DNA from: Ignavibacteria bacterium
GTDB taxonomy: Bacteria > Bacteroidota > Ignavibacteria > Kapaibacteriales > UBA961
Length of the DNA stretch: 59,735 nt
Direction: 5' to 3'
NCBI GenBank assembly: GCA_016873735.1
Contig: VGWD01000013.1
Span: 1 to 59,735 of the forward strand
How positions within the stretch are numbered: the stretch's first letter is position 1; each line of letters opens with the position of its first letter. The position numbers and the translations under genes are program-made. Positions 1 through 59,735 of this stretch are shown here, one piece after another. The notes beneath the pieces are model-generated. The model saw only the letters and a program-made list of their open reading frames with translations. It had not been told where the DNA came from and did no database searches.

Positions 1-848
1 CATTGAATCCAACAACAAGACAATTTATACCAATGCAAGCAGGTGATGTGCTCGATGTTGAGAAGTTACGTCAGACAAATACTCAAACAATTGAATTGGG
101 TTATCAAGGTAAATTGACAGATAAGTTAAGATTCTCTCTTGATTTCTATCAGTCAACCGTAACCGATTTCGTTTCTCCATTGAAAGTTGTAACTCCAAAT
201 GTTTTCATGAATGCTAGCGAAGTTGTAGCATATTTGAAGCCAAAACTGAAGGGCGCTTTGATGCAAAGCGGCATGCCTGACGCACAAGCAGATGCAGTTG
301 CAAATCAAGTATGTGGTGCTTATGCTCAGGTTCCACTCGGTACAGTTTCTCCAAATGAAACAACTCATAAAGGAGATATTCTTCTTGCTTATCGCAATTA
401 TGGTGAACTTTCCTATTATGGTAGTGATGCGGCATTCACCTATGAATTGTCTCCTGAATTTGCAATTTCAGGTTCTGCCTCCTATATCAATCAGAATGTG
501 TTTGCAGGTGCTGATTTGGGTGCAGGCGCAGGTTCCGATACAATCGCACTCAATGCTCCGCAATACAAATCTGCTCTCTCAGTGATGCATCGCAATGCCG
601 ATTTAGGTTTGAATGTTGGTTTGCAATGGCGCTGGGTGGATGCATTCCGCATGAATTCCGGCGTATATGTCGGTGATGTGCAAGCATATCATATGCTCGA
701 CTTGAATTTGAATTATGCTATTCAGGCAGTTCAAGGTTTGAGTTTCAATCTTACCGCTACAAATCTTCTTGATCATCGCGTGCAACAATTCATTGGTGCA
801 GCGGCAATCGGAAGAATGGTTCAAGGAAGATTCAGCTATACATTCTAA
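1..848 (+). CDS. TonB-dependent outer-membrane receptor, C-terminal part (5' end outside window)
   Basis: The reading frame is open from the left edge (first whole codon at base 3) and gives the last 282 or so residues of a beta-barrel. Alternating hydrophobic/polar strands are visible, and the protein ends with aromatic strand motifs (GRFSYTF) including the terminal Phe typical of outer-membrane barrels. Phrases such as LDLNLNYAI and LTATNLLDHR are typical of the last strands of TonB-dependent receptors, which import large ligands using TonB energy. The plug domain and substrate clues lie outside the window, so the ligand cannot be named. A strong terminator follows directly, so this is the last gene of its transcript. 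Confidence 0.8.
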   Translation, partial: LNPTTRQFIPMQAGDVLDVEKLRQTNTQTIELGYQGKLTDKLRFSLDFYQSTVTDFVSPLKVVTPNVFMNASEVVAYLKPKLKGALMQSGMPDAQADAVANQVCGAYAQVPLGTVSPNETTHKGDILLAYRNYGELSYYGSDAAFTYELSPEFAISGSASYINQNVFAGADLGAGAGSDTIALNAPQYKSALSVMHRNADLGLNVGLQWRWVDAFRMNSGVYVGDVQAYHMLDLNLNYAIQAVQGLSFNLTATNLLDHRVQQFIGAAAIGRMVQGRFSYTF

Positions 849-866
849 TCGAACCACAACAAAAGC

Positions 867-902
867 AAAGGCATCTTCAGAATATGAAGATGCCTTTTTT
901 TA
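867..902 (+). terminator. Rho-independent terminator after the TonB-dependent receptor
   Basis: A 13-bp perfect stem (867-879 with 885-897), a 5-base loop and a T run. It ends at the stop codon of the convergent gene at 900. Confidence 0.85.
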
Positions 903-1334
903 TTCATAATGCAAACCACCGATTGGAAAAATAGATCTCGGAGCTCTCGGGAATCGATTTCCAATTCCTACCCACCAAACATCAGTTCCAAATGCTCCGT
1001 ATTCGGCGATTGACCAATTTGAACCTCGTTTCACGAAAAGACATGTGGCTTTGCAGCAATCCGCATGTTCATCTTCCGGAAATGTAATTTGTCCTCCATC
1101 TTTTCTTTGCACCGAACCCTCAAACCAAGCATATTCACCTGCAACTTTGAAATGATCCACGACAAATACCACTTCTTGTCGAATAGACTTTCGAATTTCA
1201 CCCCGTAAGAGATCAAGCATTTGTGTTCTTTGTGCTTGATTGCTCGAATTTTTTGTCTTGAAATCTTGGACTTGAGCTTGCAAAGACAAGCAAGCAATGA
1301 ACATGGAACAAACAATGAGTACGATTCTTTTCAT
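900..1334 (-). CDS. Small secreted protein of unknown function
   Basis: 144 residues starting with a clear signal peptide (MKRIVLIVCSMFIACLSLQA, cleavage near AQA-Q). The mature part has a helical segment rich in Arg/Lys/Gln and then a compact beta-rich part with DHFKVAGEYAWFEGSVQRKDG, an adjacent Cys pair (DCCKATC) and KRGSNWSIAEYGA. The second half resembles the small NTF2-like or DUF4440-type exported proteins in which a W-phrase reports on a variable, but I cannot assign a family. It is transcribed divergently from the CtlX-like gene; the shared upstream region holds a 14-bp tandem repeat. Confidence 0.65.
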   Translation of the reverse strand: MKRIVLIVCSMFIACLSLQAQVQDFKTKNSSNQAQRTQMLDLLRGEIRKSIRQEVVFVVDHFKVAGEYAWFEGSVQRKDGGQITFPEDEHADCCKATCLFVKRGSNWSIAEYGAFGTDVWWVGIGNRFPRAPRSIFPIGGLHYE

Positions 1335-1354
1335 GAACTCCTCCGTAAATCGAA

Positions 1355-1382
1355 AAACCCTGATATCAAAACCCTGATATCA
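1355..1382. repeat. Two perfect tandem copies of a 14-bp unit containing a TGATATCA palindrome
   Basis: The unit AAACCCTGATATCA occurs at 1355-1368 and again at 1369-1382 with no spacer. Each copy contains the 8-bp palindrome TGATATCA. It lies between two divergently transcribed genes, where an operator would be expected. A regulatory role is inference. Confidence 0.6.
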
Positions 1383-1446
1383 TGTAAATTGAACCGCAAA
1401 TATATAAGGAACATGGATAGAGATGAGACAAAAACAATCTACAGAT

Positions 1447-2355
1447 ATGAATCATGCCCTCCTGATGATAAGACCTTCCGCATTCGGCTTCAATCCTGAA
1501 ACTGCTTCTTCGAATGCATTTCAATCTCAATCTTTGGCAAATGAGCAAGAAATTGCCATTAGTGCATTACGCGAATTTGATGCGATGGTAGAAGTACTAC
1601 ATAAAAATCACATAGAAGTAATAATCATCGACGATACGGAATATCCTCATACTCCGGATGCTGTTTTCCCAAATAACTGGTTTAGTACGCATGAAGATGG
1701 AACATTGATGCTCTATCCAATGATGGCTCCGAACAGAAGATTGGAGCGAAGAGCAGACATCATTGACATTTTAAAGTCGCACTTTACTCTGAACATGATA
1801 CATGATCTATCTATCCATGAACAAGAGCATGTCTTTTTGGAAGGTACCGGAAGCATTGTGTTTGATCATACTTCCCGCTTTGCATTTGCTGCATTATCTG
1901 AAAGAACAGATCCTATCCTCTTTTCAGAATGTTGCTCTTTACTTGATTATACCCCGATAACATTTAAAGCTTTTCATGAACATGGACTGCCGGTTTATCA
2001 TACAAATGTTCTGATGCATATACATTCTTCAATAGCCGGATTATGTTCGGACATGATTCACCCCTCTGATAAAAAAGCAGTACTCGATGCAATGCATATC
2101 CACGCAGATCATTTGATAGAGCTATCAATCGTGCAAGTCCATCAATTTGCAGGAAATATGCTAAGCATATTCAATTCCAAAGGTGATCCATGTTTAATTG
2201 GTTCCAATACAGGTTATGCTTCCCTAAATCAACAACAGATGCAATTGATTGAGCGATCATGCATACCGGTTTCAGTCAATATACCAACGATTGAAAAGGT
2301 CGGTGGGGGTAGTGCTCGCTGCATGATTGCTGAAATCATGCTTCCCCAAAAATGA
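1447..2355 (+). CDS. CtlX-like citrulline/arginine-family hydrolase (amidinotransferase fold)
   Basis: 302 residues from the chosen ATG; an in-frame ATG 24 bases upstream (1423) is also possible. The opening MIRPSAFGFNPETA, the early FQ, the PDAVFPNNWFSTH block, the EGTGSIVFDH block and the C-terminal GGGSARCMIAE match the guanidino-modifying enzyme superfamily (arginine deiminase, dimethylargininase, CtlX). Asp and Glu of the VFPNNW and EGTGS regions, a His and the Cys near the C-terminus are the expected catalytic set. CtlX releases ammonia and ornithine-type products from citrulline; the exact substrate here is inferred from family resemblance. It stands alone, with no arginine pathway gene beside it. 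Confidence 0.8.
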   Translation: MNHALLMIRPSAFGFNPETASSNAFQSQSLANEQEIAISALREFDAMVEVLHKNHIEVIIIDDTEYPHTPDAVFPNNWFSTHEDGTLMLYPMMAPNRRLERRADIIDILKSHFTLNMIHDLSIHEQEHVFLEGTGSIVFDHTSRFAFAALSERTDPILFSECCSLLDYTPITFKAFHEHGLPVYHTNVLMHIHSSIAGLCSDMIHPSDKKAVLDAMHIHADHLIELSIVQVHQFAGNMLSIFNSKGDPCLIGSNTGYASLNQQQMQLIERSCIPVSVNIPTIEKVGGGSARCMIAEIMLPQK

Positions 2356-2471
2356 TGCTTGCACATGGCATTGTAATATTCTCCGATATCATTCGTTACA
2401 GTGCTTCGCTATTTATGTACATATCAACAAAAGAAACAATCAATTATCATTTCATGAATAAGGGGAACATC

Positions 2472-2552
2472 ATGCATCGCATACTTTTTCTGCTGGTACT
2501 TTTTACACTTTCTACTTGTGATGAGATAGGCACAGACAGAAATAATATGTAG
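2472..2552 (+). CDS. Possible very short lipoprotein or remnant of one
   Basis: A 26-residue frame with a good Shine-Dalgarno (AGGGGAA), a hydrophobic signal and a lipobox-like LSTC followed by DEIGTDRNNM and TAG. The same frame continues for 11 codons to a TAA, then 25 more codons to a TGA at 2664-2666. It could therefore be a decayed longer lipoprotein gene. This is all I see in the 301-base gap between the CtlX-like gene and the nuclease gene (2356-2656). Confidence 0.3.
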   Translation: MHRILFLLVLFTLSTCDEIGTDRNNM

Positions 2553-2656
2553 TTTAACACATCTTCACAGGTTCAAGAAACACTCTAACAATATCAAAAA
2601 CTTATCAAAGGGAGTTGTATTGTGGAACTTACAAATACTACTTTTAGAAGTCTTTT

Positions 2657-3454
2657 CTATCTATGAATCACTGCTTCGAGCGCATTCTCCACTTGATCTG
2701 GCATATCTCTGAAGAAATCATAACCTGTACTTCGTTCAATGGCATCGACTGAAGTAGTATACAAATTCCAATCATTATTTGTTTTTTCATATCGTCCATT
2801 GTGCATCATCACTGCAATGATGGAAGTTTTTGAGGATATATCCTTTATTGATTGACCTTTCTCGAGAATCAAGACGATCTTCCAACAAGAATCCGGAATC
2901 GCAACTTTGCCATTGAGTCGAGTAGGAATACCTGAGAACAACCCGCCTGCTATCACATATAATTCCTTCCCTTCCGATTTGCATAATCGTTCGCATTCAT
3001 ATTCCAGAGAAAGCCATGTTTGTTGATTGAGCGTTGGTGTTTGTGGCAAAATATTCGACATCAAAAACGTGGATGTATTGTCTTCGATATTTGCAGTTCT
3101 CTCCTCTGAACGCACCAAATGTCCACGATCATAGCCGGATTTTGTATAATCATCATGTGTTATACGCGTGAAACTTTCGGGTAATGATGTGTCTGTAATG
3201 AATTTGCCTGATCTTCTTGGAGTAGATCCATACCATGTTGCATTCAATTGCCATGCAACCCAATTGGCTACATTCAAATGCTCATTATAACTCAAAACAT
3301 ATTGTTTTCGCTCTATGAGATGATCATCTTTGGGATTGGCATCCATTGGAAATCCCCAAGGAGCATGAATGCTTTTCGTGTTTCTCGTGGACTGCGCATG
3401 AATTCCAAATGTTCCAAACAGGATGAGAAACAACAATACAGTAATATTCATCAT
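2657..3454 (-). CDS. Secreted DNA/RNA non-specific endonuclease (DRGH family), no T9SS tail
   Basis: 265 residues with a signal peptide (ILFGTFGIHAQ). The signature SGYDRGHLVRSEER puts the catalytic DRGH at about residues 109-112, with His as the general base. The metal-site region NTSTFLMSNILPQTPTLNQ follows, as in Serratia-type and NUC1 nucleases that cut DNA and RNA outside the cytoplasm. It is closely similar to the neighbouring gene along its whole length but ends just after the nuclease domain, without a sorting domain. The upstream gene stops in a TGATG arrangement that overlaps this start, so the two are co-translated. A TTG three bases upstream is a less likely start. Confidence 0.9.
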   Translation of the reverse strand: MMNITVLLFLILFGTFGIHAQSTRNTKSIHAPWGFPMDANPKDDHLIERKQYVLSYNEHLNVANWVAWQLNATWYGSTPRRSGKFITDTSLPESFTRITHDDYTKSGYDRGHLVRSEERTANIEDNTSTFLMSNILPQTPTLNQQTWLSLEYECERLCKSEGKELYVIAGGLFSGIPTRLNGKVAIPDSCWKIVLILEKGQSIKDISSKTSIIAVMMHNGRYEKTNNDWNLYTTSVDAIERSTGYDFFRDMPDQVENALEAVIHR

Positions 3455-4524
3455 CAATGCTTCATAAATTGTGTTGCGAATAGTTCATGCTGTGATCGTA
3501 TCACTATAGAATAAGCACCTATGGGAATATCTTCAATATCGATATCAAACGTGGAAGAGCCTTCTGCATTCAAGGTAGATTGCGATTGAAACGATTTCAC
3601 AGAATGACCTAATAAGTCATGGATATCAATAGAATATGTTTGATATGGCATACCTTCAAATATTATAGTCACATGATCTTGGGAAGGGTTGGGATAGATT
3701 TCCAAGCCACGTTTATGTTCATATTCACGAACCGAAACATAATTCTTTGATTCAATGATTGCCTGAATCGGCTTGGGAACATCACTCAAAAAGTCATATC
3801 CGGTAGATTGTTCGATAGCATCAACTGTCGTGGCATAGAGTTTCCAGTCCGTTGTGCCTGAAGTATATGTTCCATTTTTCATCATCACGGCAATGACTCG
3901 CGTTTGGGATGTAATATCTTTCACACGTTGACCGCTATCAAGAATCACAATGATTTTCCAGCATGAATCAGGAACGGAAACAACGGTATTCAAGCGTTTG
4001 GGATTGGGACCGAATACGCCGCCTGCAATAACAAACAACTCTTTATTATCATTTTTACACATGCGTTCGCATTCCAATTCCAAAGAAAGCCATGTTTGTT
4101 GGTTCAGCGTTGGCGTTTGAGGCATGATATTCGTGAGCAAGAATGTGGAACGATTATCCTCATCGGTTGCTGTTCTTTCCTCCGATCTCACCATATGTCC
4201 ACGGTCATATCCTGAATTAGTATAATCAGAATGTTTTACGCGGTAAAATTCTGCTGGCAAACTCGTATCAGCAATAAAATTCCCTGAATATCTTGGAACG
4301 CTACCATACCAGCCACGATGCAAGTTCCAAGAAATCCAATTTGCAACATTCAGTTGCTGATTATAACTCAATGCATATTGTGGGCGAATGATCAAATAAT
4401 CATTCGATGCATTGTCATCAAGTGGTATGCCCATTTCCAAATGAATGCTCATTGCTTGGGGAAATTGCGCATGCAGATTGGGAAGGTGTAACAAAAGAAT
4501 GAAAAGAATTGAACAATATTTCAT
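3454..4524 (-). CDS. Secreted DRGH non-specific endonuclease with T9SS sorting domain
   Basis: 356 residues: signal peptide (ILFILLLHLPNLHAQ), a nuclease domain with DRGH at 107-110 and the NRSTFLLTNIMPQTPTLNQ block, then about 85 extra residues starting with LEIYPNPSQDHVTI. That tail is the type A C-terminal sorting domain recognised by the type IX secretion system, so the enzyme should be exported through the outer membrane and attached or released. The paralogue downstream lacks the tail. The chosen ATG follows the upstream peptidase stop by 8 bases and gives a well-formed signal peptide; an earlier ATG would overlap that gene. Confidence 0.92.
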   Translation of the reverse strand: MKYCSILFILLLHLPNLHAQFPQAMSIHLEMGIPLDDNASNDYLIIRPQYALSYNQQLNVANWISWNLHRGWYGSVPRYSGNFIADTSLPAEFYRVKHSDYTNSGYDRGHMVRSEERTATDEDNRSTFLLTNIMPQTPTLNQQTWLSLELECERMCKNDNKELFVIAGGVFGPNPKRLNTVVSVPDSCWKIIVILDSGQRVKDITSQTRVIAVMMKNGTYTSGTTDWKLYATTVDAIEQSTGYDFLSDVPKPIQAIIESKNYVSVREYEHKRGLEIYPNPSQDHVTIIFEGMPYQTYSIDIHDLLGHSVKSFQSQSTLNAEGSSTFDIDIEDIPIGAYSIVIRSQHELFATQFMKH

Positions 4525-4532
4525 GATGAATA

Positions 4533-6491
4533 TTAATGAGTGATTGTACATTGTGTGCTGATACTACTTGTTGCATTGGTAAGTGCGATTATATAAGCTC
4601 CTGTTGGTATGTCTGATACATCGATTTTCATCAATCCCGTCAAAGATCGCGATTGTTGATGCAAAACATCTTTCCATTTACGTATGATTCCTCCTTGCAT
4701 ATCGGTGATCGTCCACGTGACAAGTCCGGACATGAGAGGATATTCTATCGTTATCACATCCGTTCCGGGATTAGGATAGACATGCAATGATTGTATGTCA
4801 AATTGCATATCATCATCAGCTTTGGTAACTCTTGCCAATTGTACCAAGGATCTAAATTGATTGCCTTGATTAACATTGATCGATCTATAGTCGGGCAAGG
4901 AATCGATTGTCAATAGTGTTTCCTGACCTGAGAACATGATGGTTCTATAGGTGAATGAATTATCACTCAATCGAAATCCTATCTGCACCGGAACTTGTTC
5001 AAACAATCCATGATCAGTAGGTTGAACTTGTTTAATGCGCATTTTTAGTGAACGGATTCCATTGATGATGCTTGAGGTAGTATCGATTTGAATTCTTGGC
5101 CAACCTTTTCTTTTCACCCATTGATCAAAGAACCATTGCAGATCTTTACCAATCACATCTTCGCATGCTTTTCTAATATCTTCGGTTGTTGCATTACCAT
5201 AACGATGTTGTTCAAGATATGAACGCATAGCCTTATAAAACAAGCTGTCTCCCATATGCTGCCTCAACATTCCAAGTACTGCAGCGCCTTTCACATAGAT
5301 AGTTCTTGGAAAATTTGATGAAGGACTTGAACGCGGAAAAAACTCCAGTGGCATCACACCTTCTCGTGAAACTGTAGTACCAAGATATTCAGCGATCTTC
5401 GCTCCGATATCCTGTACATATCCGGATTGCCCTTTTACTTCTTCTGCCCACAATGATTCACAAAAAGTGGCAAATGATTCCGATAGCCAGCTATATCCAT
5501 AATTCAAAGGTGTGACTTTGTCACCAAACCATTGATGAGATAGTTCATGGAGTATGGTTGCATTCAGGGAATCTCTTTTTCTCACAATATTCTCATCGAT
5601 GCTTATCATTGTTTGATGCTCCATAGAGCCGGTTGGAGTGAGAACATATCCAACCGATTCAAAAGGATATAAGCCGAATCGTTTTTCCATCGCAGAAATC
5701 ATGCGAGGTAATTGAGAAAATGAAATCGCTGTGGCCATACTATCCTGTCTTATGGCATAGATGGTATTTTTTTCAGAACCAATCACATGTCGCTGAAAAG
5801 AATCCACCGCAAATGTCATAAGATAAGTTGCCATTGGAATAGATGAAGACCAAGTATATCTCAAGCCATCCTGCAATGTGTCAATATCCCGCAGAACACC
5901 ATTGGAAACAGCTGTAAGACCTTTTGACACTTTAATTCTTGTTGTGAGTTTTGCTTTATCCGATGGATGATCATAACAAGGTAGCCAATGCTGGGTGGTT
6001 CCGACATATTGAGCAAAAAAACCTACTCCGATAGCATAAAGTATTCGTTTGGTGGAATAGACTCCTCCCCAGGAAAATCCGGAACGTGGGGGTTCTTTGC
6101 CCATGATGCCGCCATAATACACGTTGACCAGCATCGTATCACCTTTTTTAAATCTCTTCGGTATCGTTATCGCATAGTGCATTGTATCATCTTCTGGAAT
6201 ACCTTTCCTCGCAAATTCAATTTTTGTGCCATTGACAATAATCGAATCTATATCAAGATCCCTCAAATGAATGGGAAAAACACCCTTTGGTTCATCTTGC
6301 CAAAGAACATGTATAGTACATAGTCCATTATCAAGACGAGGTTGAGGAGAAGCCATAAAGTCCATCGATACATCATATTCAATCACATCAAATGATTGTT
6401 CGACAAACTCGGTCGGACGTGAAATCTGCGCTTGAGTAACAAATGAAAAGCAGGTCAGATGAATTACAAAGTATGCTATTGAAACTTTCAT
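4533..6491 (-). CDS. M1-family zinc aminopeptidase with T9SS sorting domain
   Basis: 652 residues from the ATG at 6491, which gives a clean signal peptide (CFSFVTQAQ); a GTG 18 bases upstream is the alternative. The zinc site HELSHQWFGD (His315, Glu316, His319) and the third ligand in WLSESFA (Glu338, 18 residues after the second His, the M1 spacing) are intact. The exopeptidase motif usually written GAMEN reads GSMEH here, so N-terminal specificity may be altered. The C-terminus has LHVYPNPGTDVITIEYP, a T9SS type A sorting signal, so the enzyme probably acts at the cell surface. It heads a three-gene run with two secreted nucleases, suggesting scavenging of peptides and nucleic acids. Confidence 0.93.
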   Translation of the reverse strand: MKVSIAYFVIHLTCFSFVTQAQISRPTEFVEQSFDVIEYDVSMDFMASPQPRLDNGLCTIHVLWQDEPKGVFPIHLRDLDIDSIIVNGTKIEFARKGIPEDDTMHYAITIPKRFKKGDTMLVNVYYGGIMGKEPPRSGFSWGGVYSTKRILYAIGVGFFAQYVGTTQHWLPCYDHPSDKAKLTTRIKVSKGLTAVSNGVLRDIDTLQDGLRYTWSSSIPMATYLMTFAVDSFQRHVIGSEKNTIYAIRQDSMATAISFSQLPRMISAMEKRFGLYPFESVGYVLTPTGSMEHQTMISIDENIVRKRDSLNATILHELSHQWFGDKVTPLNYGYSWLSESFATFCESLWAEEVKGQSGYVQDIGAKIAEYLGTTVSREGVMPLEFFPRSSPSSNFPRTIYVKGAAVLGMLRQHMGDSLFYKAMRSYLEQHRYGNATTEDIRKACEDVIGKDLQWFFDQWVKRKGWPRIQIDTTSSIINGIRSLKMRIKQVQPTDHGLFEQVPVQIGFRLSDNSFTYRTIMFSGQETLLTIDSLPDYRSINVNQGNQFRSLVQLARVTKADDDMQFDIQSLHVYPNPGTDVITIEYPLMSGLVTWTITDMQGGIIRKWKDVLHQQSRSLTGLMKIDVSDIPTGAYIIALTNATSSISTQCTITH

Positions 6492-6655
6492 CAATATATC
6501 CCGATTCACAATAATTGGTTGGTAATTTAGGGAAAATGCATTGGAATGTATACGCCTATGTTAAGAATACATGAAACAAAACAGGCAGAAGTTAACATAT
6601 GCGTAATTCTCTCGTGATTAAATTTGATTACAGCATATTATCACAGAGGAATATC

Positions 6656-8005
6656 ATGCAAAGAAACATCGCGGCCAACCCCTTTTCCCTTTCATTGAAC
6701 AGATTGTCACATGTTCTATTCCCCTCCATTATCGGCATCATGGAGCAAGGAATAGAGCATGTTCTCGGATTAACCAATTTGAAAAGAAAATATCATGAAG
6801 CCTTGAAGCAATTTCATTCAGGAGAATCATTTTATGATACCGTCCTTAATGTGATGAACTGTGACTATGATGTGAGAGGTTTGGAACATATTCCTAGTGA
6901 TGGCGGAGTGATCGTGGTTGCAAATCATCCACTTGGGGGTATTGAAGGCGTTATACTCGGATCTCTGCTTGGTCAAAAAAGAAATAACTTTCGGATAATG
7001 GCAAATTCACTATTGGAACGCATCCCGGAATTTCATGATACAATGATATTTGTAAATCCCTTTGGTGGAAATGAAGCAGTAAAACAAAATCTGAAAGGAT
7101 TAAAGGAAGCCGTCAATTGGGTGAAAGAAGGTGGCATTCTTGGTATTTTCCCCGCAGGAGAAGTCTCCCATTATCAAGCCGGTATCAATGCAATCGAAGA
7201 TCCTTATTGGAATTCGAATATCGTTCGCATTGCAAAAATGACAAATGCCACAATCATACCAATGTTCATTCATGGGCATAATTCTACATTGTTTCAAGCA
7301 CTCGGACTTCTTCATCCACGCATTCGAACAGCTCTGCTCCCCAATGAATTTCTTCGTCAAGAAAAGAAAACCATATCAATCACCATTGGAAAACCAATTC
7401 AAAAACAATTGATAAAGTCATTCATCAGTGAGTCTGATTGCACTCGTTATATCAGACAAAGAACCTATCTATTGAAGCATCAGCAAGAACTTAAATCGCG
7501 TAATTCATTTGCAAAGGCTGAGATGATAGTTCCATCGGATTCAATCACATTGGAACAGGAATTACACTCATTCACTGACCATGATGTGATTGCCGAATCA
7601 GGGGATTATACAGTCTATCTCACCAATGCGAAAAAGTCACCCGGCATATTACGAGAGATTGGCAGATTGAGGGAACAGACATTCCGTGATATCGGTGAGG
7701 GAACAGGAAAATTATTGGATCTCGACATATTTGATGCCGAATATGATCACCTCATTCTTCTCAAAAAGGGTTATGGAATCATAGGTGGTTATCGTATAGC
7801 AAGAACAGATCATATTCATGATGTGTTTGGCAAGAATGGTCTCTATACACAAACATTGTTCACATACTCACAAGGATTCAAGAAGAGCATTCCAAAAGGT
7901 TTGGAATTGGGTAGAGCATTCATCTGCAAAGAACATCAACGATCTTTTCTGCCATTGCAATTGCTTTGGAAAGGTATCGGAACATATATAGCTCAACATA
8001 AGTAA
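6656..8005 (+). CDS. Acyltransferase (PlsC-like plus OlsB-like domains), 5' part cut by an in-frame TAA
   Basis: 449 residues from the ATG preceded by AGAGGA. The N-terminal half is a PlsC-type glycerolipid acyltransferase (VVANHPLGGIEG, where I would expect Asp at the Glu of the H-x5-D motif, and GIFPAGEVSHYQ). The second part, from YTVYLTNAKKSPG through LREIGRLREQTFRDIGEGTG and ELGRAFICKEHQRS, is the GNAT-like OlsB/hemolysin fold that N-acylates ornithine or glycine. The fusion resembles OlsF-type ornithine-lipid synthases. The frame stops at TAA 8003-8005, yet the same frame resumes at once with the conserved YRFLFGSVSISNEY. It is therefore a split gene, an unusual readthrough case or a sequencing error. 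Confidence 0.82.
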   Translation: MQRNIAANPFSLSLNRLSHVLFPSIIGIMEQGIEHVLGLTNLKRKYHEALKQFHSGESFYDTVLNVMNCDYDVRGLEHIPSDGGVIVVANHPLGGIEGVILGSLLGQKRNNFRIMANSLLERIPEFHDTMIFVNPFGGNEAVKQNLKGLKEAVNWVKEGGILGIFPAGEVSHYQAGINAIEDPYWNSNIVRIAKMTNATIIPMFIHGHNSTLFQALGLLHPRIRTALLPNEFLRQEKKTISITIGKPIQKQLIKSFISESDCTRYIRQRTYLLKHQQELKSRNSFAKAEMIVPSDSITLEQELHSFTDHDVIAESGDYTVYLTNAKKSPGILREIGRLREQTFRDIGEGTGKLLDLDIFDAEYDHLILLKKGYGIIGGYRIARTDHIHDVFGKNGLYTQTLFTYSQGFKKSIPKGLELGRAFICKEHQRSFLPLQLLWKGIGTYIAQHK

Positions 8006-8473
8006 TATCGATTCTTGTTTGGTTCTGTGAGCATAAGCAATGAATACACTTCTTTTTCCAGACAATTGATCGTTCATTATCTTCGAACAAATTGTTTTGA
8101 TACAATGTTGGCTGCACATATTCACCCGAAGAACAAATTCAATCAATCAATGCCAAAACAAATGCAGCATTTTATCAATAATTCAGCAGACATACTTGGC
8201 GACATTGATACATTGAACAGCATTATCATGGAGATTGAGCCCGATGGAAAGGGAATTCCAATACTCATCAGGCAATACATGAAACTTGGTGGTAAATTTT
8301 GTGGTTTTGGTATCGATCCTATATTCAATGATGCAGTAGATTGCTTGGTAATGATTGACATCATGAAGGGGGATAATTCAATGTTGGAAAGATATATTGG
8401 CGAAGATGCTCTGAAAGAACTCAGAAATTTTCATCTTTGTACCTCTTTTCATACTCATTCACAGAATTTATAG
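8006..8473 (+). pseudogene. C-terminal remainder of the interrupted acyltransferase
   Basis: This continues the frame of the preceding acyltransferase straight after its TAA stop. It reads YRFLFGSVSISNEY, then a helical stretch, then GGKFCGFGIDPIFNDAVDCLVMIDI and LERYIGEDALKEL. That is the usual closing part of the roughly 600-residue two-domain acyltransferases (the combined frame is 605 residues from 6656). The only start codon near its beginning is a TTG at 8015, which would remove the first three conserved residues and has no clear ribosome binding site. The next gene begins 9 bases later. No frameshift is present; a single codon separates the parts. Confidence 0.72.
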
Positions 8474-8482
8474 AGGTAATGT

Positions 8483-8953
8483 ATGGCTCTCTCTATTGGG
8501 CAATCTGCTCCAGATTTCACATTGGTCGACAATTCACTGACCCCGCACACACTTAGCTCCTACAAAGGACAAACCGTGATTCTCGCTTTCTTCCCTGCTG
8601 CATTCACCGGAGTGTGCGAAAAGGAAATGTGCACTTTTAGGGATAATCTTGGAACATTGCAATCTTCCAATGCTCGAATCTTTGGAATCAGTGTTGATTT
8701 ACCGTTCAGTGCAGATGCATTTGCAAAGAAGAATGACCTGAATTTTCCTATTCTTTCAGACATGAATCGCGAAGTGACCAAGGCATTTGATGTTCTCTTT
8801 CCGAATTTGGCAAATGTACAGGGTCTGGATGTAAGCGCGAGAGCTGTATTTCTCATAGATGCCGAGGGCATCATCCGATATGCTGAAGTAACAGCTAATC
8901 CGGGAGTTGAGCCCAATTATGAAGCAGTGATGGCCGCAGCTGCCGCACTCTGA
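8483..8953 (+). CDS. Peroxiredoxin (AhpC/TSA family)
   Basis: 156 residues, full length for a one-domain thiol peroxidase. The peroxidatic motif PAAFTGVCEKEMCTFRD places Cys45 in the conserved (P)xxx(T/S)xxC setting with a second Cys at 50, as in AhpE/Bcp-like enzymes. Conserved later elements are FGISVDLPFSADAFA and ARAVFLIDAEGIIRY. It reduces hydrogen peroxide and alkyl hydroperoxides in the cytoplasm with an external thiol donor. It lies 9 bases after the acyltransferase frame and is followed by a strong terminator, so the two probably share a transcript. Confidence 0.93.
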   Translation: MALSIGQSAPDFTLVDNSLTPHTLSSYKGQTVILAFFPAAFTGVCEKEMCTFRDNLGTLQSSNARIFGISVDLPFSADAFAKKNDLNFPILSDMNREVTKAFDVLFPNLANVQGLDVSARAVFLIDAEGIIRYAEVTANPGVEPNYEAVMAAAAAL

Positions 8954-8972
8954 TTGAAAAAGTTATCCACAT

Positions 8973-9005
8973 ACCCTTTCGGGCTCGTACCGGAAGGGTT
9001 TTTTT
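8973..9005 (+). terminator. Rho-independent terminator after the peroxiredoxin gene
   Basis: Stem 8974-8982 with 8990-8998 (one G-T pair), 7-base loop, then a T run. Confidence 0.85.
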
Positions 9006-9053
9006 ATGTCAATTCCGTAGTTTTCGCTCTTTACTTTCACAATTGAGTCACTT

Positions 9054-9629
9054 ATGTCCCTCATCACATTTTGCATTCCATTGATTGCATCAGCAATTCT
9101 CATTTCATGTGGCGATACCAAAACCGATACTCCTATTCCGGATCAACAAAAGGACGATGCCGGACAGCAGTTTACTCAAACAAATAGTCAATTGGATATC
9201 GGCTCCAAGGCTCCTGAATTCACTATGAATGACATAGACGGAAATCCTCTCACGCTTTCATCTCTGAAGGGTAAAGTTGTGATGATTGATTTTTGGGCAA
9301 CCTGGTGTCCACCATGTGTACGATCCATACCGGAAGCAAAGGCAATCTGGAATAGCTTCAAAAAACAGGATTTTGTCCTATTGGGTATTTCTCTTGATAA
9401 AGACATCAGTGTTTGGAAGAAGTATGTCAAAGACCAAAACATGGCATGGACACATGTGGCAGATGGTCAGTTTTGGGATAATGCAGCTGCCATACAATAT
9501 GGTGTTGGATCAATTCCAAGTGTATGGATATTGGATAAAGAAGGCACCATCGTATTGAAAGATGTCAATCCATTGGCTGAAGGCGAAAAAATCCGTTCTA
9601 CCATTACCGAATTGCTCGCTAAAAAATAG
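9054..9629 (+). CDS. TlpA/ResA-like thioredoxin lipoprotein
   Basis: 191 residues. The N-terminal hydrophobic segment ends in a lipobox (AILISC, Cys19), so the protein should be lipid-anchored in the periplasm. After a polar linker the thioredoxin fold starts with APEFTMNDIDGNPLTLSSLKG and has the active site WATWCPPC (Cys85, Cys88), which reduces periplasmic disulfides or apocytochrome cysteines. The cis-Pro loop is GSIPSVWILD. CPPC is common in the TlpA/ResA group. No cytochrome biogenesis genes are adjacent, so its partner is unknown. It ends in TAG, showing that this codon is an ordinary stop here. Confidence 0.9.
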   Translation: MSLITFCIPLIASAILISCGDTKTDTPIPDQQKDDAGQQFTQTNSQLDIGSKAPEFTMNDIDGNPLTLSSLKGKVVMIDFWATWCPPCVRSIPEAKAIWNSFKKQDFVLLGISLDKDISVWKKYVKDQNMAWTHVADGQFWDNAAAIQYGVGSIPSVWILDKEGTIVLKDVNPLAEGEKIRSTITELLAKK

Positions 9630-9695
9630 AGCTCAAAACGATATATTTGCAATCACTCTTATTGAAACTCATCAGATTATATTATAGGATTCACC

Positions 9696-11102
9696 ATGGC
9701 ACAACATGAATGCGACCTCGTAGTCGTTGGAAGCGGTCCCGGCGGATATGTGGCCGCAATCCGTGCATCTCAGCTAGGTCTCAAAACGATTTGCGTGGAA
9801 AAAGATAAGCTCGGCGGTGTATGCTTGAATGTCGGTTGCATTCCGAGTAAATCATTGTTGAAAAATGCAGAGTACATGAATTTTTTCAAACATGCCGAGG
9901 ATTTCGGTTTTCACATTGAAAAAATGAATGTTGATTTTTCTCGCGCGATTGATAGAAGTCGTGAAGTGGCTGATCGTATGTCCAATGGTGTGAGCTTCTT
10001 GTTCAAAAAGAATAAAGTACAACAAGTTAAAGGTCATGGAACGGTTATATCACGTTCAAAAGTGGAAGTGCGTGATCCCCAAACCAATGCCGTCACAGAT
10101 ACGATCTCTTGCAAGAATGTGATTATCGCTACCGGTGCTCGCACGCGAATGTTCCCTTTCATCGAATTAGATCACAAGCATGTTTGGACTTCCACAGATG
10201 CTATTTTTCAAAGAAATGTACCCGGCTCTTTGATCGTGATTGGCGCAGGTGCAATCGGTGTTGAACTTGCATATTTTTATAATGCATATGGCGCAAATGT
10301 CACCATAGTCGAGATGATGCCAAATATCATACCTGTTGAAGACATCGATATCTCAAAGGAATTGGAAAGAAATTTCAAAAAAGCAGGAATCAACATTCAA
10401 ACAGAAACCAGAGTGATTTCAGCAAAACCCACCAAGAAGGGTGTTGAACTTCTTGTTGAAAAGAAAGACGGAGCACAAGAAAAACTTACAGCCGATCGTG
10501 CTTTGAATGCAGTGGGTGTTCAGGCAAATATCGAGGGAATCGGACTTGAGCAACTTGGCGTCAAGATGGAAAAAGGTTGGATTGTCGTCGACAAATTCCT
10601 TCGAACAAATGTTGAAGGCGTATATGCTATAGGTGATGTTGCCGGTCCACCATGGCTTGCACACAAAGCATCAGCCGAAGCAATTGTCTGCGCAGAATTC
10701 ATTGCTGGACATGAAACCCATGGCGTAGATTATAATAATATCCCCGGCTGTACATATTGCAATCCACAAGTTGCAAGTGTTGGCCTCACTGAAGCAAAAG
10801 CAAAGGAAGCCGGATATGAACTCAAAATCGGAAAATTCCCATTCACAGCTTCCGGAAAGGCACATGGCATTGGCAAGACCGCCGGTTTTGTAAAGTTGAT
10901 TTTTGATGCAAAATATGGCGAATTGTTAGGTGCACACATGATCGGACCCGATGTAACCGAAATGATTGCTGAACTTGGCCTTGCTCGCTCACTCGAAGCT
11001 ACAGGACCAACTCTCTTCCGTACCATTCATGCACATCCAACGCTCTCGGAAGCAGTCATGGAAGCAGCTGCTGGTGCATGGGGCGAAGCGGTCAATTTCT
11101 AA
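9696..11102 (+). CDS. lpdA: Dihydrolipoyl dehydrogenase (E3)
   Basis: 468 residues, the family's usual length. The FAD-binding GSGPGGYVAAIRASQLG is at 12-28, the redox disulfide motif GGVCLNVGCIPSK has Cys43 and Cys48, the NAD-binding GAGAIGVELAYFY is in the middle, YAIGDVAGPPWLAHKA follows, and the C-terminal TIHAHPTLSEA carries the catalytic His-Glu pair. It reoxidises the lipoyl groups of pyruvate and 2-oxoglutarate dehydrogenases or the glycine cleavage system. No E1/E2 genes are adjacent, so it may serve several complexes. A TATATTTG element resembling a Bacteroidota -7 box lies at 9642-9649, but I see no matching upstream box. A terminator follows. Confidence 0.96.
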   Translation: MAQHECDLVVVGSGPGGYVAAIRASQLGLKTICVEKDKLGGVCLNVGCIPSKSLLKNAEYMNFFKHAEDFGFHIEKMNVDFSRAIDRSREVADRMSNGVSFLFKKNKVQQVKGHGTVISRSKVEVRDPQTNAVTDTISCKNVIIATGARTRMFPFIELDHKHVWTSTDAIFQRNVPGSLIVIGAGAIGVELAYFYNAYGANVTIVEMMPNIIPVEDIDISKELERNFKKAGINIQTETRVISAKPTKKGVELLVEKKDGAQEKLTADRALNAVGVQANIEGIGLEQLGVKMEKGWIVVDKFLRTNVEGVYAIGDVAGPPWLAHKASAEAIVCAEFIAGHETHGVDYNNIPGCTYCNPQVASVGLTEAKAKEAGYELKIGKFPFTASGKAHGIGKTAGFVKLIFDAKYGELLGAHMIGPDVTEMIAELGLARSLEATGPTLFRTIHAHPTLSEAVMEAAAGAWGEAVNF

Positions 11103-11121
11103 TTCATCCTACAAAACACGT

Positions 11122-11153
11122 AAAGGTGTCTGAATTTCAGACACCTTTTTTTA
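11122..11153 (+). terminator. Rho-independent terminator after lpdA
   Basis: Perfect stem AAAGGTGTCTGA with TCAGACACCTTT around a short AT loop, followed by a run of T. Confidence 0.88.
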
Positions 11154-11202
11154 TGAGCTCGAGTTTCTGTTTAGTTTGCATGCCTAATCATGGCACAGCT
11201 CA

Positions 11203-14200
11203 ATGATCAATCAAGAAAATACACAACATATTGCTTCCTTGCTCGATACTTTGCCTTCTCTTCAAGAAGGGTATGTTTCATTGCATATAGAAGAATATGC
11301 GGATATTCTTCATGATGTGATTACCCTTGCATTGAGTTCGGAATTGCAATTATTCAGTTCACATTATGCCGAATGGGTATTTCTTACACAGAAATATCCT
11401 CAGTATGCAAGAGCGACTTCACTATATAAGCGATTCTTTTCCCTTATCTACTCAACACATGCTTCTCAATATGCCGAAGAATTACGAATCCTTTGCAGAT
11501 TGATTCTCATGATACTTTCTGATCAGTCCATAGATTCGCATTGTATCAAGATTGAACATAGTGATGAGATACCACAATCATCAATGCTTCTTAAAGGCAT
11601 CATTCAATCTTGGCAAACAGATGATAAGCATCTCGAATTGCATTGTAGAAATAATGAGCAAGATGAAATCACGATTTGCATTGCTCATGAACATGCAAGT
11701 TTCACAACTGTTTGGGAAGGAGCTATACTGCATATAAACAACTGCATCATGAATGGATCATATTCCTATCATTCAACCGATCAATCATTGTGCATACTGG
11801 AACCTGATCTTCTTCATACAGCCACAGACATTGCTGAATGTACCACAAATGGTGATCATGTTTCAATTGGATCAATGTTCATCAGGAAATTCTCCAAAAA
11901 ACAGTCCGGGATTCCCCTCTTAGTTGGTATCATTCTTGGAACTTGGCTGGATAAAGCTTTGGCGGGTGATGATTCAACCATTGAATCGATTGCCTATGCA
12001 ACACTGCAATCCATGCCTTTGCAAGCATTGAATGCTATACGAAATCAAGAAGACATGGAGAATTTAATCGCGATGTGTTCGAAGTTACAAGAAGCCCTTG
12101 AGCCCATTCTTGATACATTCGATGCACCCATCATATCAACCGAAGCTGCATTTCTTGCTCCCATATATGGTTTGATTGGTCGATTGGACATCTTGATGGA
12201 ATATGATGATCCACTCGAAAAAACAGTTATCGAATTAAAATCCGGAAATGCTCCTTCTGCCGAATTGCCAGTGCATTTCAGCGAAATATCATTACCAATG
12301 GGTGCTTGGAAAAGCCATGTGATACAAGTTGCATGTTACAATCTTCTTCTCGATGCGGCTTTTCCGGGCAGAACCGGTGATAGTAGATTATTATATCCCA
12401 AAGATCCGATGCATCCAATGAGAAATGTTCTCAATAATCACATTGCAAAACGTGAAGCAATGCGTATTCGTAATGCAATAGTTACATTGGAACATGATAT
12501 CATACATCGAAAATTTGGATCATTCTTACGATTATTTGGAGATGAAGAGTTACCTGAAATGACTACTTTCACCCGGGATGAAGTGATGCTGTTCAAAAAT
12601 CATTTTGAACAGCTTGACAACATTTCGAAACTGTATATTCTTGCCACATTGTCATTTATCATGCGCGAACAACACAGCGCTCGAATGGGGTCGAGCACTT
12701 CAACAGGTTTGTCTTCATTATGGCAATATTCAATTCAAGAAAAACAACAAAAGCTCCTTGCAATTGGATACTTGAAATTAGATATCGACATGTCTGATTT
12801 CGAGGTTTTTCATTTGCACTTACAATTCACTGAACAGACGCAAAGCACATCTTCATTGAGATCCGGGGACATAGTGCTCCTCTATCCCCATGCTGCCCTG
12901 TCTGTTTCGGGTCAAATTCTCGGACATGTTCACAAAGCGTCGATCAGATCCATCAATCAAGATGGAATCATAATTAGTTTGCGGAATAAGGTTGCACGCA
13001 TCGAGCAATTCACAGATACCGATTGCATGTGGTGTATTGAATCGGATGGTGGAACTGAATCATTGCATACCGGGCTATTACGTTCATTGGGAGAAGTGAT
13101 ACGCTCCACACCTGAACAAAGGAATCGAATACTCGGCATACAAAGACCAAGAGTAGGTCAACCTTATCATGGTACATTTCCTGATTTTCTTCATTCAACA
13201 CAAAAGGACTTACTCAGCAAGATCCTATCCACAAAAGATTACTTTTTATTGCAGGGTCCGCCAGGAACAGGCAAAACATCAGCCATCATTCGCTCACTGA
13301 TTGAATGCCTCATGAACGATGATGCAGAACATATCATGCTATGTGCATTCACAAATAGAGCAGTTGATGAACTTTGCGCTGTGGTTGATGCTCTTAAGTT
13401 TCCTTTCATTCGATTAGGAAGCAAACATGGAACATTGTTTTTTCAACATTCGCTTCAGCATCTGGCAGAAACAAAGAGATTGGAAGAAGTTCGCGAATCT
13501 TTACAATCCAATCGCATCATTATTTCTACTGTTTCCACTCTACATACTCATGCAGAAATCCATGATTGGTTTTCAACGACGACCATGATTATCGATGAAG
13601 CATCGCAATTGCTAGAACCACAAGTATCTGGAATTCTCATGCATGCTGATCGATTCATTCTCATCGGAGATGAACGTCAATTACCGGCCGTGATTATGCA
13701 AGATATTCGTTGGACGATTCTCAACAATCCCCTTTTTGATGAGATTTGCCTAATAGATTTTCGTATTTCTCTTTTCGAACGACTCTTAAAACTCTGCATG
13801 AAGAACGGAGATCACCATGCATATGGAATGTTGACGATTCAGGCACGCATGCATGATGACATTGCAAATATCGTGAGCTCAATGCACTATGGCAATCGAT
13901 TGCAGAGCATGAATCCGTGGCAACATGAACATGGCGATATTCCTTTGGTGGAATTTCCACGCTTGGCTTGGATTGACTCATTACCGGAACAACATTATAA
14001 GCTTCATCTATGGGAAGCGGATAAAGCAGTGGCATTGGCTTGCACGGCATTGCAAGAAGGTAGAACAAAAAGTGTTGGAATCATTTCTCCATTCCGCTCA
14101 CAGAATGCATTGATACAATCCAAGATTCCATCTGATGTTATAGAATTCATTACCGTAGATACCGTTGAGCGTTTTCAAGGAAGCGAGCGAGAACTTATCA

Positions 14201-14406
14201 TTATATCACTAGCGATTCACAATGAATTTCACATGAAGGGTATAGAATCACTTGCTGAGATAGAAGCAGAAATAATGGATAGAAAATTGAATGTAGCTTT
14301 GACGCGCGCTAAAAAACAATGCATCATTTTAGGTTGCCCTACCGCCTTGAGAAAAGGTTCTCCTTATGCAATGTTAAGGGAAACTCTCACAAATCAAGTT
14401 CATTGA
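11203..14406 (+). CDS. Dna2-like protein: PD-(D/E)XK nuclease fused to an SF1B helicase
   Basis: 1067 residues. Around 326-347, GRLDILMEY followed by VIELKSG forms the D...ExK core of a Cas4/Dna2-type nuclease, with the later IQVACYNLLL matching its QxxxY motif. The C-terminal half is a superfamily 1 helicase: Walker A QGPPGTGKTSA (about 683), motif II IIDEASQ (about 796), GDERQLPAV, VERFQGSERE (about 987) and NVALTRAKKQC. This order is that of Dna2, which trims 5' flaps and resects ends. I do not see the clustered cysteines that hold the iron-sulfur centre in eukaryotic Dna2. The end overlaps the convergent yggS by 7 bases. Confidence 0.85.
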   Translation: MINQENTQHIASLLDTLPSLQEGYVSLHIEEYADILHDVITLALSSELQLFSSHYAEWVFLTQKYPQYARATSLYKRFFSLIYSTHASQYAEELRILCRLILMILSDQSIDSHCIKIEHSDEIPQSSMLLKGIIQSWQTDDKHLELHCRNNEQDEITICIAHEHASFTTVWEGAILHINNCIMNGSYSYHSTDQSLCILEPDLLHTATDIAECTTNGDHVSIGSMFIRKFSKKQSGIPLLVGIILGTWLDKALAGDDSTIESIAYATLQSMPLQALNAIRNQEDMENLIAMCSKLQEALEPILDTFDAPIISTEAAFLAPIYGLIGRLDILMEYDDPLEKTVIELKSGNAPSAELPVHFSEISLPMGAWKSHVIQVACYNLLLDAAFPGRTGDSRLLYPKDPMHPMRNVLNNHIAKREAMRIRNAIVTLEHDIIHRKFGSFLRLFGDEELPEMTTFTRDEVMLFKNHFEQLDNISKLYILATLSFIMREQHSARMGSSTSTGLSSLWQYSIQEKQQKLLAIGYLKLDIDMSDFEVFHLHLQFTEQTQSTSSLRSGDIVLLYPHAALSVSGQILGHVHKASIRSINQDGIIISLRNKVARIEQFTDTDCMWCIESDGGTESLHTGLLRSLGEVIRSTPEQRNRILGIQRPRVGQPYHGTFPDFLHSTQKDLLSKILSTKDYFLLQGPPGTGKTSAIIRSLIECLMNDDAEHIMLCAFTNRAVDELCAVVDALKFPFIRLGSKHGTLFFQHSLQHLAETKRLEEVRESLQSNRIIISTVSTLHTHAEIHDWFSTTTMIIDEASQLLEPQVSGILMHADRFILIGDERQLPAVIMQDIRWTILNNPLFDEICLIDFRISLFERLLKLCMKNGDHHAYGMLTIQARMHDDIANIVSSMHYGNRLQSMNPWQHEHGDIPLVEFPRLAWIDSLPEQHYKLHLWEADKAVALACTALQEGRTKSVGIISPFRSQNALIQSKIPSDVIEFITVDTVERFQGSERELIIISLAIHNEFHMKGIESLAEIEAEIMDRKLNVALTRAKKQCIILGCPTALRKGSPYAMLRETLTNQVH

Positions 14407-15110
14407 GTTCTTTCACCGAAAATCGCAGTCCCGATGCGAACATGTGTGCCTCCCTCCCTTATTGCCAGCGTAAAATCATCACTCATACCCATTGACAGTA
14501 TATCCCAATCATTAGGATGTTCACATGTTTGTTTCAAGTTTTCATGGATAGTACGCAATAATGTGAATTCTTTTGACAATTGCGCATTATCATCGGTGGC
14601 AGTTGGAATCGTCATAAGTCCGCGAGGTTTGATATTGGCATACCCATGAAGTTGCTCCATGAATGCATCTATCTGATTTGGCTCTATGCCGGATTTTGAG
14701 GATTCACCCGATGTATTTACTTGAACTAGCACATGAGTGATTATATCAAGTTTTTTTGACAATCTTTGAATTTCATCAGCAACCGATGCAGTTGAGCAAG
14801 AATGGATGAGCTTTGCATGCGGGATAACATATTTTACTTTATTGGATTGCAAAGCTCCAATAAAATGCCATTCGGAAGTAAAATCAAGTGATTGTGCTTC
14901 CTGAATTTTATCCCTGAATTCTTGTGCATAATTTTCTCCGAAAACTCGCGCTCCCGCATCATAGGCCTGTTGAACATAACTGAGAGCATGCATTTTTGAT
15001 ACAGCCACAATTGTTATGTCCTGGGGATTTCTTCCACAAGACAAAGCCGTATCATGCACTTCTTGTTCTATGCGCTTCCATCTATCTGCGATGGATTGCA
15101 TCTGCTGCAT
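14400..15110 (-). CDS. YggS-family pyridoxal phosphate homeostasis protein
   Basis: 236 residues, the full length for the family. DITIVAVSKMH gives the PLP-binding Lys39; GENYAQEF, EWHFIGALQSNKVKYV, the CSTAS segment, LVQVNTSGESSKSG and LSMGMSDDFTLAIREGGTHVRIGTAIFG are the conserved blocks. The fold is the N-terminal barrel of alanine racemase, but family members have no known enzymatic reaction and buffer free PLP. It lies 2 bases from the lytic transglycosylase gene upstream, so the two are co-transcribed. Confidence 0.94.
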   Translation of the reverse strand: MQQMQSIADRWKRIEQEVHDTALSCGRNPQDITIVAVSKMHALSYVQQAYDAGARVFGENYAQEFRDKIQEAQSLDFTSEWHFIGALQSNKVKYVIPHAKLIHSCSTASVADEIQRLSKKLDIITHVLVQVNTSGESSKSGIEPNQIDAFMEQLHGYANIKPRGLMTIPTATDDNAQLSKEFTLLRTIHENLKQTCEHPNDWDILSMGMSDDFTLAIREGGTHVRIGTAIFGERTQ

Positions 15111-15112
15111 GA

Positions 15113-16081
15113 TTATAATCCTTCCTTGATTTTCCCAGCCAATGTCAATACGGCATTCACATAATCATTGCTATTATTATAATGATAAACCGCTTTTTCA
15201 TGATCTTTCTGTGTAGGTCCCCAGCCATTGGTCTTTAAGTAGTTTGCAATGCTGTGAATGGCATCCTGATGAGAAAACAAATCTCTGTCTCCATCATTGT
15301 CTCCATCAACAGACCAGCGGATATAACTTGATGGAAGAAATTGACTCCAGCCGAATGCACCTGCCGTGGATCCATAGAGCGAGGTATAATCTTTGTGATA
15401 CACTCTTCGCAATGTATCGAGTGCGAGTATTTCACCAAATGCCCACTTTGCCTTTTTATTTGCTCTTGCAATGATGCGCTTATCCAAAGAATCCAATTCG
15501 GATACAGCAGGAGGAGGATTTTCCGAAAGTAATGCCTTCTTGTTACGCTCTATATTCTCCGGCTCTGCAGCCAATGCAATCGTAAAAAAGACACTTGGCA
15601 CATAATGCTTGCCGGTATATGTCCCGAACTTTGTCTCAACCCACAGAATGGAAGTAATTACTTCTGAAGGAACACCATACTTTGCTTCGGCATCTTTCAA
15701 CACAGATTCATGTTGCTTGTGAAATGCTATCGATGAAGTAATTGCTTTCGGTGCATAATTATGAGAGTAATCAACTTTTTTTCTATATCCCGTCACATTG
15801 ATTTTTACCAATGATTCTTCAAATTGAAGTTTGGGATCTGTAAGAAATGTAATCAGAACAGAAGTGTCCATCCCCGCATCGAGCAATGGATCAATCAAAG
15901 CCGCAAATGGCGAAGTCATGAGCGAGGGGTGATTACGTAAAAATTCTGATCGCTCAGCCAATTTCTTTGCGGGAACCGATAATTCCCCCGGCTCTGCCAT
16001 TGGTTCGGATGATCGACATCCGGCACAAAGCAATACAGGCATCATGCTAAGTAAGCACAAAACCTTCGAAATACGTTCCAT
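15113..16081 (-). CDS. MltB-family lytic murein transglycosylase, lipoprotein
   Basis: 322 residues from the ATG at 16081, chosen because it gives a lipoprotein signal ending LLCAGC; an ATG 39 bases further up adds a non-signal extension. The SLT_2 domain shows YGVPSEVITSILWVETKFG with the catalytic Glu at about 147, then GSTAGAFGWSQFLPSSY, and DGDNDGDRDLFSHQDAIHSIANYL, a calcium-site-like loop typical of MltB. It cleaves peptidoglycan glycan strands to 1,6-anhydro ends at the outer membrane's inner face. The gene lies two bases upstream of yggS. Confidence 0.92.
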   Translation of the reverse strand: MERISKVLCLLSMMPVLLCAGCRSSEPMAEPGELSVPAKKLAERSEFLRNHPSLMTSPFAALIDPLLDAGMDTSVLITFLTDPKLQFEESLVKINVTGYRKKVDYSHNYAPKAITSSIAFHKQHESVLKDAEAKYGVPSEVITSILWVETKFGTYTGKHYVPSVFFTIALAAEPENIERNKKALLSENPPPAVSELDSLDKRIIARANKKAKWAFGEILALDTLRRVYHKDYTSLYGSTAGAFGWSQFLPSSYIRWSVDGDNDGDRDLFSHQDAIHSIANYLKTNGWGPTQKDHEKAVYHYNNSNDYVNAVLTLAGKIKEGL

Positions 16082-16172
16082 AATGGTACTTCCCATCACA
16101 ACAAGCTGCATGCTGTTCACTCCGATTCTTCATTATTTACAAGCAATAGAAGTGCCAATGAAAGATATATTC

Positions 16173-16203
16173 AAAAAAAAGGCATCGAAATCGATGCCTT
16201 TAT
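16173..16203 (-). terminator. Terminator for tRNA-Glu
   Basis: The palindrome GGCATCGA...TCGATGCC (16181-16198) has an A run at its left side on the plus strand, i.e. a T run after the stem on the minus strand, directly downstream of the tRNA. Confidence 0.8.
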
Positions 16204-16204
16204 G

Positions 16205-16276
16205 TGATCCCAACGGGATTCGAACCCGTACTGCCACCTTGAAAGGGTGGTGACCTAACCATTAGTCGATGGGACC
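16205..16276 (-). tRNA. tRNA-Glu (anticodon UUC)
   Basis: On the minus strand the gene starts GGTCCCATCGACTAATGG and ends GGGATC plus discriminator A. Acceptor stem GGTCCCA/TGGGATC, anticodon stem CCACC/GGTGG with loop CTTTCAA (anticodon TTC), and T arm ACGGGTTCGAATCCCGT. The 3' CCA is not encoded (the bases after the discriminator are CAT), unlike tRNA-His in this window. Confidence 0.95.
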
Positions 16277-16295
16277 GCTGTTTGAAAACAGAATA

Positions 16296-16328
16296 CAAAG
16301 ATAGAGACTTTTGGGGTTTTGCACAAAA
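16296..16328 (-). promoter_or_regulatory. Bacteroidota-type promoter of tRNA-Glu
   Basis: On the minus strand TTTTG (16324-16328) is followed after 20 bases by TATCTTTG (16296-16303), matching the TTTG-N19-TAnnTTTG consensus of the Bacteroidota primary sigma factor. The tRNA begins about 20 bases downstream. Confidence 0.7.
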
Positions 16329-16413
16329 GGATTTTCACGCTTTTCAGCCAAAAATTGGATGGTTGCCAGAAGTAAAGTGCTCATTCTCATGAAGAAAAGC
16401 AGTAGTTTTCGGC

Positions 16414-17475
16414 ATGAATCGTTCCAAAAAAATACGAATTCCTCTCGAAGAATTTCTTCGTTCATCCATGGAACACCCTATTCTGGATGTTCGAACACCC
16501 TCTGAGTTTGCACATGCGCATATTCCGGGAGCGATTAATCTTCCCATCTTCACCGATCAAGAGCGTGCGGATATTGGAACGCTGTATAAACAGGTGTCGA
16601 GGGAAAAAGCTATTGAAAAGGGTTTCGACTTTTTTGGACCCAGAATGAATACATATCTTGAATCGCTCAATGCAAATGGAATCCAGAAAGGATCGATGCT
16701 ACTTGTGCATTGTTGGCGCGGCGGAATGCGAAGCGAGGCGATGGCATGGTTGCTGAACTTTTACGGCTATCAGGCATATACATTGGAAGGTGGTTATAAA
16801 GCTTTCAGAAATCACGTATTGGATATGCTGAACACAAAGCTCCCGGCATATATCATTGGAGGTTTTACAGGTTCCGGAAAAACAGAAATCCTCAGAGCAT
16901 TGCAAAGCATGCAAGAAACTGTTTTGGATTTGGAGAATATCGCGCATCATCGGGGTTCCTCATTCGGCTCTATTGGATGTCCGGATCAAACATCACAGGA
17001 ATCATTTGAAAATAGGCTCGCGATGTCTTATCCTGAATCATCAATAAAGCATATATGGATTGAAGATGAAAGCAGAATGATAGGAAGAAATGTACTACCA
17101 TTATCGCTTCATGAAACAATTAGAGATAGTCCTGTCATATTTATTGATATTCCGCGGGAGGCACGTTTGTACTGGCTTGTAGAGCAATATAGAACACAGA
17201 GTCATATCCTGATTGCAGAGGCTATCGAACGTCTTCATAAAAGGCTGGGAGGTTTGCAAATGCAACAAGCTCTGAGTGCCCTTCATAAAAGCGACTTGCA
17301 TTCTTGCTTCGACATTGTTCTTCGATATTATGATGATGCTTATTTGTATGGTGTTTCAAAAAGAGCTAATGGATTGGTTCATCGCTTAACCTTGCAAACG
17401 GTGGATCATGATGCCAATGCACAGGCAGTATTGGCATTCAAACACTCCATAAACAACAATGGAATGCATTGTTGA
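16414..17475 (+). CDS. mnmH: tRNA 2-selenouridine synthase
   Basis: 353 residues. The N-terminal rhodanese domain (DVRTPSEFAHAHIPGAINLP; catalytic loop HCWRGGMRS with Cys100) is joined to a P-loop domain (GGFTGSGKTEIL, about 149-160). This is the SelU/YbbB architecture. The enzyme geranylates and then selenates 2-thiouridine at the wobble base of tRNAs for Lys, Glu and Gln, using selenophosphate. No selD lies in this window. The gene sits just after tRNA-Glu(UUC), one of its substrates, though on the opposite strand. A 13-bp inverted repeat spans its stop codon. Confidence 0.94.
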   Translation: MNRSKKIRIPLEEFLRSSMEHPILDVRTPSEFAHAHIPGAINLPIFTDQERADIGTLYKQVSREKAIEKGFDFFGPRMNTYLESLNANGIQKGSMLLVHCWRGGMRSEAMAWLLNFYGYQAYTLEGGYKAFRNHVLDMLNTKLPAYIIGGFTGSGKTEILRALQSMQETVLDLENIAHHRGSSFGSIGCPDQTSQESFENRLAMSYPESSIKHIWIEDESRMIGRNVLPLSLHETIRDSPVIFIDIPREARLYWLVEQYRTQSHILIAEAIERLHKRLGGLQMQQALSALHKSDLHSCFDIVLRYYDDAYLYGVSKRANGLVHRLTLQTVDHDANAQAVLAFKHSINNNGMHC

Positions 17476-17488
17476 TGCATTCCATTGT
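17456..17488. terminator. Perfect 13-bp hairpin spanning the mnmH stop codon
   Basis: Arms 17456-17468 and 17476-17488 are perfectly complementary, with the 7-base loop containing the mnmH stop codon. It lies between convergent mnmH and ahcY. No T run follows on the plus strand, so it may be a bidirectional 3'-end structure rather than a standard intrinsic terminator. Confidence 0.5.
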
Positions 17489-17518
17489 CATATACTTCAC
17501 TGATTCTGTACCGTTTTA

Positions 17519-18853
17519 TCAGGTACCTTCCAAGTAATTGTTTGCATAATCAATCTGTTCCTGAGTCAGAATATCCATTGAAAGACCCATTGTATTCAAT
17601 TTGAGTTCTGCGATATATTCATCTTGCGAAACAGGGATATCCATAACTTCAACCGGTAATTTATTACCGGCACTATGCGTTTCTACAAGCTTCACATGAC
17701 ACAAGAATTGATTGGCAAAAGACATATCCATAACTTCCGATGGATGTCCTTCGGCAGCGGCAAGATTTACAAGACGCCCTTCAGCCAAAACGAAAATTCT
17801 ACGACCATCTTTCAAAGTGAATTCTTCACAATTCTGACGAATGGTGCGCTTGCTTACCGATATTTCTTCCAATTCGCTGATATTGATTTCACAGTCATAA
17901 TGACCTGTATTGCACACGATAGCACCATCTTTCATCACCTCGAAATGACGCGTGCGAATGATGTCTCTCATGCCTGTTGCAGTACAGAAAATATCGCCGA
18001 TTTTCGCGGCATCATCCATAGTCTTCACTTCAAAGCCTTCGAGAACTGCTTTGATTGCAGCGGTTGCTTTCACTTCGGTGATGATCACATTGGATCCCAT
18101 ACCCGCCGCTCTCTTTGCAACTCCGGAGCCGCAATGACCATGACCAGCAACTACAAAATTCTTTCCTGCAAGCATCACGCTTGTTGAACGAATGATGCCA
18201 TCAAGGGTAGATTGACCTGTTCCATAGACATTATCAAAATCCCATTTAGTTTCAGCATCATTCACTGCAAAAACAGGATAATATAATTTTCCATCAGCAG
18301 AGCGTGCTCTCAATCGATGAACGCCGGTTGTTGTTTCTTCGGTACCACCGATCACATCATTTTTTGCATAGTCAATCATCTTTTCATGGACAGTATTGAT
18401 CAAATCACATCCATCATCCAATGTGAGATGTGGTCTATTGTCCAATGTCCGATCAATGCACCAGTAAAAATCTTCATGATTGCCATACCATGCATAAATG
18501 GAAATACCTGCAGCTGCCAAAGCTGCAGCGACTGCATCATGTGTTGACAATGGATTGCATCCGGACCAATATACTTCCGCACCTGCCGCTTTGAATGTTT
18601 CGATCAATACAGCGGTTTCTTTCGTAACATGCAAACATCCCGCAAGACGATAACCTGCAAATGGTTTTGTTTTGCTGAACTCCTTGCGAAGATGCATGAG
18701 CACAGGCATATTTGCCTCCGCCCAATCAATCAATTTTCTTCCCTCTTCTGCAAGAGAGATATCACGGACACAGTAAGAACCGGGTAATTCACTGAATGAG
18801 CCCTGTTCATGCTTTTCCGGTAAGGTTAATGTTTCTACAGACATTTTTTCCAT
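17519..18853 (-). CDS. ahcY: Adenosylhomocysteinase, archaeal/Thermotoga-like type
   Basis: 444 residues. Substrate-domain motifs are GCLHVTKETAVLIET and SGCNPLSTHDAVAAALA; the NAD site is VVAGHGHCGSGVAKRAAGMG; NTGHYDCEI and NLAAAEGHPSEVMDMSFANQ follow. The enzyme splits S-adenosylhomocysteine to adenosine and homocysteine. It ends with LTQEQIDYANNYLEGT and lacks the Lys-Pro...Tyr-Arg-Tyr tail of common bacterial and eukaryotic enzymes, as in archaeal and Thermotoga forms. It follows metK by 18 bases, linking synthesis and disposal of the methyl donor. Confidence 0.95.
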   Translation of the reverse strand: MEKMSVETLTLPEKHEQGSFSELPGSYCVRDISLAEEGRKLIDWAEANMPVLMHLRKEFSKTKPFAGYRLAGCLHVTKETAVLIETFKAAGAEVYWSGCNPLSTHDAVAAALAAAGISIYAWYGNHEDFYWCIDRTLDNRPHLTLDDGCDLINTVHEKMIDYAKNDVIGGTEETTTGVHRLRARSADGKLYYPVFAVNDAETKWDFDNVYGTGQSTLDGIIRSTSVMLAGKNFVVAGHGHCGSGVAKRAAGMGSNVIITEVKATAAIKAVLEGFEVKTMDDAAKIGDIFCTATGMRDIIRTRHFEVMKDGAIVCNTGHYDCEINISELEEISVSKRTIRQNCEEFTLKDGRRIFVLAEGRLVNLAAAEGHPSEVMDMSFANQFLCHVKLVETHSAGNKLPVEVMDIPVSQDEYIAELKLNTMGLSMDILTQEQIDYANNYLEGT

Positions 18854-18871
18854 CTATGATGTGTGAATAAA

Positions 18872-20011
18872 TTATGCGGAAAGGGTTAAAAACAATGGAA
18901 CAAGATCCAACTGTTCCCAAGGGAAATCATTTCTTCCGAAATGACCATAAGCAGCAGTTGCTCTATAAATCGGTCTCTTTAATTGCAAACGTTCAATGAT
19001 GCCTTTTGGAGAAAGATCTATGTTCTTCATGATGAACGTGCTCAATTCAGAGGATGCGATGGTTCCTGTACCATGAGTATCCACCAAGAGGGAAACCGGT
19101 TCTTTGACGCCAATTGCATATGAGACCTGTATTGTACATTGTTCGGCAAGTCCTGCAGCAACGATGTTCTTTGCCAGATGTCTTGCAGCATAAGCAGCTG
19201 AACGATCCACTTTGGTTGGATCTTTCCCACTAAATGCTCCGCCACCATGCGGGGCTTTGCCTCCATATGTATCCACAATGATTTTTCTTCCTGTGAGGCC
19301 GGTATCTCCATGCGGACCACCAATTTCAAATTTTCCGGTAGGATTGATATGAAACACTGTTTCGGGTCCGATCAATGCCGATGGGATCACAGCCGGGATG
19401 ACATGCTTTTTAATGTCGGCAGCGATTGTTTCCTGTGAGACATTTGCATCATGCTGGGTTGAAATGACGATGGTCGTGATACCTGTTACAGCACCGGCAT
19501 CATCATAGGCAATTGTGACCTGAGCTTTAGAATCAGGTCTGAGATAAGGCATAAGCTCTGGATGATGCTTTCGTATATCAGCCAATTTTTCAACAAGTTT
19601 GTGTGAATACATCAATGCAGCAGGCATGAATTCAGGAGTTTCTTTGCATGCATATCCGAACATCATTCCTTGATCCCCTGCCCCGCCCGTATCAACCCCT
19701 TGAGCGATATCATTGGACTGTTTATTGATCACATTGATCACGGCGCAGGAATCGGCATCGAATCTATATTCTGCTTTCGTATAGCCAATGTCTCGGATCA
19801 CATTTCTGACAAGTCTTGGAAGATCGATATATGTATTTGTTGTGATTTCACCACCAACAACAATCATACCTGTGGTTGCAAAGCACTCACATGCCACTCT
19901 GCCATCGGGGTCTTCGGCAAGGACTGCGTCGAGGACGGCATCAGAGACTTGATCACATATTTTGTCGGGATGTCCTTCCGACACAGATTCAGATGTAAAG
20001 AGATAACCCAT
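18872..20011 (-). CDS. metK: S-adenosylmethionine synthetase
   Basis: 379 residues, the usual length. The start [17 protein letters not shown], the ATP-binding [12 protein letters not shown], the P-loop-like [21 protein letters not shown] and the end [13 protein letters not shown] are the family's signature blocks. It makes S-adenosylmethionine from ATP and methionine. The 30-base gap to the preceding nucleotidyltransferase gene leaves no room for a SAM riboswitch. It is the fourth gene of a five-gene minus-strand run ending in ahcY. Confidence 0.97.
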
Positions 20012-20041
20012 GTATATTGCAAAGGATGTATGAATGAATTG

Positions 20042-21019
20042 TTAGCTTCTGTCGATCTCGCTTGAATCACCGACATTCAATCTTGAAAACTTGCCTTTGA
20101 CATTAGCATTATTTCCAATGATGGATTGTTCAAGCATTGATGCGGTAACTGTTGCTCCATCACTAATGATGGAATCTTTTATAACACTGTCAACCACTTT
20201 TGCACCGGCCGCCACGGTTGCATATGGACCTATTACAGATCTCTCAACATGGGCAGTCGATGAAATGAATGCAGGTGGAATGATTACCGTTCCATCAATG
20301 GAATTCGGTACTGCCATGCCATCCAACAAATATCGATTTGTCGATAGCAATGTTTCGGGTTTCCCGCAATCATACCAACCATCAACGGAAAAGGTCTTGA
20401 ACTTCTCACCTTTGTCAATCATCATTTGCAATGCATCTGTGAGTTGATATTCATCTCGGGTGCGAATGTTCTTTTCAATGAGATCATTCAAACATGATAC
20501 AAGCAATGAAGGATTATTGATGAAGTATAAACCAACCAATGCCAAATTGGATGTTGGATTCTCGGGTTTTTCAATCAACCGTGAAATGAAACCTTTTTCC
20601 ATTTCGACGACACCGAATCTTCTCGGATCATCAACACTTTTCACACCTAGTGTTGAGAATCCGGAATTCATCGCAAGACTCAAATCAACATCAAAAATGG
20701 TATCACCCAAAATAATGAGCAATGGCTCATCACCGGTGATATGTTCACGTGCAATCCAGATTGAATGCCCAAGACCAAGCCTTTCTTCTTGATAAATGAA
20801 ATTGACATTCAAATCATGATGCTTACGAACATATTCCTCAACGAGATCACCCATATAACCAACGATGATTGTTGCTTCATCAATTGAATGTGCTTGCAAT
20901 GCATCGAGTATATGTCCAAGAATCGGTTTTCCGGCAACATTAAGCAATACTTTGGGCAAAGTATACGTAAATGGCCTTAGCCGTGTTCCCACTCCCGCAA
21001 CGGGTATTATTGCTTTCAT
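20042..21019 (-). CDS. Sugar-1-phosphate nucleotidyltransferase with left-handed beta-helix tail
   Basis: 325 residues. The N-terminal nucleotidyltransferase domain begins MKAIIPVAGVGTRLRPFTYTLPKVLLNVAGKP, the GxGTRLRPxTxxxPK nucleotide-binding loop, with ILGDTIFDVDL as the metal-binding D-x-D region. After about residue 240, hexapeptide-like repeats (AHVERSVIGPYATVAAGAKVVDSVIKDS) form a beta-helix. This layout is shared by glucose-1-phosphate thymidylyltransferase-like and mannose-1-phosphate guanylyltransferase-like proteins. The sugar and nucleotide cannot be decided from sequence. It supplies activated sugars for cell-envelope glycans and lies in a run with metK. Confidence 0.88.
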   Translation of the reverse strand: MKAIIPVAGVGTRLRPFTYTLPKVLLNVAGKPILGHILDALQAHSIDEATIIVGYMGDLVEEYVRKHHDLNVNFIYQEERLGLGHSIWIAREHITGDEPLLIILGDTIFDVDLSLAMNSGFSTLGVKSVDDPRRFGVVEMEKGFISRLIEKPENPTSNLALVGLYFINNPSLLVSCLNDLIEKNIRTRDEYQLTDALQMMIDKGEKFKTFSVDGWYDCGKPETLLSTNRYLLDGMAVPNSIDGTVIIPPAFISSTAHVERSVIGPYATVAAGAKVVDSVIKDSIISDGATVTASMLEQSIIGNNANVKGKFSRLNVGDSSEIDRS

Positions 21020-21037
21020 GATCTGCTTTTCTCCTGT

Positions 21038-21628
21038 CTATTCATGAAGTCCGCGTCCGAATTTTTTCAGACGTTCGGAAGTGGTTAATCCAACAACAAC
21101 AGCATCAAGCACGCCATTGATGAAAACATTGCTTTTATCGGTTGAATATCCTTTTGCCAATTCGATGATTTCATTGATTGTCACTTTTGTGGGTATCTCG
21201 GGAAAATGAATCAACTCAGCGACAGCCATCCGTAGTAAAATGCGATCTATGAGTGCAATTCTATCCAATTCCCAGTTTTGAGCAAATCTCTCGATCAATC
21301 CATCGGAATATTCCATTTCTTCCATCGTTCGAGTGGTCAGATCTTTTATGAATTGCAATTCCGAATCATCCCAATTGATTCTTGTATCGGATTCCAATTC
21401 CAAGATTTCATCCGGAGTGAGAAGTTTCTTCGGCTCTGTTTCCTGATCATTGAAATTGAAATCTCTCTGAACGATATGCGGGAAGATTTCTTCCCATGCA
21501 ATTTCACCAGTGGAACATGCCACAAGCAATTGCATCACTTTTTCTCTGGCTTTTCTTCTGGTTCCAACAATGTGTCTATCATTGCTCAATGGGAATGAAG
21601 CTGAATCAGCATTAGGTATGCCCATCAT
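21038..21628 (-). CDS. nusB: Transcription antitermination factor NusB
   Basis: 196 residues, longer than the typical 140-150 because of an N-terminal extension and an insert. TRRKAREKVMQLLVA is the arginine-rich N-terminal helix that contacts boxA RNA; the second half (RIALIDRILLRMAVAELIHF, PTKVTINEIIELAKGYSTDKSNVFINGVLDAV) is the conserved NusB core. It helps antitermination on rRNA operons with NusE. The start overlaps the leucine dehydrogenase stop by ATGA. An internal ATG three bases on is equally possible. Confidence 0.92.
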   Translation of the reverse strand: MMGIPNADSASFPLSNDRHIVGTRRKAREKVMQLLVACSTGEIAWEEIFPHIVQRDFNFNDQETEPKKLLTPDEILELESDTRINWDDSELQFIKDLTTRTMEEMEYSDGLIERFAQNWELDRIALIDRILLRMAVAELIHFPEIPTKVTINEIIELAKGYSTDKSNVFINGVLDAVVVGLTTSERLKKFGRGLHE

Positions 21629-22731
21629 GAACCGGATGAAGATTGTGAACGATTGATGACTGTTTTTCGGGAATATGTACGATGCACATGAGCAACTGAT
21701 GCGATGCGTTCTTCAGCCAAAGCATTTGATGCTTCAACCGTGAGAATGTTTCGTTCTTCAGCCATTGCATAAATTCGAAGAAGTGTATCATAAATTCCTT
21801 CATTCTTGCGAAGAACGGATTCTTTATTGTAGCCATCCACTTCTGAAGCAACATTCATCAATCCACCTGCATTGATCACATAATCAGGTGCATATAAAAT
21901 TCCTCTGGCTTGTAGCATTGCACCATGTTTTTTTTCATCAGCCAATTGATTGTTTGCGCCACCTGCAACCAATGAGCATTTCAATTGCGGTATGGTTTCA
22001 TCATTGAGAGTAGCGCCAAGAGCATTTGGAGAAAGTATGTCGCAGTCCATGGAAAGAATTGCATCCGGCTCTACATACTGAGCACCGGTTTCATTTGCCA
22101 ATGACAATGCCTTGTCTTTGAAGATATCTGTCACATAAACGGTGGCTCCATCTTTCACAAGATGAGAAACGACATGTCCGGCGACATTTCCCGCACCCTG
22201 AACCGCAACGCGCAATCCTGATACACTATCCTTACCCAATTGCTTCTTTGCGGTTGCCTTGATGCCGCAATACACGCCATATGCAGTGAAAGGTGAAGGA
22301 TCGCCGCTTCCACCGATTCCTTCAACACCGGTCACAAACTGGGTTTCAGTCCTGATCCATGACATGTCACGGACATTTGTATTGACATCTTCTGCGGTGA
22401 TATATCTTCCACCCAATGATTCAACCGCCTTACCATATGCACGAAACAACCCTTCAGACTTCTGCGTACGAGCATCACCGATGATTACGCCTTTACCACC
22501 ACCGAGATTCAATCCTGCAACTGCTGCTTTGTAGGTCATGCCTTTAGACAAACGCAAAACATCGGTAAGTGCATCACCGTCATGTTCATAATTCCACATG
22601 CGTGTACCGCCCAAAGCAGGGCCCAACACTGTACTGTGAACACCAATTATAGCTCGTAAACCGGTTTTAGGATCTGAGTAAAATAGGACTTCTTCATGCC
22701 CATAATCGACCAATGAATCAAATATATTCAT
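21625..22731 (-). CDS. Leucine dehydrogenase (Glu/Leu/Phe/Val dehydrogenase family)
   Basis: 368 residues from the ATG at 22731; homologues begin MNIF-like, and the longer frame to 22767 adds an unrelated leader. GPALGGTRMW, the catalytic lysines in MTYKAAVAGLNLGGGKGVI (about 68 and 80), and the NAD domain with VAVQGAGNVAGHV are diagnostic. The enzyme interconverts branched-chain amino acids and 2-oxo acids with NAD and ammonia. It is the first gene of the minus-strand run (with nusB, nucleotidyltransferase, metK, ahcY) and overlaps nusB by four bases. Confidence 0.93.
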   Translation of the reverse strand: MNIFDSLVDYGHEEVLFYSDPKTGLRAIIGVHSTVLGPALGGTRMWNYEHDGDALTDVLRLSKGMTYKAAVAGLNLGGGKGVIIGDARTQKSEGLFRAYGKAVESLGGRYITAEDVNTNVRDMSWIRTETQFVTGVEGIGGSGDPSPFTAYGVYCGIKATAKKQLGKDSVSGLRVAVQGAGNVAGHVVSHLVKDGATVYVTDIFKDKALSLANETGAQYVEPDAILSMDCDILSPNALGATLNDETIPQLKCSLVAGGANNQLADEKKHGAMLQARGILYAPDYVINAGGLMNVASEVDGYNKESVLRKNEGIYDTLLRIYAMAEERNILTVEASNALAEERIASVAHVHRTYSRKTVINRSQSSSGS

Positions 22732-22956
22732 GCTATGCTCAAGATGTGATGAATTCACGATACGCATCTAAGCGGATGCTCAATTTTGAGAATGCAAAAT
22801 TAGAAAAAAACGACTTGATTCCGGGGGTATTGGGGATAATTTGAAAGTGATAATGTTGATGCTGTTGCAGCCCTCGGAATAATGGAATGAAATGATAAGT
22901 TTGAGAGACTTGAACGGAGTTTGTAAATTGCCGATGACACCTTTTGGGAACTCACT

Positions 22957-23859
22957 ATGAAATACTCTATCGTATCCCGTTTTTTTCAATTTTTCGCCAT
23001 AATTATCGTTTTGGGATTGACTTCCTGCGATATGGGAAATAGTCCTTCCATCAGCATTCCACAGCCACCCACGGAATTGAAGGCAAATGCGATGAGCTCT
23101 ACGGTGATTGGGCTTTCTTGGAAAGCTTCCAGGACTTCGGTAATAGGTTATGATGTTCAGGTCTATGATGAATTGGGGACTAGTTTGCAAGTTCTGAAGA
23201 TTGGATCGGTTACATCGGCACAAGTAAGAAATTTACAAGATGGAAAATTGTATGTGTTCAGAATAGTATCACGTTCACAGGACACCATAAGCCGATTTTC
23301 TGAAATACGCTGGGCAACAGCAACTCGATATTCGGGAAGATTATATGTAGGACCCGGAAGACAAAATGGCATCAATGTGCTTGAGCAACGAACATATTCG
23401 CCGGATAGAGCCGCTTCATGGGATATTTGCCTCGAAGCTGATTCAACAGCGAATCAAATACGATATAGCTTGGCAACACCTGGCGCATCTTCGATTTCGG
23501 ATGTGAATGGGTTTGTCATGAGTGGAGCAGACAAAGGGAAAAAAGTCAGATTTACTCAATTCTTCAATGCAGTTTCAGACCCCTTTATTTATACCGGTGT
23601 GGATTCATTGCAAGATGTATATTTTTCGGCCCCGATTGGTGAGGGATTTACACCATTGGAAAATCTCGCTGACAATATTCAAACATTTAATAGAGGATTT
23701 GTTTTGGCATTAAAAACACAGCAAAACAATCATGTATTGTTTCATGTGAAAGAGAAAAACCTTAAAATCATACAAAAAGATGCATCAGGAACATATATTG
23801 AATTTGAGGCATCGGTTCAACGAACACCTAATTTTCCTTATGGAAAGTTAGCGCGCTAA
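22957..23859 (+). CDS. Fibronectin type III domain lipoprotein
   Basis: 300 residues. The signal ends in a lipobox (LGLTSC), so it is lipid-anchored. A fibronectin III domain follows (PPTELKANAMSSTVIGLSWKAS, then VIGYDVQVYDE, then LQDGKLYVFRIVSRS). The remaining 170 residues are beta-rich with no family I recognise (YVGPGRQNGINVLEQ, GFVMSGADKGKKVRF). Probably it binds or displays something at the envelope; no function is claimed. Its stop abuts the rsmB stop from the other strand with no spacer. Confidence 0.8.
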   Translation: MKYSIVSRFFQFFAIIIVLGLTSCDMGNSPSISIPQPPTELKANAMSSTVIGLSWKASRTSVIGYDVQVYDELGTSLQVLKIGSVTSAQVRNLQDGKLYVFRIVSRSQDTISRFSEIRWATATRYSGRLYVGPGRQNGINVLEQRTYSPDRAASWDICLEADSTANQIRYSLATPGASSISDVNGFVMSGADKGKKVRFTQFFNAVSDPFIYTGVDSLQDVYFSAPIGEGFTPLENLADNIQTFNRGFVLALKTQQNNHVLFHVKEKNLKIIQKDASGTYIEFEASVQRTPNFPYGKLAR

Positions 23860-25254
23860 TCAACCATTTCTTATCAAGCGAGCTGCAAAAGCACCATCGG
23901 TGGAATGTTTTCCCGGAATGGTCTTCATATATCCTTGTTCGCAAACATCCGAGGGAAGATATTGTTCTGCCGGATCCAATGTAAAATCTGGATGCTCACT
24001 GAGAAACCACTCAATATTCGATTCATTTTCATCAGATTCGATAGTGCATGTGCTGTAAATGAGTGTGCCACCCGGTTTCACCAGTCCTGCAGCATTGGCA
24101 AGGATTTCACGTTGCAATGGAAGCAGTTTTGAAATATCATCTGCATCTCTTTTCCATTTGATATCCGGCTTTTTTGATAAAGTGCCAAAACCCGTGCACG
24201 GTACATCCGCAAGAACAAGATCAACTGCTTCATGTTCAAATGAACGAGCATCCCCTACTTCCGCGTCCAAGATTGAAATACCAAGTCTTTGCGCACCTTC
24301 AACCAAATATCGGAGCTTAGCTTCATATTTATCCAAGGCAATAATGGACCCTTGATTCTTCATCAACTCTGCAACGTAAAATGCTTTGCCGCCGGGAGCT
24401 GAACAGAGATCAATCACAGACATTCCGGGTTTTGCTTGTGAAAGCAAAGCCGCCATTGATGCACTTGCATCTTGAATGGCAATCTTTCCAGATTTAAACA
24501 TGTCGGAATTCGTGATATCACGAAGTGAACTTACCAGTATAGATGATGCATGATGTTTCGATGTCGTAAAAGGAATTTGTTGCTCTTCAAACCATGATTC
24601 AACTTCAGAACGCTCTGCAAGCAAGCCATTAACTCGCAGCGTTATGGATGGTCTATTCACATTTGATTTAAGAATTTCCTCCGTGAATGCAGGACCCCAA
24701 CGATCCATCCAACGTTTTACCATCCATTTAGGATGCGAGTATACAACTGAGAGATACCAAACCATGTCTTCATTTTGATTTGGATAGCGGATATTGTCTA
24801 TGTTTCTGGTGATATTTCTCAAAACGGCATTGACTATTCCCGCTGACTTTTCACCCTTGATTCTTTTGATGATTTCAACAGATTCATTTATTGCAGCAGC
24901 AGGTGGAATTTTGTTCAAGAACATCACTTGATACAATGCAATTCTCATTGCATTTTTCACAGGAGTAATACATTTATCAAATTCTCCATGATAGAAACCA
25001 GTGAGAACCCAATCCAGTTTTGACAACCAGCGGGTAGCGCCATTGACCAGTTCGGTAAGCAGAGCTTTGTCTTGATGAGACAAACCGCCTGTTCTCAATT
25101 CATGTTCGAGCAATTTGTCCAAATAGGAATCGCTTCTTTCAAATCTGCTGAGTATGCGAATTGCTGCACCTCTTGCACCTTGATAAAGAAATTCTTCTTG
25201 TGTCTGTTTTACTTGTGTGGACAATCTTTCCGCTGATGGCAAATCTTCAAACAT
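23860..25254 (-). CDS. rsmB: 16S rRNA (cytosine-967-C5)-methyltransferase RsmB
   Basis: 464 residues from the ATG at 25254 (MFEDLPS). The N-terminal NusB-like domain (LSHQDKALLTELVNGATRWLSKLDWVL) leads to the methyltransferase domain with SAM-binding DLCSAPGGKAFYVAEL, LADVPCTGFGTLSKKPDIKW and IYSTCTIESDENE. The two cysteines in PCTG and STCT are the catalytic pair of m5C methyltransferases. It modifies C967 of 16S rRNA. It is divergent from the outer-membrane gene at 25432; a 12-bp palindrome lies between them. Confidence 0.94.
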   Translation of the reverse strand: MFEDLPSAERLSTQVKQTQEEFLYQGARGAAIRILSRFERSDSYLDKLLEHELRTGGLSHQDKALLTELVNGATRWLSKLDWVLTGFYHGEFDKCITPVKNAMRIALYQVMFLNKIPPAAAINESVEIIKRIKGEKSAGIVNAVLRNITRNIDNIRYPNQNEDMVWYLSVVYSHPKWMVKRWMDRWGPAFTEEILKSNVNRPSITLRVNGLLAERSEVESWFEEQQIPFTTSKHHASSILVSSLRDITNSDMFKSGKIAIQDASASMAALLSQAKPGMSVIDLCSAPGGKAFYVAELMKNQGSIIALDKYEAKLRYLVEGAQRLGISILDAEVGDARSFEHEAVDLVLADVPCTGFGTLSKKPDIKWKRDADDISKLLPLQREILANAAGLVKPGGTLIYSTCTIESDENESNIEWFLSEHPDFTLDPAEQYLPSDVCEQGYMKTIPGKHSTDGAFAARLIRNG

Positions 25255-25283
25255 GATATTCTCAGAATAAGCGTAGATAATTA

Positions 25284-25295
25284 TGCCATATGGCA
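25284..25295. promoter_or_regulatory. 12-bp perfect palindrome TGCCATATGGCA between divergent genes
   Basis: TGCCATATGGCA at 25284-25295 lies in the 177-base gap between rsmB (-) and the outer-membrane gene (+), a usual place for an operator. It also contains the ATG of the small frame at 25290. A role is inference. Confidence 0.4.
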
Positions 25296-25406
25296 CTTGT
25301 AATTATTATTCGAAAACAGAAGGCTCGATCATTGAGTTCCAAAGAAATCGAAGAAATTCAGAAATTGATGAAACAGGATGTAGTTTTTGACTGTTATTAT
25401 CAGTAA
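25290..25406 (+). CDS. Possible 38-residue small protein
   Basis: An ATG frame of 38 codons ending 25 bases before the outer-membrane gene start. The peptide is MALVIIIRKQKARS, then a charged amphipathic helix (SSKEIEEIQKLMKQD), then VVFDCYYQ. The composition looks protein-like rather than random, but no clear ribosome binding site precedes it and no family is recognised. It could be a leader peptide for the gene downstream or chance. Confidence 0.25.
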   Translation: MALVIIIRKQKARSLSSKEIEEIQKLMKQDVVFDCYYQ

Positions 25407-25431
25407 TTTCAAGGAAATTCTCGGGTGTATC

Positions 25432-26250
25432 ATGCTTCAATGTCTTGTTTTTTCTATACTATTGATTGCTTCATGCATTCAATTGGAAGCACAAACAGTT
25501 GTTTCCGATCCCAGAAAATCTTCTTTTTGGACTAAACCAAAACAATTGGGTTTTTCTTTGGGATTTGGGGGCATCATGCAAACCGGTACTTTGATCACCG
25601 ACGCTTGCAATTGTTCATTTGAACAAGGCGGAGGAATGAGTTCGGCTTTCGGCATCACATTTGAAAATGAACTGATGAGTCGTGTCGTTTGGGGAATTGC
25701 AGGTGAATATCGATATGTTTCCATGGATTCACGATATCAAGAATTGGAGCTACTCAAAGATCAGCAAACTTCATCCGGGGCATTGGTAACCATGGAAGTT
25801 CCTTTCAGACACAATGCTGCATACACAAACTCCATGATTGGCATTCTTCCATATATCAAAGTGTTTCCATTCGATACCAGACTTTTCACGCGTTTTGGAT
25901 TCAATATCGGATATCTTGCATCAACATCACTTGTTCATACAAAAGAGTTGCTTCAGAATAGTGCTGTGCTCCCCACCGGTGAAACGGTTGAATTCTCACT
26001 TGACAATTCCGATCCGAGGGTAAATGGAAATATCGCAACAGTTCAATCCGGAGAATTGACGCAAGCCAATTCATTGTTTTTGGGAGGACATGTTGGACTT
26101 GGCGTGGAATTCAAAGCAGGAAAACGCATGATTTTTGGTCCAACCATGCTTTATATCATTCCATTTACGGGATTGAGCTCTTATCCTGGAAGTGATTTTT
26201 CTTTCAATAATCTTCAGGTGGCTGCCGAAGTGAGGATTGTATTGGATTAA
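25432..26250 (+). CDS. Outer-membrane beta-barrel protein
   Basis: 272 residues from the ATG at 25432, which places a signal peptide at the start (FSILLIASCIQLEAQ). The mature part alternates beta strands and glycine turns (KQLGFSLGFGGIMQTG, GIAGEYRYVSMDS, LFTRFGFNIGYLAS, LGVEFKAGKRMIFGPTMLY) and ends NNLQVAAEVRIVLD, as in small eight- to ten-strand barrels. A Cys pair (DACNCSF) may form a disulfide. No enzymatic function is suggested. A bidirectional terminator follows. Confidence 0.75.
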   Translation: MLQCLVFSILLIASCIQLEAQTVVSDPRKSSFWTKPKQLGFSLGFGGIMQTGTLITDACNCSFEQGGGMSSAFGITFENELMSRVVWGIAGEYRYVSMDSRYQELELLKDQQTSSGALVTMEVPFRHNAAYTNSMIGILPYIKVFPFDTRLFTRFGFNIGYLASTSLVHTKELLQNSAVLPTGETVEFSLDNSDPRVNGNIATVQSGELTQANSLFLGGHVGLGVEFKAGKRMIFGPTMLYIIPFTGLSSYPGSDFSFNNLQVAAEVRIVLD

Positions 26251-26278
26251 AAAAAGCAGACCGAAGTCTGCTTTCTTC
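26251..26278. terminator. Bidirectional terminator between the outer-membrane gene and lepA
   Basis: Stem AGCAGAC/GTCTGCT around CGAA, with an A run on the left and TTTCTT on the right, so it can stop transcription from both convergent genes. Confidence 0.8.
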
Positions 26279-26279
26279 A

Positions 26280-28082
26280 CTAATCATCTATGCTGAGAAC
26301 GGCCAGGAATGCCTCTTGTGGCACTTCCACCCTGCCAATCTGCTTCATGCGTTTTTTCCCTTCTTTCTGCTTTTCTATCAATTTGCGTTTACGAGAAATA
26401 TCACCGCCATAACATTTGGCAAGAACATTTTTTCGCATGGCGCTTATTGTGTCTCGAGCAATGATCTTTGCACCGATTGCTGCTTGAATTGCAACTTCGA
26501 ACATTTGTCTAGGGATCAATTCTCGCAATTTTGCACATAATTTTCTGCCCCATTCATAAGCTTTTTGTCTGTGAACAATGGTAGATAATGCATCGACAGG
26601 ATCTCCATTTAAGAGAATGTCCAATTTCACCAAATCGCCGGCTCGATATTCAGAGTATTCATAATCGAGAGAAGCATAACCGCGTGTTGAAGATTTCAAT
26701 TTATCATAGAAATCAAAAATCACTTCACCAAGAGGCAGTTCGAATGTCATGTCTACACGGGTTTGCGAAAGATAATGCTGACCAAGCATTGTGCCTCTTC
26801 TATCCATGCATAATTTCAGAATTGCACCCACATAATCAGTTGGTGATATGATTTGTGCTTTAATGAACGGTTCTTGAATTTCTGAAATAGCTCCTACAGG
26901 CGGCATCTGTGCAGGATTATCAACCCATAACTCTTCTTTGTTTGTTTTGATTACTTTATATCGCACATTGGGTACGGTTGTAACGATCACTTGACCAAAT
27001 TCTCGCTCCAAACGCTCCTGAACGATTTCCATGTGAAGCAGACCAAGAAATCCGCATCGAAAACCAAAACCTAAAGCAACGGATGATTCTGGTTCATAGA
27101 CAATTGCAGAATCATTGAGCGATAATTTTCCGAGGGCTTCACGCAAATCTTCAAATCCATCTGAATCAGCCGGATAAATTCCGCTGAACACCATTGGTTT
27201 AACTTCCCGAAAACCTTCTATCATGTCTGTGCAAGGATTGGATGCAAGCGTGATTGTATCACCTACTTTTGTATCCTGCAATCGACGAATCGCTGCTGTT
27301 ATATAACCGACATCTCCAGCGGAGAGTATGCCTGTTCTTTGACGTTTCATGAAGAGTACACCGGCTTCATCAACTTCATATGTTTGGCCGGCTGCCATGA
27401 AGAGAATTTTGTCTTTCTCTCTTAATGTTCCATCAAAGACTCTGATATAGACAATCACACCGCGATATGCATCATAGACGGAATCATAAATCAATGCTCT
27501 GAGCGGCTTGTTTGGATCACCTTTCGGTGGTGGAATACGATCAACGACTGCTTCCAGAATATCTTCAATTCCAATACCTGCTTTTGCGGAAGCGAGTACC
27601 ATGTCTTCTTCTTTGCATCCTATCAAATCAATGATTTGTTGCTTTACCGATTCCAATGTTGTGGAAGCCGATGGCAAATCAATCTTATTGATGACGGGAA
27701 TGATTTCTAATCCGGCTTCAATTGCAAGAAACAAATTGCTGATTGTTTGCGCTTCCACGCCTTGTGTGGCATCAACAACAAGAAGTGCGCCTTCACAGGC
27801 GGCGAGTGATCGAGAGACTTCATATGAAAAATCGACATGACCGGGAGTATCAATCAGATTCAGTGTATATGATGATCCATTCTTTGCAGCATACTCCATT
27901 TGAATGGCATGCAATTTAATGGTGATACCACGCTCTTGTTCAAGCGGATTATCATCAAGAATCTGATTCATGACCATCTCCCTGCTGGTTACTCGACCTG
28001 TTTTCTCGAGCAGGCGATCAGCCAGAGTTGATTTGCCGTGATCTATATGTGCGATGATGCAGAAATTTCTGAATTGTTCCAT
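26280..28082 (-). CDS. lepA: Elongation factor 4 (LepA) GTPase
   Basis: 600 residues from the ATG at 28082 ([25 protein letters not shown]), the family's exact usual length; upstream frame to 28133 is not conserved-looking. The G1 loop [10 protein letters not shown]3 [15 protein letters not shown] and G4 NKID are complete. The C-terminal LepA-specific domain shows [26 protein letters not shown]. LepA acts on stalled ribosomes and in 30S maturation. Four bases separate it from the small gene upstream. Confidence 0.97.
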
Positions 28083-28086
28083 ACGA

Positions 28087-28536
28087 TTATGCATTGTCCT
28101 TGGCATCGTCATTCCCGGATGAATGGCGAGCATCTTGTTGCAAATGTTTTATTTCCGCGAAATCATGTGCAAGGTCAACGATATTTCGGATCGTTCCTTG
28201 ATTCATACCGAGATAGGTTTCTTCAAATCTCATTCGATGATCCTCCTGCCATGAAGCTGTATGATCATGAATGAGTATGCGAACATCACTGATGGCTTGC
28301 ATGAACTCACGTTCAAGATTTGCATAGCCATCGGTTTGTTCCGAGTGTTTTTTCAATAAGCCATAGGTTGACCAAATCACTTTTCCATGAAAAACCAAAC
28401 TATTGATAAGGTCTGCTGCACCTTGCTCCGCAGCATGTTCGAACAATAGACCGATATCCGATCTTTTACGCAGTCCACCGCCTCTTTGGTCAAGATGCGT
28501 TAACAGGGCTTCGATGTCTGATGAAAAAGTATGCAT
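28087..28536 (-). CDS. Hypothetical helical cytoplasmic protein
   Basis: 149 residues without signal peptide or membrane segment, predicted largely alpha-helical ([62 protein letters not shown]) and ending in a polar tail. I do not recognise a family. It lies 1 base from the lipoprotein gene upstream and 4 bases from lepA downstream, so it is in one transcript with nuoC, the lipoprotein gene and lepA. Confidence 0.7.
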
Positions 28537-28537
28537 G

Positions 28538-29152
28538 TCAAAACAATATCATGGAAGCGATCGAACGGATGATTCGTGTTTGCATTGAATCACTCGGGAC
28601 AGGATGCGATGTGATGTCCCATGGAACAAGTGCGCATTCATAATGATTCCCTGCATTTGATCGCCAAACCAGTGCTTTTGTTGCCATGGCATTCGGCTTG
28701 GCAAAAGAGAGAAATCCGAATGTTCTTCTTCCAAAAGAAAGTGGTCTTCCTTTTCCAATTTGCTGAACGGCTCCACCCGATTTTGCAATATGTCTCTGAA
28801 GAGCATGCCGCATCATTCCTTGCACATCTTTCAAAGCAATTGAATCTTTTACTGAGATTGAGAACTTTGAAAACACAGCGCTCAATGTCATTGTGGAATC
28901 AACAGCAATGGCGAATACATCCTTGGAAGGAAACATCTCTCGATTCAGGAGATACCAACCTTCCGGAAGAAATGCCATCATGTCATCATCGATTGATTCT
29001 ATGGTTTTGTATGACATGGGGATTTCCGGTTTGGGACTCAATTCCATGGCAGGATAAAATTCTTCCTCTTCCCACACAAAAAGGCAGCCCGATAGACCGG
29101 CAAGCATCATGATATACATTATGCCGCTGAACCGCAATGCACGATGAAACAT
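28538..29152 (-). CDS. Lipoprotein of unknown function
   Basis: 204 residues from the ATG at 29152; a TTG at 29164 overlapping the nuoC stop is an alternative start. The lipobox LAGLSGC is preceded by a hydrophobic stretch. The mature chain has an acidic patch (WEEEEFYP), then MMAFLPEGWYLLNREMFPSKDVFAIAVDSTMTLSAVF and a later GRRTFGFLSFAKPN. This resembles envelope proteins with a small alpha/beta domain, but I cannot name a family. Confidence 0.72.
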   Translation of the reverse strand: MFHRALRFSGIMYIMMLAGLSGCLFVWEEEEFYPAMELSPKPEIPMSYKTIESIDDDMMAFLPEGWYLLNREMFPSKDVFAIAVDSTMTLSAVFSKFSISVKDSIALKDVQGMMRHALQRHIAKSGGAVQQIGKGRPLSFGRRTFGFLSFAKPNAMATKALVWRSNAGNHYECALVPWDITSHPVPSDSMQTRIIRSIASMILF

Positions 29153-29160
29153 CACTTGCT

Positions 29161-29688
29161 TCAATTATTCATTCCTCTTTCAGGAAATGGAGGAAGCGGT
29201 GTGGAACCTGGAATTCCCATGACGGGAAAATCCTTACGTAAAGGATAAAGCGGTTCTCCACTTTCAGGATCCACGAAATCTTCAGGCAAATAAAAACGAC
29301 GCAAATCAGGATGCCCTTCGAAAATGACGCCATACATGTCATATGCCTCACGCTCATACCAATTTGCCGATTCCCATACTTCCACAAGTGAAGGGGATAT
29401 CGGTTGCTGTTCCTGAACAATTGTTTTCACGCGTACACGCGACGCATGCTGCAAAGACAGTAGAAAATACACCACTTCAAAACGATTACTCCTGGTGGCC
29501 CTATCAATCACTGTTGCATCAATCAATTGATTGAACAATGATCGTTGATCATCGCGCAAAGCAGTGCTTACAGCCACCAAATGTTCAACAGGCACTTTGA
29601 TGGTGTAATCACCATGATGTTCATGAAGTTCGGCAAGAGGACTTATTCCTTTTGCAATCTCGAGAAGTGTTTCTTTTGTGACAGGCAT
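29161..29688 (-). CDS. nuoC: NADH-quinone oxidoreductase subunit C
   Basis: 175 residues from the ATG at 29688, preceded by AGGACG; the longer frame to 29775 would overlap the hydroxylase gene. The 30-kDa subunit signature ANWYEREAYDMYGVIFEGHPDLRRFYLPEDF is intact, and the protein ends PLYPLRKDFPV plus a Pro-rich tail. It forms part of the peripheral arm of respiratory complex I, next to NuoB and NuoD. None of the other nuo genes is adjacent; its neighbours are a fatty-acid hydroxylase and a lipoprotein, so the complex I genes are dispersed. Confidence 0.92.
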   Translation of the reverse strand: MPVTKETLLEIAKGISPLAELHEHHGDYTIKVPVEHLVAVSTALRDDQRSLFNQLIDATVIDRATRSNRFEVVYFLLSLQHASRVRVKTIVQEQQPISPSLVEVWESANWYEREAYDMYGVIFEGHPDLRRFYLPEDFVDPESGEPLYPLRKDFPVMGIPGSTPLPPFPERGMNN

Positions 29689-29726
29689 ATTCGTCCTGTA
29701 TCCATTGTGTGAAGAAAAACTGTTAT

Positions 29727-30344
29727 TCAATGTTGTGAATGTTGTTTTGGCAATGTTGAAAATATCATGTCCCATAAAGGACTTGAAACACCAAAACTAT
29801 TATGATCATCGTGAAAATGATGTTTCATGTGATATGCTTGCATGAAACGCCCAATCCTTCCATTACATTGGAGATGGTGAACCGCAAAATGCATACCATC
29901 ATAACACATATAACCAAATAAAAATCCCGCGAAGAATGCATGACCCCATTGACCTGCGAACAGATAAAATGGAACATACAATACTCCTGCAAGTGGAATA
30001 CTCACACCAAGTGGCATCACCAACCTTGTTGAGTCCTTTGGATAATCATGATGAATGCCATGCGTGAAATAATGGAATCGTTTTCCCCAAGAAGTTTTGG
30101 GTTTATAATGAAACACAAAACGATGGAGAAGATATTCAAAGAGCGTCCAAAACACCAAGCCGAAAATCAATAAAAGAATGATTGCAAGCATCGACATCTT
30201 CCATGACATTGCAATCAAAAACAATGTTATGGGAATGAACACCAAGAATGGCGTGATGGGATGAACATGCGACAGAGCCTCCAAAATTGGATTTTCGAAG
30301 AGTCTGGTGGTCTCATCTTTATTTGAAACGAATTTCGCAGACAT
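29727..30344 (-). CDS. Fatty-acid 2-hydroxylase-like membrane protein (sterol desaturase superfamily)
   Basis: 205 residues from the ATG at 30344; the GTG at 30359 is possible. Several membrane segments (FLVFIPITLFLIAMSWKM, MLAIILLLIFGLVFWTLF) and the di-iron histidine boxes HRFVFH, HGIHHDYP, HFAVHHL and YHMKHHFHDDHNSFG are in the order of fatty acid hydroxylases of the FA2H/Scs7 type. Those enzymes 2-hydroxylate acyl chains of ceramides. A serine-palmitoyltransferase-like gene lies 5 kb away. The substrate is inference. Confidence 0.82.
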   Translation of the reverse strand: MSAKFVSNKDETTRLFENPILEALSHVHPITPFLVFIPITLFLIAMSWKMSMLAIILLLIFGLVFWTLFEYLLHRFVFHYKPKTSWGKRFHYFTHGIHHDYPKDSTRLVMPLGVSIPLAGVLYVPFYLFAGQWGHAFFAGFLFGYMCYDGMHFAVHHLQCNGRIGRFMQAYHMKHHFHDDHNSFGVSSPLWDMIFSTLPKQHSQH

Positions 30345-30432
30345 ATATGCCGATGTCACAACGTGACTTCAAGTTCTGAAAGATGTTGATTTGCGCCGGA
30401 CACAATGGCCCAATGGATAGCAAAAATACGGT

Positions 30433-31323
30433 TTAATAGCCAAAAGAGCGCAAATAAGTGGATTTGTCCCGCCAATCTTCTCTTACTTTAACAAACAATT
30501 CAAGAAAAACAGGCATTTGCAGATGATCTTCAATTTTTTTCCTTGATTCGCTTCCTATATGCTTGATCATCGACCCTTTTTCGCCGATCATTATGGCTTT
30601 TTGTGAGTCTTTTTCAACTATGATATCTGCAAAAATATGCCATTTCCCTTTCCCTTTTTCATGAAACTCAGCTATGGATACCTCCGTGGAATATGGCAAC
30701 TCTTCTTTGAGTGACTCAAAAATCGTTTCCCGAATAAGCTCCGCAACAAAAAAACGTTGAGGCATGGTACTCAATAATTCAGGGTCATGATACATGGGGC
30801 TTTCAGGCAAATACGATTGGAGCACTCTCAATAATTCAGGGACATTGTCCGATTCTTTTGCAGAAATCGGTAAAAATTCCTTGAATACACCGAGTTCATG
30901 CAAAGCAGCAATGAGAGGCAAAGCTTGTTTTTTATCCAGTAATGCATCCATTTTATTGATGATTGCAATGCAGGGTTTATTGATCTTTTGTATCGCATCT
31001 ATAAATGGCGGCGTGAGTACTTTCATCGCTGTTTCTGGTCTTGTGACATCTGCTATGACGATGATGATATCTGCACCACTCAATGATTCCTCCACATTGT
31101 GCATCATTGAACGATGCAATTCATAGCGTGGCTTTAATACGCCGGGTGTATCGATGAACACCATTTGAATATTGTCTTTTGTGTAGATGCCCAATACATT
31201 TCGTCTTGTGGTTTGGGGTTTTGCAGTAACAATGGATAACTTTTCCCCGATGATGGCATTCATTAGCGTTGATTTACCAACATTTGGTTTGCCGATGATG
31301 GCTATATAACCTGCTTTTGTCAT
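30433..31323 (-). CDS. era: GTPase Era
   Basis: 296 residues. GTPase motifs GKPNVGKSTLMNAI, QTTRRNVLGIY, DTPGV and NKMD are complete, followed by a KH RNA-binding domain (VEKDSQKAIMIGEKGSMIKHIGSESRKKIE) and the end WRDKSTYLRSFGY. It binds the 3' end of 16S rRNA during 30S assembly. No rnc or recO neighbour is present. Confidence 0.97.
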   Translation of the reverse strand: MTKAGYIAIIGKPNVGKSTLMNAIIGEKLSIVTAKPQTTRRNVLGIYTKDNIQMVFIDTPGVLKPRYELHRSMMHNVEESLSGADIIIVIADVTRPETAMKVLTPPFIDAIQKINKPCIAIINKMDALLDKKQALPLIAALHELGVFKEFLPISAKESDNVPELLRVLQSYLPESPMYHDPELLSTMPQRFFVAELIRETIFESLKEELPYSTEVSIAEFHEKGKGKWHIFADIIVEKDSQKAIMIGEKGSMIKHIGSESRKKIEDHLQMPVFLELFVKVREDWRDKSTYLRSFGY

Positions 31324-31421
31324 TCTATACTACTCCGTTGATGGATCAGCCGCATTAAAAGGAATGTTGAAATACCTTCAAAATTACCATTTATCCTCAT
31401 ACTTTTCGAGTTTATGAAGGA

Positions 31422-33467
31422 TCATTGATTGAGAATCAAAGAATAATATCGCTGATTGTATTCATGTACCATTCTTGCCGACGAAAAGCGCGGACCAAGT
31501 TCAGCAATGGAATTCGCCATCATGTCTTCCCATGAAAGTTCATTATTGGTGATTGTTCCGGCATATAGCGGAAGTACAAATCGCTCCAATAGGTCATAGA
31601 GTGCCTCTGCTTCTTTGATGTCCTGCTCATGATAATCTAATGCCTCATGAACATCCGGAATCATGAAACCTCTGTTTGATGCATATCCTTCATCCCACCA
31701 ACCATCAGATATGCTGCAATGCAAACAACCATTCACTGCGGCTTTCATTCCTGATGTTCCACATGCTTCCATCGGCCTACGTGGCGTATTCAACCAAAGA
31801 TCACAACCTTGTACCATGGCTTTTGCAAGTGCAATGTCATAATCCTCCAATACAAAGATGGATGATTGAAGATGTAATGCCTTGATATGCCCATGTATTT
31901 TCTTGATCACTTCTTTTGCTTCAGTATCATCAGGATGCGCTTTACCTGCAACGATGATTTTGACCGGGAATGCTGAATCATTGATGATTGATTGCAATCT
32001 TCGTTCATCGGAAAACAACAAAAGTGCACGCTTATATGATGCAAATCGACGAGCATAACCTATGGTAAATGTTTGTGCATTCATATTGGTCAACACTTCT
32101 TCTACATGAGCGCTCATTCTTGTTTGAAGATACTCTATCATCGATATTTTTTGCTTTTCATGCGACGCTCGAATATGTGATCGAGGAATGTTTTGAACAC
32201 CTTGCCATACATGTTCATCATGTGAATGAGTTCTCCATGTACGACCAATATGTTTGTCTAACATGGCTGCTATTTCAGGCCCAACCCACGATGGAACATG
32301 TATGCCATTTGTTATTGATGCCATGGATTTCCCATTATACTGTTTCATGGCTTCAAGATGTTTCCACATGTTTCCGGCAGTGGATCCATGCAAAGTGCTG
32401 ACTGCATTACTTGACCCTGCAAGTGTAATTGCCATGGCAGAAAGTGAAAAAACGTCATCAGGAGTATAAGCCGAACCAAGTCTTAAAAATTCGGATTCAC
32501 TCAATCCGAGATCTTGTCGATGTTGAATACACAACTTCTTTATAAGATCTTGTGAAAACACTTCATTGCCGGCATCAACAGGCGTATGAGTGGTAAATAA
32601 CATGGATGAAGACAATTGTTGCAAAGACTCATGAAATGACAAATCGAATTGTTTCATGTGCATGTGTATCCTTTGTGTAATGGCAAAAGCACAATGCCCT
32701 TCATTCACATGAAGATAGGAATACTCATAACCCAATGCATGTAATGCTTTTATTCCACCGATGCCAATAAGTATTTCTTGCCTTAAACGGTGAGCTCTGT
32801 CACCAAAATAGAGTCGATTGGTAATACTTTGAAGAATAGGATGAATCACATTCTTTTCATGATATGTATCCAATAGTATCAATCTGACAGCACCTATGCA
32901 TATCTCATGAAGTTGAACATGAGCAATACCCTCCGGAAAATCAACCGTAATTGTTGCAGGATTTCCTTCATTATCCTTTATCAATGAAATTGGAAGGTCG
33001 CCCTTGAGCATGGTCCAATAATCTTGTTGAGCACCCGATTCATCTATATGTTGATGAGGACTGCCCTCTCTATACAATAAACCAACTCCAATAATTGGTA
33101 TACATAAATCAGATGCTGACTTTAGATGATCTCCGGCCAATATTCCAAGTCCACCTGCATATTGATGAAATATCTGAGAAATCCCATATTCAAGAGATAA
33201 ATATGCCATATATGCTTGCTGTTTTGAAGCATCATTGCACTTGCTTTGCATTATCTCATTCATCATGTTTTGAATGAGGTGATTGTGGGAAGCCTTCTCA
33301 ATCATTTCATCAGTCAAAGCATGCACAAATGAAGAAACATGTGGTTTATGACTATTCCATAATGTGAAATCAATGTGTACACACATATTATGGACATTGA
33401 CATTCCACTCGGATGACATGTCATTAGCAATGTGAAGAAGGCATTGATAGAATATTACTGTTGACAT
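31422..33467 (-). CDS. Alpha-glucan (glycogen/maltodextrin) phosphorylase
   Basis: 681 residues. Substrate-site blocks are YLSLEYGISQIF, YAGGLGILAGDHLKSASDL, HVNEGHCAFA and TTHTPVDAGNEVF. The PLP region MEACGTSGMKAAVNG has the cofactor Lys at about 572. It belongs to the shorter alpha-glucan phosphorylase group common outside enteric bacteria and releases glucose-1-phosphate from alpha-1,4-glucans. No glycogen synthesis genes are adjacent. The start at 33467 has a weak AGAG upstream; the ATG at 33419 (MSSEW) is possible. Confidence 0.93.
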   Translation of the reverse strand: MSTVIFYQCLLHIANDMSSEWNVNVHNMCVHIDFTLWNSHKPHVSSFVHALTDEMIEKASHNHLIQNMMNEIMQSKCNDASKQQAYMAYLSLEYGISQIFHQYAGGLGILAGDHLKSASDLCIPIIGVGLLYREGSPHQHIDESGAQQDYWTMLKGDLPISLIKDNEGNPATITVDFPEGIAHVQLHEICIGAVRLILLDTYHEKNVIHPILQSITNRLYFGDRAHRLRQEILIGIGGIKALHALGYEYSYLHVNEGHCAFAITQRIHMHMKQFDLSFHESLQQLSSSMLFTTHTPVDAGNEVFSQDLIKKLCIQHRQDLGLSESEFLRLGSAYTPDDVFSLSAMAITLAGSSNAVSTLHGSTAGNMWKHLEAMKQYNGKSMASITNGIHVPSWVGPEIAAMLDKHIGRTWRTHSHDEHVWQGVQNIPRSHIRASHEKQKISMIEYLQTRMSAHVEEVLTNMNAQTFTIGYARRFASYKRALLLFSDERRLQSIINDSAFPVKIIVAGKAHPDDTEAKEVIKKIHGHIKALHLQSSIFVLEDYDIALAKAMVQGCDLWLNTPRRPMEACGTSGMKAAVNGCLHCSISDGWWDEGYASNRGFMIPDVHEALDYHEQDIKEAEALYDLLERFVLPLYAGTITNNELSWEDMMANSIAELGPRFSSARMVHEYNQRYYSLILNQ

Positions 33468-33500
33468 ATTGCTCTTACATTCTCATTGTTTCGGTTTGAC

Positions 33501-33537
33501 AAAAAAAATACCTGCATGCTTAAACAAACATGCAGGT
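33501..33537 (-). terminator. Terminator downstream of the cyclophilin pair
   Basis: CCTGCATG (33511-33518) pairs with CATGCAGG (33529-33536). On the minus strand the stem is followed by a run of T (A run at 33501-33508). Confidence 0.8.
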
Positions 33538-33559
33538 TGAACATGATCACAAATGGCGA

Positions 33560-34180
33560 TCAGGATTTCTTTTTTACTTTCATCGATGTGATGATAACGG
33601 GTTCTTTCGGTATGCTGCCATTTAATGGAACTGCTGCGATTTTGGCTACTATATCCATGCCTTCAGTTACTCTACCATACATGGTGTAATTCTTTGGAAG
33701 TCCGAGGTCTTCGAGACAAATAAAGAATTGACTTGTATTGGTATTCGGTCCGCGATTAGCCATTGCAAGAACGCCTTTGGCATAGCCGATTTGAAAACTC
33801 TTGGCATTGGGATTCAATTCATCAACAAAATCGCCACCATAGATGCTTTCGCCGCCGGTTCCCCATTGAGCCCTCAAAATTTCATCTTTTGTTTTTGGAT
33901 CACCTGCCTGAATAACGAATCCCGGAACAACACGATGAAACAAAATTCCATCATAAAAATTTTGCTCAGCCAATCCTACAAAATTCTCGACGGTTTTGGG
34001 TGTGTCTTCACCATAGAGACTTAATGTGACCGCACCATGATTCGTATTCATGATGACGACATGCGTGACTTTAGGTTCTTGATTTGTCATGACGACTGAC
34101 TGTGCTCCTGCAAATTGCGTCGCAAAACTCAATGTGATGAGCATCAACGACAGGTTGATAAGATTCATTGTGGTTTTCAT
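33560..34180 (-). CDS. Exported cyclophilin-type peptidyl-prolyl isomerase
   Basis: 206 residues from the ATG at 34180, with signal peptide (LMLITLSFATQFAGAQ). The cyclophilin core shows TVENFVGLAEQNFYDGILFHRVVPGFVIQAGDP, GVLAMANRGPNTNTSQFFICLED and YTMYGRVTEGMDIV. It catalyses prolyl cis-trans isomerisation of envelope or secreted proteins. It lies 26 bases after a second exported cyclophilin, so the pair is a tandem duplication in one transcript ended by the terminator at 33501. Confidence 0.94.
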   Translation of the reverse strand: MKTTMNLINLSLMLITLSFATQFAGAQSVVMTNQEPKVTHVVIMNTNHGAVTLSLYGEDTPKTVENFVGLAEQNFYDGILFHRVVPGFVIQAGDPKTKDEILRAQWGTGGESIYGGDFVDELNPNAKSFQIGYAKGVLAMANRGPNTNTSQFFICLEDLGLPKNYTMYGRVTEGMDIVAKIAAVPLNGSIPKEPVIITSMKVKKKS

Positions 34181-34206
34181 GGGAACTCCAATGGTGAAAT
34201 GGTCAA

Positions 34207-34779
34207 TCATTTTTTAGTGATTGTCATGGTAATTTTTTTGAGTGGTCGCTCAGTTGCACTATCTCTTGATGATTCCGCTATTGCATCCACAATATCCATC
34301 CCACTCTTCACAGTACCAAATGCAGAATATTCTCCATCGAGAAATTCAGAATCTTTGACACAAATGAAAAATTGTGAATCGGCGCTGTTCTTGTCTTCAC
34401 CTCTTGCGGCAGAGACAGTACCACGCACATGTGAATAATTATTGAACTCGGCGGGTATTTTCTTTTGGCTTGGCTGACCGAAGCCCCAGGTTTCAGGACC
34501 TTTTGAGGGATCTTTACTATTGGGATCACCACCTTGAATCATGAATGTTGGATCGATACGATGAAATGCTGTTCCATCAAAAAAATTCATTGCAACCAAA
34601 CTATCAAAATTTGCACAATGCAATGGAGCTTTATCAGGAAAAAGCTCGATGACAATATCTCCAAGCTTTGTTTGCTCCTGAATGACGCTAATCACAAAGA
34701 CAGGATTTGCTTTCTGTTCATCGAATGCACATACTGTGAACAGTGGAAGCAAACATAACACTATGAAAACTTGTAACAT
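34207..34779 (-). CDS. Exported cyclophilin-type peptidyl-prolyl isomerase (second copy)
   Basis: 190 residues from the ATG at 34779; the frame also has a TTG six bases upstream. Signal peptide FIVLCLLPLFTVCAF, then FFDGTAFHRIDPTFMIQGGDPNSK, EFNNYSHVRGTVSAARGEDKNSADSQFFICVKD and AFGTVKSGMDIVDAIAES. Compared with its neighbour it has a longer insertion before the active-site strand. The gene lies 7 bases beyond the stop of the serine-palmitoyltransferase-like gene and is probably in the same transcript. Confidence 0.93.
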   Translation of the reverse strand: MLQVFIVLCLLPLFTVCAFDEQKANPVFVISVIQEQTKLGDIVIELFPDKAPLHCANFDSLVAMNFFDGTAFHRIDPTFMIQGGDPNSKDPSKGPETWGFGQPSQKKIPAEFNNYSHVRGTVSAARGEDKNSADSQFFICVKDSEFLDGEYSAFGTVKSGMDIVDAIAESSRDSATERPLKKITMTITKK

Positions 34780-34792
34780 TGTCAACTCATGA

Positions 34793-35986
34793 TTAGGAAA
34801 TCAAACCCAACTCTCTACCGACTTCAGCGAATACTTCTAGTATTTTTTCCAAATGTTCATCTTCATGTGTTGCCATATAGCTTGTTCGCATCATGCTCAT
34901 ATTCGGAGGAACACCGGGTGGCACGAATGCATTCACGAAGACGCCTTTATCATATAATTTTCTCCAGAAGACCAATGCTGTGTCCACTTCACCGACGATG
35001 ATGGGGACGATACCTGTTGGACTATTATAGACATTGAAACCAAGATCGGCAAAACCTTTGCGCATTTTATCAGCATTGGAAATCAATTTATCCACCAATT
35101 CAGGTTGTTCTTGCAAGATTTCCAAAGCAACCAATGCTGCGGCACAGGAAGCCGGCGTTGGACTGGCACTAAAGATTAAAGCGGGTGAATGATGTTTCAG
35201 ATAATTTATGACACGCTCCGGCCCAGCGACAAATCCACCGAGTGAAGCAAAAGTTTTGGAGAAAGTCCCCATGGTCATGTCTGTTCTGTCGGTCAAATTG
35301 TACAATGAAGACGTACCACGCCCACCAACACCAATTACACCTGTTGCATGAGCATCATCAACCAGAACGCGCGCACCATATTTTTCTGCCATTTCAATGA
35401 TGCCGGGCAATTCAACCACTTCACCTGAAACGGAAAACACGCCATCTGTCACTATCAATTTACCGGCACTGTCGGGGATGCGCTGAAGTGTTTTTTCAAG
35501 ATCCTCGACATCATTGTGTTTATAACGAACGAATTCCGCGAATCCACCTTTGGCAAGCATTGCGCCATTGATGATGCAAGCATGATTTTCTTTGTCTGAA
35601 ATGACATAATCACCTTTGGTGGCAAGTCCACTTATGACACCCAAGGCGGTTTGATAACCGGTTGAGAATAGTAGACAGGACTCATAACCCAAGAATTTTG
35701 CCAATTCGGCTTCAAGGCGAATATGGAGATCTATTGTACCGGTGAGATATCTGGAGCCGGAACAACCGGTTCCATATTTATTGATGGCATCTATGGCGGC
35801 TTGCCTGACGCGAGGATGGGCAGTCAAACCAAGATAATTATTGGAACCCGCCATAATGATTTTGCGACCTTCAATCGCGACAACAGGTCCTTCATTTTCC
35901 TGTATTTCTCTGAAATACGGATAAAGTCCCAATTGCTTTACCTCATCTGCTCGGGTAAAATCAACACAACGCTGAAATAAATCCAT
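34793..35986 (-). CDS. Serine palmitoyltransferase-like alpha-oxoamine synthase (PLP enzyme)
   Basis: 397 residues from the ATG at 35986, which has AAGGA at good spacing; an ATG six bases earlier is possible. The N-terminal [11 protein letters not shown]...[21 protein letters not shown], the [13 protein letters not shown] block, [11 protein letters not shown] and PLP lysine in [14 protein letters not shown] (about 244), then [16 protein letters not shown], define the alpha-oxoamine synthase family (KBL, BioF, SPT). The opening segment and the SASPTPAS block look more like bacterial serine palmitoyltransferase, which starts sphingolipid synthesis. Glycine C-acetyltransferase cannot be excluded. 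Confidence 0.75.
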
Positions 35987-36091
35987 ATCCATCCTTCTTG
36001 TTAAATCTTTTCGTAATTACTCTCTACAACGGTGAAAATACTGAATTTATGGCATTTCTCATAGAACGTTCCCCCTGCATATATTCAAGCC

Positions 36092-37705
36092 TCACTCACC
36101 TATTGGCTCGGGCTCTTCTGTAGCCAAGCCAAATTTATCAATGAATAGAACTGTGCCAGAATACGGCTTATCGGGATCTTTAGGCTCACATCGAAATGTC
36201 TGAAAATAACAGTCCGAATCTTTAGCTTTTGTAAATGAAGAGTACAACTCTTGAACTTTCATATTTGAGGCATCTCTGATTTTACACTTCGATCGATTTG
36301 GCCTTCCTTCAACTGTTCCACATGTTCTAATTGTTATGTCAGTGTAATATTGAGTAACTTTTTTATCTGCAATTCGTGGAGCATCCTTCATCACTTCAAT
36401 GCGATACCTATCACCAAAGAGCTTGCCATTGATTCGTCTTTCGAGATAGATGTATTTGGAATTACGATCATTTGTTAGATCAAAAGTGAATGGAGCGCCA
36501 CCTAGACTTTGTTTGAGGACTTGTCCATTTTCATCTGTGATTGCAGCAGACGCATCCATTCCGGTCATTGAATTAATGTTCGGCTTGATAACAATCGACT
36601 CACCAATTCTGATTTCAGAGGGAAATTCAGGAACTCTAAACAGAGTTGGAACTACTTCGAAATCCGTCATGACAGTTTGTTTGTCTGATCTTCTTTGCAC
36701 AATCACTTTTACCTTCATAGGAGCATTTCCGGGTGCTATGCCACTGATGAGCAATTCACTGGATTTTACCTCCTCTATGCTTGCCGTTCCCGGAATATCG
36801 GATTGCTGCTCAATGAGTACTTTAGGTTTTCCCTCATAATTTTCAGTTGAGAAAATACCTTGAACAATGATGCGATTTGACCAATTCTGTAATGCCGGTG
36901 ATCCGATTTTCGGTAATGCAGGGCTTAAAGTGAGTGCTTCCTTATCCATTGGGATGACCATCACATTGGCATTTGGATCTATGATGGAATTACCGGTATT
37001 GAAAGAAAGAATACTCTTGATTGATTCCGGAATTTGAAATTGATTTCTTGCCTGTAATTTATCGATCAGGCGAGCGAGATTCTGTTCCGTGGGAGTATAG
37101 ACAATTTTCGCGGGTTGATTTCCAATCTTCTCTGTGAGTATGGAGATATTAAACTTTGCTTCAGTCATCAATGTTGGTTCGGCTGAATTGATCAATTGTT
37201 GCAATTCAGGATTATTCCCCGTAACAAGTGGTTTCGCTTTTGCCTTGACTGTCACGGCATAACTTTTTGATTCACTTAGTGATGACAATATAGAACTTGG
37301 CGGATGCCATGAAAAAAACACTAATTGTTTCATGGAATCATAATTGATTGAAAAATTTGATCCAGGGTTTGATTGAACCTGCACCACTTCGCCCAAATCC
37401 TGATCTTCCACAATGCATTCAAGCACTACATCTTGAACACTTCCGGTGATGAGCAATATATTAGAGGTATCCATTTGAAAAATAGGCAACCCTGTTGAAT
37501 CGGTTGTCATTTTACAAAGCAATGTGTTTTTTTCAGGTAATAAAGAAAAGGATTGTTGAAACAGCGATGTGATTGCCTCAAGAGCATTATTTTGCTTTTT
37601 CTCTTGCTTTCCTGGCAGGAGGAGAATGAGAGCTGAAAGATAGAGAACAAAATAAATTTCGGCTCCCCTTCGTTTTTTATCTGAATTATTTTCCTCTTTC
37701 CACAT
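36092..37705 (-). CDS. GldM-like component of the T9SS motor
   Basis: 537 residues from the ATG at 37705, chosen because it directly precedes KKRRGAEIYFVLYLSALILLLP, a single N-terminal membrane helix with a positive inside flank. It overlaps the end of the GldL-like gene by 20 bases. The rest is periplasmic and beta-rich in consecutive Ig-like parts (about 45-190, 250-345, 345-430, 430-537), as in GldM, which forms a rod from the inner membrane to the outer-membrane ring. Sequence resemblance is weak, so the call relies on architecture and on the GldL-like neighbour. The extreme C-terminus has several cysteines. Confidence 0.6.
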   Translation of the reverse strand: MWKEENNSDKKRRGAEIYFVLYLSALILLLPGKQEKKQNNALEAITSLFQQSFSLLPEKNTLLCKMTTDSTGLPIFQMDTSNILLITGSVQDVVLECIVEDQDLGEVVQVQSNPGSNFSINYDSMKQLVFFSWHPPSSILSSLSESKSYAVTVKAKAKPLVTGNNPELQQLINSAEPTLMTEAKFNISILTEKIGNQPAKIVYTPTEQNLARLIDKLQARNQFQIPESIKSILSFNTGNSIIDPNANVMVIPMDKEALTLSPALPKIGSPALQNWSNRIIVQGIFSTENYEGKPKVLIEQQSDIPGTASIEEVKSSELLISGIAPGNAPMKVKVIVQRRSDKQTVMTDFEVVPTLFRVPEFPSEIRIGESIVIKPNINSMTGMDASAAITDENGQVLKQSLGGAPFTFDLTNDRNSKYIYLERRINGKLFGDRYRIEVMKDAPRIADKKVTQYYTDITIRTCGTVEGRPNRSKCKIRDASNMKVQELYSSFTKAKDSDCYFQTFRCEPKDPDKPYSGTVLFIDKFGLATEEPEPIGE

Positions 37706-38498
37706 AACCTTTGGCCACAGTATCGGCAATGATTTTTTCCAATTCTCTTCGAACTGCAAATTCAATTTCTTCTTTGCGTAATTCTTGTGCCGCATTCATG
37801 AGTGAAGCCACTATTGCATTGAATTGTTTGAATTGTTCTCCGGTTTGCTGCATGATTGCAGTCAATTCAGGATTGGGAGCAATGGCTTGCGAGGCAATTT
37901 GAACAGAATCTCTCGTTGTTGAAATCAGAGCTTCCTGTCGAGCGCTCATTTCCCTCATGGTATCTGTCACTTGCTCCAATCTAACGGCCATTGCAGCATA
38001 TTCTCTGGAAATTTCGCCAACTTCTCTGAGTAATAATGTCACTTCTTTGTTTCGCTCGATGTCCCCTTGTTCATTTGTTGATTCCTCATCCAGCGGAGAG
38101 AAATACATGATAAAAAACATCACTGAGAGAAGAATCGCTTCAATTGAAATACTTACTACAATCACCCAATCCGGAATGGATTCATAGATTCTTCTCATAC
38201 CCACCGTTACAAGGAGTATAGCAGCTCCGAAATACACGAATGAATTAATTGTTGAATAGAAAAATCTATTGATGATTTCCTGAAGCCAGAGTGATGTCCC
38301 AGAGATGATTCCGAGTGGATACATTACATGAATGTCAAGCGAAGAGAATCGTTTGAGATCTTGCTCTTTGGTGCAAATTCTCCATAAGAGAATCGTGGCC
38401 GACAATGAGCTCATTTGTCGTTCGAATCGTAAATCACGGAAAATGTCTCGAATGATCGAGCGACCTTCCAATGTTGCCAATGTTGTGATTTCTCTCAT
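37686..38498 (-). CDS. GldL-like T9SS motor protein with N-terminal extension
   Basis: 270 residues from the ATG at 38498, preceded by GGAG. Two membrane helices lie at about 83-103 and 111-133: NSFVYFGAAILLVTVGMRRIY and WVIVVSISIEAILLSVMFFIMYFSP. They align with GldL of Flavobacterium, whose helices carry FAYGMGAAVVIVGALFKI and GLVTEAIIF; the key in-membrane Glu (Glu49 there) corresponds to Glu120 here. The cytoplasmic tail is coiled-coil and ends AVRRELEKIIADTVAKGYVERGK. GldL and GldM form the proton-driven T9SS motor. About 80 residues precede helix 1, which canonical GldL lacks, and the Glu at the end of helix 2 is Ser. Confidence 0.68.
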   Translation of the reverse strand: MREITTLATLEGRSIIRDIFRDLRFERQMSSLSATILLWRICTKEQDLKRFSSLDIHVMYPLGIISGTSLWLQEIINRFFYSTINSFVYFGAAILLVTVGMRRIYESIPDWVIVVSISIEAILLSVMFFIMYFSPLDEESTNEQGDIERNKEVTLLLREVGEISREYAAMAVRLEQVTDTMREMSARQEALISTTRDSVQIASQAIAPNPELTAIMQQTGEQFKQFNAIVASLMNAAQELRKEEIEFAVRRELEKIIADTVAKGYVERGK

Positions 38499-38517
38499 GG
38501 ATTTCTCCGATATTCGA

Positions 38518-39756
38518 TTATTCCCTAATGAATGGCCTGAACCACACTTCGCCAGCACTCACTGAAAATCCGAAGCGCAAAAACATTTCTTGAACCAAAT
38601 CTGATGATCCGCGTTTTCCGCCTTGCAAAGCAATGTCAATCATTGCAGAGCCGGCAATTGGCAATTGCATGCCGACTGAACCAAAGACTTCTTCAATGTC
38701 GATGCCATTCACTGAGTAATAGAGTTGATGCCAGCCACCACCAACATTCAATTGCATTTTGTCAATATAATCAGTACCCAATTGATAAGAGCGCAGTCTG
38801 GAAACAGCAAATGAGATTTTTCTTCCGGTCTTAAATGCTGATTTGCCTTGAGCAATTGCCAAATTAGAAAAATCCTGCATTTCAACGTCACCTGCAAACA
38901 TCCATCTACCGGTACTATAACTAATCCCCAGACCAAGTTGAGCGGGTAATGTTGTGATACCGGACTGCATAAATACCGTATCAAATGCCACCGAAGAAGA
39001 TGTGGCGGTAGACTGACGAATATCCGATTCATATTCAAGGTCTGAAAACAAACCTGCGCCCATTCCGAGCGTGAATCCTTTGAAGGGTTGGAATGAAGCT
39101 CCAAGTTTAATACCGGATCCGAAAAATCGATCTGTTTTTACATTTTGTGAAATGAATGGCTGAGTATACAATTCAGTTCGAATCACTCTATTGACATTCC
39201 CAAACAATCTCATTGCTGCGAATCCAAGTGAAATGCCTTCGACGGGTCTCCATGAACTGCCTATGAATGCAGCACTTATGCCACCTGAGCCAAAGTTCAT
39301 CGATCCACCGGCAAGATCAGCGATTCCGGTAACACCTGGAGTTACAGGAGTCATCACAGAATATTGGACCACAGAAAAAGGATGAATGCCACCTGATATC
39401 GTCAATCCCATTGATGTGTCGACCTGAAATGTAGCTGCAATGCCATCTATTTTCCCAAAATTCTGCGAAGCTGACAATTGATCTTGTTCAATTGCTGTTT
39501 GTGTGAATCGAAATCCGATTTGCAATCTTGTGAGTTTGGACTCTGCCCACATTGCCGGATTGGCGAGGTTTACAGCATGATAAGAAGGAACCGCATATTG
39601 CGTTCCACCCAAACCATCATAAAATCCACCCATGGATTGACGTATGTCGCCAATGCCATACATGGAATAATTCGACCCACCTTGTTGCGCAAACAAAGCC
39701 GGTATTCCACATAGGAAAAGGATCATGAATACTTTATGGTTCATAGTGAATTTCAT
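38518..39756 (-). CDS. Outer-membrane beta-barrel protein next to the GldL/GldM-like pair
   Basis: 412 residues with signal peptide (MILFLCGIPALFAQQ) and a long beta-barrel (SNYSMYGIGDIRQSMGGFYDG, YHAVNLANPAMWAESKLTRLQIGFRF, GISLGFAAMRLFGNV, GFTLGMGAGLFSDLEY). The NLANPA phrase and the barrel type recall FadL/PorV-like and PorP-like proteins. Its position before the GldL/GldM-like genes mirrors porP in the porPKLMN operon of Porphyromonas, but sequence does not decide between PorV-, PorP- and FadL-like. It overlaps engB by ATGA and is 19 bases from the GldL-like gene. Confidence 0.65.
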   Translation of the reverse strand: MKFTMNHKVFMILFLCGIPALFAQQGGSNYSMYGIGDIRQSMGGFYDGLGGTQYAVPSYHAVNLANPAMWAESKLTRLQIGFRFTQTAIEQDQLSASQNFGKIDGIAATFQVDTSMGLTISGGIHPFSVVQYSVMTPVTPGVTGIADLAGGSMNFGSGGISAAFIGSSWRPVEGISLGFAAMRLFGNVNRVIRTELYTQPFISQNVKTDRFFGSGIKLGASFQPFKGFTLGMGAGLFSDLEYESDIRQSTATSSSVAFDTVFMQSGITTLPAQLGLGISYSTGRWMFAGDVEMQDFSNLAIAQGKSAFKTGRKISFAVSRLRSYQLGTDYIDKMQLNVGGGWHQLYYSVNGIDIEEVFGSVGMQLPIAGSAMIDIALQGGKRGSSDLVQEMFLRFGFSVSAGEVWFRPFIRE

Positions 39757-40367
39757 GTTTGTTTTCCGATAATATCATCAGAAGTGGACTCGCGTTTGAT
39801 GATTCCCCATAATTGTTCCCTTCCCATGCCGGTTTCGGAAGAATATGGAAGGACATCAATGCAATGTGAACAAAACTGAACAAGCCCTTTGATTTGCTCT
39901 TTTCTTTCTTCAACCATCGAGGGTTTGATTTTATCACATTTGGTGAGAATCAGTGTATACTTTATACCATGCATCTCCAACCATTCAATCAGACCCATGT
40001 CGATTTGTGATGGATCATGTCTGCTATCCAATAACATGCACACCATCCGCAATTGTTCGCGTTCTTCCAAATAGGAATAATTCAATGAGGAAAATTCTTG
40101 CCTCTTGGATTTTCCAACGGATGCATAGCCAAATCCGGGCAAATCAACGAGCATCCATACTTGCTCAACGATAAAGAAATTGATTTGCTGTGTTTTGCCG
40201 GGCGTGGAACTTGTCAATGCCAATTGTTTTCTACGCACTATGCTATTGATCAATGAAGACTTTCCAACATTGGAGCGACCAATGAAAGCAATCTCTGGCA
40301 ATGTGCTTTTCGGAAAATGAACAGGAGCGGAAGCCCCGGTAAAAAAATCGGCCTGAACATGTTTCAT
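39753..40367 (-). CDS. engB: Ribosome biogenesis GTP-binding protein EngB (YsxC/YihA)
   Basis: 204 residues from the ATG at 40367 (MKHVQADFF); the longer frame would overlap fumC. G1 IGRSNVGKSSLINSI, G2 STPGKTQQINFF, G3 LVDLPGFGYA and G4 LILTKCDK are complete. It assists 50S subunit assembly. It is 4 bases after fumC and its stop overlaps the outer-membrane gene start, tying fumC, engB and the T9SS-like genes into one transcript. Confidence 0.95.
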   Translation of the reverse strand: MKHVQADFFTGASAPVHFPKSTLPEIAFIGRSNVGKSSLINSIVRRKQLALTSSTPGKTQQINFFIVEQVWMLVDLPGFGYASVGKSKRQEFSSLNYSYLEEREQLRMVCMLLDSRHDPSQIDMGLIEWLEMHGIKYTLILTKCDKIKPSMVEERKEQIKGLVQFCSHCIDVLPYSSETGMGREQLWGIIKRESTSDDIIGKQT

Positions 40368-40371
40368 AGAG

Positions 40372-41763
40372 TTAGATATTTGGTCCGAGCATGTCTTCAG
40401 GGCGTACCCAGCGATCAAAGTCTTCACCTGTCACCAGATTCAACTCAATGGCCGCATCACGCAAAGTACCACCGGATTTATGCGCATGCTTTGCAATTTT
40501 TGCTGCATTGTCATATCCGATATGCATATTAAGAGCAGTGACCAACATGAGTGTATTGCGATTGTAATATTCCAATCGTTCGATATTTGCCTCAATGCCT
40601 TTGGCGCAATGGTCATTGAACATGGTGCAGCCATCGGCAAGCAAACGAATGCTTTGTAGAACATTGTAAATAATGACAGGTTTGAAAACATTCAATTCAA
40701 AATTTCCTGATGAACCTCCTACACTCACAGCTGCATCATTTCCGATGACTTGTACGGCGATCATGGTCATTGCTTCGGATTGAGTTGGATTCACCTTGCC
40801 GGGCATGATCGAACTTCCGGGCTCATTTTCCGGAATGGATAATTCACCTAAACCACATCGGGGGCCTGAAGCCATCCATCGAATATCATTTGCAATTTTC
40901 ATGAGTGAACATGCAAGAGTTTTCAATGCGCCGTGCGTGAACACCAATGCATCATGAGCAGCTAGGGATTCAAATTTATTAGGTGCCGAAACAAATGGCA
41001 ATCCCGTCAGTTTGGCAATGGTGGATGCCCCTCTTTCGGCAAATTCAGGATGAGTATTTAGTCCGGTGCCAACTGCTGTACCACCAAGTGCAAGTTCATA
41101 TAATCCACCTAGCGCAAATTCTATCCTTCCTATATCATTGTTCAATTGTTGCACATAGCCCGAAAATTCTTGTCCAAGCGTTATGGGAGTTGCATCCATG
41201 AGATGCGTTCTTCCACTTTTTATCAAACCGGAAAATTCAGTTGCTTTTGCTTGAAATGTTTCCATCAAAGCTTGAACGGATGGTAACAATGCATGAACTA
41301 TTTGTTCAACCGCCGCTATATGCATTGCTGTCGGAAATGTATCATTTGAACTTTGTGATTTATTTACATCATCATTGGGATGAATGGGCTTTTTGGACCC
41401 CATTTCACCTCCGGCCAATTCGATTGCACGATTGGAAATCACTTCATTGGTATTCATGTTGGTTTGGGTGCCACTTCCCGTTTGCCAAACAGAAAGCGGA
41501 AAATGCGAATCCAACTTACCCTCGATCACTTCATCTGCCGCTTGCAGAATGAACTCTATTTTTTCTTGAGAAAGAATACCAACTTCACAATTCACAATTG
41601 CTGCAGCTTTTTTGAGAATTCCCAATGCTCTGATGAGCTCTCTGGGCATCCTTTCTATGCCAATGGCAAAGTGATGGAGTGATCGCGCTGTTTGAGCGCC
41701 ATAGTACATATGCGATGGAACTTCGATGGGTCCCATGGAATCGGTTTCAACTCTTGTGGACAT
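40372..41763 (-). CDS. fumC: Class II fumarate hydratase
   Basis: 463 residues, the family's usual length. [54 protein letters not shown] and the signature loop [16 protein letters not shown] are all present. It is the iron-free, heat-stable hydratase that interconverts fumarate and malate in the TCA cycle. sucD lies 3 kb away on the same strand. It is 30 bases from the lipoprotein gene upstream. Confidence 0.97.
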
Positions 41764-41793
41764 GATATTGCTAAAGAATTTGGTGAATCATGT

Positions 41794-42849
41794 TTAGCGA
41801 AGCAATGCAACATTGACAATTGTCTTGATTTGTTGTTTCACTTCTTGTTTTTCTCCATTTCGACGATCTTTGATGCTTGCATCCATTTCTGTGAGCACAT
41901 CGTTTTTCTTCAAAATAGTTTCTCCCGTAACAACATCAACAATTGAAGATCCCGTACCTTGAAATGTTGACTTGTTTAATGAAAATTGAATGAATTTCGG
42001 GAGTTCTTTCGGTATTTCTGTTTTTGCTGTAAGCACGGCTTTCACAATTGCAACTTTTCTGCTATTGAATTCATGAACCGGTCCCATGGTATAGGTCACA
42101 GAATTTGTGACTGTCAAGATTCCCGAAACAGGAATCACATCAACCTTTGTCCATGTTCTTTCTTTTTTCAGATCTCCCTTGTCGGGAAATGTTTGATATT
42201 CCTGTTGCATGGGCAACTGAAAAAATTGCGCTTTCACTTGCTGCATCAATTGCTCTTTCAATTTTTCCGGTATGGAATCTTTCTTGGCACCAAGCATTTG
42301 ATTGACGATGGTATTCAAACCGAGCACTTCTTCTACTTTACCAAGTTTACTCACATTTGCAATTACTTGTGCGCCAATGATACTATTGTATTGAACAAAC
42401 TCCTTGTTTTTTCTGTCAGAGGCATTCCCTGAATTATACTTAAGCGAAATGGTTTCTCCGGTTTTTTGAGGATTAGGACCTTTTTCATTGACTATCATGC
42501 TATCAATTCGAATGTCCATCTCTATGGACCCATCCGGATTGATCTTTTTGATCACTTTGGTATATGTTTGTGTGATTTCTTGTTCAAGCGATAAATTACC
42601 CCTATTCACCTTATTGATTTGCGTGACTTTATACTGTGAAGTATCACCTTCTTTGGGTGTATATGCAAAACCATTGATGATATGATTGGTGATCGTGGGT
42701 GATTTCTCAACAGCTTCAAATGACCATGAGGCAATGGCTCCGTCTTTAGAATCGACCTTACCTTGTTCTTTGGTGCATGAGAGAAGAGTGAAGAGCATCA
42801 ACCCACATACAATGAGTGATCCCCTGAATCGAGCATTGATCAATTCCAT
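41794..42849 (-). CDS. Lipoprotein of unknown function, possible paralogue of its upstream neighbour
   Basis: 351 residues from the ATG at 42849, which overlaps the previous gene by 10 bases. The lipobox is LFTLLSC. The beta-rich mature part (YKVTQINKVNRGNLSLEQEI, KVIKKINPDGSIEMDIRIDSM, NSIIGAQVIANVSKLGKVEEVLGLNTI, FPDKGDLKKERTWTKVDVIPV) resembles the DUF6263 envelope proteins of Bacteroidota: a translational-start lipid anchor and a domain whose product of two halves tracks conditional bits such as KLGKVEEV. No function is known for that group. Confidence 0.7.
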   Translation of the reverse strand: MELINARFRGSLIVCGLMLFTLLSCTKEQGKVDSKDGAIASWSFEAVEKSPTITNHIINGFAYTPKEGDTSQYKVTQINKVNRGNLSLEQEITQTYTKVIKKINPDGSIEMDIRIDSMIVNEKGPNPQKTGETISLKYNSGNASDRKNKEFVQYNSIIGAQVIANVSKLGKVEEVLGLNTIVNQMLGAKKDSIPEKLKEQLMQQVKAQFFQLPMQQEYQTFPDKGDLKKERTWTKVDVIPVSGILTVTNSVTYTMGPVHEFNSRKVAIVKAVLTAKTEIPKELPKFIQFSLNKSTFQGTGSSIVDVVTGETILKKNDVLTEMDASIKDRRNGEKQEVKQQIKTIVNVALLR

Positions 42850-43844
42850 TTGTAACGTCCTAATAAAGTCCATGTTGTTTCAGTTGATATGTCTTGCGTA
42901 AACTGTTCACGTTTATACTGTGAAGTCACTTTTGCATTATACTTTAATGTTACTTTCTTAACCCAGCCAGAAGAATTCATTTCCATTGTAATCACACCTT
43001 GACCACTACCGCTTTGAATGGGAACAGGTGCGGGTACGCCGAAGAATCGTGCATCATCCAAAGTTAAGGGTGTGAGTGCTTTTGAGACTGCTTCAAGAAC
43101 ATATTCTCCTTTAGAATATGCTGTGACTCGTACTTCCACGGTGTCAATGAAATCGATGCCATCGAGTCGCAGACGAATTGATTTTTTCCAAACGGAATCC
43201 GGTGAAATCACCATTTTTCCGGAAATCAATTCCTTGGAAACATCTCCAATCCAGGCTGCTTGTTCATCCTTCAAAGCATGTAGCCATGTGAATCGTTGCG
43301 CTGTGTCGAGTGCATCCTTTCCTTCTTTGATGATATAATCTCTCAGCCAATCTATGTCGCCTGGTTGGTCAACTCCACGAACTTTTACAACTTCGGTTTG
43401 AGGAGAATACACCAATACGAATTGATGATTAAGCAAAGCCATATTGGAAATCGCATCAGGAAATTCTGTGTTGACTGTCGCAGCTTTGGGATTTTGTGAA
43501 TCATATAGCAATTGTGTCGGACCATCCATGAAGGCATATTTCATTGAATCGATATTCGTGATCAATGGAAGTCCTTCGGATTTTGGCGACTCCGGTGATT
43601 GCGTGAAATGATATTGAACTTTGCGTTGATATTGCTTACCGATGCTATCACGGTACATGCGATTGACGGTGGTTTTATCATCCATCACATATGATGCATA
43701 GACATTCTCTTTGAAATCAACACGAAGTGCATATTTCAGTTCGGGTGCCTTTTGACCTTTTGTGTCTGATTGACCAAAAAGTGGTAATGCAAGTGCGCAA
43801 CAAAGAACGGAACATATAGTCGCAATTGATTGGAACAAGTTCAT
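42840..43844 (-). CDS. Exported protein of unknown function (DUF6263-like)
   Basis: 334 residues from the ATG at 43844, with a signal peptide (VLCCALALPLFGQ). The chain has LKYALRVDFKENVYASYVMDDKT, HQFVLVYSPQTEVVKVRGVDQ, VSKELISGKMVISPDSVWKK and VTLKYNAKVTSQYKREQ, a layout like the lipoprotein encoded next to it (a conserved phrase 'query value, constant, separate'). They are probably distant paralogues. Its ATG overlaps (ATGA) the end of the full NUDIX frame, which indicates translational coupling to that gene when it was intact. No function is claimed. Confidence 0.7.
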   Translation of the reverse strand: MNLFQSIATICSVLCCALALPLFGQSDTKGQKAPELKYALRVDFKENVYASYVMDDKTTVNRMYRDSIGKQYQRKVQYHFTQSPESPKSEGLPLITNIDSMKYAFMDGPTQLLYDSQNPKAATVNTEFPDAISNMALLNHQFVLVYSPQTEVVKVRGVDQPGDIDWLRDYIIKEGKDALDTAQRFTWLHALKDEQAAWIGDVSKELISGKMVISPDSVWKKSIRLRLDGIDFIDTVEVRVTAYSKGEYVLEAVSKALTPLTLDDARFFGVPAPVPIQSGSGQGVITMEMNSSGWVKKVTLKYNAKVTSQYKREQFTQDISTETTWTLLGRYKWN

Positions 43845-44008
43845 GGTGAAAAGTCCTTTGATTGTACTGTTTGAAAAAATGTCCAAGAAGCGAGTGTCAT
43901 ACCATCCCAGATTTCGCCGGTCTGAATCAAGGAATTGCACTCATCCATGCTCACATTTACGATTTCAATGTCATCTGTTTCATCAGCATTATGCCCGATG
44001 AATGTCAA
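43841..44008 (-). pseudogene. C-terminal remainder of the interrupted NUDIX gene
   Basis: Continues the NUDIX frame directly after a TAG at 44009-44011. It reads LTFIGHNADETDDIEIVNVSMDE and GEIWDGMTLASWTFFQ, the normal closing part of ADP-ribose-pyrophosphatase-like NUDIX enzymes (DETE..., GEIWDGMTLAA...). It ends at a TGA that forms an ATGA overlap with the next gene. No frameshift is needed; only one codon interrupts the frame. Confidence 0.75.
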
Positions 44009-44398
44009 CTATTTGGCAATATACACAGAGCAGAGCTCATTTGTAATGCCATTACATGGATTAAAGGAGCCAATATTGATAAGCTGTGCGGCTTTCATTT
44101 CGGTTTCTTCGAGTAATTCCTTATGGGCATTCTCCTCAGGATTCAAACCTGCTTGAAGTCCGCCCCCGGGAAATTCCATGCTCTTTTTCTGATTCAGGTA
44201 ACGAAATTGCTTCACCATGATCAAACTATTATCATCAAGAATCGGAATGATGATCGTTGAACCATGAGAATCTGCATAGAAATAGTCACTTTCCTTCTTA
44301 CCGTCTGGCAATGTATATCTGTCATGCTTATAGCGCCAATACCCATTGTCATGCAAGAGCTCTTTTGCAATTGTCGAATATGGCTGTACTCGTGACAT
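44009..44398 (-). CDS. NUDIX hydrolase, 5' part cut by an in-frame TAG
   Basis: 129 residues from the ATG at 44398 (a GTG at 44431 adds 11). The fold is ADP-ribose/nucleoside-diphosphate-sugar hydrolase-like: GSTIIIPILDDNSLIMVKQFRY, then MEFPGGGLQAGLNPEENAHKELLEETEM, then GITNELCSVYIAK. The NUDIX box normally reads G-x5-E-x7-R-E-U-x-E-E-x-G-U. Here the first Glu is Leu, the Arg is Lys and the Gly after EE-x is Glu, while the central E-x-x-E-E core is kept. With the TAG stop this suggests a gene losing function, though the lesions could also be independent variants. Confidence 0.75.
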   Translation of the reverse strand: MSRVQPYSTIAKELLHDNGYWRYKHDRYTLPDGKKESDYFYADSHGSTIIIPILDDNSLIMVKQFRYLNQKKSMEFPGGGLQAGLNPEENAHKELLEETEMKAAQLINIGSFNPCNGITNELCSVYIAK

Positions 44399-44471
44399 AG
44401 GTTCTTTGCAGAATAAAAAGCGACGCTCCACCGTGACAATGTGCGCCGCTAAAGATTGTCATGTTCAAATA

Positions 44472-44900
44472 TCATGCATTATTTGCAACGATCTCGCTTT
44501 CAGTGAAGAAGAATGCGATTTCCAATGCGGCATTTTCGGGTGAGTCCGAACCATGCACAGCATTTTCTGCTTTAGATCCGGCAAAACGTTTGCGAATTGT
44601 TCCTTCAGCTGCTTCTGCTGGATCTGTTGAACCAATCAATGCACGATAGTCTTCAACTGCATTGTCTTTTTCAAGCGCGATCGGAACGATGGCACCTGAT
44701 GACATGAAATCACAAAGTTCTCCATAGAATGGACGTTCTTTATGCACTTCATAAAATTTACCTGCCTGTGCTGCAGTGAGACGAGTCAATTTACATGCGA
44801 GTACTTTGAATCCGGCTTGCGTGATTTGTGCTATGATCTCGCCAATAACATTATTGCGAACTGCGTCCGGCTTTATGATTGCAAGTGTTCTTTGTTTCAT
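44472..44900 (-). CDS. ndk: Nucleoside diphosphate kinase
   Basis: 142 residues. [18 protein letters not shown], the phosphate-contact [16 protein letters not shown] and the active site NAVHGSDS (phospho-His116) are intact. It balances nucleoside triphosphates by phosphate transfer through the His. It lies 36 bases after sucD, so the two are probably co-transcribed. Confidence 0.97.
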
Positions 44901-44936
44901 GATTAAGCTATAGTGTTTAGGTGAAAAATATGCTGT

Positions 44937-45845
44937 TTATGAAGCTTTCGCTGAAAGTGCTTTCACGACTGATTTACCAATATCTGCCGGTGAATCGGCA
45001 ACAAGTATTCCTGCTGAACGCATCGCATCAACTTTGGCTGAAGCAGTGCCTTTTCCACCGGAAATTATTGCTCCTGCATGACCCATTCTACGGCCCGGAG
45101 GAGCTGTTCTTCCTGCAATGAAACCAATAACGGGTTTCTTTACATTGTCTGCTATATATGCGGCTGCTTCTTCTTCTGCAGTTCCACCTATTTCACCAAT
45201 CATGATGATTGCCTCGGTTTCAGTATCTTCATTGAAAAGTTTGATTGCATCGATGAAACGTGTACCAATGATTGGATCTCCTCCAATTCCGATACATGTG
45301 GTTTGGCCAAGACCAACATCAGTCAATTGTTTCACTGCTTCATATGTCAAAGTTCCGCTTCTTGAAACCACACCAACTGTACCTTTTTTGTGAATGAAAC
45401 CCGGCATGATGCCAAGCTTGCACTCATCGGGAGTGATGATGCCCGGACAATTCGGTCCGATCATTCTGCTGGAAGATTGGCTCAAAGCAGTGTTCACGCA
45501 AATCATATCGCGAACCGGAATCCCTTCTGTGATGCAAACGATGAGCGGTATTCCGGCATCGATTGCCTCGATTGCAGCATCTGCGGCCATGCTTGCAGGA
45601 ACAAAAATGATGCTGGCATTTGCGCCGGTTGCATCAACGGCTTCTTTCACAGTATTGTAAACAGGAACGGGACGATTGAACATGTCATCACCCTTACCTT
45701 CATACATCAAACCGTTTTTACCCGGTGTGACGCCGGCAACGACATTTGTGCCATAAGCAAGCATTTGAGATGTGTGAAATGTACCCTCGGATCCGGTGAT
45801 TCCTTGTACAATGACTTTGGTATTCTTGTTGACGAGGACACTCAT
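44937..45845 (-). CDS. sucD: Succinyl-CoA synthetase alpha subunit
   Basis: 302 residues. CoA-binding [19 protein letters not shown] (with the Rossmann-type glycine loop), [20 protein letters not shown] and the phospho-His loop [11 protein letters not shown] (His256) are conserved. It catalyses the substrate-level phosphorylation step of the TCA cycle with SucC. No sucC is adjacent. A TATTTTTG element about 50 bases upstream resembles a -7 box but lacks an upstream match. Confidence 0.97.
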
Positions 45846-45942
45846 AAATTAGCAGTGTGGGAAAATGAATAATCGTGAGCAACAAAAATAACAAATTTCC
45901 CCTGCATATGAGCCATGCGAATAGGCATGGATTATCCCCAAA

Positions 45943-46257
45943 TCATTGCGATTGAGGCACAAAAAGAACTTCTTCACCGGGCTTTATCATTCCATATCGC
46001 TCCCTAGCCAAACGCTCAATCTCACGATCATCATGATTAAGTCTATGAATAACTCGCTTCAAAGAATCCCTTACTGATGTCTGCCTTTGAATCTCGGACT
46101 GTATATTGGCTTTTTCTCCATCTAAACGCCATCCTTGAATAACTCCGTATTTTGTGAATAGAATCACTCCCAATGAAATGGCAAAGATGATTCCACCCCA
46201 CATCAATCGTTTTTTCTTTAGACGAGCGATATTCTCATCATTCGTATTCTTGGCCAT
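45943..46257 (-). CDS. FtsB/DivIC-like septum formation initiator
   Basis: 104 residues. A basic N-terminus (ARLKKKRLMWGG), one membrane helix (IIFAISLGVILFTKYGVI), a coiled coil (EIQRQTSVRDSLKRVIHRL) and the family's closing motif IERLARERYGMIKPGEEVLF. It is a bitopic division protein that works with FtsL and FtsQ at the septum. It is 10 bases from the GNAT gene upstream. Confidence 0.88.
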   Translation of the reverse strand: MAKNTNDENIARLKKKRLMWGGIIFAISLGVILFTKYGVIQGWRLDGEKANIQSEIQRQTSVRDSLKRVIHRLNHDDREIERLARERYGMIKPGEEVLFVPQSQ

Positions 46258-46267
46258 GATACTTGAT

Positions 46268-47398
46268 TCAAATTGGAAGTTGATACATTCGATATGTTTT
46301 GTACACAGTGCCGTGCATTGTGGTTGTCAAAGCTTTTTTCATGGGTTCATTATCTTCGAGAATCCATGATGCTTCCCCGTATTTGATGCCTCTCGGCAAA
46401 CCTCTTGCGCCGATTTCTTGGTATAATACGGCATCCACTCCATGTTTTTGAAATTCCGGCAATACACCCAAAACAATGATTCTCAGGAGATTTATTGATG
46501 ATTTTTTTGTGAACAGGTGCCAAAGAGCTCCGAGCAGAGAACCTGATTTATTATGCACCAGACATTGATTGATATCAGGCAGAGCCAATGCGAACCCCGC
46601 GACTTTCCCTTTGACTTCAGCGATGAGAGTATAGGCAGGATTAGCGATTTGTTTAAGGTCAGCTGCAAGAAAATCGAATTCTTCATCTGTAAACTTGACG
46701 AAACCCCAGTTAGGTTGCCATGCAGAATTATATATAGCTTTCAATGTATCAACATCTTTGAGGAAAGCTTTCTTGTCTTTGAAATTCACTTCTCTTATCG
46801 TGATTTCTGATCTTTTTCTGATCACATCAACGAGTCTGCTCATTTTATCTGATACAAATGTGTTTTGATCAAGTATATAAGCATGAAGATCTTTCACTTT
46901 GCCAAGACCATATCCTTCATAGAGGGCTTCATAATATCTGGGATTATATGTCATCAAAATGACCGGTGGAGAATCAAAGCCATCAATCAATAGCCCACAT
47001 TCATCATTCATACTTGGATTTGCCGGCCCTCTCATTGCGTCCATACCTTGTTCCCTTAGCCATTGCTTGGCCGAATCAAACAGTGCATTGGCTGTTTCTT
47101 GATTGTTCTCACATTCAAAAAAACCAAAAAAACTAACTTTGTCTTGATGCGTCAGATTATGATTATCATTGATGATGGCTGCTATTCTACCAACGGTATT
47201 CCCATCTCTCTCGGCCAAAAACAATTGCATTCGTGAATGTTTGAAAAAAGGATTTTTATTCACATTCAGCAGTTTCAGACGATCCATCATGATCGGAGGT
47301 ACAAAATTTGGGTCACCAGGGTAAAAATCTTTTTGACAGGCAATAAAAGTTCTGATATCCGAGGTGGAATCGATGGGGCGAATGTGTACAGCATTCAT
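46268..47398 (-). CDS. GNAT-fold N-acetyltransferase-like protein
   Basis: 376 residues from the ATG at 47398; the frame to 47506 adds a non-conserved leader. An N-terminal acyl-CoA-fold half (FYPGDPNFVPP, MQLFLAERDGNTVGRIAAIINDNHN, FFGFFECENN) is followed by a second half (YTLIAEVKGKVAGFALALPDINQ, IIVLGVLPEFQKHGVDAVLYQEIG, ASWILEDNEPMKKAL). It therefore has a duplicated GNAT arrangement as in the YghO-like group, with N-acyltransferase activity likely but no known substrate. The first half lacks a clear R/Q-x-x-G-x-A loop; the second has the shortened QKHGVDA. Confidence 0.78.
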   Translation of the reverse strand: MNAVHIRPIDSTSDIRTFIACQKDFYPGDPNFVPPIMMDRLKLLNVNKNPFFKHSRMQLFLAERDGNTVGRIAAIINDNHNLTHQDKVSFFGFFECENNQETANALFDSAKQWLREQGMDAMRGPANPSMNDECGLLIDGFDSPPVILMTYNPRYYEALYEGYGLGKVKDLHAYILDQNTFVSDKMSRLVDVIRKRSEITIREVNFKDKKAFLKDVDTLKAIYNSAWQPNWGFVKFTDEEFDFLAADLKQIANPAYTLIAEVKGKVAGFALALPDINQCLVHNKSGSLLGALWHLFTKKSSINLLRIIVLGVLPEFQKHGVDAVLYQEIGARGLPRGIKYGEASWILEDNEPMKKALTTTMHGTVYKTYRMYQLPI

Positions 47399-47526
47399 GA
47401 CGGAATCCGAATAAATGGAAGCAATTATTGTCGTAAAATAGTGGAATTCATTGAGATAATCGCGGCAGACAATCATAAGTGACTGAAACTTGATAATTTT
47501 GCACACATTGAATTGGAGTTCTGTTC

Positions 47527-48285
47527 ATGCTTTTGATTATTCCGTCGATTGATATTCATCATGGTTCATGCAGGAGATGCATCGAAGGTGCCCCAGGCAC
47601 AGAATCATTATATGCTGAATATTCACATCATCCTGAGCGCTTGGTACAACTCTGGAGAAGAGAAAATGCAAAGTCATTGCATATAACGGATTTTGATGCC
47701 ATGTTCGAACATAATCCCGATGCCAATAATGCCTTGATTTCTTCGATGATCAAGGCCACTGACATACCCATTCAATTGTTGTCATCATTTCCCGACATTG
47801 AACATTGTTCTTACTGGTTGGAGCAAGGATTATACAGAGTGATCATCAATGAAGTGATGCTGACTGATCCAACCGGAGTAAAGGCATTGATAAAGCAATA
47901 TACCCCAAGCAGAGTTGTTGCTGCGATCAGGGTAAGCTCAGATCGTGTTACTTTGCCCGACATGCAAAGTGGCTTGGATGTGAAGGAGACAATCAATCTT
48001 GCGCATTCACTCGGAATGAATCGCATCATGTATGCCGATACTTCATGGGAAGGTACATTGCATGGACCCGACCTTGAGATTCTGAAAAATATTGCACAAT
48101 ATTCATCCATGCGAATCACCGTTGGTGGCGGAATCGGCGGGCCTGAACAATTATGGGCTCTTCAGGAATTACGATCATTTGGAATCGACTCAGTTGTGAT
48201 TGGAAGAGCTTTATACGAAAATAAATTCCCTTGTCAAGAGATGTGGAGATCCATCGAAGCACAACTTGAACCGGATATTTCATAG
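47527..48285 (+). CDS. HisA-like TIM-barrel protein lacking one catalytic Asp
   Basis: 252 residues. IIPSIDIHHG with Asp9, MYADTSWEGTLHGPDLE with Asp171, and the phosphate-binding ITVGGGIGGPEQL and SVVIGRALYEN match HisA, the phosphoribosyl-formimino-carboxamide isomerase of histidine synthesis. HisA normally uses a third acid (Asp127 in the Thermotoga enzyme) in LD-x-RxG-RV; the aligned segment here is AIRVSSDRV, with Arg135 at that position, and the KGW that follows in HisA is missing. It stands alone, without other his genes. It may be a moonlighting paralogue or a changed enzyme. Confidence 0.8.
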   Translation: MLLIIPSIDIHHGSCRRCIEGAPGTESLYAEYSHHPERLVQLWRRENAKSLHITDFDAMFEHNPDANNALISSMIKATDIPIQLLSSFPDIEHCSYWLEQGLYRVIINEVMLTDPTGVKALIKQYTPSRVVAAIRVSSDRVTLPDMQSGLDVKETINLAHSLGMNRIMYADTSWEGTLHGPDLEILKNIAQYSSMRITVGGGIGGPEQLWALQELRSFGIDSVVIGRALYENKFPCQEMWRSIEAQLEPDIS

Positions 48286-48294
48286 GAATCATTC

Positions 48295-49320
48295 ATGTTG
48301 AATCATCGCATTGCTTTGCTATTGTTTTCTTGTTTTGTCATTTCTATCTTGCCGGAATATTCTTGGGGCAAGATTGATTCGACCAATACATCCACATCCA
48401 AAAAGGATTCCGTTAAGCCCACGATCATGATAGCAGAAGTGGTACTCGGAAGCGAAATGCCTCTTCAATTGATTGCCAAAACAGATGCCGCAATGGCCAT
48501 AACTTTGGGTGCAACGAATCGATTTCGCTATATACCTTTTGCTGATCGTGATTCAGTTGCGGGTTTATTCAAAAGTTTGAATGTGGAGCCGACTGCGTAT
48601 AATGTAGGACAAGAAATAAAAGCCGAAGTTATCATGTTCATACGCATGAGGCAATTGGGTAATTTATTGAGAGTGGATATCGAAGCAAAGACAGGAACAG
48701 ATTATGTAGAAAGTGTTTCGGGGGTTGGTCTTGCACTGTTGCGCTATCGAGATTCTTCGGATGCAATTGTATATGATCCAACAATTGTTGAAGCGATGCA
48801 AAGAGCCATGTGTTCAATTACCGGGGACTCTAATTTGTATGCTCATGTAGAAGACAGTTCTTATATCGTTTTTCCGGCAGAGCCATTGATATTTCTCAAT
48901 ATGAAATTCGATATTAATAAGCAAAAGTCTTCATGGGCCATTTTCCAAGACAATGAAGTGAACTCCTTTTATGCATTGCAGGTACTTTTCGAGGCGGCAT
49001 CTTCATTGAAGCATGTCATTCCGATTGACTTGGACACAAGAGACTCTGTATATGCAATCAAGCAGATTTATGGTGTTGAGAATTATGTACAATCCACCAA
49101 AGAGGAGTTGAAGGTTCTCTATGATGTTGGTTTTGCTTATGCCATAACGGGAAATATTGAAAAAACTTCGGATGGTGGAGAACTTACCCTAACATTGAAT
49201 GAAATCACTTCGCAATCCTTTTTAAAAAAAGTGAAATCGCTTACTGCCGGTTTCTCTGATGATTCACTTGAAGGTTTCAAAAAAACCGCCACGAAACTTT
49301 TGCGAAGGTTATTGCGATGA
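48295..49320 (+). CDS. Exported protein of unknown function
   Basis: 341 residues with a signal peptide (LLFSCFVISILPEYSWG). The mature chain alternates helices and strands (KPTIMIAEVVLGSEMPLQLIAKTDAAMAITLG, VGQEIKAEVIMFIRMRQLGNLLRVDIEAKTG, VGFAYAITGNIEKTSDGGELTLTL). The latter pieces resemble the CsgG-like fold that measures 'function of remote envelope load', but I cannot assign a family. It starts 9 bases after the HisA-like gene and overlaps the photolyase gene by four bases (ATGA). Confidence 0.68.
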   Translation: MLNHRIALLLFSCFVISILPEYSWGKIDSTNTSTSKKDSVKPTIMIAEVVLGSEMPLQLIAKTDAAMAITLGATNRFRYIPFADRDSVAGLFKSLNVEPTAYNVGQEIKAEVIMFIRMRQLGNLLRVDIEAKTGTDYVESVSGVGLALLRYRDSSDAIVYDPTIVEAMQRAMCSITGDSNLYAHVEDSSYIVFPAEPLIFLNMKFDINKQKSSWAIFQDNEVNSFYALQVLFEAASSLKHVIPIDLDTRDSVYAIKQIYGVENYVQSTKEELKVLYDVGFAYAITGNIEKTSDGGELTLTLNEITSQSFLKKVKSLTAGFSDDSLEGFKKTATKLLRRLLR

Positions 49321-50735
49321 AAGATTATATGATAGATACTAGACGAATAAGGGAGATTACAACAAGTGCCTATCTTCCTGTTGAAGAATCATTGCAATTC
49401 AAAACCGATGGCTCATGCATCGTTTATTGGATGTCACGTGAGCAACGGATTCAAGACAATTGGGCATTGCTCTCTGCTTTGCATGAATCTCAAAAAAGAA
49501 ATGTGAATGTGATCATTGCCTTCATATTGGTCCCTCAATTTCTTGATGCAACCATCAGGCAATTCGACTTCATGCTCAAAGGAATTTCCGAAGCACAACA
49601 GACTGCGCATTCGCTTAGCATACCATTTCATCTCTTCCTTGAAAATGATCCTGCAAAAGCTATTACTACTTTTGCCAATACTGTTAATGCTGGAGCGGTA
49701 TTCACTGATTTCGATCCATTGAACATCAAACTGAAGTGGAAACAGGATGCAGCAGCAACTTTGAGTTGCCCTTTTTATGAAGTTGATGCTCATAATATCA
49801 TACCTGCACGATATATTTCGCAAAAAACCGAGTTTGCAGCACATACTCTCAGACCCAAAGTTCATAGACTGCTCCACGAGTTTATGACATCTTTCCCTAT
49901 CATTACCCCCATACAATCAAGAGCTACATTACCTGATGTTTTTGATGTGCAGGATGTATTGAAAAAAGTGAAGGTTCGCAAAGATGTTCAAACTGTTTCA
50001 ACTTTTACCCCGGGGACTTCATCTGCTTTGCATCATCTTGACGCTTTCATCAAACTGAAACTTGATCATTATCATGATAAACGGAATGATCCAAATGCAG
50101 GATATGTTTCCGATATGTCTCCATGGTTGCATTTTGGGAATATCTCGGCTCAAACGATTGCTTTACAGATACAATCTTCAAAAAAAGACAAAGAGTCGAT
50201 AGATGGGTATATTGAAGAATTGATTGTTCGAAAAGAATTGGCTGACAATTATTGTTTGTACACTTCAGATTATGATAATTTCAATGGTTTTCATGCATGG
50301 GCTCAAACATCTCTGAATGCTCACAGATCCGATGAAAGAGCATATCTTTACTCTCAACAGCAGTTTGAACAAGCCAATACACATGATCCATTGTGGAATG
50401 CCGCACAAATGGAAATGATCAATACAGGCAAAATGCATGGATATATGCGCATGTATTGGGCGAAGAAAATTCTGGAGTGGACTCATACCCCTGAAGAAGC
50501 TCAAGCCATCGCCATTTATTTGAATGATACATATGAATTGGATGGAAGGGATCCCAATGGTTATACAGGTATCGCATGGAGCATTGGCGGGGTGCATGAT
50601 CGAGCATGGTTTGAACGCCCTATTTTCGGAAAAATTCGATATATGAATGCGAATGGATGCAAATCCAAGTTCGATGTCAAGAAATATATTGCCATGCATT
50701 CAACAGAAAACAAAGGCGACAGCTTATTCCCCTAA
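49317..50735 (+). CDS. Class II CPD photolyase
   Basis: 472 residues. The N-terminal photolyase domain (CIVYWMSREQRIQDNWALL, VIIAFILVPQFLDAT) and the FAD-binding C-terminal half (DMSPWLHFGNISAQTIALQI, MHGYMRMYWAKKILEWTHTPEEA, DPNGYTGIAWSIGGVHDRAWFERPIFGKIRYMN) are those of class II enzymes, which also occur in archaea, plants and animals. It repairs cyclobutane pyrimidine dimers in DNA with blue light using flavin. The start codon overlaps the stop of the exported-protein gene, so it is translationally coupled to it. Confidence 0.95.
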   Translation: MKDYMIDTRRIREITTSAYLPVEESLQFKTDGSCIVYWMSREQRIQDNWALLSALHESQKRNVNVIIAFILVPQFLDATIRQFDFMLKGISEAQQTAHSLSIPFHLFLENDPAKAITTFANTVNAGAVFTDFDPLNIKLKWKQDAAATLSCPFYEVDAHNIIPARYISQKTEFAAHTLRPKVHRLLHEFMTSFPIITPIQSRATLPDVFDVQDVLKKVKVRKDVQTVSTFTPGTSSALHHLDAFIKLKLDHYHDKRNDPNAGYVSDMSPWLHFGNISAQTIALQIQSSKKDKESIDGYIEELIVRKELADNYCLYTSDYDNFNGFHAWAQTSLNAHRSDERAYLYSQQQFEQANTHDPLWNAAQMEMINTGKMHGYMRMYWAKKILEWTHTPEEAQAIAIYLNDTYELDGRDPNGYTGIAWSIGGVHDRAWFERPIFGKIRYMNANGCKSKFDVKKYIAMHSTENKGDSLFP

Positions 50736-50745
50736 AGAAATTCTC

Positions 50746-50776
50746 TTTGCATCGCACGGTAAATCTTGTAAATTTG
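50746..50776 (+). promoter_or_regulatory. Bacteroidota-type promoter of tRNA-His
   Basis: TTTG at 50746-50749 and TAAATTTG at 50769-50776 are separated by exactly 19 bases, a full match to the Bacteroidota primary-sigma consensus. The tRNA starts 33 bases downstream. Confidence 0.75.
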
Positions 50777-50808
50777 TAATCTCATTGTCCTTAAATAGGC
50801 TTTGTTAT

Positions 50809-50884
50809 GGCGGGTGTAGCTCAGTGGTAGAGCAGCGGGTTGTGGCTCCGCTGGCCGCGGGTTCAATCCCCGTCACTCGCCCCA
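50809..50884 (+). tRNA. tRNA-His (anticodon GUG), with G-1 and encoded CCA
   Basis: Extra G at position -1 (50809) pairs with discriminator C (50881), the identity element of tRNA-His. Acceptor stem GCGGGTG/CACTCGC, D arm GCTCAGTGGTAGAGC, anticodon stem GCGGG/TCCGC with loop TTGTGGC (anticodon GTG), T arm GCGGGTTCAATCCCCGT. The 3' CCA is encoded at 50882-50884. Confidence 0.96.
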
Positions 50885-50885
50885 G

Positions 50886-50912
50886 AAGCTCGACTTATGT
50901 CGAGCTTTTTGC
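50886..50912 (+). terminator. Terminator of tRNA-His
   Basis: AAGCTCGAC (50886-50894) pairs with GTCGAGCTT (50899-50907) around TTAT, followed by T residues. Confidence 0.85.
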
Positions 50913-50982
50913 ATATCGGGCCGATTCCCCTGATTCAGTCCAATGGTTCTCATGTAGCATATGGCGGGAAGCATGCATGAGG

Positions 50983-53052
50983 TTATTGTACGATCATCAT
51001 GTCAGATATCAAGGGAGGCGGATCGATCACCCTTCCTGTTCCATTCATGAATGCAATGCGAATCATATGTGACTGAAGAATTCGGATTGAAGCTATACTA
51101 ATACCCTGCGGCAAATCTGCTTTTGGAGAGATATGCGCCACCCCTCCCACTTGTACTCCTTGGATGCGAAGATCGCAATATGCGGTACCTCCTGCAGGTT
51201 GCAAGGGAGGACAATCAACATATACATTCTTATGCATGACCAATGAATGTCCCCAAGACATTTGACCCGACGTGGAGGAAATCAACATTTGCGAACTTTG
51301 ATTGGGAGGATTCAATGGTAGTGTATAGCTAATGTTTTGTTGTTGCGTTCCGGCGCGGATCATAGAGTAATGATGTCCCCCGGGATAATGGCCTGTACTA
51401 TTCCCTGGTTCAAAGAAGAAAATACCCCTTGAAAGATTGTCATTGGATGCTAGCCAAATATCCATATTCCCCAATATGTATGTATTTGGAGCATTGATTG
51501 TCATGGGTTTGACAACTGTTCCATTTTGTGCCAATGAACCAATTGAATTTACTGCCAAGTGAGAGAGCGTCAAGCCCGTACCACCGAGTATGATGGACCC
51601 TGCTCCGGCCACAACATTGTTTTTGCCTCCAAGTATCATTCCTTGAGACCCATGAATTGTTGAACCAATGGAACCAATTGCACTCCCGGAATGAGCAGTG
51701 ACATGCGTGAAAGACCCCCCAATTACGGTTGCATCAACAGCACCTGCATAATTGTTTTTTCCTGCAATTGCAGCTGAACTTTCAACTCCTGCCGTATTTG
51801 AAATTCCTAAAGAAACGGTTGAATGACCTACTGCAGTATTCCCATAGCCTCCTGCAGTAAATCCATAGGTTCCGCTTGCCTGATTATTATATCCACCTAC
51901 AATCACTGCACCAGTTCCTTGTGCATCATTGAACATACCTCCGACTACTGATGATTGATCACCCGAGGAAACATTGTTCATACCACCAAGCAATGAAGAA
52001 TAATTTCCGGAGGATACTTGATGCTGTGCATTCCTCGACAATTGAAAATCGACTGCATACATCCCTCTTTTCATACCTCCTGATTCATTATCAGGCAAAG
52101 AACCGAGTAATGAGCCACTACCTTTTGGAGCAAGAATCATGTCAATATCATAGTCATTGCCTTTTGGAGTGAACATATGTGCCGGAATTTGAGCATTCGG
52201 AATAGCAGATGACCTACTTTCTTCAAAATACAGCAATGTGTCAACAGGAATTGAACATGTTACAAGATGATTATGTTCATCTTCAAGAATGCCGAGTTTC
52301 TTTCGAAGTATAATCGAAAGATTCGACTCTTCAATAATCCCATCCTTCAAAACAGGATTTGGAAACTTACCTGTCAAGTCGCCACCGGCTACCCCTTCCG
52401 GTGGCAACGAGACAGGAATTACCCCTGATTGTAATTTTTCTTTTGTTATAGATTGATTCTTCAAATGTTCATTTCCAATAGAGGCTTGTCTAATGGAAAA
52501 TTCATAACCATGAGGACTAGTATTTACTGAGATAAGCGAATCTCCTTGAACAGAAATTGCATTGAAGTCCAGGCCAATTCGAATGGAATCACCGGAGATT
52601 TCTGTAAGCAAGGGTGTTAATGGTGATAAGACCACAGTTCCTGATATTCCATTCATGGACTTAACCATACCTGTGAATGTATCGCTCAATGAATCAGCAA
52701 TTATGGCATGCACAGCTTTGGGAACCATCCCAATCTTAATTCGTGGTGATTGTTCCTTTCCATTGATATCCAATCCCAACCAAAGATCTTTTGAAAAATC
52801 AAGTGATAATGGAGATTCAATTCCTAATATCGCATTGATCAATCCATCTCTGGTGGAAATGAAATGTCTTTCTTGCCATAAAGGGATTGAAGCATCAGGA
52901 TGAGAGTACAGAGAAAACACAATCCATGCACTGTCCGGAGTTTTATTTCCACTTGAATTGTGTAATTGCGCCTGAAATGAAAAGGTGATTGTGGTATCTG
53001 CATATGCTATGGAGAACTGTGAGCATAGTACCAGAATTAATGTCAATTTCAT
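50983..53052 (-). CDS. Modular surface protein with YadA-head-like beta-roll repeats
   Basis: 689 residues from the ATG at 53052, with a signal peptide (LVLCSQFSIAYA). Parts in order: an N-terminal beta domain as in fibre-like proteins (SFQAQLHNSSGNKTPDSAWIV ... PLWQERHFIS ... PKAVHAIIADSL); a linker with GKFPNPVLKDGII; a module with IPNAQIPAHMFTPKG ... PKGSGSLLGSLPDN ... KRGMYAVDFQLSR; about ten 14-16-residue repeats of the SxxxGGxxNxxxG type, the YadA-head left-handed roll; then a module with ISYTLPLNPPNQSSQMLIS; and a C-terminal beta domain (VQVGGVAHISPKADLPQGISIASIRI). It shares these modules with the protein at 57030. Probably a trimeric adhesin-like or appendage protein; no membrane anchor domain is seen. 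Confidence 0.75.
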   Translation of the reverse strand: MKLTLILVLCSQFSIAYADTTITFSFQAQLHNSSGNKTPDSAWIVFSLYSHPDASIPLWQERHFISTRDGLINAILGIESPLSLDFSKDLWLGLDINGKEQSPRIKIGMVPKAVHAIIADSLSDTFTGMVKSMNGISGTVVLSPLTPLLTEISGDSIRIGLDFNAISVQGDSLISVNTSPHGYEFSIRQASIGNEHLKNQSITKEKLQSGVIPVSLPPEGVAGGDLTGKFPNPVLKDGIIEESNLSIILRKKLGILEDEHNHLVTCSIPVDTLLYFEESRSSAIPNAQIPAHMFTPKGNDYDIDMILAPKGSGSLLGSLPDNESGGMKRGMYAVDFQLSRNAQHQVSSGNYSSLLGGMNNVSSGDQSSVVGGMFNDAQGTGAVIVGGYNNQASGTYGFTAGGYGNTAVGHSTVSLGISNTAGVESSAAIAGKNNYAGAVDATVIGGSFTHVTAHSGSAIGSIGSTIHGSQGMILGGKNNVVAGAGSIILGGTGLTLSHLAVNSIGSLAQNGTVVKPMTINAPNTYILGNMDIWLASNDNLSRGIFFFEPGNSTGHYPGGHHYSMIRAGTQQQNISYTLPLNPPNQSSQMLISSTSGQMSWGHSLVMHKNVYVDCPPLQPAGGTAYCDLRIQGVQVGGVAHISPKADLPQGISIASIRILQSHMIRIAFMNGTGRVIDPPPLISDMMIVQ

Positions 53053-53298
53053 GATATCCACCTGATGAATCATAAACAATCTCATTGCATGCAACCTATG
53101 AGATTCAAGGGAATAGAGTATCACTTCAAAATCAATGAAAAAACACTGAAGGTAAAAGAATTGGTTTTTTATGTTCGGATCATTCCGTAATTACGCAAGG
53201 GGAATACGAATGTAATGGGGCATGTATAAAGAGGGCATGCATTGACAATAAAGCCTTAGAAGGAGGCATATTTTATATAATTAATCAGGAGATTCATA

Positions 53299-54057
53299 AT
53301 GATGAATCAACAGAATAATTCAAGCAATAATTCTCAATCAGGAAAGGACGGGAATGAGAATCCAATCATTACAAAACTGAAGAATGAGATTCTTCAATTG
53401 CAGCAAACATTGGAGATAAGGATGGAAGAGAATAAGTATCTACGTATGCAACTCCACAGATTAGATAGAAACAGAAAGATAGGAGATCTTCCATTTATTC
53501 AGAATTTACGACCCGAAACGAGAGAAAGAAGCAGTACATATATTTTTGGATTAAAGGAAACAGATTTTATTCCAAAGCTTCAGCTAAGAAAGCAATTGTT
53601 GAGAAGGCATCCCATGCTATCATCCAATGACATTGATTTCAGCATCATGCTTTCCATAGGATTGACAAACAAAGAAATCATGATTTTATCAGGGAAATCT
53701 CATTCAACAATAGAAAATAATGCAAGCATATTAAAGAGTAAATTATTTGGCGAACATTCGCAGAGAGATCTTAGATCATATCTTTATTCCCTGGAGATAG
53801 ATGCAATAACAGATTCATCTCGCGATTTTTCGATAAATAAGATAATGCGATCTCATGACATCATATTATCTCAGACTGAATGCAAAGTCTGTGGAATGAT
53901 AGTGTTACGAATGCGGAATAAAGACATTTGTGATACATTGATGATATCACCACGAACATTGGAAAGTCACAAATATCGAATAAAGAAAAAATGCAAACTC
54001 ACCCGAAGTGAGTCATTGATTGTCAAACTCCATGAATTGATATCCCCTTATCTCTAA
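53299..54057 (+). CDS. DNA-binding regulator with coiled coil and two LuxR-type HTH domains
   Basis: 252 residues, start preceded by AGGAG. A polar N-terminus leads to a coiled coil (about 22-58, ITKLKNEILQLQQTLEIRM). Two helix-turn-helix domains follow: one at about 107-150 (LTNKEIMILSGKSHSTIENN) and one at about 190-233 (MRNKDICDTLMISPRTLESH), both with the LuxR/GerE pattern of 'xNKEIxxxLxxSxxTxxxH'. Two such domains in one chain without any receiver or ligand domain are unusual. It lies between two minus-strand surface-protein clusters; control of those genes is a reasonable inference. A 10-bp palindrome (CGTAATTACG, 53186-53195) lies upstream. Confidence 0.8.
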   Translation: MMNQQNNSSNNSQSGKDGNENPIITKLKNEILQLQQTLEIRMEENKYLRMQLHRLDRNRKIGDLPFIQNLRPETRERSSTYIFGLKETDFIPKLQLRKQLLRRHPMLSSNDIDFSIMLSIGLTNKEIMILSGKSHSTIENNASILKSKLFGEHSQRDLRSYLYSLEIDAITDSSRDFSINKIMRSHDIILSQTECKVCGMIVLRMRNKDICDTLMISPRTLESHKYRIKKKCKLTRSESLIVKLHELISPYL

Positions 54058-54064
54058 AACACAC

Positions 54065-54096
54065 ATAGGATATGAGATTCATATCCTATTTTTTTT
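54065..54096 (+). terminator. Terminator after the regulator gene
   Basis: TAGGATATGA (54066-54075) pairs with TCATATCCTA (54079-54088), loop GAT, followed by a T run. It overlaps the end of the convergent OmpA-type gene. Confidence 0.85.
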
Positions 54097-56131
54097 CATC
54101 ATCAAGAAATGTATCAACGGTAATGCGCACTGTTCGAGAATAGAAACGTCCTTCAGGCAAGTGCAATGGGAATAGCAGATCATCGAAGCCGCGTCCTTCC
54201 GTCACAATTTTATTTGCCGTGAAATATCGCGATATTTCTTGCGCGCGTCGAAGCGAAAGTGACCTATTATATTGGACTGCTCCGGTTCTATCCGTATGAC
54301 CTGTAAGTGTAAGAATTGAAGTAATGAGAATATTCTTTTTTACATCCTGGATAATGAAATTGTTTGCTTCATCAACAGCTGATGAGTTATATCCAAATGT
54401 AATCAGATTATACTTTTCAACTTTGTTTTTGTTTGCTATGACTTGTTTTACAGGAATCGAGGTTTCCCCGATCACTTTTTCAGAACCATTTTTATCTGTT
54501 GCGACAATTTTAAGCTCAACATTTTCAGCATTCAATAAATCATCTGATATATTCTCGGCAAATGTACGTAATGTATCTTCCATGTACGAATCACCTGTTT
54601 TCAATACTACCGATTGATTTCCGGTTATTGCTCTCAATTCCCATTGTTTGATATTTTCCTTATTCAATCGATCAGTGCTAATACGAATATCATTGGGAAT
54701 TACCCTATAACTAGTATCGATGAATTTCACCGGCAGAAAGATATCCGGATCATTCGATGATATTTCCACTCGCCTATTTTCTTCCTCACCATATCCCGTA
54801 TTTATTCTTGAGGGTTGTTCAGGAAGATTCCTTGCTTCAACATTGACGCGTTCAGGCTTTATATTCCATGTTTTTACCAGATAATCCTTTATGGCTTCAC
54901 CCCTTTTTTTGGACAGAGCCGTATTATTTGCTTCAATTCCATTATTGGAATTGGTTCCTGTGAGATTGATTGTTGCTTCCGGTTTGTTTTGAAGTCTTTG
55001 TCCTAGAATATTCAATACATTATGATAGAGATTAATGGCAGAATCAGTCCTTATGTCTTCAATTGAAAACATTGATCTCTCTTCAGTATTCAACTGTTTA
55101 TATCGCGAAGGAATTTCAGCGGAACTCGAATCAAAGAACACATAATTGATGATTGAAAACATATTTCTCGCAACCTTTTTTTCAATATTGATAACATTTT
55201 CCACGGGACGTCCATTTGTATCATATAATAATGCCTTGATGGGAGACTGAATCAATGAAGTCAGATTCTGTTTCATCTGAACTTGATTGCGATTTGGATT
55301 TGTAATTGTGAGCGTTGGTAGAAGAATCGGATCTTTTGTTTCAAGCGGTATGATCACTGTTTCTTCTTTGGTATATGAAAATACAATTGAAACACCGAAT
55401 CGCATTGTATGAACCTGCCATGTTTCATTCGAAGTCAAAAGATCGGTTATTGGAAATTCATAAGCAATTTCAGGGATCAGTTGTGTCGTATTACTTGCAT
55501 TCAAAGGCAATGCATATTTTGCGTGTATCACTATTCCACCTTCTATGACCGACATTTCGGGTATTGTCCCACTATCCTCATTTCTTATTCGAGCTTGATT
55601 ATCCGTAAATACAGCATTACTTGGTATTTCCAATTTCTCATACTGATCAAAACTTGTTGACAGTATTCCACCAAATCGCAGTCCACCACCAATCGAAAAT
55701 GCGTCATCGACTCTATAATTTGCAAGAAATGACAGACCTAGAGAATAGATGTAGGTTGATAGATTGTATCCTATTCTTGCGAGTGTAAATGCCGGATTTT
55801 TAGTAGGATCATCGATGAGTATTTCTTCTGCTTCGTAAAATGTTCCCGGTATTCCCTTGAAATCCAATCGGGATTGCAATGATAAAGGCATGGTTTCATA
55901 ATCATATGTAAAATCCAAGCCGAGTGAACCGAGAAATCCTTCTGAATTAGAATATACAGGGCCGCAGGACGGCACTCCGGGTAAAGCAGAAAAATCCACA
56001 TGATGTCGATATAATGAAGGGAATACACTAAACCCCGCCTTCCATAGCACTTGTTGTCTTACGACTGTCGTATCAGCCGCGAACATAGTCGTGGTAAAAA
56101 GAAAAATGAGCAGTGAGCACAGCACATTCAT
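54086..56131 (-). CDS. OmpA-family outer-membrane protein with two OmpA C-terminal domains
   Basis: 681 residues from the ATG at 56131 that overlaps the previous stop (ATGA). Signal peptide (LLIFLFTTTMFAA), a barrel-like N-terminal part (SRLDFKGIPGTFYEAEEI, SFLANYRVDDAFSIGGGLRFGG), then two OmpA/MotB peptidoglycan-binding domains. The first (about 325-450) has NYVFFDSSSAEIPSRY and ANNTALSKKRGEAIKDYL; the second (about 575-681) has LITFGYNSSAVDEAN, LTGHTDRTGAVQYNRSLSLRRAQEIS. It probably ties the outer membrane or an attached surface structure to the cell wall. It is the last gene of a three-gene operon. Confidence 0.88.
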   Translation of the reverse strand: MNVLCSLLIFLFTTTMFAADTTVVRQQVLWKAGFSVFPSLYRHHVDFSALPGVPSCGPVYSNSEGFLGSLGLDFTYDYETMPLSLQSRLDFKGIPGTFYEAEEILIDDPTKNPAFTLARIGYNLSTYIYSLGLSFLANYRVDDAFSIGGGLRFGGILSTSFDQYEKLEIPSNAVFTDNQARIRNEDSGTIPEMSVIEGGIVIHAKYALPLNASNTTQLIPEIAYEFPITDLLTSNETWQVHTMRFGVSIVFSYTKEETVIIPLETKDPILLPTLTITNPNRNQVQMKQNLTSLIQSPIKALLYDTNGRPVENVINIEKKVARNMFSIINYVFFDSSSAEIPSRYKQLNTEERSMFSIEDIRTDSAINLYHNVLNILGQRLQNKPEATINLTGTNSNNGIEANNTALSKKRGEAIKDYLVKTWNIKPERVNVEARNLPEQPSRINTGYGEEENRRVEISSNDPDIFLPVKFIDTSYRVIPNDIRISTDRLNKENIKQWELRAITGNQSVVLKTGDSYMEDTLRTFAENISDDLLNAENVELKIVATDKNGSEKVIGETSIPVKQVIANKNKVEKYNLITFGYNSSAVDEANNFIIQDVKKNILITSILTLTGHTDRTGAVQYNRSLSLRRAQEISRYFTANKIVTEGRGFDDLLFPLHLPEGRFYSRTVRITVDTFLDDEKK

Positions 56132-57033
56132 TTTGCTATGACACAAGGAGTGGTGAGAAGATCGCTTGGTGTTTTCATAATGATAAAGTATGTACCGGAT
56201 GGTATAAATTCGGTATCTATCTTAAGTTCATGATAACCGGGCTTCAATGTTCCTTCGTGAAGGGATCCAATCAATTTTCCATCTGGTGCATACATGAGAA
56301 TTTCCGTTGCACCTTGCTCGACAATACTTGTAGCAACGGTAAGCAAACCTTTTGCAGGTAATGGAAATGCCGATAAGGCCAATCCCTGTTTTAATGTGCT
56401 TATGAGACGTGGTTTACCATCTATAAAACACAAGTCTTCCAATTGAAATTGACCATTTTTCTTGATGATTATAGCATTCGGGTGTTCTTTGACAGCAAAT
56501 GAATCCCATGTTACAGCTGAAATTGCTTCATTCCCAAGCTTGACTCTGAATGTTATTTTTTTAATGATACCAGCCGTATCAGTACTTGTACCTGAAAAGC
56601 GAATGGTACCTATATCATTGACTCTTGTAAATGAATCATGACCACCCATTGGTTCTAGTACTGTGGCATTATATGTAAATGAACCGGTAAATGACCAAAG
56701 TGTCCCGAATGGTAGTTTTTGTGATGACTCAATGATGATGGGCATTTCTACAGTTTGACCTGCTTTACCGCTGAATACAGGCAATACTACGATAATGCCT
56801 ACATTATTTTTCGGCAGTGAAGAACGCATAGTGTACCAAAATCCACTTCGCACTTCACCTGATTTTTCAAAACTTCTACCTATTGCTGTTTGGCTAAGAG
56901 TTCCATGAATTACAGAACTTCCGCTGTTAGCAGTCGTGCCACCTGCTCCCCAAACACCACGCATGGTTTTTTGGGCATTGACATCCAGACTCATGAACAT
57001 GAGCAAGATTGATATATACAACATCAATTTCAT
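56128..57033 (-). CDS. Secreted cohesin-like protein with C-terminal T9SS-like sorting domain
   Basis: 301 residues with signal peptide (LYISILLMFMSLDVNAQ). A segment with MRGVWGAGGTTANSGSSVIHGTLSQTAIG precedes a cohesin-like beta domain (about 78-190: VVLPVFSGKAGQTVEMPIII, SFTGSFTYNATVLEP, ITFRVKLGN). The C-terminal 80 residues (ALSAFPLPAKGLLTVATSI ... YAPDGKLIGSLHEGTLKPGYHELKI ... IPSGTYFIIM) have the layout of a type IX sorting domain. It overlaps both neighbours by ATGA. Family resemblance, not experiment, supports both domains. Confidence 0.78.
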   Translation of the reverse strand: MKLMLYISILLMFMSLDVNAQKTMRGVWGAGGTTANSGSSVIHGTLSQTAIGRSFEKSGEVRSGFWYTMRSSLPKNNVGIIVVLPVFSGKAGQTVEMPIIIESSQKLPFGTLWSFTGSFTYNATVLEPMGGHDSFTRVNDIGTIRFSGTSTDTAGIIKKITFRVKLGNEAISAVTWDSFAVKEHPNAIIIKKNGQFQLEDLCFIDGKPRLISTLKQGLALSAFPLPAKGLLTVATSIVEQGATEILMYAPDGKLIGSLHEGTLKPGYHELKIDTEFIPSGTYFIIMKTPSDLLTTPCVIAK

Positions 57034-59735
57034 GGCTGAATGACTGTGATATCTACATTCACTGCAGCTGGATTTATTGGGCCATTTGTAGTATTGACAA
57101 AACGGACCGAAACTGTATCTGCTGCCGTCACTCTGGCATAGCCGATAATTATGCCGGCTTCCATTTCTTCTTGTGGTGAAACTTGAACAGTACCTCCAAC
57201 CTGAGCGCCTGTAACGGTGATTACAATTGATTCCGAACCACCATATTCTACAAGATTACCGGGATTAACATTGATGTTATGTGCTTTTACAATTGGAGTA
57301 TTCCAAGACATGATACCATTTGTATTAGAAACCATGAATTGACCATCAGCAGTTGGCGCAGAAGTTGGCAATGTATATATCATGTCTGCAGTGGCATTTC
57401 CCGATTTGAATCCGACATAATTGCTACCGGTACCGGATGCCTCGTGGATGCGAAGTTCACTTGTTGTGGCACCACCACCGATGGATACATTACTGTTAAC
57501 AGCAAGTGTTCCGGAGACATTCGTATTTCCATTTTTCATAATTGAAAATGCAGTTGATCTCACTGCTGAAGTACCATTACCAATAGCGAATAGTCGATCG
57601 GTAGAAACTGCTGAGGATGTCGTTCCTCCTGCATCAGTAGCATATATACCAAAAACAGTTTCGCCAAATGAACCAGCGGTATTTCCAAGCCCACCAACAA
57701 GTGAATATTGTCCTGCAGCTGTATTAGACCTACCGGCCAATACTGTGGATTGATAAGCTGATGCGGTATTTAATGCACCGCCAATAATCACTGAAGTGTG
57801 TGCATTGTTTGCTATCTCATTAGCGAAACCACCGGAGATCACAGATGTATCGGATCGAACAATTTGTTGTTGCGTATTCCGAATAAGTTGAAGATCAACC
57901 GAATGAATCCCTCGCTTTGCTCCACCTGTTGCTGCATTATCAGGATAATCCAACATGAAAGAACCTTTGCCTTTGGGATTAGCTACAAAATCTATGTCAT
58001 CTTCCGGACCAAGAGGCCTTACCAAATGTGCTTGAATTGAACTTTGACCACCGGGATTCAAATCATTGAATTCGAAATAATCATTCACATTTCCACCTGC
58101 ATTAACCCATGACAATATCCCGGCTGTGGTAGAAGAAAGTACTTGTCCACTGGAAGCAGGAGCAGCGGAAGGCAAGGTGTATGTTACATCAGTCGCAATT
58201 GAATTTGGTGCTTTGAAAGCAACATAGTTTGTACCATTGGGGAATGCACCAACAGTATTGTATTTTTCATAAAATCTCAATGTTCTCACTGTATCATCAT
58301 TATTGGTTAACCACAAATGAACATTATTGAATACACCGGTTCTTGGTTGAGATATATTTATTCTCCTTGCATATAAACTTGTTGAATTGTCTATGATATT
58401 TCCATTAAATCCAAATGAATTGGATGCAGTTGTTTCAAGAACCATTTCAACACCACCTATTACGGCACTTCCTTCACCTAATGCAGAATTTAATGCGCCA
58501 CCGGATACGGTTGAATACCAGTTATTTGCTTTGTTTAAAATACCCCCGCTAATTGTAGAGCGCTTGCCCAATGCTTGATTTCCTGCGCCACCTCCTACTA
58601 CAGCTGTGGAGTCAGAAACCATATTCGAGAGTCCACCTCCAATAAATCCTCCATAACCTTGGGCTATGATAATATTTTCAAATCCACCAGATATTGTCGC
58701 ATAATTAGCATAAACAGTATCTTTATATCCACCACCAATAAAGGAATAAGATAGATTTATAAAGTTATGTACACCTCCACCCAACATAGATCCAAATCCA
58801 TAATTATGATTCTTCCATCCACCAACAACAACACCATAATTACCAGTTACTTTATTTTGACGACCACTTCCGATCATAGCATACTCATTAGTCACAGCAT
58901 TTTGTAAGCCACCAACTATTAATGAATAATCACCTGAAATCGTATTGTAATAACCAGAGCCTATAAAGTTGAATTTATTTCCAGCACTATTTCCTTGTCC
59001 ACCAACAACTACAGAATATTCATCATAGGTTGTATCATTACTACCTCCTCCAATAAAACTGTATGAACCGGATGTATAGTTATAATAACCACCAGAAATG
59101 GCAGAGAACATATTTGTAATTGTATTATTTGATCCACCAGATATAACTGAGGAATTACCGGAAACTCCTATTCTATTTGATTGTCCTCCACTTATCACAC
59201 TATAGTCTCCCTTTGCAACTTGATTAGCCTGAGTTCTATTTAATTGTAAGTCAATCACTTTTAAACCTCGTTTTTCATTTGTGCTATTAGATGGAATATT
59301 AGTCAAGATAGAACCACTACCTTTAGGAGATAATATGAAATCTATACTGCCTTCATCACCAAATGGTGTTATGCTGTGTGCTGGTATTACAGTATTAGGA
59401 ATAGATGATGTTCTTGCTGTTTCAAAATAGTCTATCCCTGAATTCGATGGCGCCCATGTCGTGCCATTCCACTTCAGGATCTGATCCGTCGTTGCTCCCA
59501 TCTGATTCAATTTGGCTGCTGTCACTGCACCATCTGCAAGTTTAGCCGATGTCACTGCACCATTCTTGATCGTTATCGAGTTATATGTACCCGATACATC
59601 ACCATTGAATTGCGTTGACTTCAATACATCATCCGTTGAATCTTGATCACCGGTATTGATGATTGAATCATTCGAGATGGCTATACCAAGTCCTGCCTTA
59701 TACACTTTACCTGAATCAAGTGCTGGAGCCCATGT
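57030..59735 (-). CDS. Long modular YadA-head-like beta-roll surface protein (5' end outside window)
   Basis: The frame is open to the right edge (902 residues visible). Parts: a linker unit GATTDQILKWNGTTWAPSNSG with a second TWAP at the edge, suggesting more copies upstream; module A (YFETARTSSIPN ... PKGSGSILTNIP ... KRGLKVIDLQLNR); about 17 roll repeats such as SFIGGGSNDTTYDEY and SLIVGGLQNAVTNEY; a NYVAFKAPNS ... YTLPSAAPASSGQVLSS unit; a second module A (YFEFNDLNPGG ... PKGKGSFMLDYP); about five further roll repeats; a second YTLP unit; and the C-terminal beta domain (GAQVGGTVQVSPQEEMEAGIIIGYARV). It opens a three-gene operon with the cohesin-like and OmpA-type genes. Confidence 0.8.
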   Translation of the reverse strand, partial: TWAPALDSGKVYKAGLGIAISNDSIINTGDQDSTDDVLKSTQFNGDVSGTYNSITIKNGAVTSAKLADGAVTAAKLNQMGATTDQILKWNGTTWAPSNSGIDYFETARTSSIPNTVIPAHSITPFGDEGSIDFILSPKGSGSILTNIPSNSTNEKRGLKVIDLQLNRTQANQVAKGDYSVISGGQSNRIGVSGNSSVISGGSNNTITNMFSAISGGYYNYTSGSYSFIGGGSNDTTYDEYSVVVGGQGNSAGNKFNFIGSGYYNTISGDYSLIVGGLQNAVTNEYAMIGSGRQNKVTGNYGVVVGGWKNHNYGFGSMLGGGVHNFINLSYSFIGGGYKDTVYANYATISGGFENIIIAQGYGGFIGGGLSNMVSDSTAVVGGGAGNQALGKRSTISGGILNKANNWYSTVSGGALNSALGEGSAVIGGVEMVLETTASNSFGFNGNIIDNSTSLYARRINISQPRTGVFNNVHLWLTNNDDTVRTLRFYEKYNTVGAFPNGTNYVAFKAPNSIATDVTYTLPSAAPASSGQVLSSTTAGILSWVNAGGNVNDYFEFNDLNPGGQSSIQAHLVRPLGPEDDIDFVANPKGKGSFMLDYPDNAATGGAKRGIHSVDLQLIRNTQQQIVRSDTSVISGGFANEIANNAHTSVIIGGALNTASAYQSTVLAGRSNTAAGQYSLVGGLGNTAGSFGETVFGIYATDAGGTTSSAVSTDRLFAIGNGTSAVRSTAFSIMKNGNTNVSGTLAVNSNVSIGGGATTSELRIHEASGTGSNYVGFKSGNATADMIYTLPTSAPTADGQFMVSNTNGIMSWNTPIVKAHNINVNPGNLVEYGGSESIVITVTGAQVGGTVQVSPQEEMEAGIIIGYARVTAADTVSVRFVNTTNGPINPAAVNVDITVIQP

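Follow-up and report, generated by a model that had tools for sequence, protein, structure and literature searches.

Two large proteins built around YadA-like head repeats, encoded beside a cohesin-like protein, an OmpA-type protein and a regulator, raise the question of whether this locus specifies a surface fibre with an anchor of its own or a relic of phage tail fibres. The locus closes the window (the whole stretch of DNA analysed, 59,735 nucleotides, from contig C13 of a host genome of 2.26 Mb in 61 contigs). Along the direction of transcription it comprises roll/fibre protein 1, the cohesin-like protein and the barrel-OmpA protein, followed by a LuxR-type regulator on the opposite strand and by roll/fibre protein 2 (Table 1). 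The overlap of the first three genes by ATGA, proposed in the initial annotation, is present at both junctions, that is at the fibre 1 stop and cohesin-like start (57033-57030) and at the cohesin-like stop and OmpA start (56131-56128). The OmpA protein therefore starts at the ATG at 56131, and a longer TTG start was dropped in its favour. The two roll proteins had been annotated as one set; they do share modules, but fibre 2 forms a transcription unit apart from fibre 1. Within the genus, the block of fibre 1, cohesin-like, OmpA, regulator and fibre 2 genes is found in G000; G001, G002 and G004 show it too, within the limits set by their contig ends. Directly downstream of fibre gene 2 lies a tRNA-His gene (50810-50884), within a mechanically called 141-aa open reading frame.

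Table 1. Genes and domains of the locus, in window coordinates.
Feature	Position	Strand	Remarks
Roll/fibre protein 1	57030..59735	-	901 aa within window, gene cut by the contig end; candidate for the missing 5' part on contig C53 (L013)
Fibre 1 module copy A (PKGSGS..KRG)	59220..59432	-	
Fibre 1 roll run A	58440..59219	-	YadA/UspA1-head type, ~15-residue repeats
Fibre 1 YTLP..GQ unit A	58101..58328	-	
Fibre 1 module copy B	57864..58082	-	
Fibre 1 roll run B (short)	57636..57863	-	
Fibre 1 YTLP..GQ unit B	57291..57458	-	
Fibre 1 C-terminal beta cap domain	57033..57284	-	ends ITVIQP
Cohesin-like protein with T9SS tail	56128..57033	-	301 aa; ATGA overlap with fibre 1
Cohesin-fold domain, residues 78-201	56431..56802	-	Z 11-12 to cohesins
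T9SS type A-like C-terminal tail, residues 214-301	56131..56394	-	
Outer-membrane barrel with two OmpA-type domains	54086..56131	-	ATGA overlap with cohesin-like gene
OmpA-type domain 1	54761..55027	-	ligand-binding Asp lost
OmpA-type domain 2	54116..54418	-	Asp and Arg kept; canonical peptidoglycan binder
LuxR-type regulator	53299..54057	+	252 aa; C-terminal HTH clear, first HTH degenerate; optional companion
Roll/fibre protein 2	50983..53052	-	separate transcription unit, divergent from regulator; signal-peptide-like start, N-domain, module, rolls, YTLP unit, cap

Both large proteins are assembled from the same four modules, as first annotated. Two cassette copies are present in the 901-aa open protein, where the AH..PKGSGS/PKGKGS..KRG module starts near residues 102 and 552 and YTLP falls at residues 519 and 787; in the 691-aa protein the module starts near residue 276 and YTLP falls at residue 578. 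Module, rolls, YTLP unit and C-terminal domain align between fibre 1 and fibre 2 in BLASTP (E 3e-34), and the roll periodicity stands far above shuffled sequences, with 16 of 28 motif spacings at 13-17 residues in fibre 1 (shuffled mean 0.5, maximum 4) and 5 of 11 in fibre 2 (shuffled mean 0.24, maximum 3). The 'AH' of the module is present in both proteins but is not kept outside the genus, most relatives carrying PVH or PVV in its place. Among solved structures the rolls match the UspA1 head (3pr7; phmmer 3e-16, profile E 1e-33), in line with their description as YadA-head-like.

In fibre 2 an N-domain of ~100 residues follows the signal-peptide-like start. Fibre 1 begins beyond the window, as had been noted, the contig stopping at 59735; a candidate for its N-terminus, with signal-peptide-like start, N-domain and the same GQILKWNGTTWAP repeat, is found on C53 (3.3 kb). 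The GQILKWNGTTWAP-type tandem repeat is common to the ends of C53 and C13, which then diverge; it probably broke the assembly, and the contigs were left separate. Just upstream of the candidate 5' end, C53 (1-1812) encodes a sortilin/VPS10-type beta-propeller protein. A C-terminal YadA anchor barrel has no match in either fibre protein or elsewhere in the genome, and a type Vc (trimeric autotransporter) anchor was rejected, as the genome has none. Neither window fibre matches a Peptidase_S74 domain or carries a recognised T9SS sorting tail. Modelled as a monomer, fibre 2 gave a weak prediction, with a mean pLDDT of 62. A fold search of the fibre monomer returned only beta-helix tailspikes; these hits were unspecific (Z about 10-11), of low identity and in many cases of high rmsd, and were for these reasons dropped as evidence for handedness or trimerisation.

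The suspicion that these modules are merely tail-fibre parts proved half right. In a phage collection the module and rolls have one match, the tail fibre g10 of Cyanophage Cy-LDV1, and a scan of viral contigs with the module alignment returned 286 viral stretches; whole fibre protein 2 as a query against the same contigs found nothing, its patterns being too specific. In 80 viral loci inspected, the module is present in 80, rolls in 79 and the YTLP unit in 4, and the tested neighbours of the viral module genes include tail and tape-measure proteins. The N-domain, the cap, and the cohesin and OmpA partners occur in none of the 80. Beyond Kapaibacteria, the module is found in Bacteroidales MAGs, one Verrucomicrobia MAG and a few proteobacterial genomes, all without the partners. 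Since module and rolls recur in phages and in other bacteria without these partners, they are, as far as sequence tells, a shared fibre part of phages and bacteria. That the whole cluster is a remnant of a phage or tail-like particle, its roll proteins being tail fibres, would fit the module and rolls of the cyanophage protein and of viral loci, some of them beside tail genes; we nevertheless regard it as highly improbable. Phage tail fibres lack the N-domain, cap and partner genes and are encoded among tail genes, whereas the cluster has signal-peptide-like starts and T9SS partners, and its genes are of T9SS, OmpA and LuxR type, as in relatives. The cluster contains no recognised capsid or tail gene, and no phage structural family matched the window fibre proteins. 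A phage origin of the whole cluster was rejected on the 80 viral loci, and the gene linkage is conserved as described below.

The protein encoded between fibre and barrel had been called cohesin-like with a T9SS tail, and both parts of this description are upheld. Its predicted structure (mean pLDDT 68 overall, mostly 70-90 within the cohesin domain) supports the fold, with Z about 12, while the Pfam cohesin match reaches 21.6 bits, below cut-off. Por_Secre_tail scores 22.2 bits against a cut-off of 27, and the type A tail model TIGR04183 matches 7 of 10 members of the family, the window copy itself not among them. The genome encodes T9SS machinery, comprising SprA and a PorU-type sortase (a clear one on C16), and yields 75 tail matches. 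A second, partial PorU-sortase-like match lies at G000:C7:32522-36274, in a 1769-aa frame and under the family's cut-off. Likeness to cellulosomal cohesins is confined to the predicted fold; they differ from the single-domain, T9SS-tailed protein described here, whose genome has no Dockerin_1 match, and dockerin-based assembly was accordingly rejected.

The third protein had been described as having two wall-binding domains. Two OmpA-type domains are indeed present, but the ligand-binding Asp of domain 1 is replaced by Ser or Ala in 18/18 fibre-linked proteins, whereas domain 2 keeps Asp and Arg in 43/43 proteins. In OmpA, as in that of Acinetobacter, these two residues form the pair that binds diaminopimelate. 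Wall binding is thus probably the work of the second domain only, and a grip on the wall by both was dropped, the Asp being missing from domain 1. In relatives, the N-terminal region weakly matches the outer-membrane barrel family OMP_b-brl_2. Near the N-terminus the window protein (55900-56131) and its relatives carry a conserved LPGxPSCCP-like motif with one invariant Cys. The double-OmpA barrel family is large, with 5-27 matches per genome in every sampled genome of the order, and one branch of a 43-protein tree separates the 18 fibre-linked copies, which come from three families, from all the others (support 88/94, bootstrap/SH-aLRT, below the tool's star threshold). The fibre-linked label changes once on this tree, against 13.9 times on average after shuffling and with 0/500 shuffles as low, a contrast inflated by near copies among the paralogues, which were chosen as best matches to the window protein.

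The linkage of the three genes was followed in 61 genomes (the own genome and 60 relatives), which hold 22 stand-alone homologues of the cohesin-like protein. In 21/21 evaluable loci an OmpA-family gene lies directly downstream on the same strand (two of these copies are fragments), and in 21/21 a fibre-type protein lies directly upstream; one locus per side is lost to a contig end. The co-occurrence check called for at the outset thus finds the linkage kept across three families (f1, f2 and f4). Most of the upstream fibres have rolls, some in f2 being recognised by N-domain or cap alone, and they reach thousands of residues (3,092 aa, 3,762 aa and one 4,489-aa frame). Among the matches listed from 395 genomes of the phylum (at most five candidates each), full-length stand-alone cohesin-like proteins occur in the same order only, with tail or fused forms alone outside it. 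Operon fibres of f4 (L047, L048, L049 and L054) end in S74 followed by a coiled coil and then a T9SS tail, the S74 scoring 22.2 and 22.6 bits. These resemble S74 intramolecular-chaperone fibres of the endosialidase type, with the differences that the relatives add a T9SS tail after S74 and that the window has a beta cap in its stead. Should S74 cleave itself off here as it does in endosialidases, it would take the T9SS tail with it and free the f4 fibre from its export signal after trimerisation.

The cohesin-plus-tail module is also found as the C-terminus of giant surface proteins encoded immediately upstream of OmpA paralogues, at no fewer than 11 other loci (L057, L058, L183, L184, L186, L189, L192-L195 and L201); those scanned carry WD40 and HYDIN-type Ig domains. 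In the own genome, another OmpA paralogue follows a lectin/PKD/SprB-repeat protein whose T9SS tail is weak (L200). Fusion of the cohesin module beside an OmpA paralogue suggests a physical partnership, and the fibre operon looks like the case in which the connector has a gene to itself, perhaps because assembly of the fibre depends on a C-terminus of its own. Many OmpA paralogues across the order lie directly beside a giant T9SS surface protein (e.g. L057, L183 and L200), a possible general pairing of cargo and anchor.

These neighbourhoods bear on two other readings of the operon. The barrel-OmpA protein could mainly be an export shuttle dedicated to the cargo encoded beside it, in the way that PorP/SprF serves type B cargo, with wall anchoring secondary; an OmpA paralogue beside many different T9SS giants would suit such a role, and F. 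johnsoniae offers known examples of shuttles dedicated to their cargo (PMC12618676). We consider this unlikely, as type A tails such as the connector's use PorV (PMC12618676), the barrel region has no match to PorP/SprF models, and the conserved wall-binding pair favours anchoring. According to the other reading, a fibre adhesin, a separate cohesin-fold T9SS protein and a general envelope-stabilising OmpA protein are surface components under common regulation that at no point bind to each other. Consistent with it, a complex of the three is a prediction, the cohesin-fold and OmpA families are common, and the genome lacks dockerin; yet co-regulation alone hardly explains the strict gene order, the grouping of the OmpA copies and the fusion of the connector, and we think it quite unlikely.

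The regulator fits the locus less tightly. Of the two LuxR-type HTH domains annotated, the C-terminal one is clear (GerE 2e-9), but the first is degenerate, its profile aligning to the protein's second half at E 1e-4. A 721-aa relative in G001 (L040, 4756-6918) carries a long extension at its N-terminus as well as two GerE stretches, and the 252-aa window protein looks like a shortened form. Relatives adjoin the locus in most members of the genus, and LuxR-domain proteins stand behind three operons of the distant relative G025 (L047, L048 and L175), but the regulator is not seen beside most other fibre loci. It is not a consistent member of the set and is treated here as an optional companion of the operon.

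We therefore lean, somewhat beyond even, towards a surface-fibre operon that would encode a connector exported by the T9SS and a dedicated anchor to outer membrane and peptidoglycan. Read directly from sequence are the architecture, the conserved order of the genes, the grouping of the fibre-linked OmpA proteins, the connector module fused to other surface giants and the T9SS core genes of the genome. Fibre and connector would cross the inner membrane by Sec. The roll protein, of modules shared with phage tail fibres, would fold into a beta-roll fibre, probably homotrimeric, whose assembly is probably set by the C-terminal cap, replaced in some relatives by an S74 chaperone and a T9SS tail. 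The cohesin-like protein would pass through the type IX secretion system and act as a connector; the fibre would assemble at the surface and be retained there by this connector and by the barrel in the outer membrane, and the second OmpA domain of the barrel protein would fasten the whole to peptidoglycan. Attachment or aggregation is the likely use. The adhesin interpretation put forward initially thus keeps the rolls, cohesin fold, T9SS tail, OmpA domain and a linkage extending well beyond the genus, but loses a consistent regulator and probably one wall-binding domain. Several points count against the surface-fibre operon, among them the weak monomer model of fibre 2 and the tree support under the star threshold. 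The weakest step of the proposed mechanism is the crossing of the outer membrane, which is left unexplained for window fibres that have neither a T9SS tail nor a YadA anchor; the known shuttle for the connector's type A tail is PorV rather than a dedicated barrel; and a cohesin fold in a genome without dockerin leaves the binding mode unaccounted for.

Two known systems come close. In Acinetobacter, the peptidoglycan-associated helper TpgA reinforces the trimeric autotransporter adhesin AtaA (PMC13082670), so that both there and here a long fibre with YadA-type head repeats has an OmpA-domain partner that reinforces, or here would reinforce, its anchoring. The present operon, in another phylum, differs in having no YadA anchor, an OmpA partner with a barrel region of its own, and an additional T9SS-exported cohesin-fold protein. 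The PorE-PorP complex holds T9SS cargo (PMC9143113), and with the PorP/SprF-PorE systems the operon shares an outer-membrane barrel and OmpA-type wall binding, often as a dedicated gene beside the T9SS cargo (PMC9143113, PMC12618676). Here, in contrast, barrel and wall-binding part are one protein, the barrel is not recognised as PorP, the tail is type A instead of type B, and the cargo is a stand-alone connector beside the fibre. By analogy, the best reading is that the operon would work like AtaA-TpgA or PorP-PorE while belonging to neither. No description of the fibre, cohesin-like and OmpA combination was found in the literature searched, in which subscription journals are thinly covered, and this conserved operon type, made of known parts, is apparently undescribed.

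More tentatively, at a little under even, we propose a non-autotransporter route to YadA-type fibres, in which a surface-assembled trimer of tail-fibre type is combined with a T9SS-exported cohesin-fold connector and a barrel-OmpA anchor, within a wider rule that every T9SS surface giant of the order is paired with an anchor paralogue of its own. Who binds whom follows as a direct, testable prediction from the cohesin module in its fused and unfused states. If true, display of fibres of YadA or tail-fibre type would not require a type V autotransporter barrel, and the multi-copy OmpA anchor family would be a general way to hold T9SS surface proteins outside the well-studied Bacteroidota.
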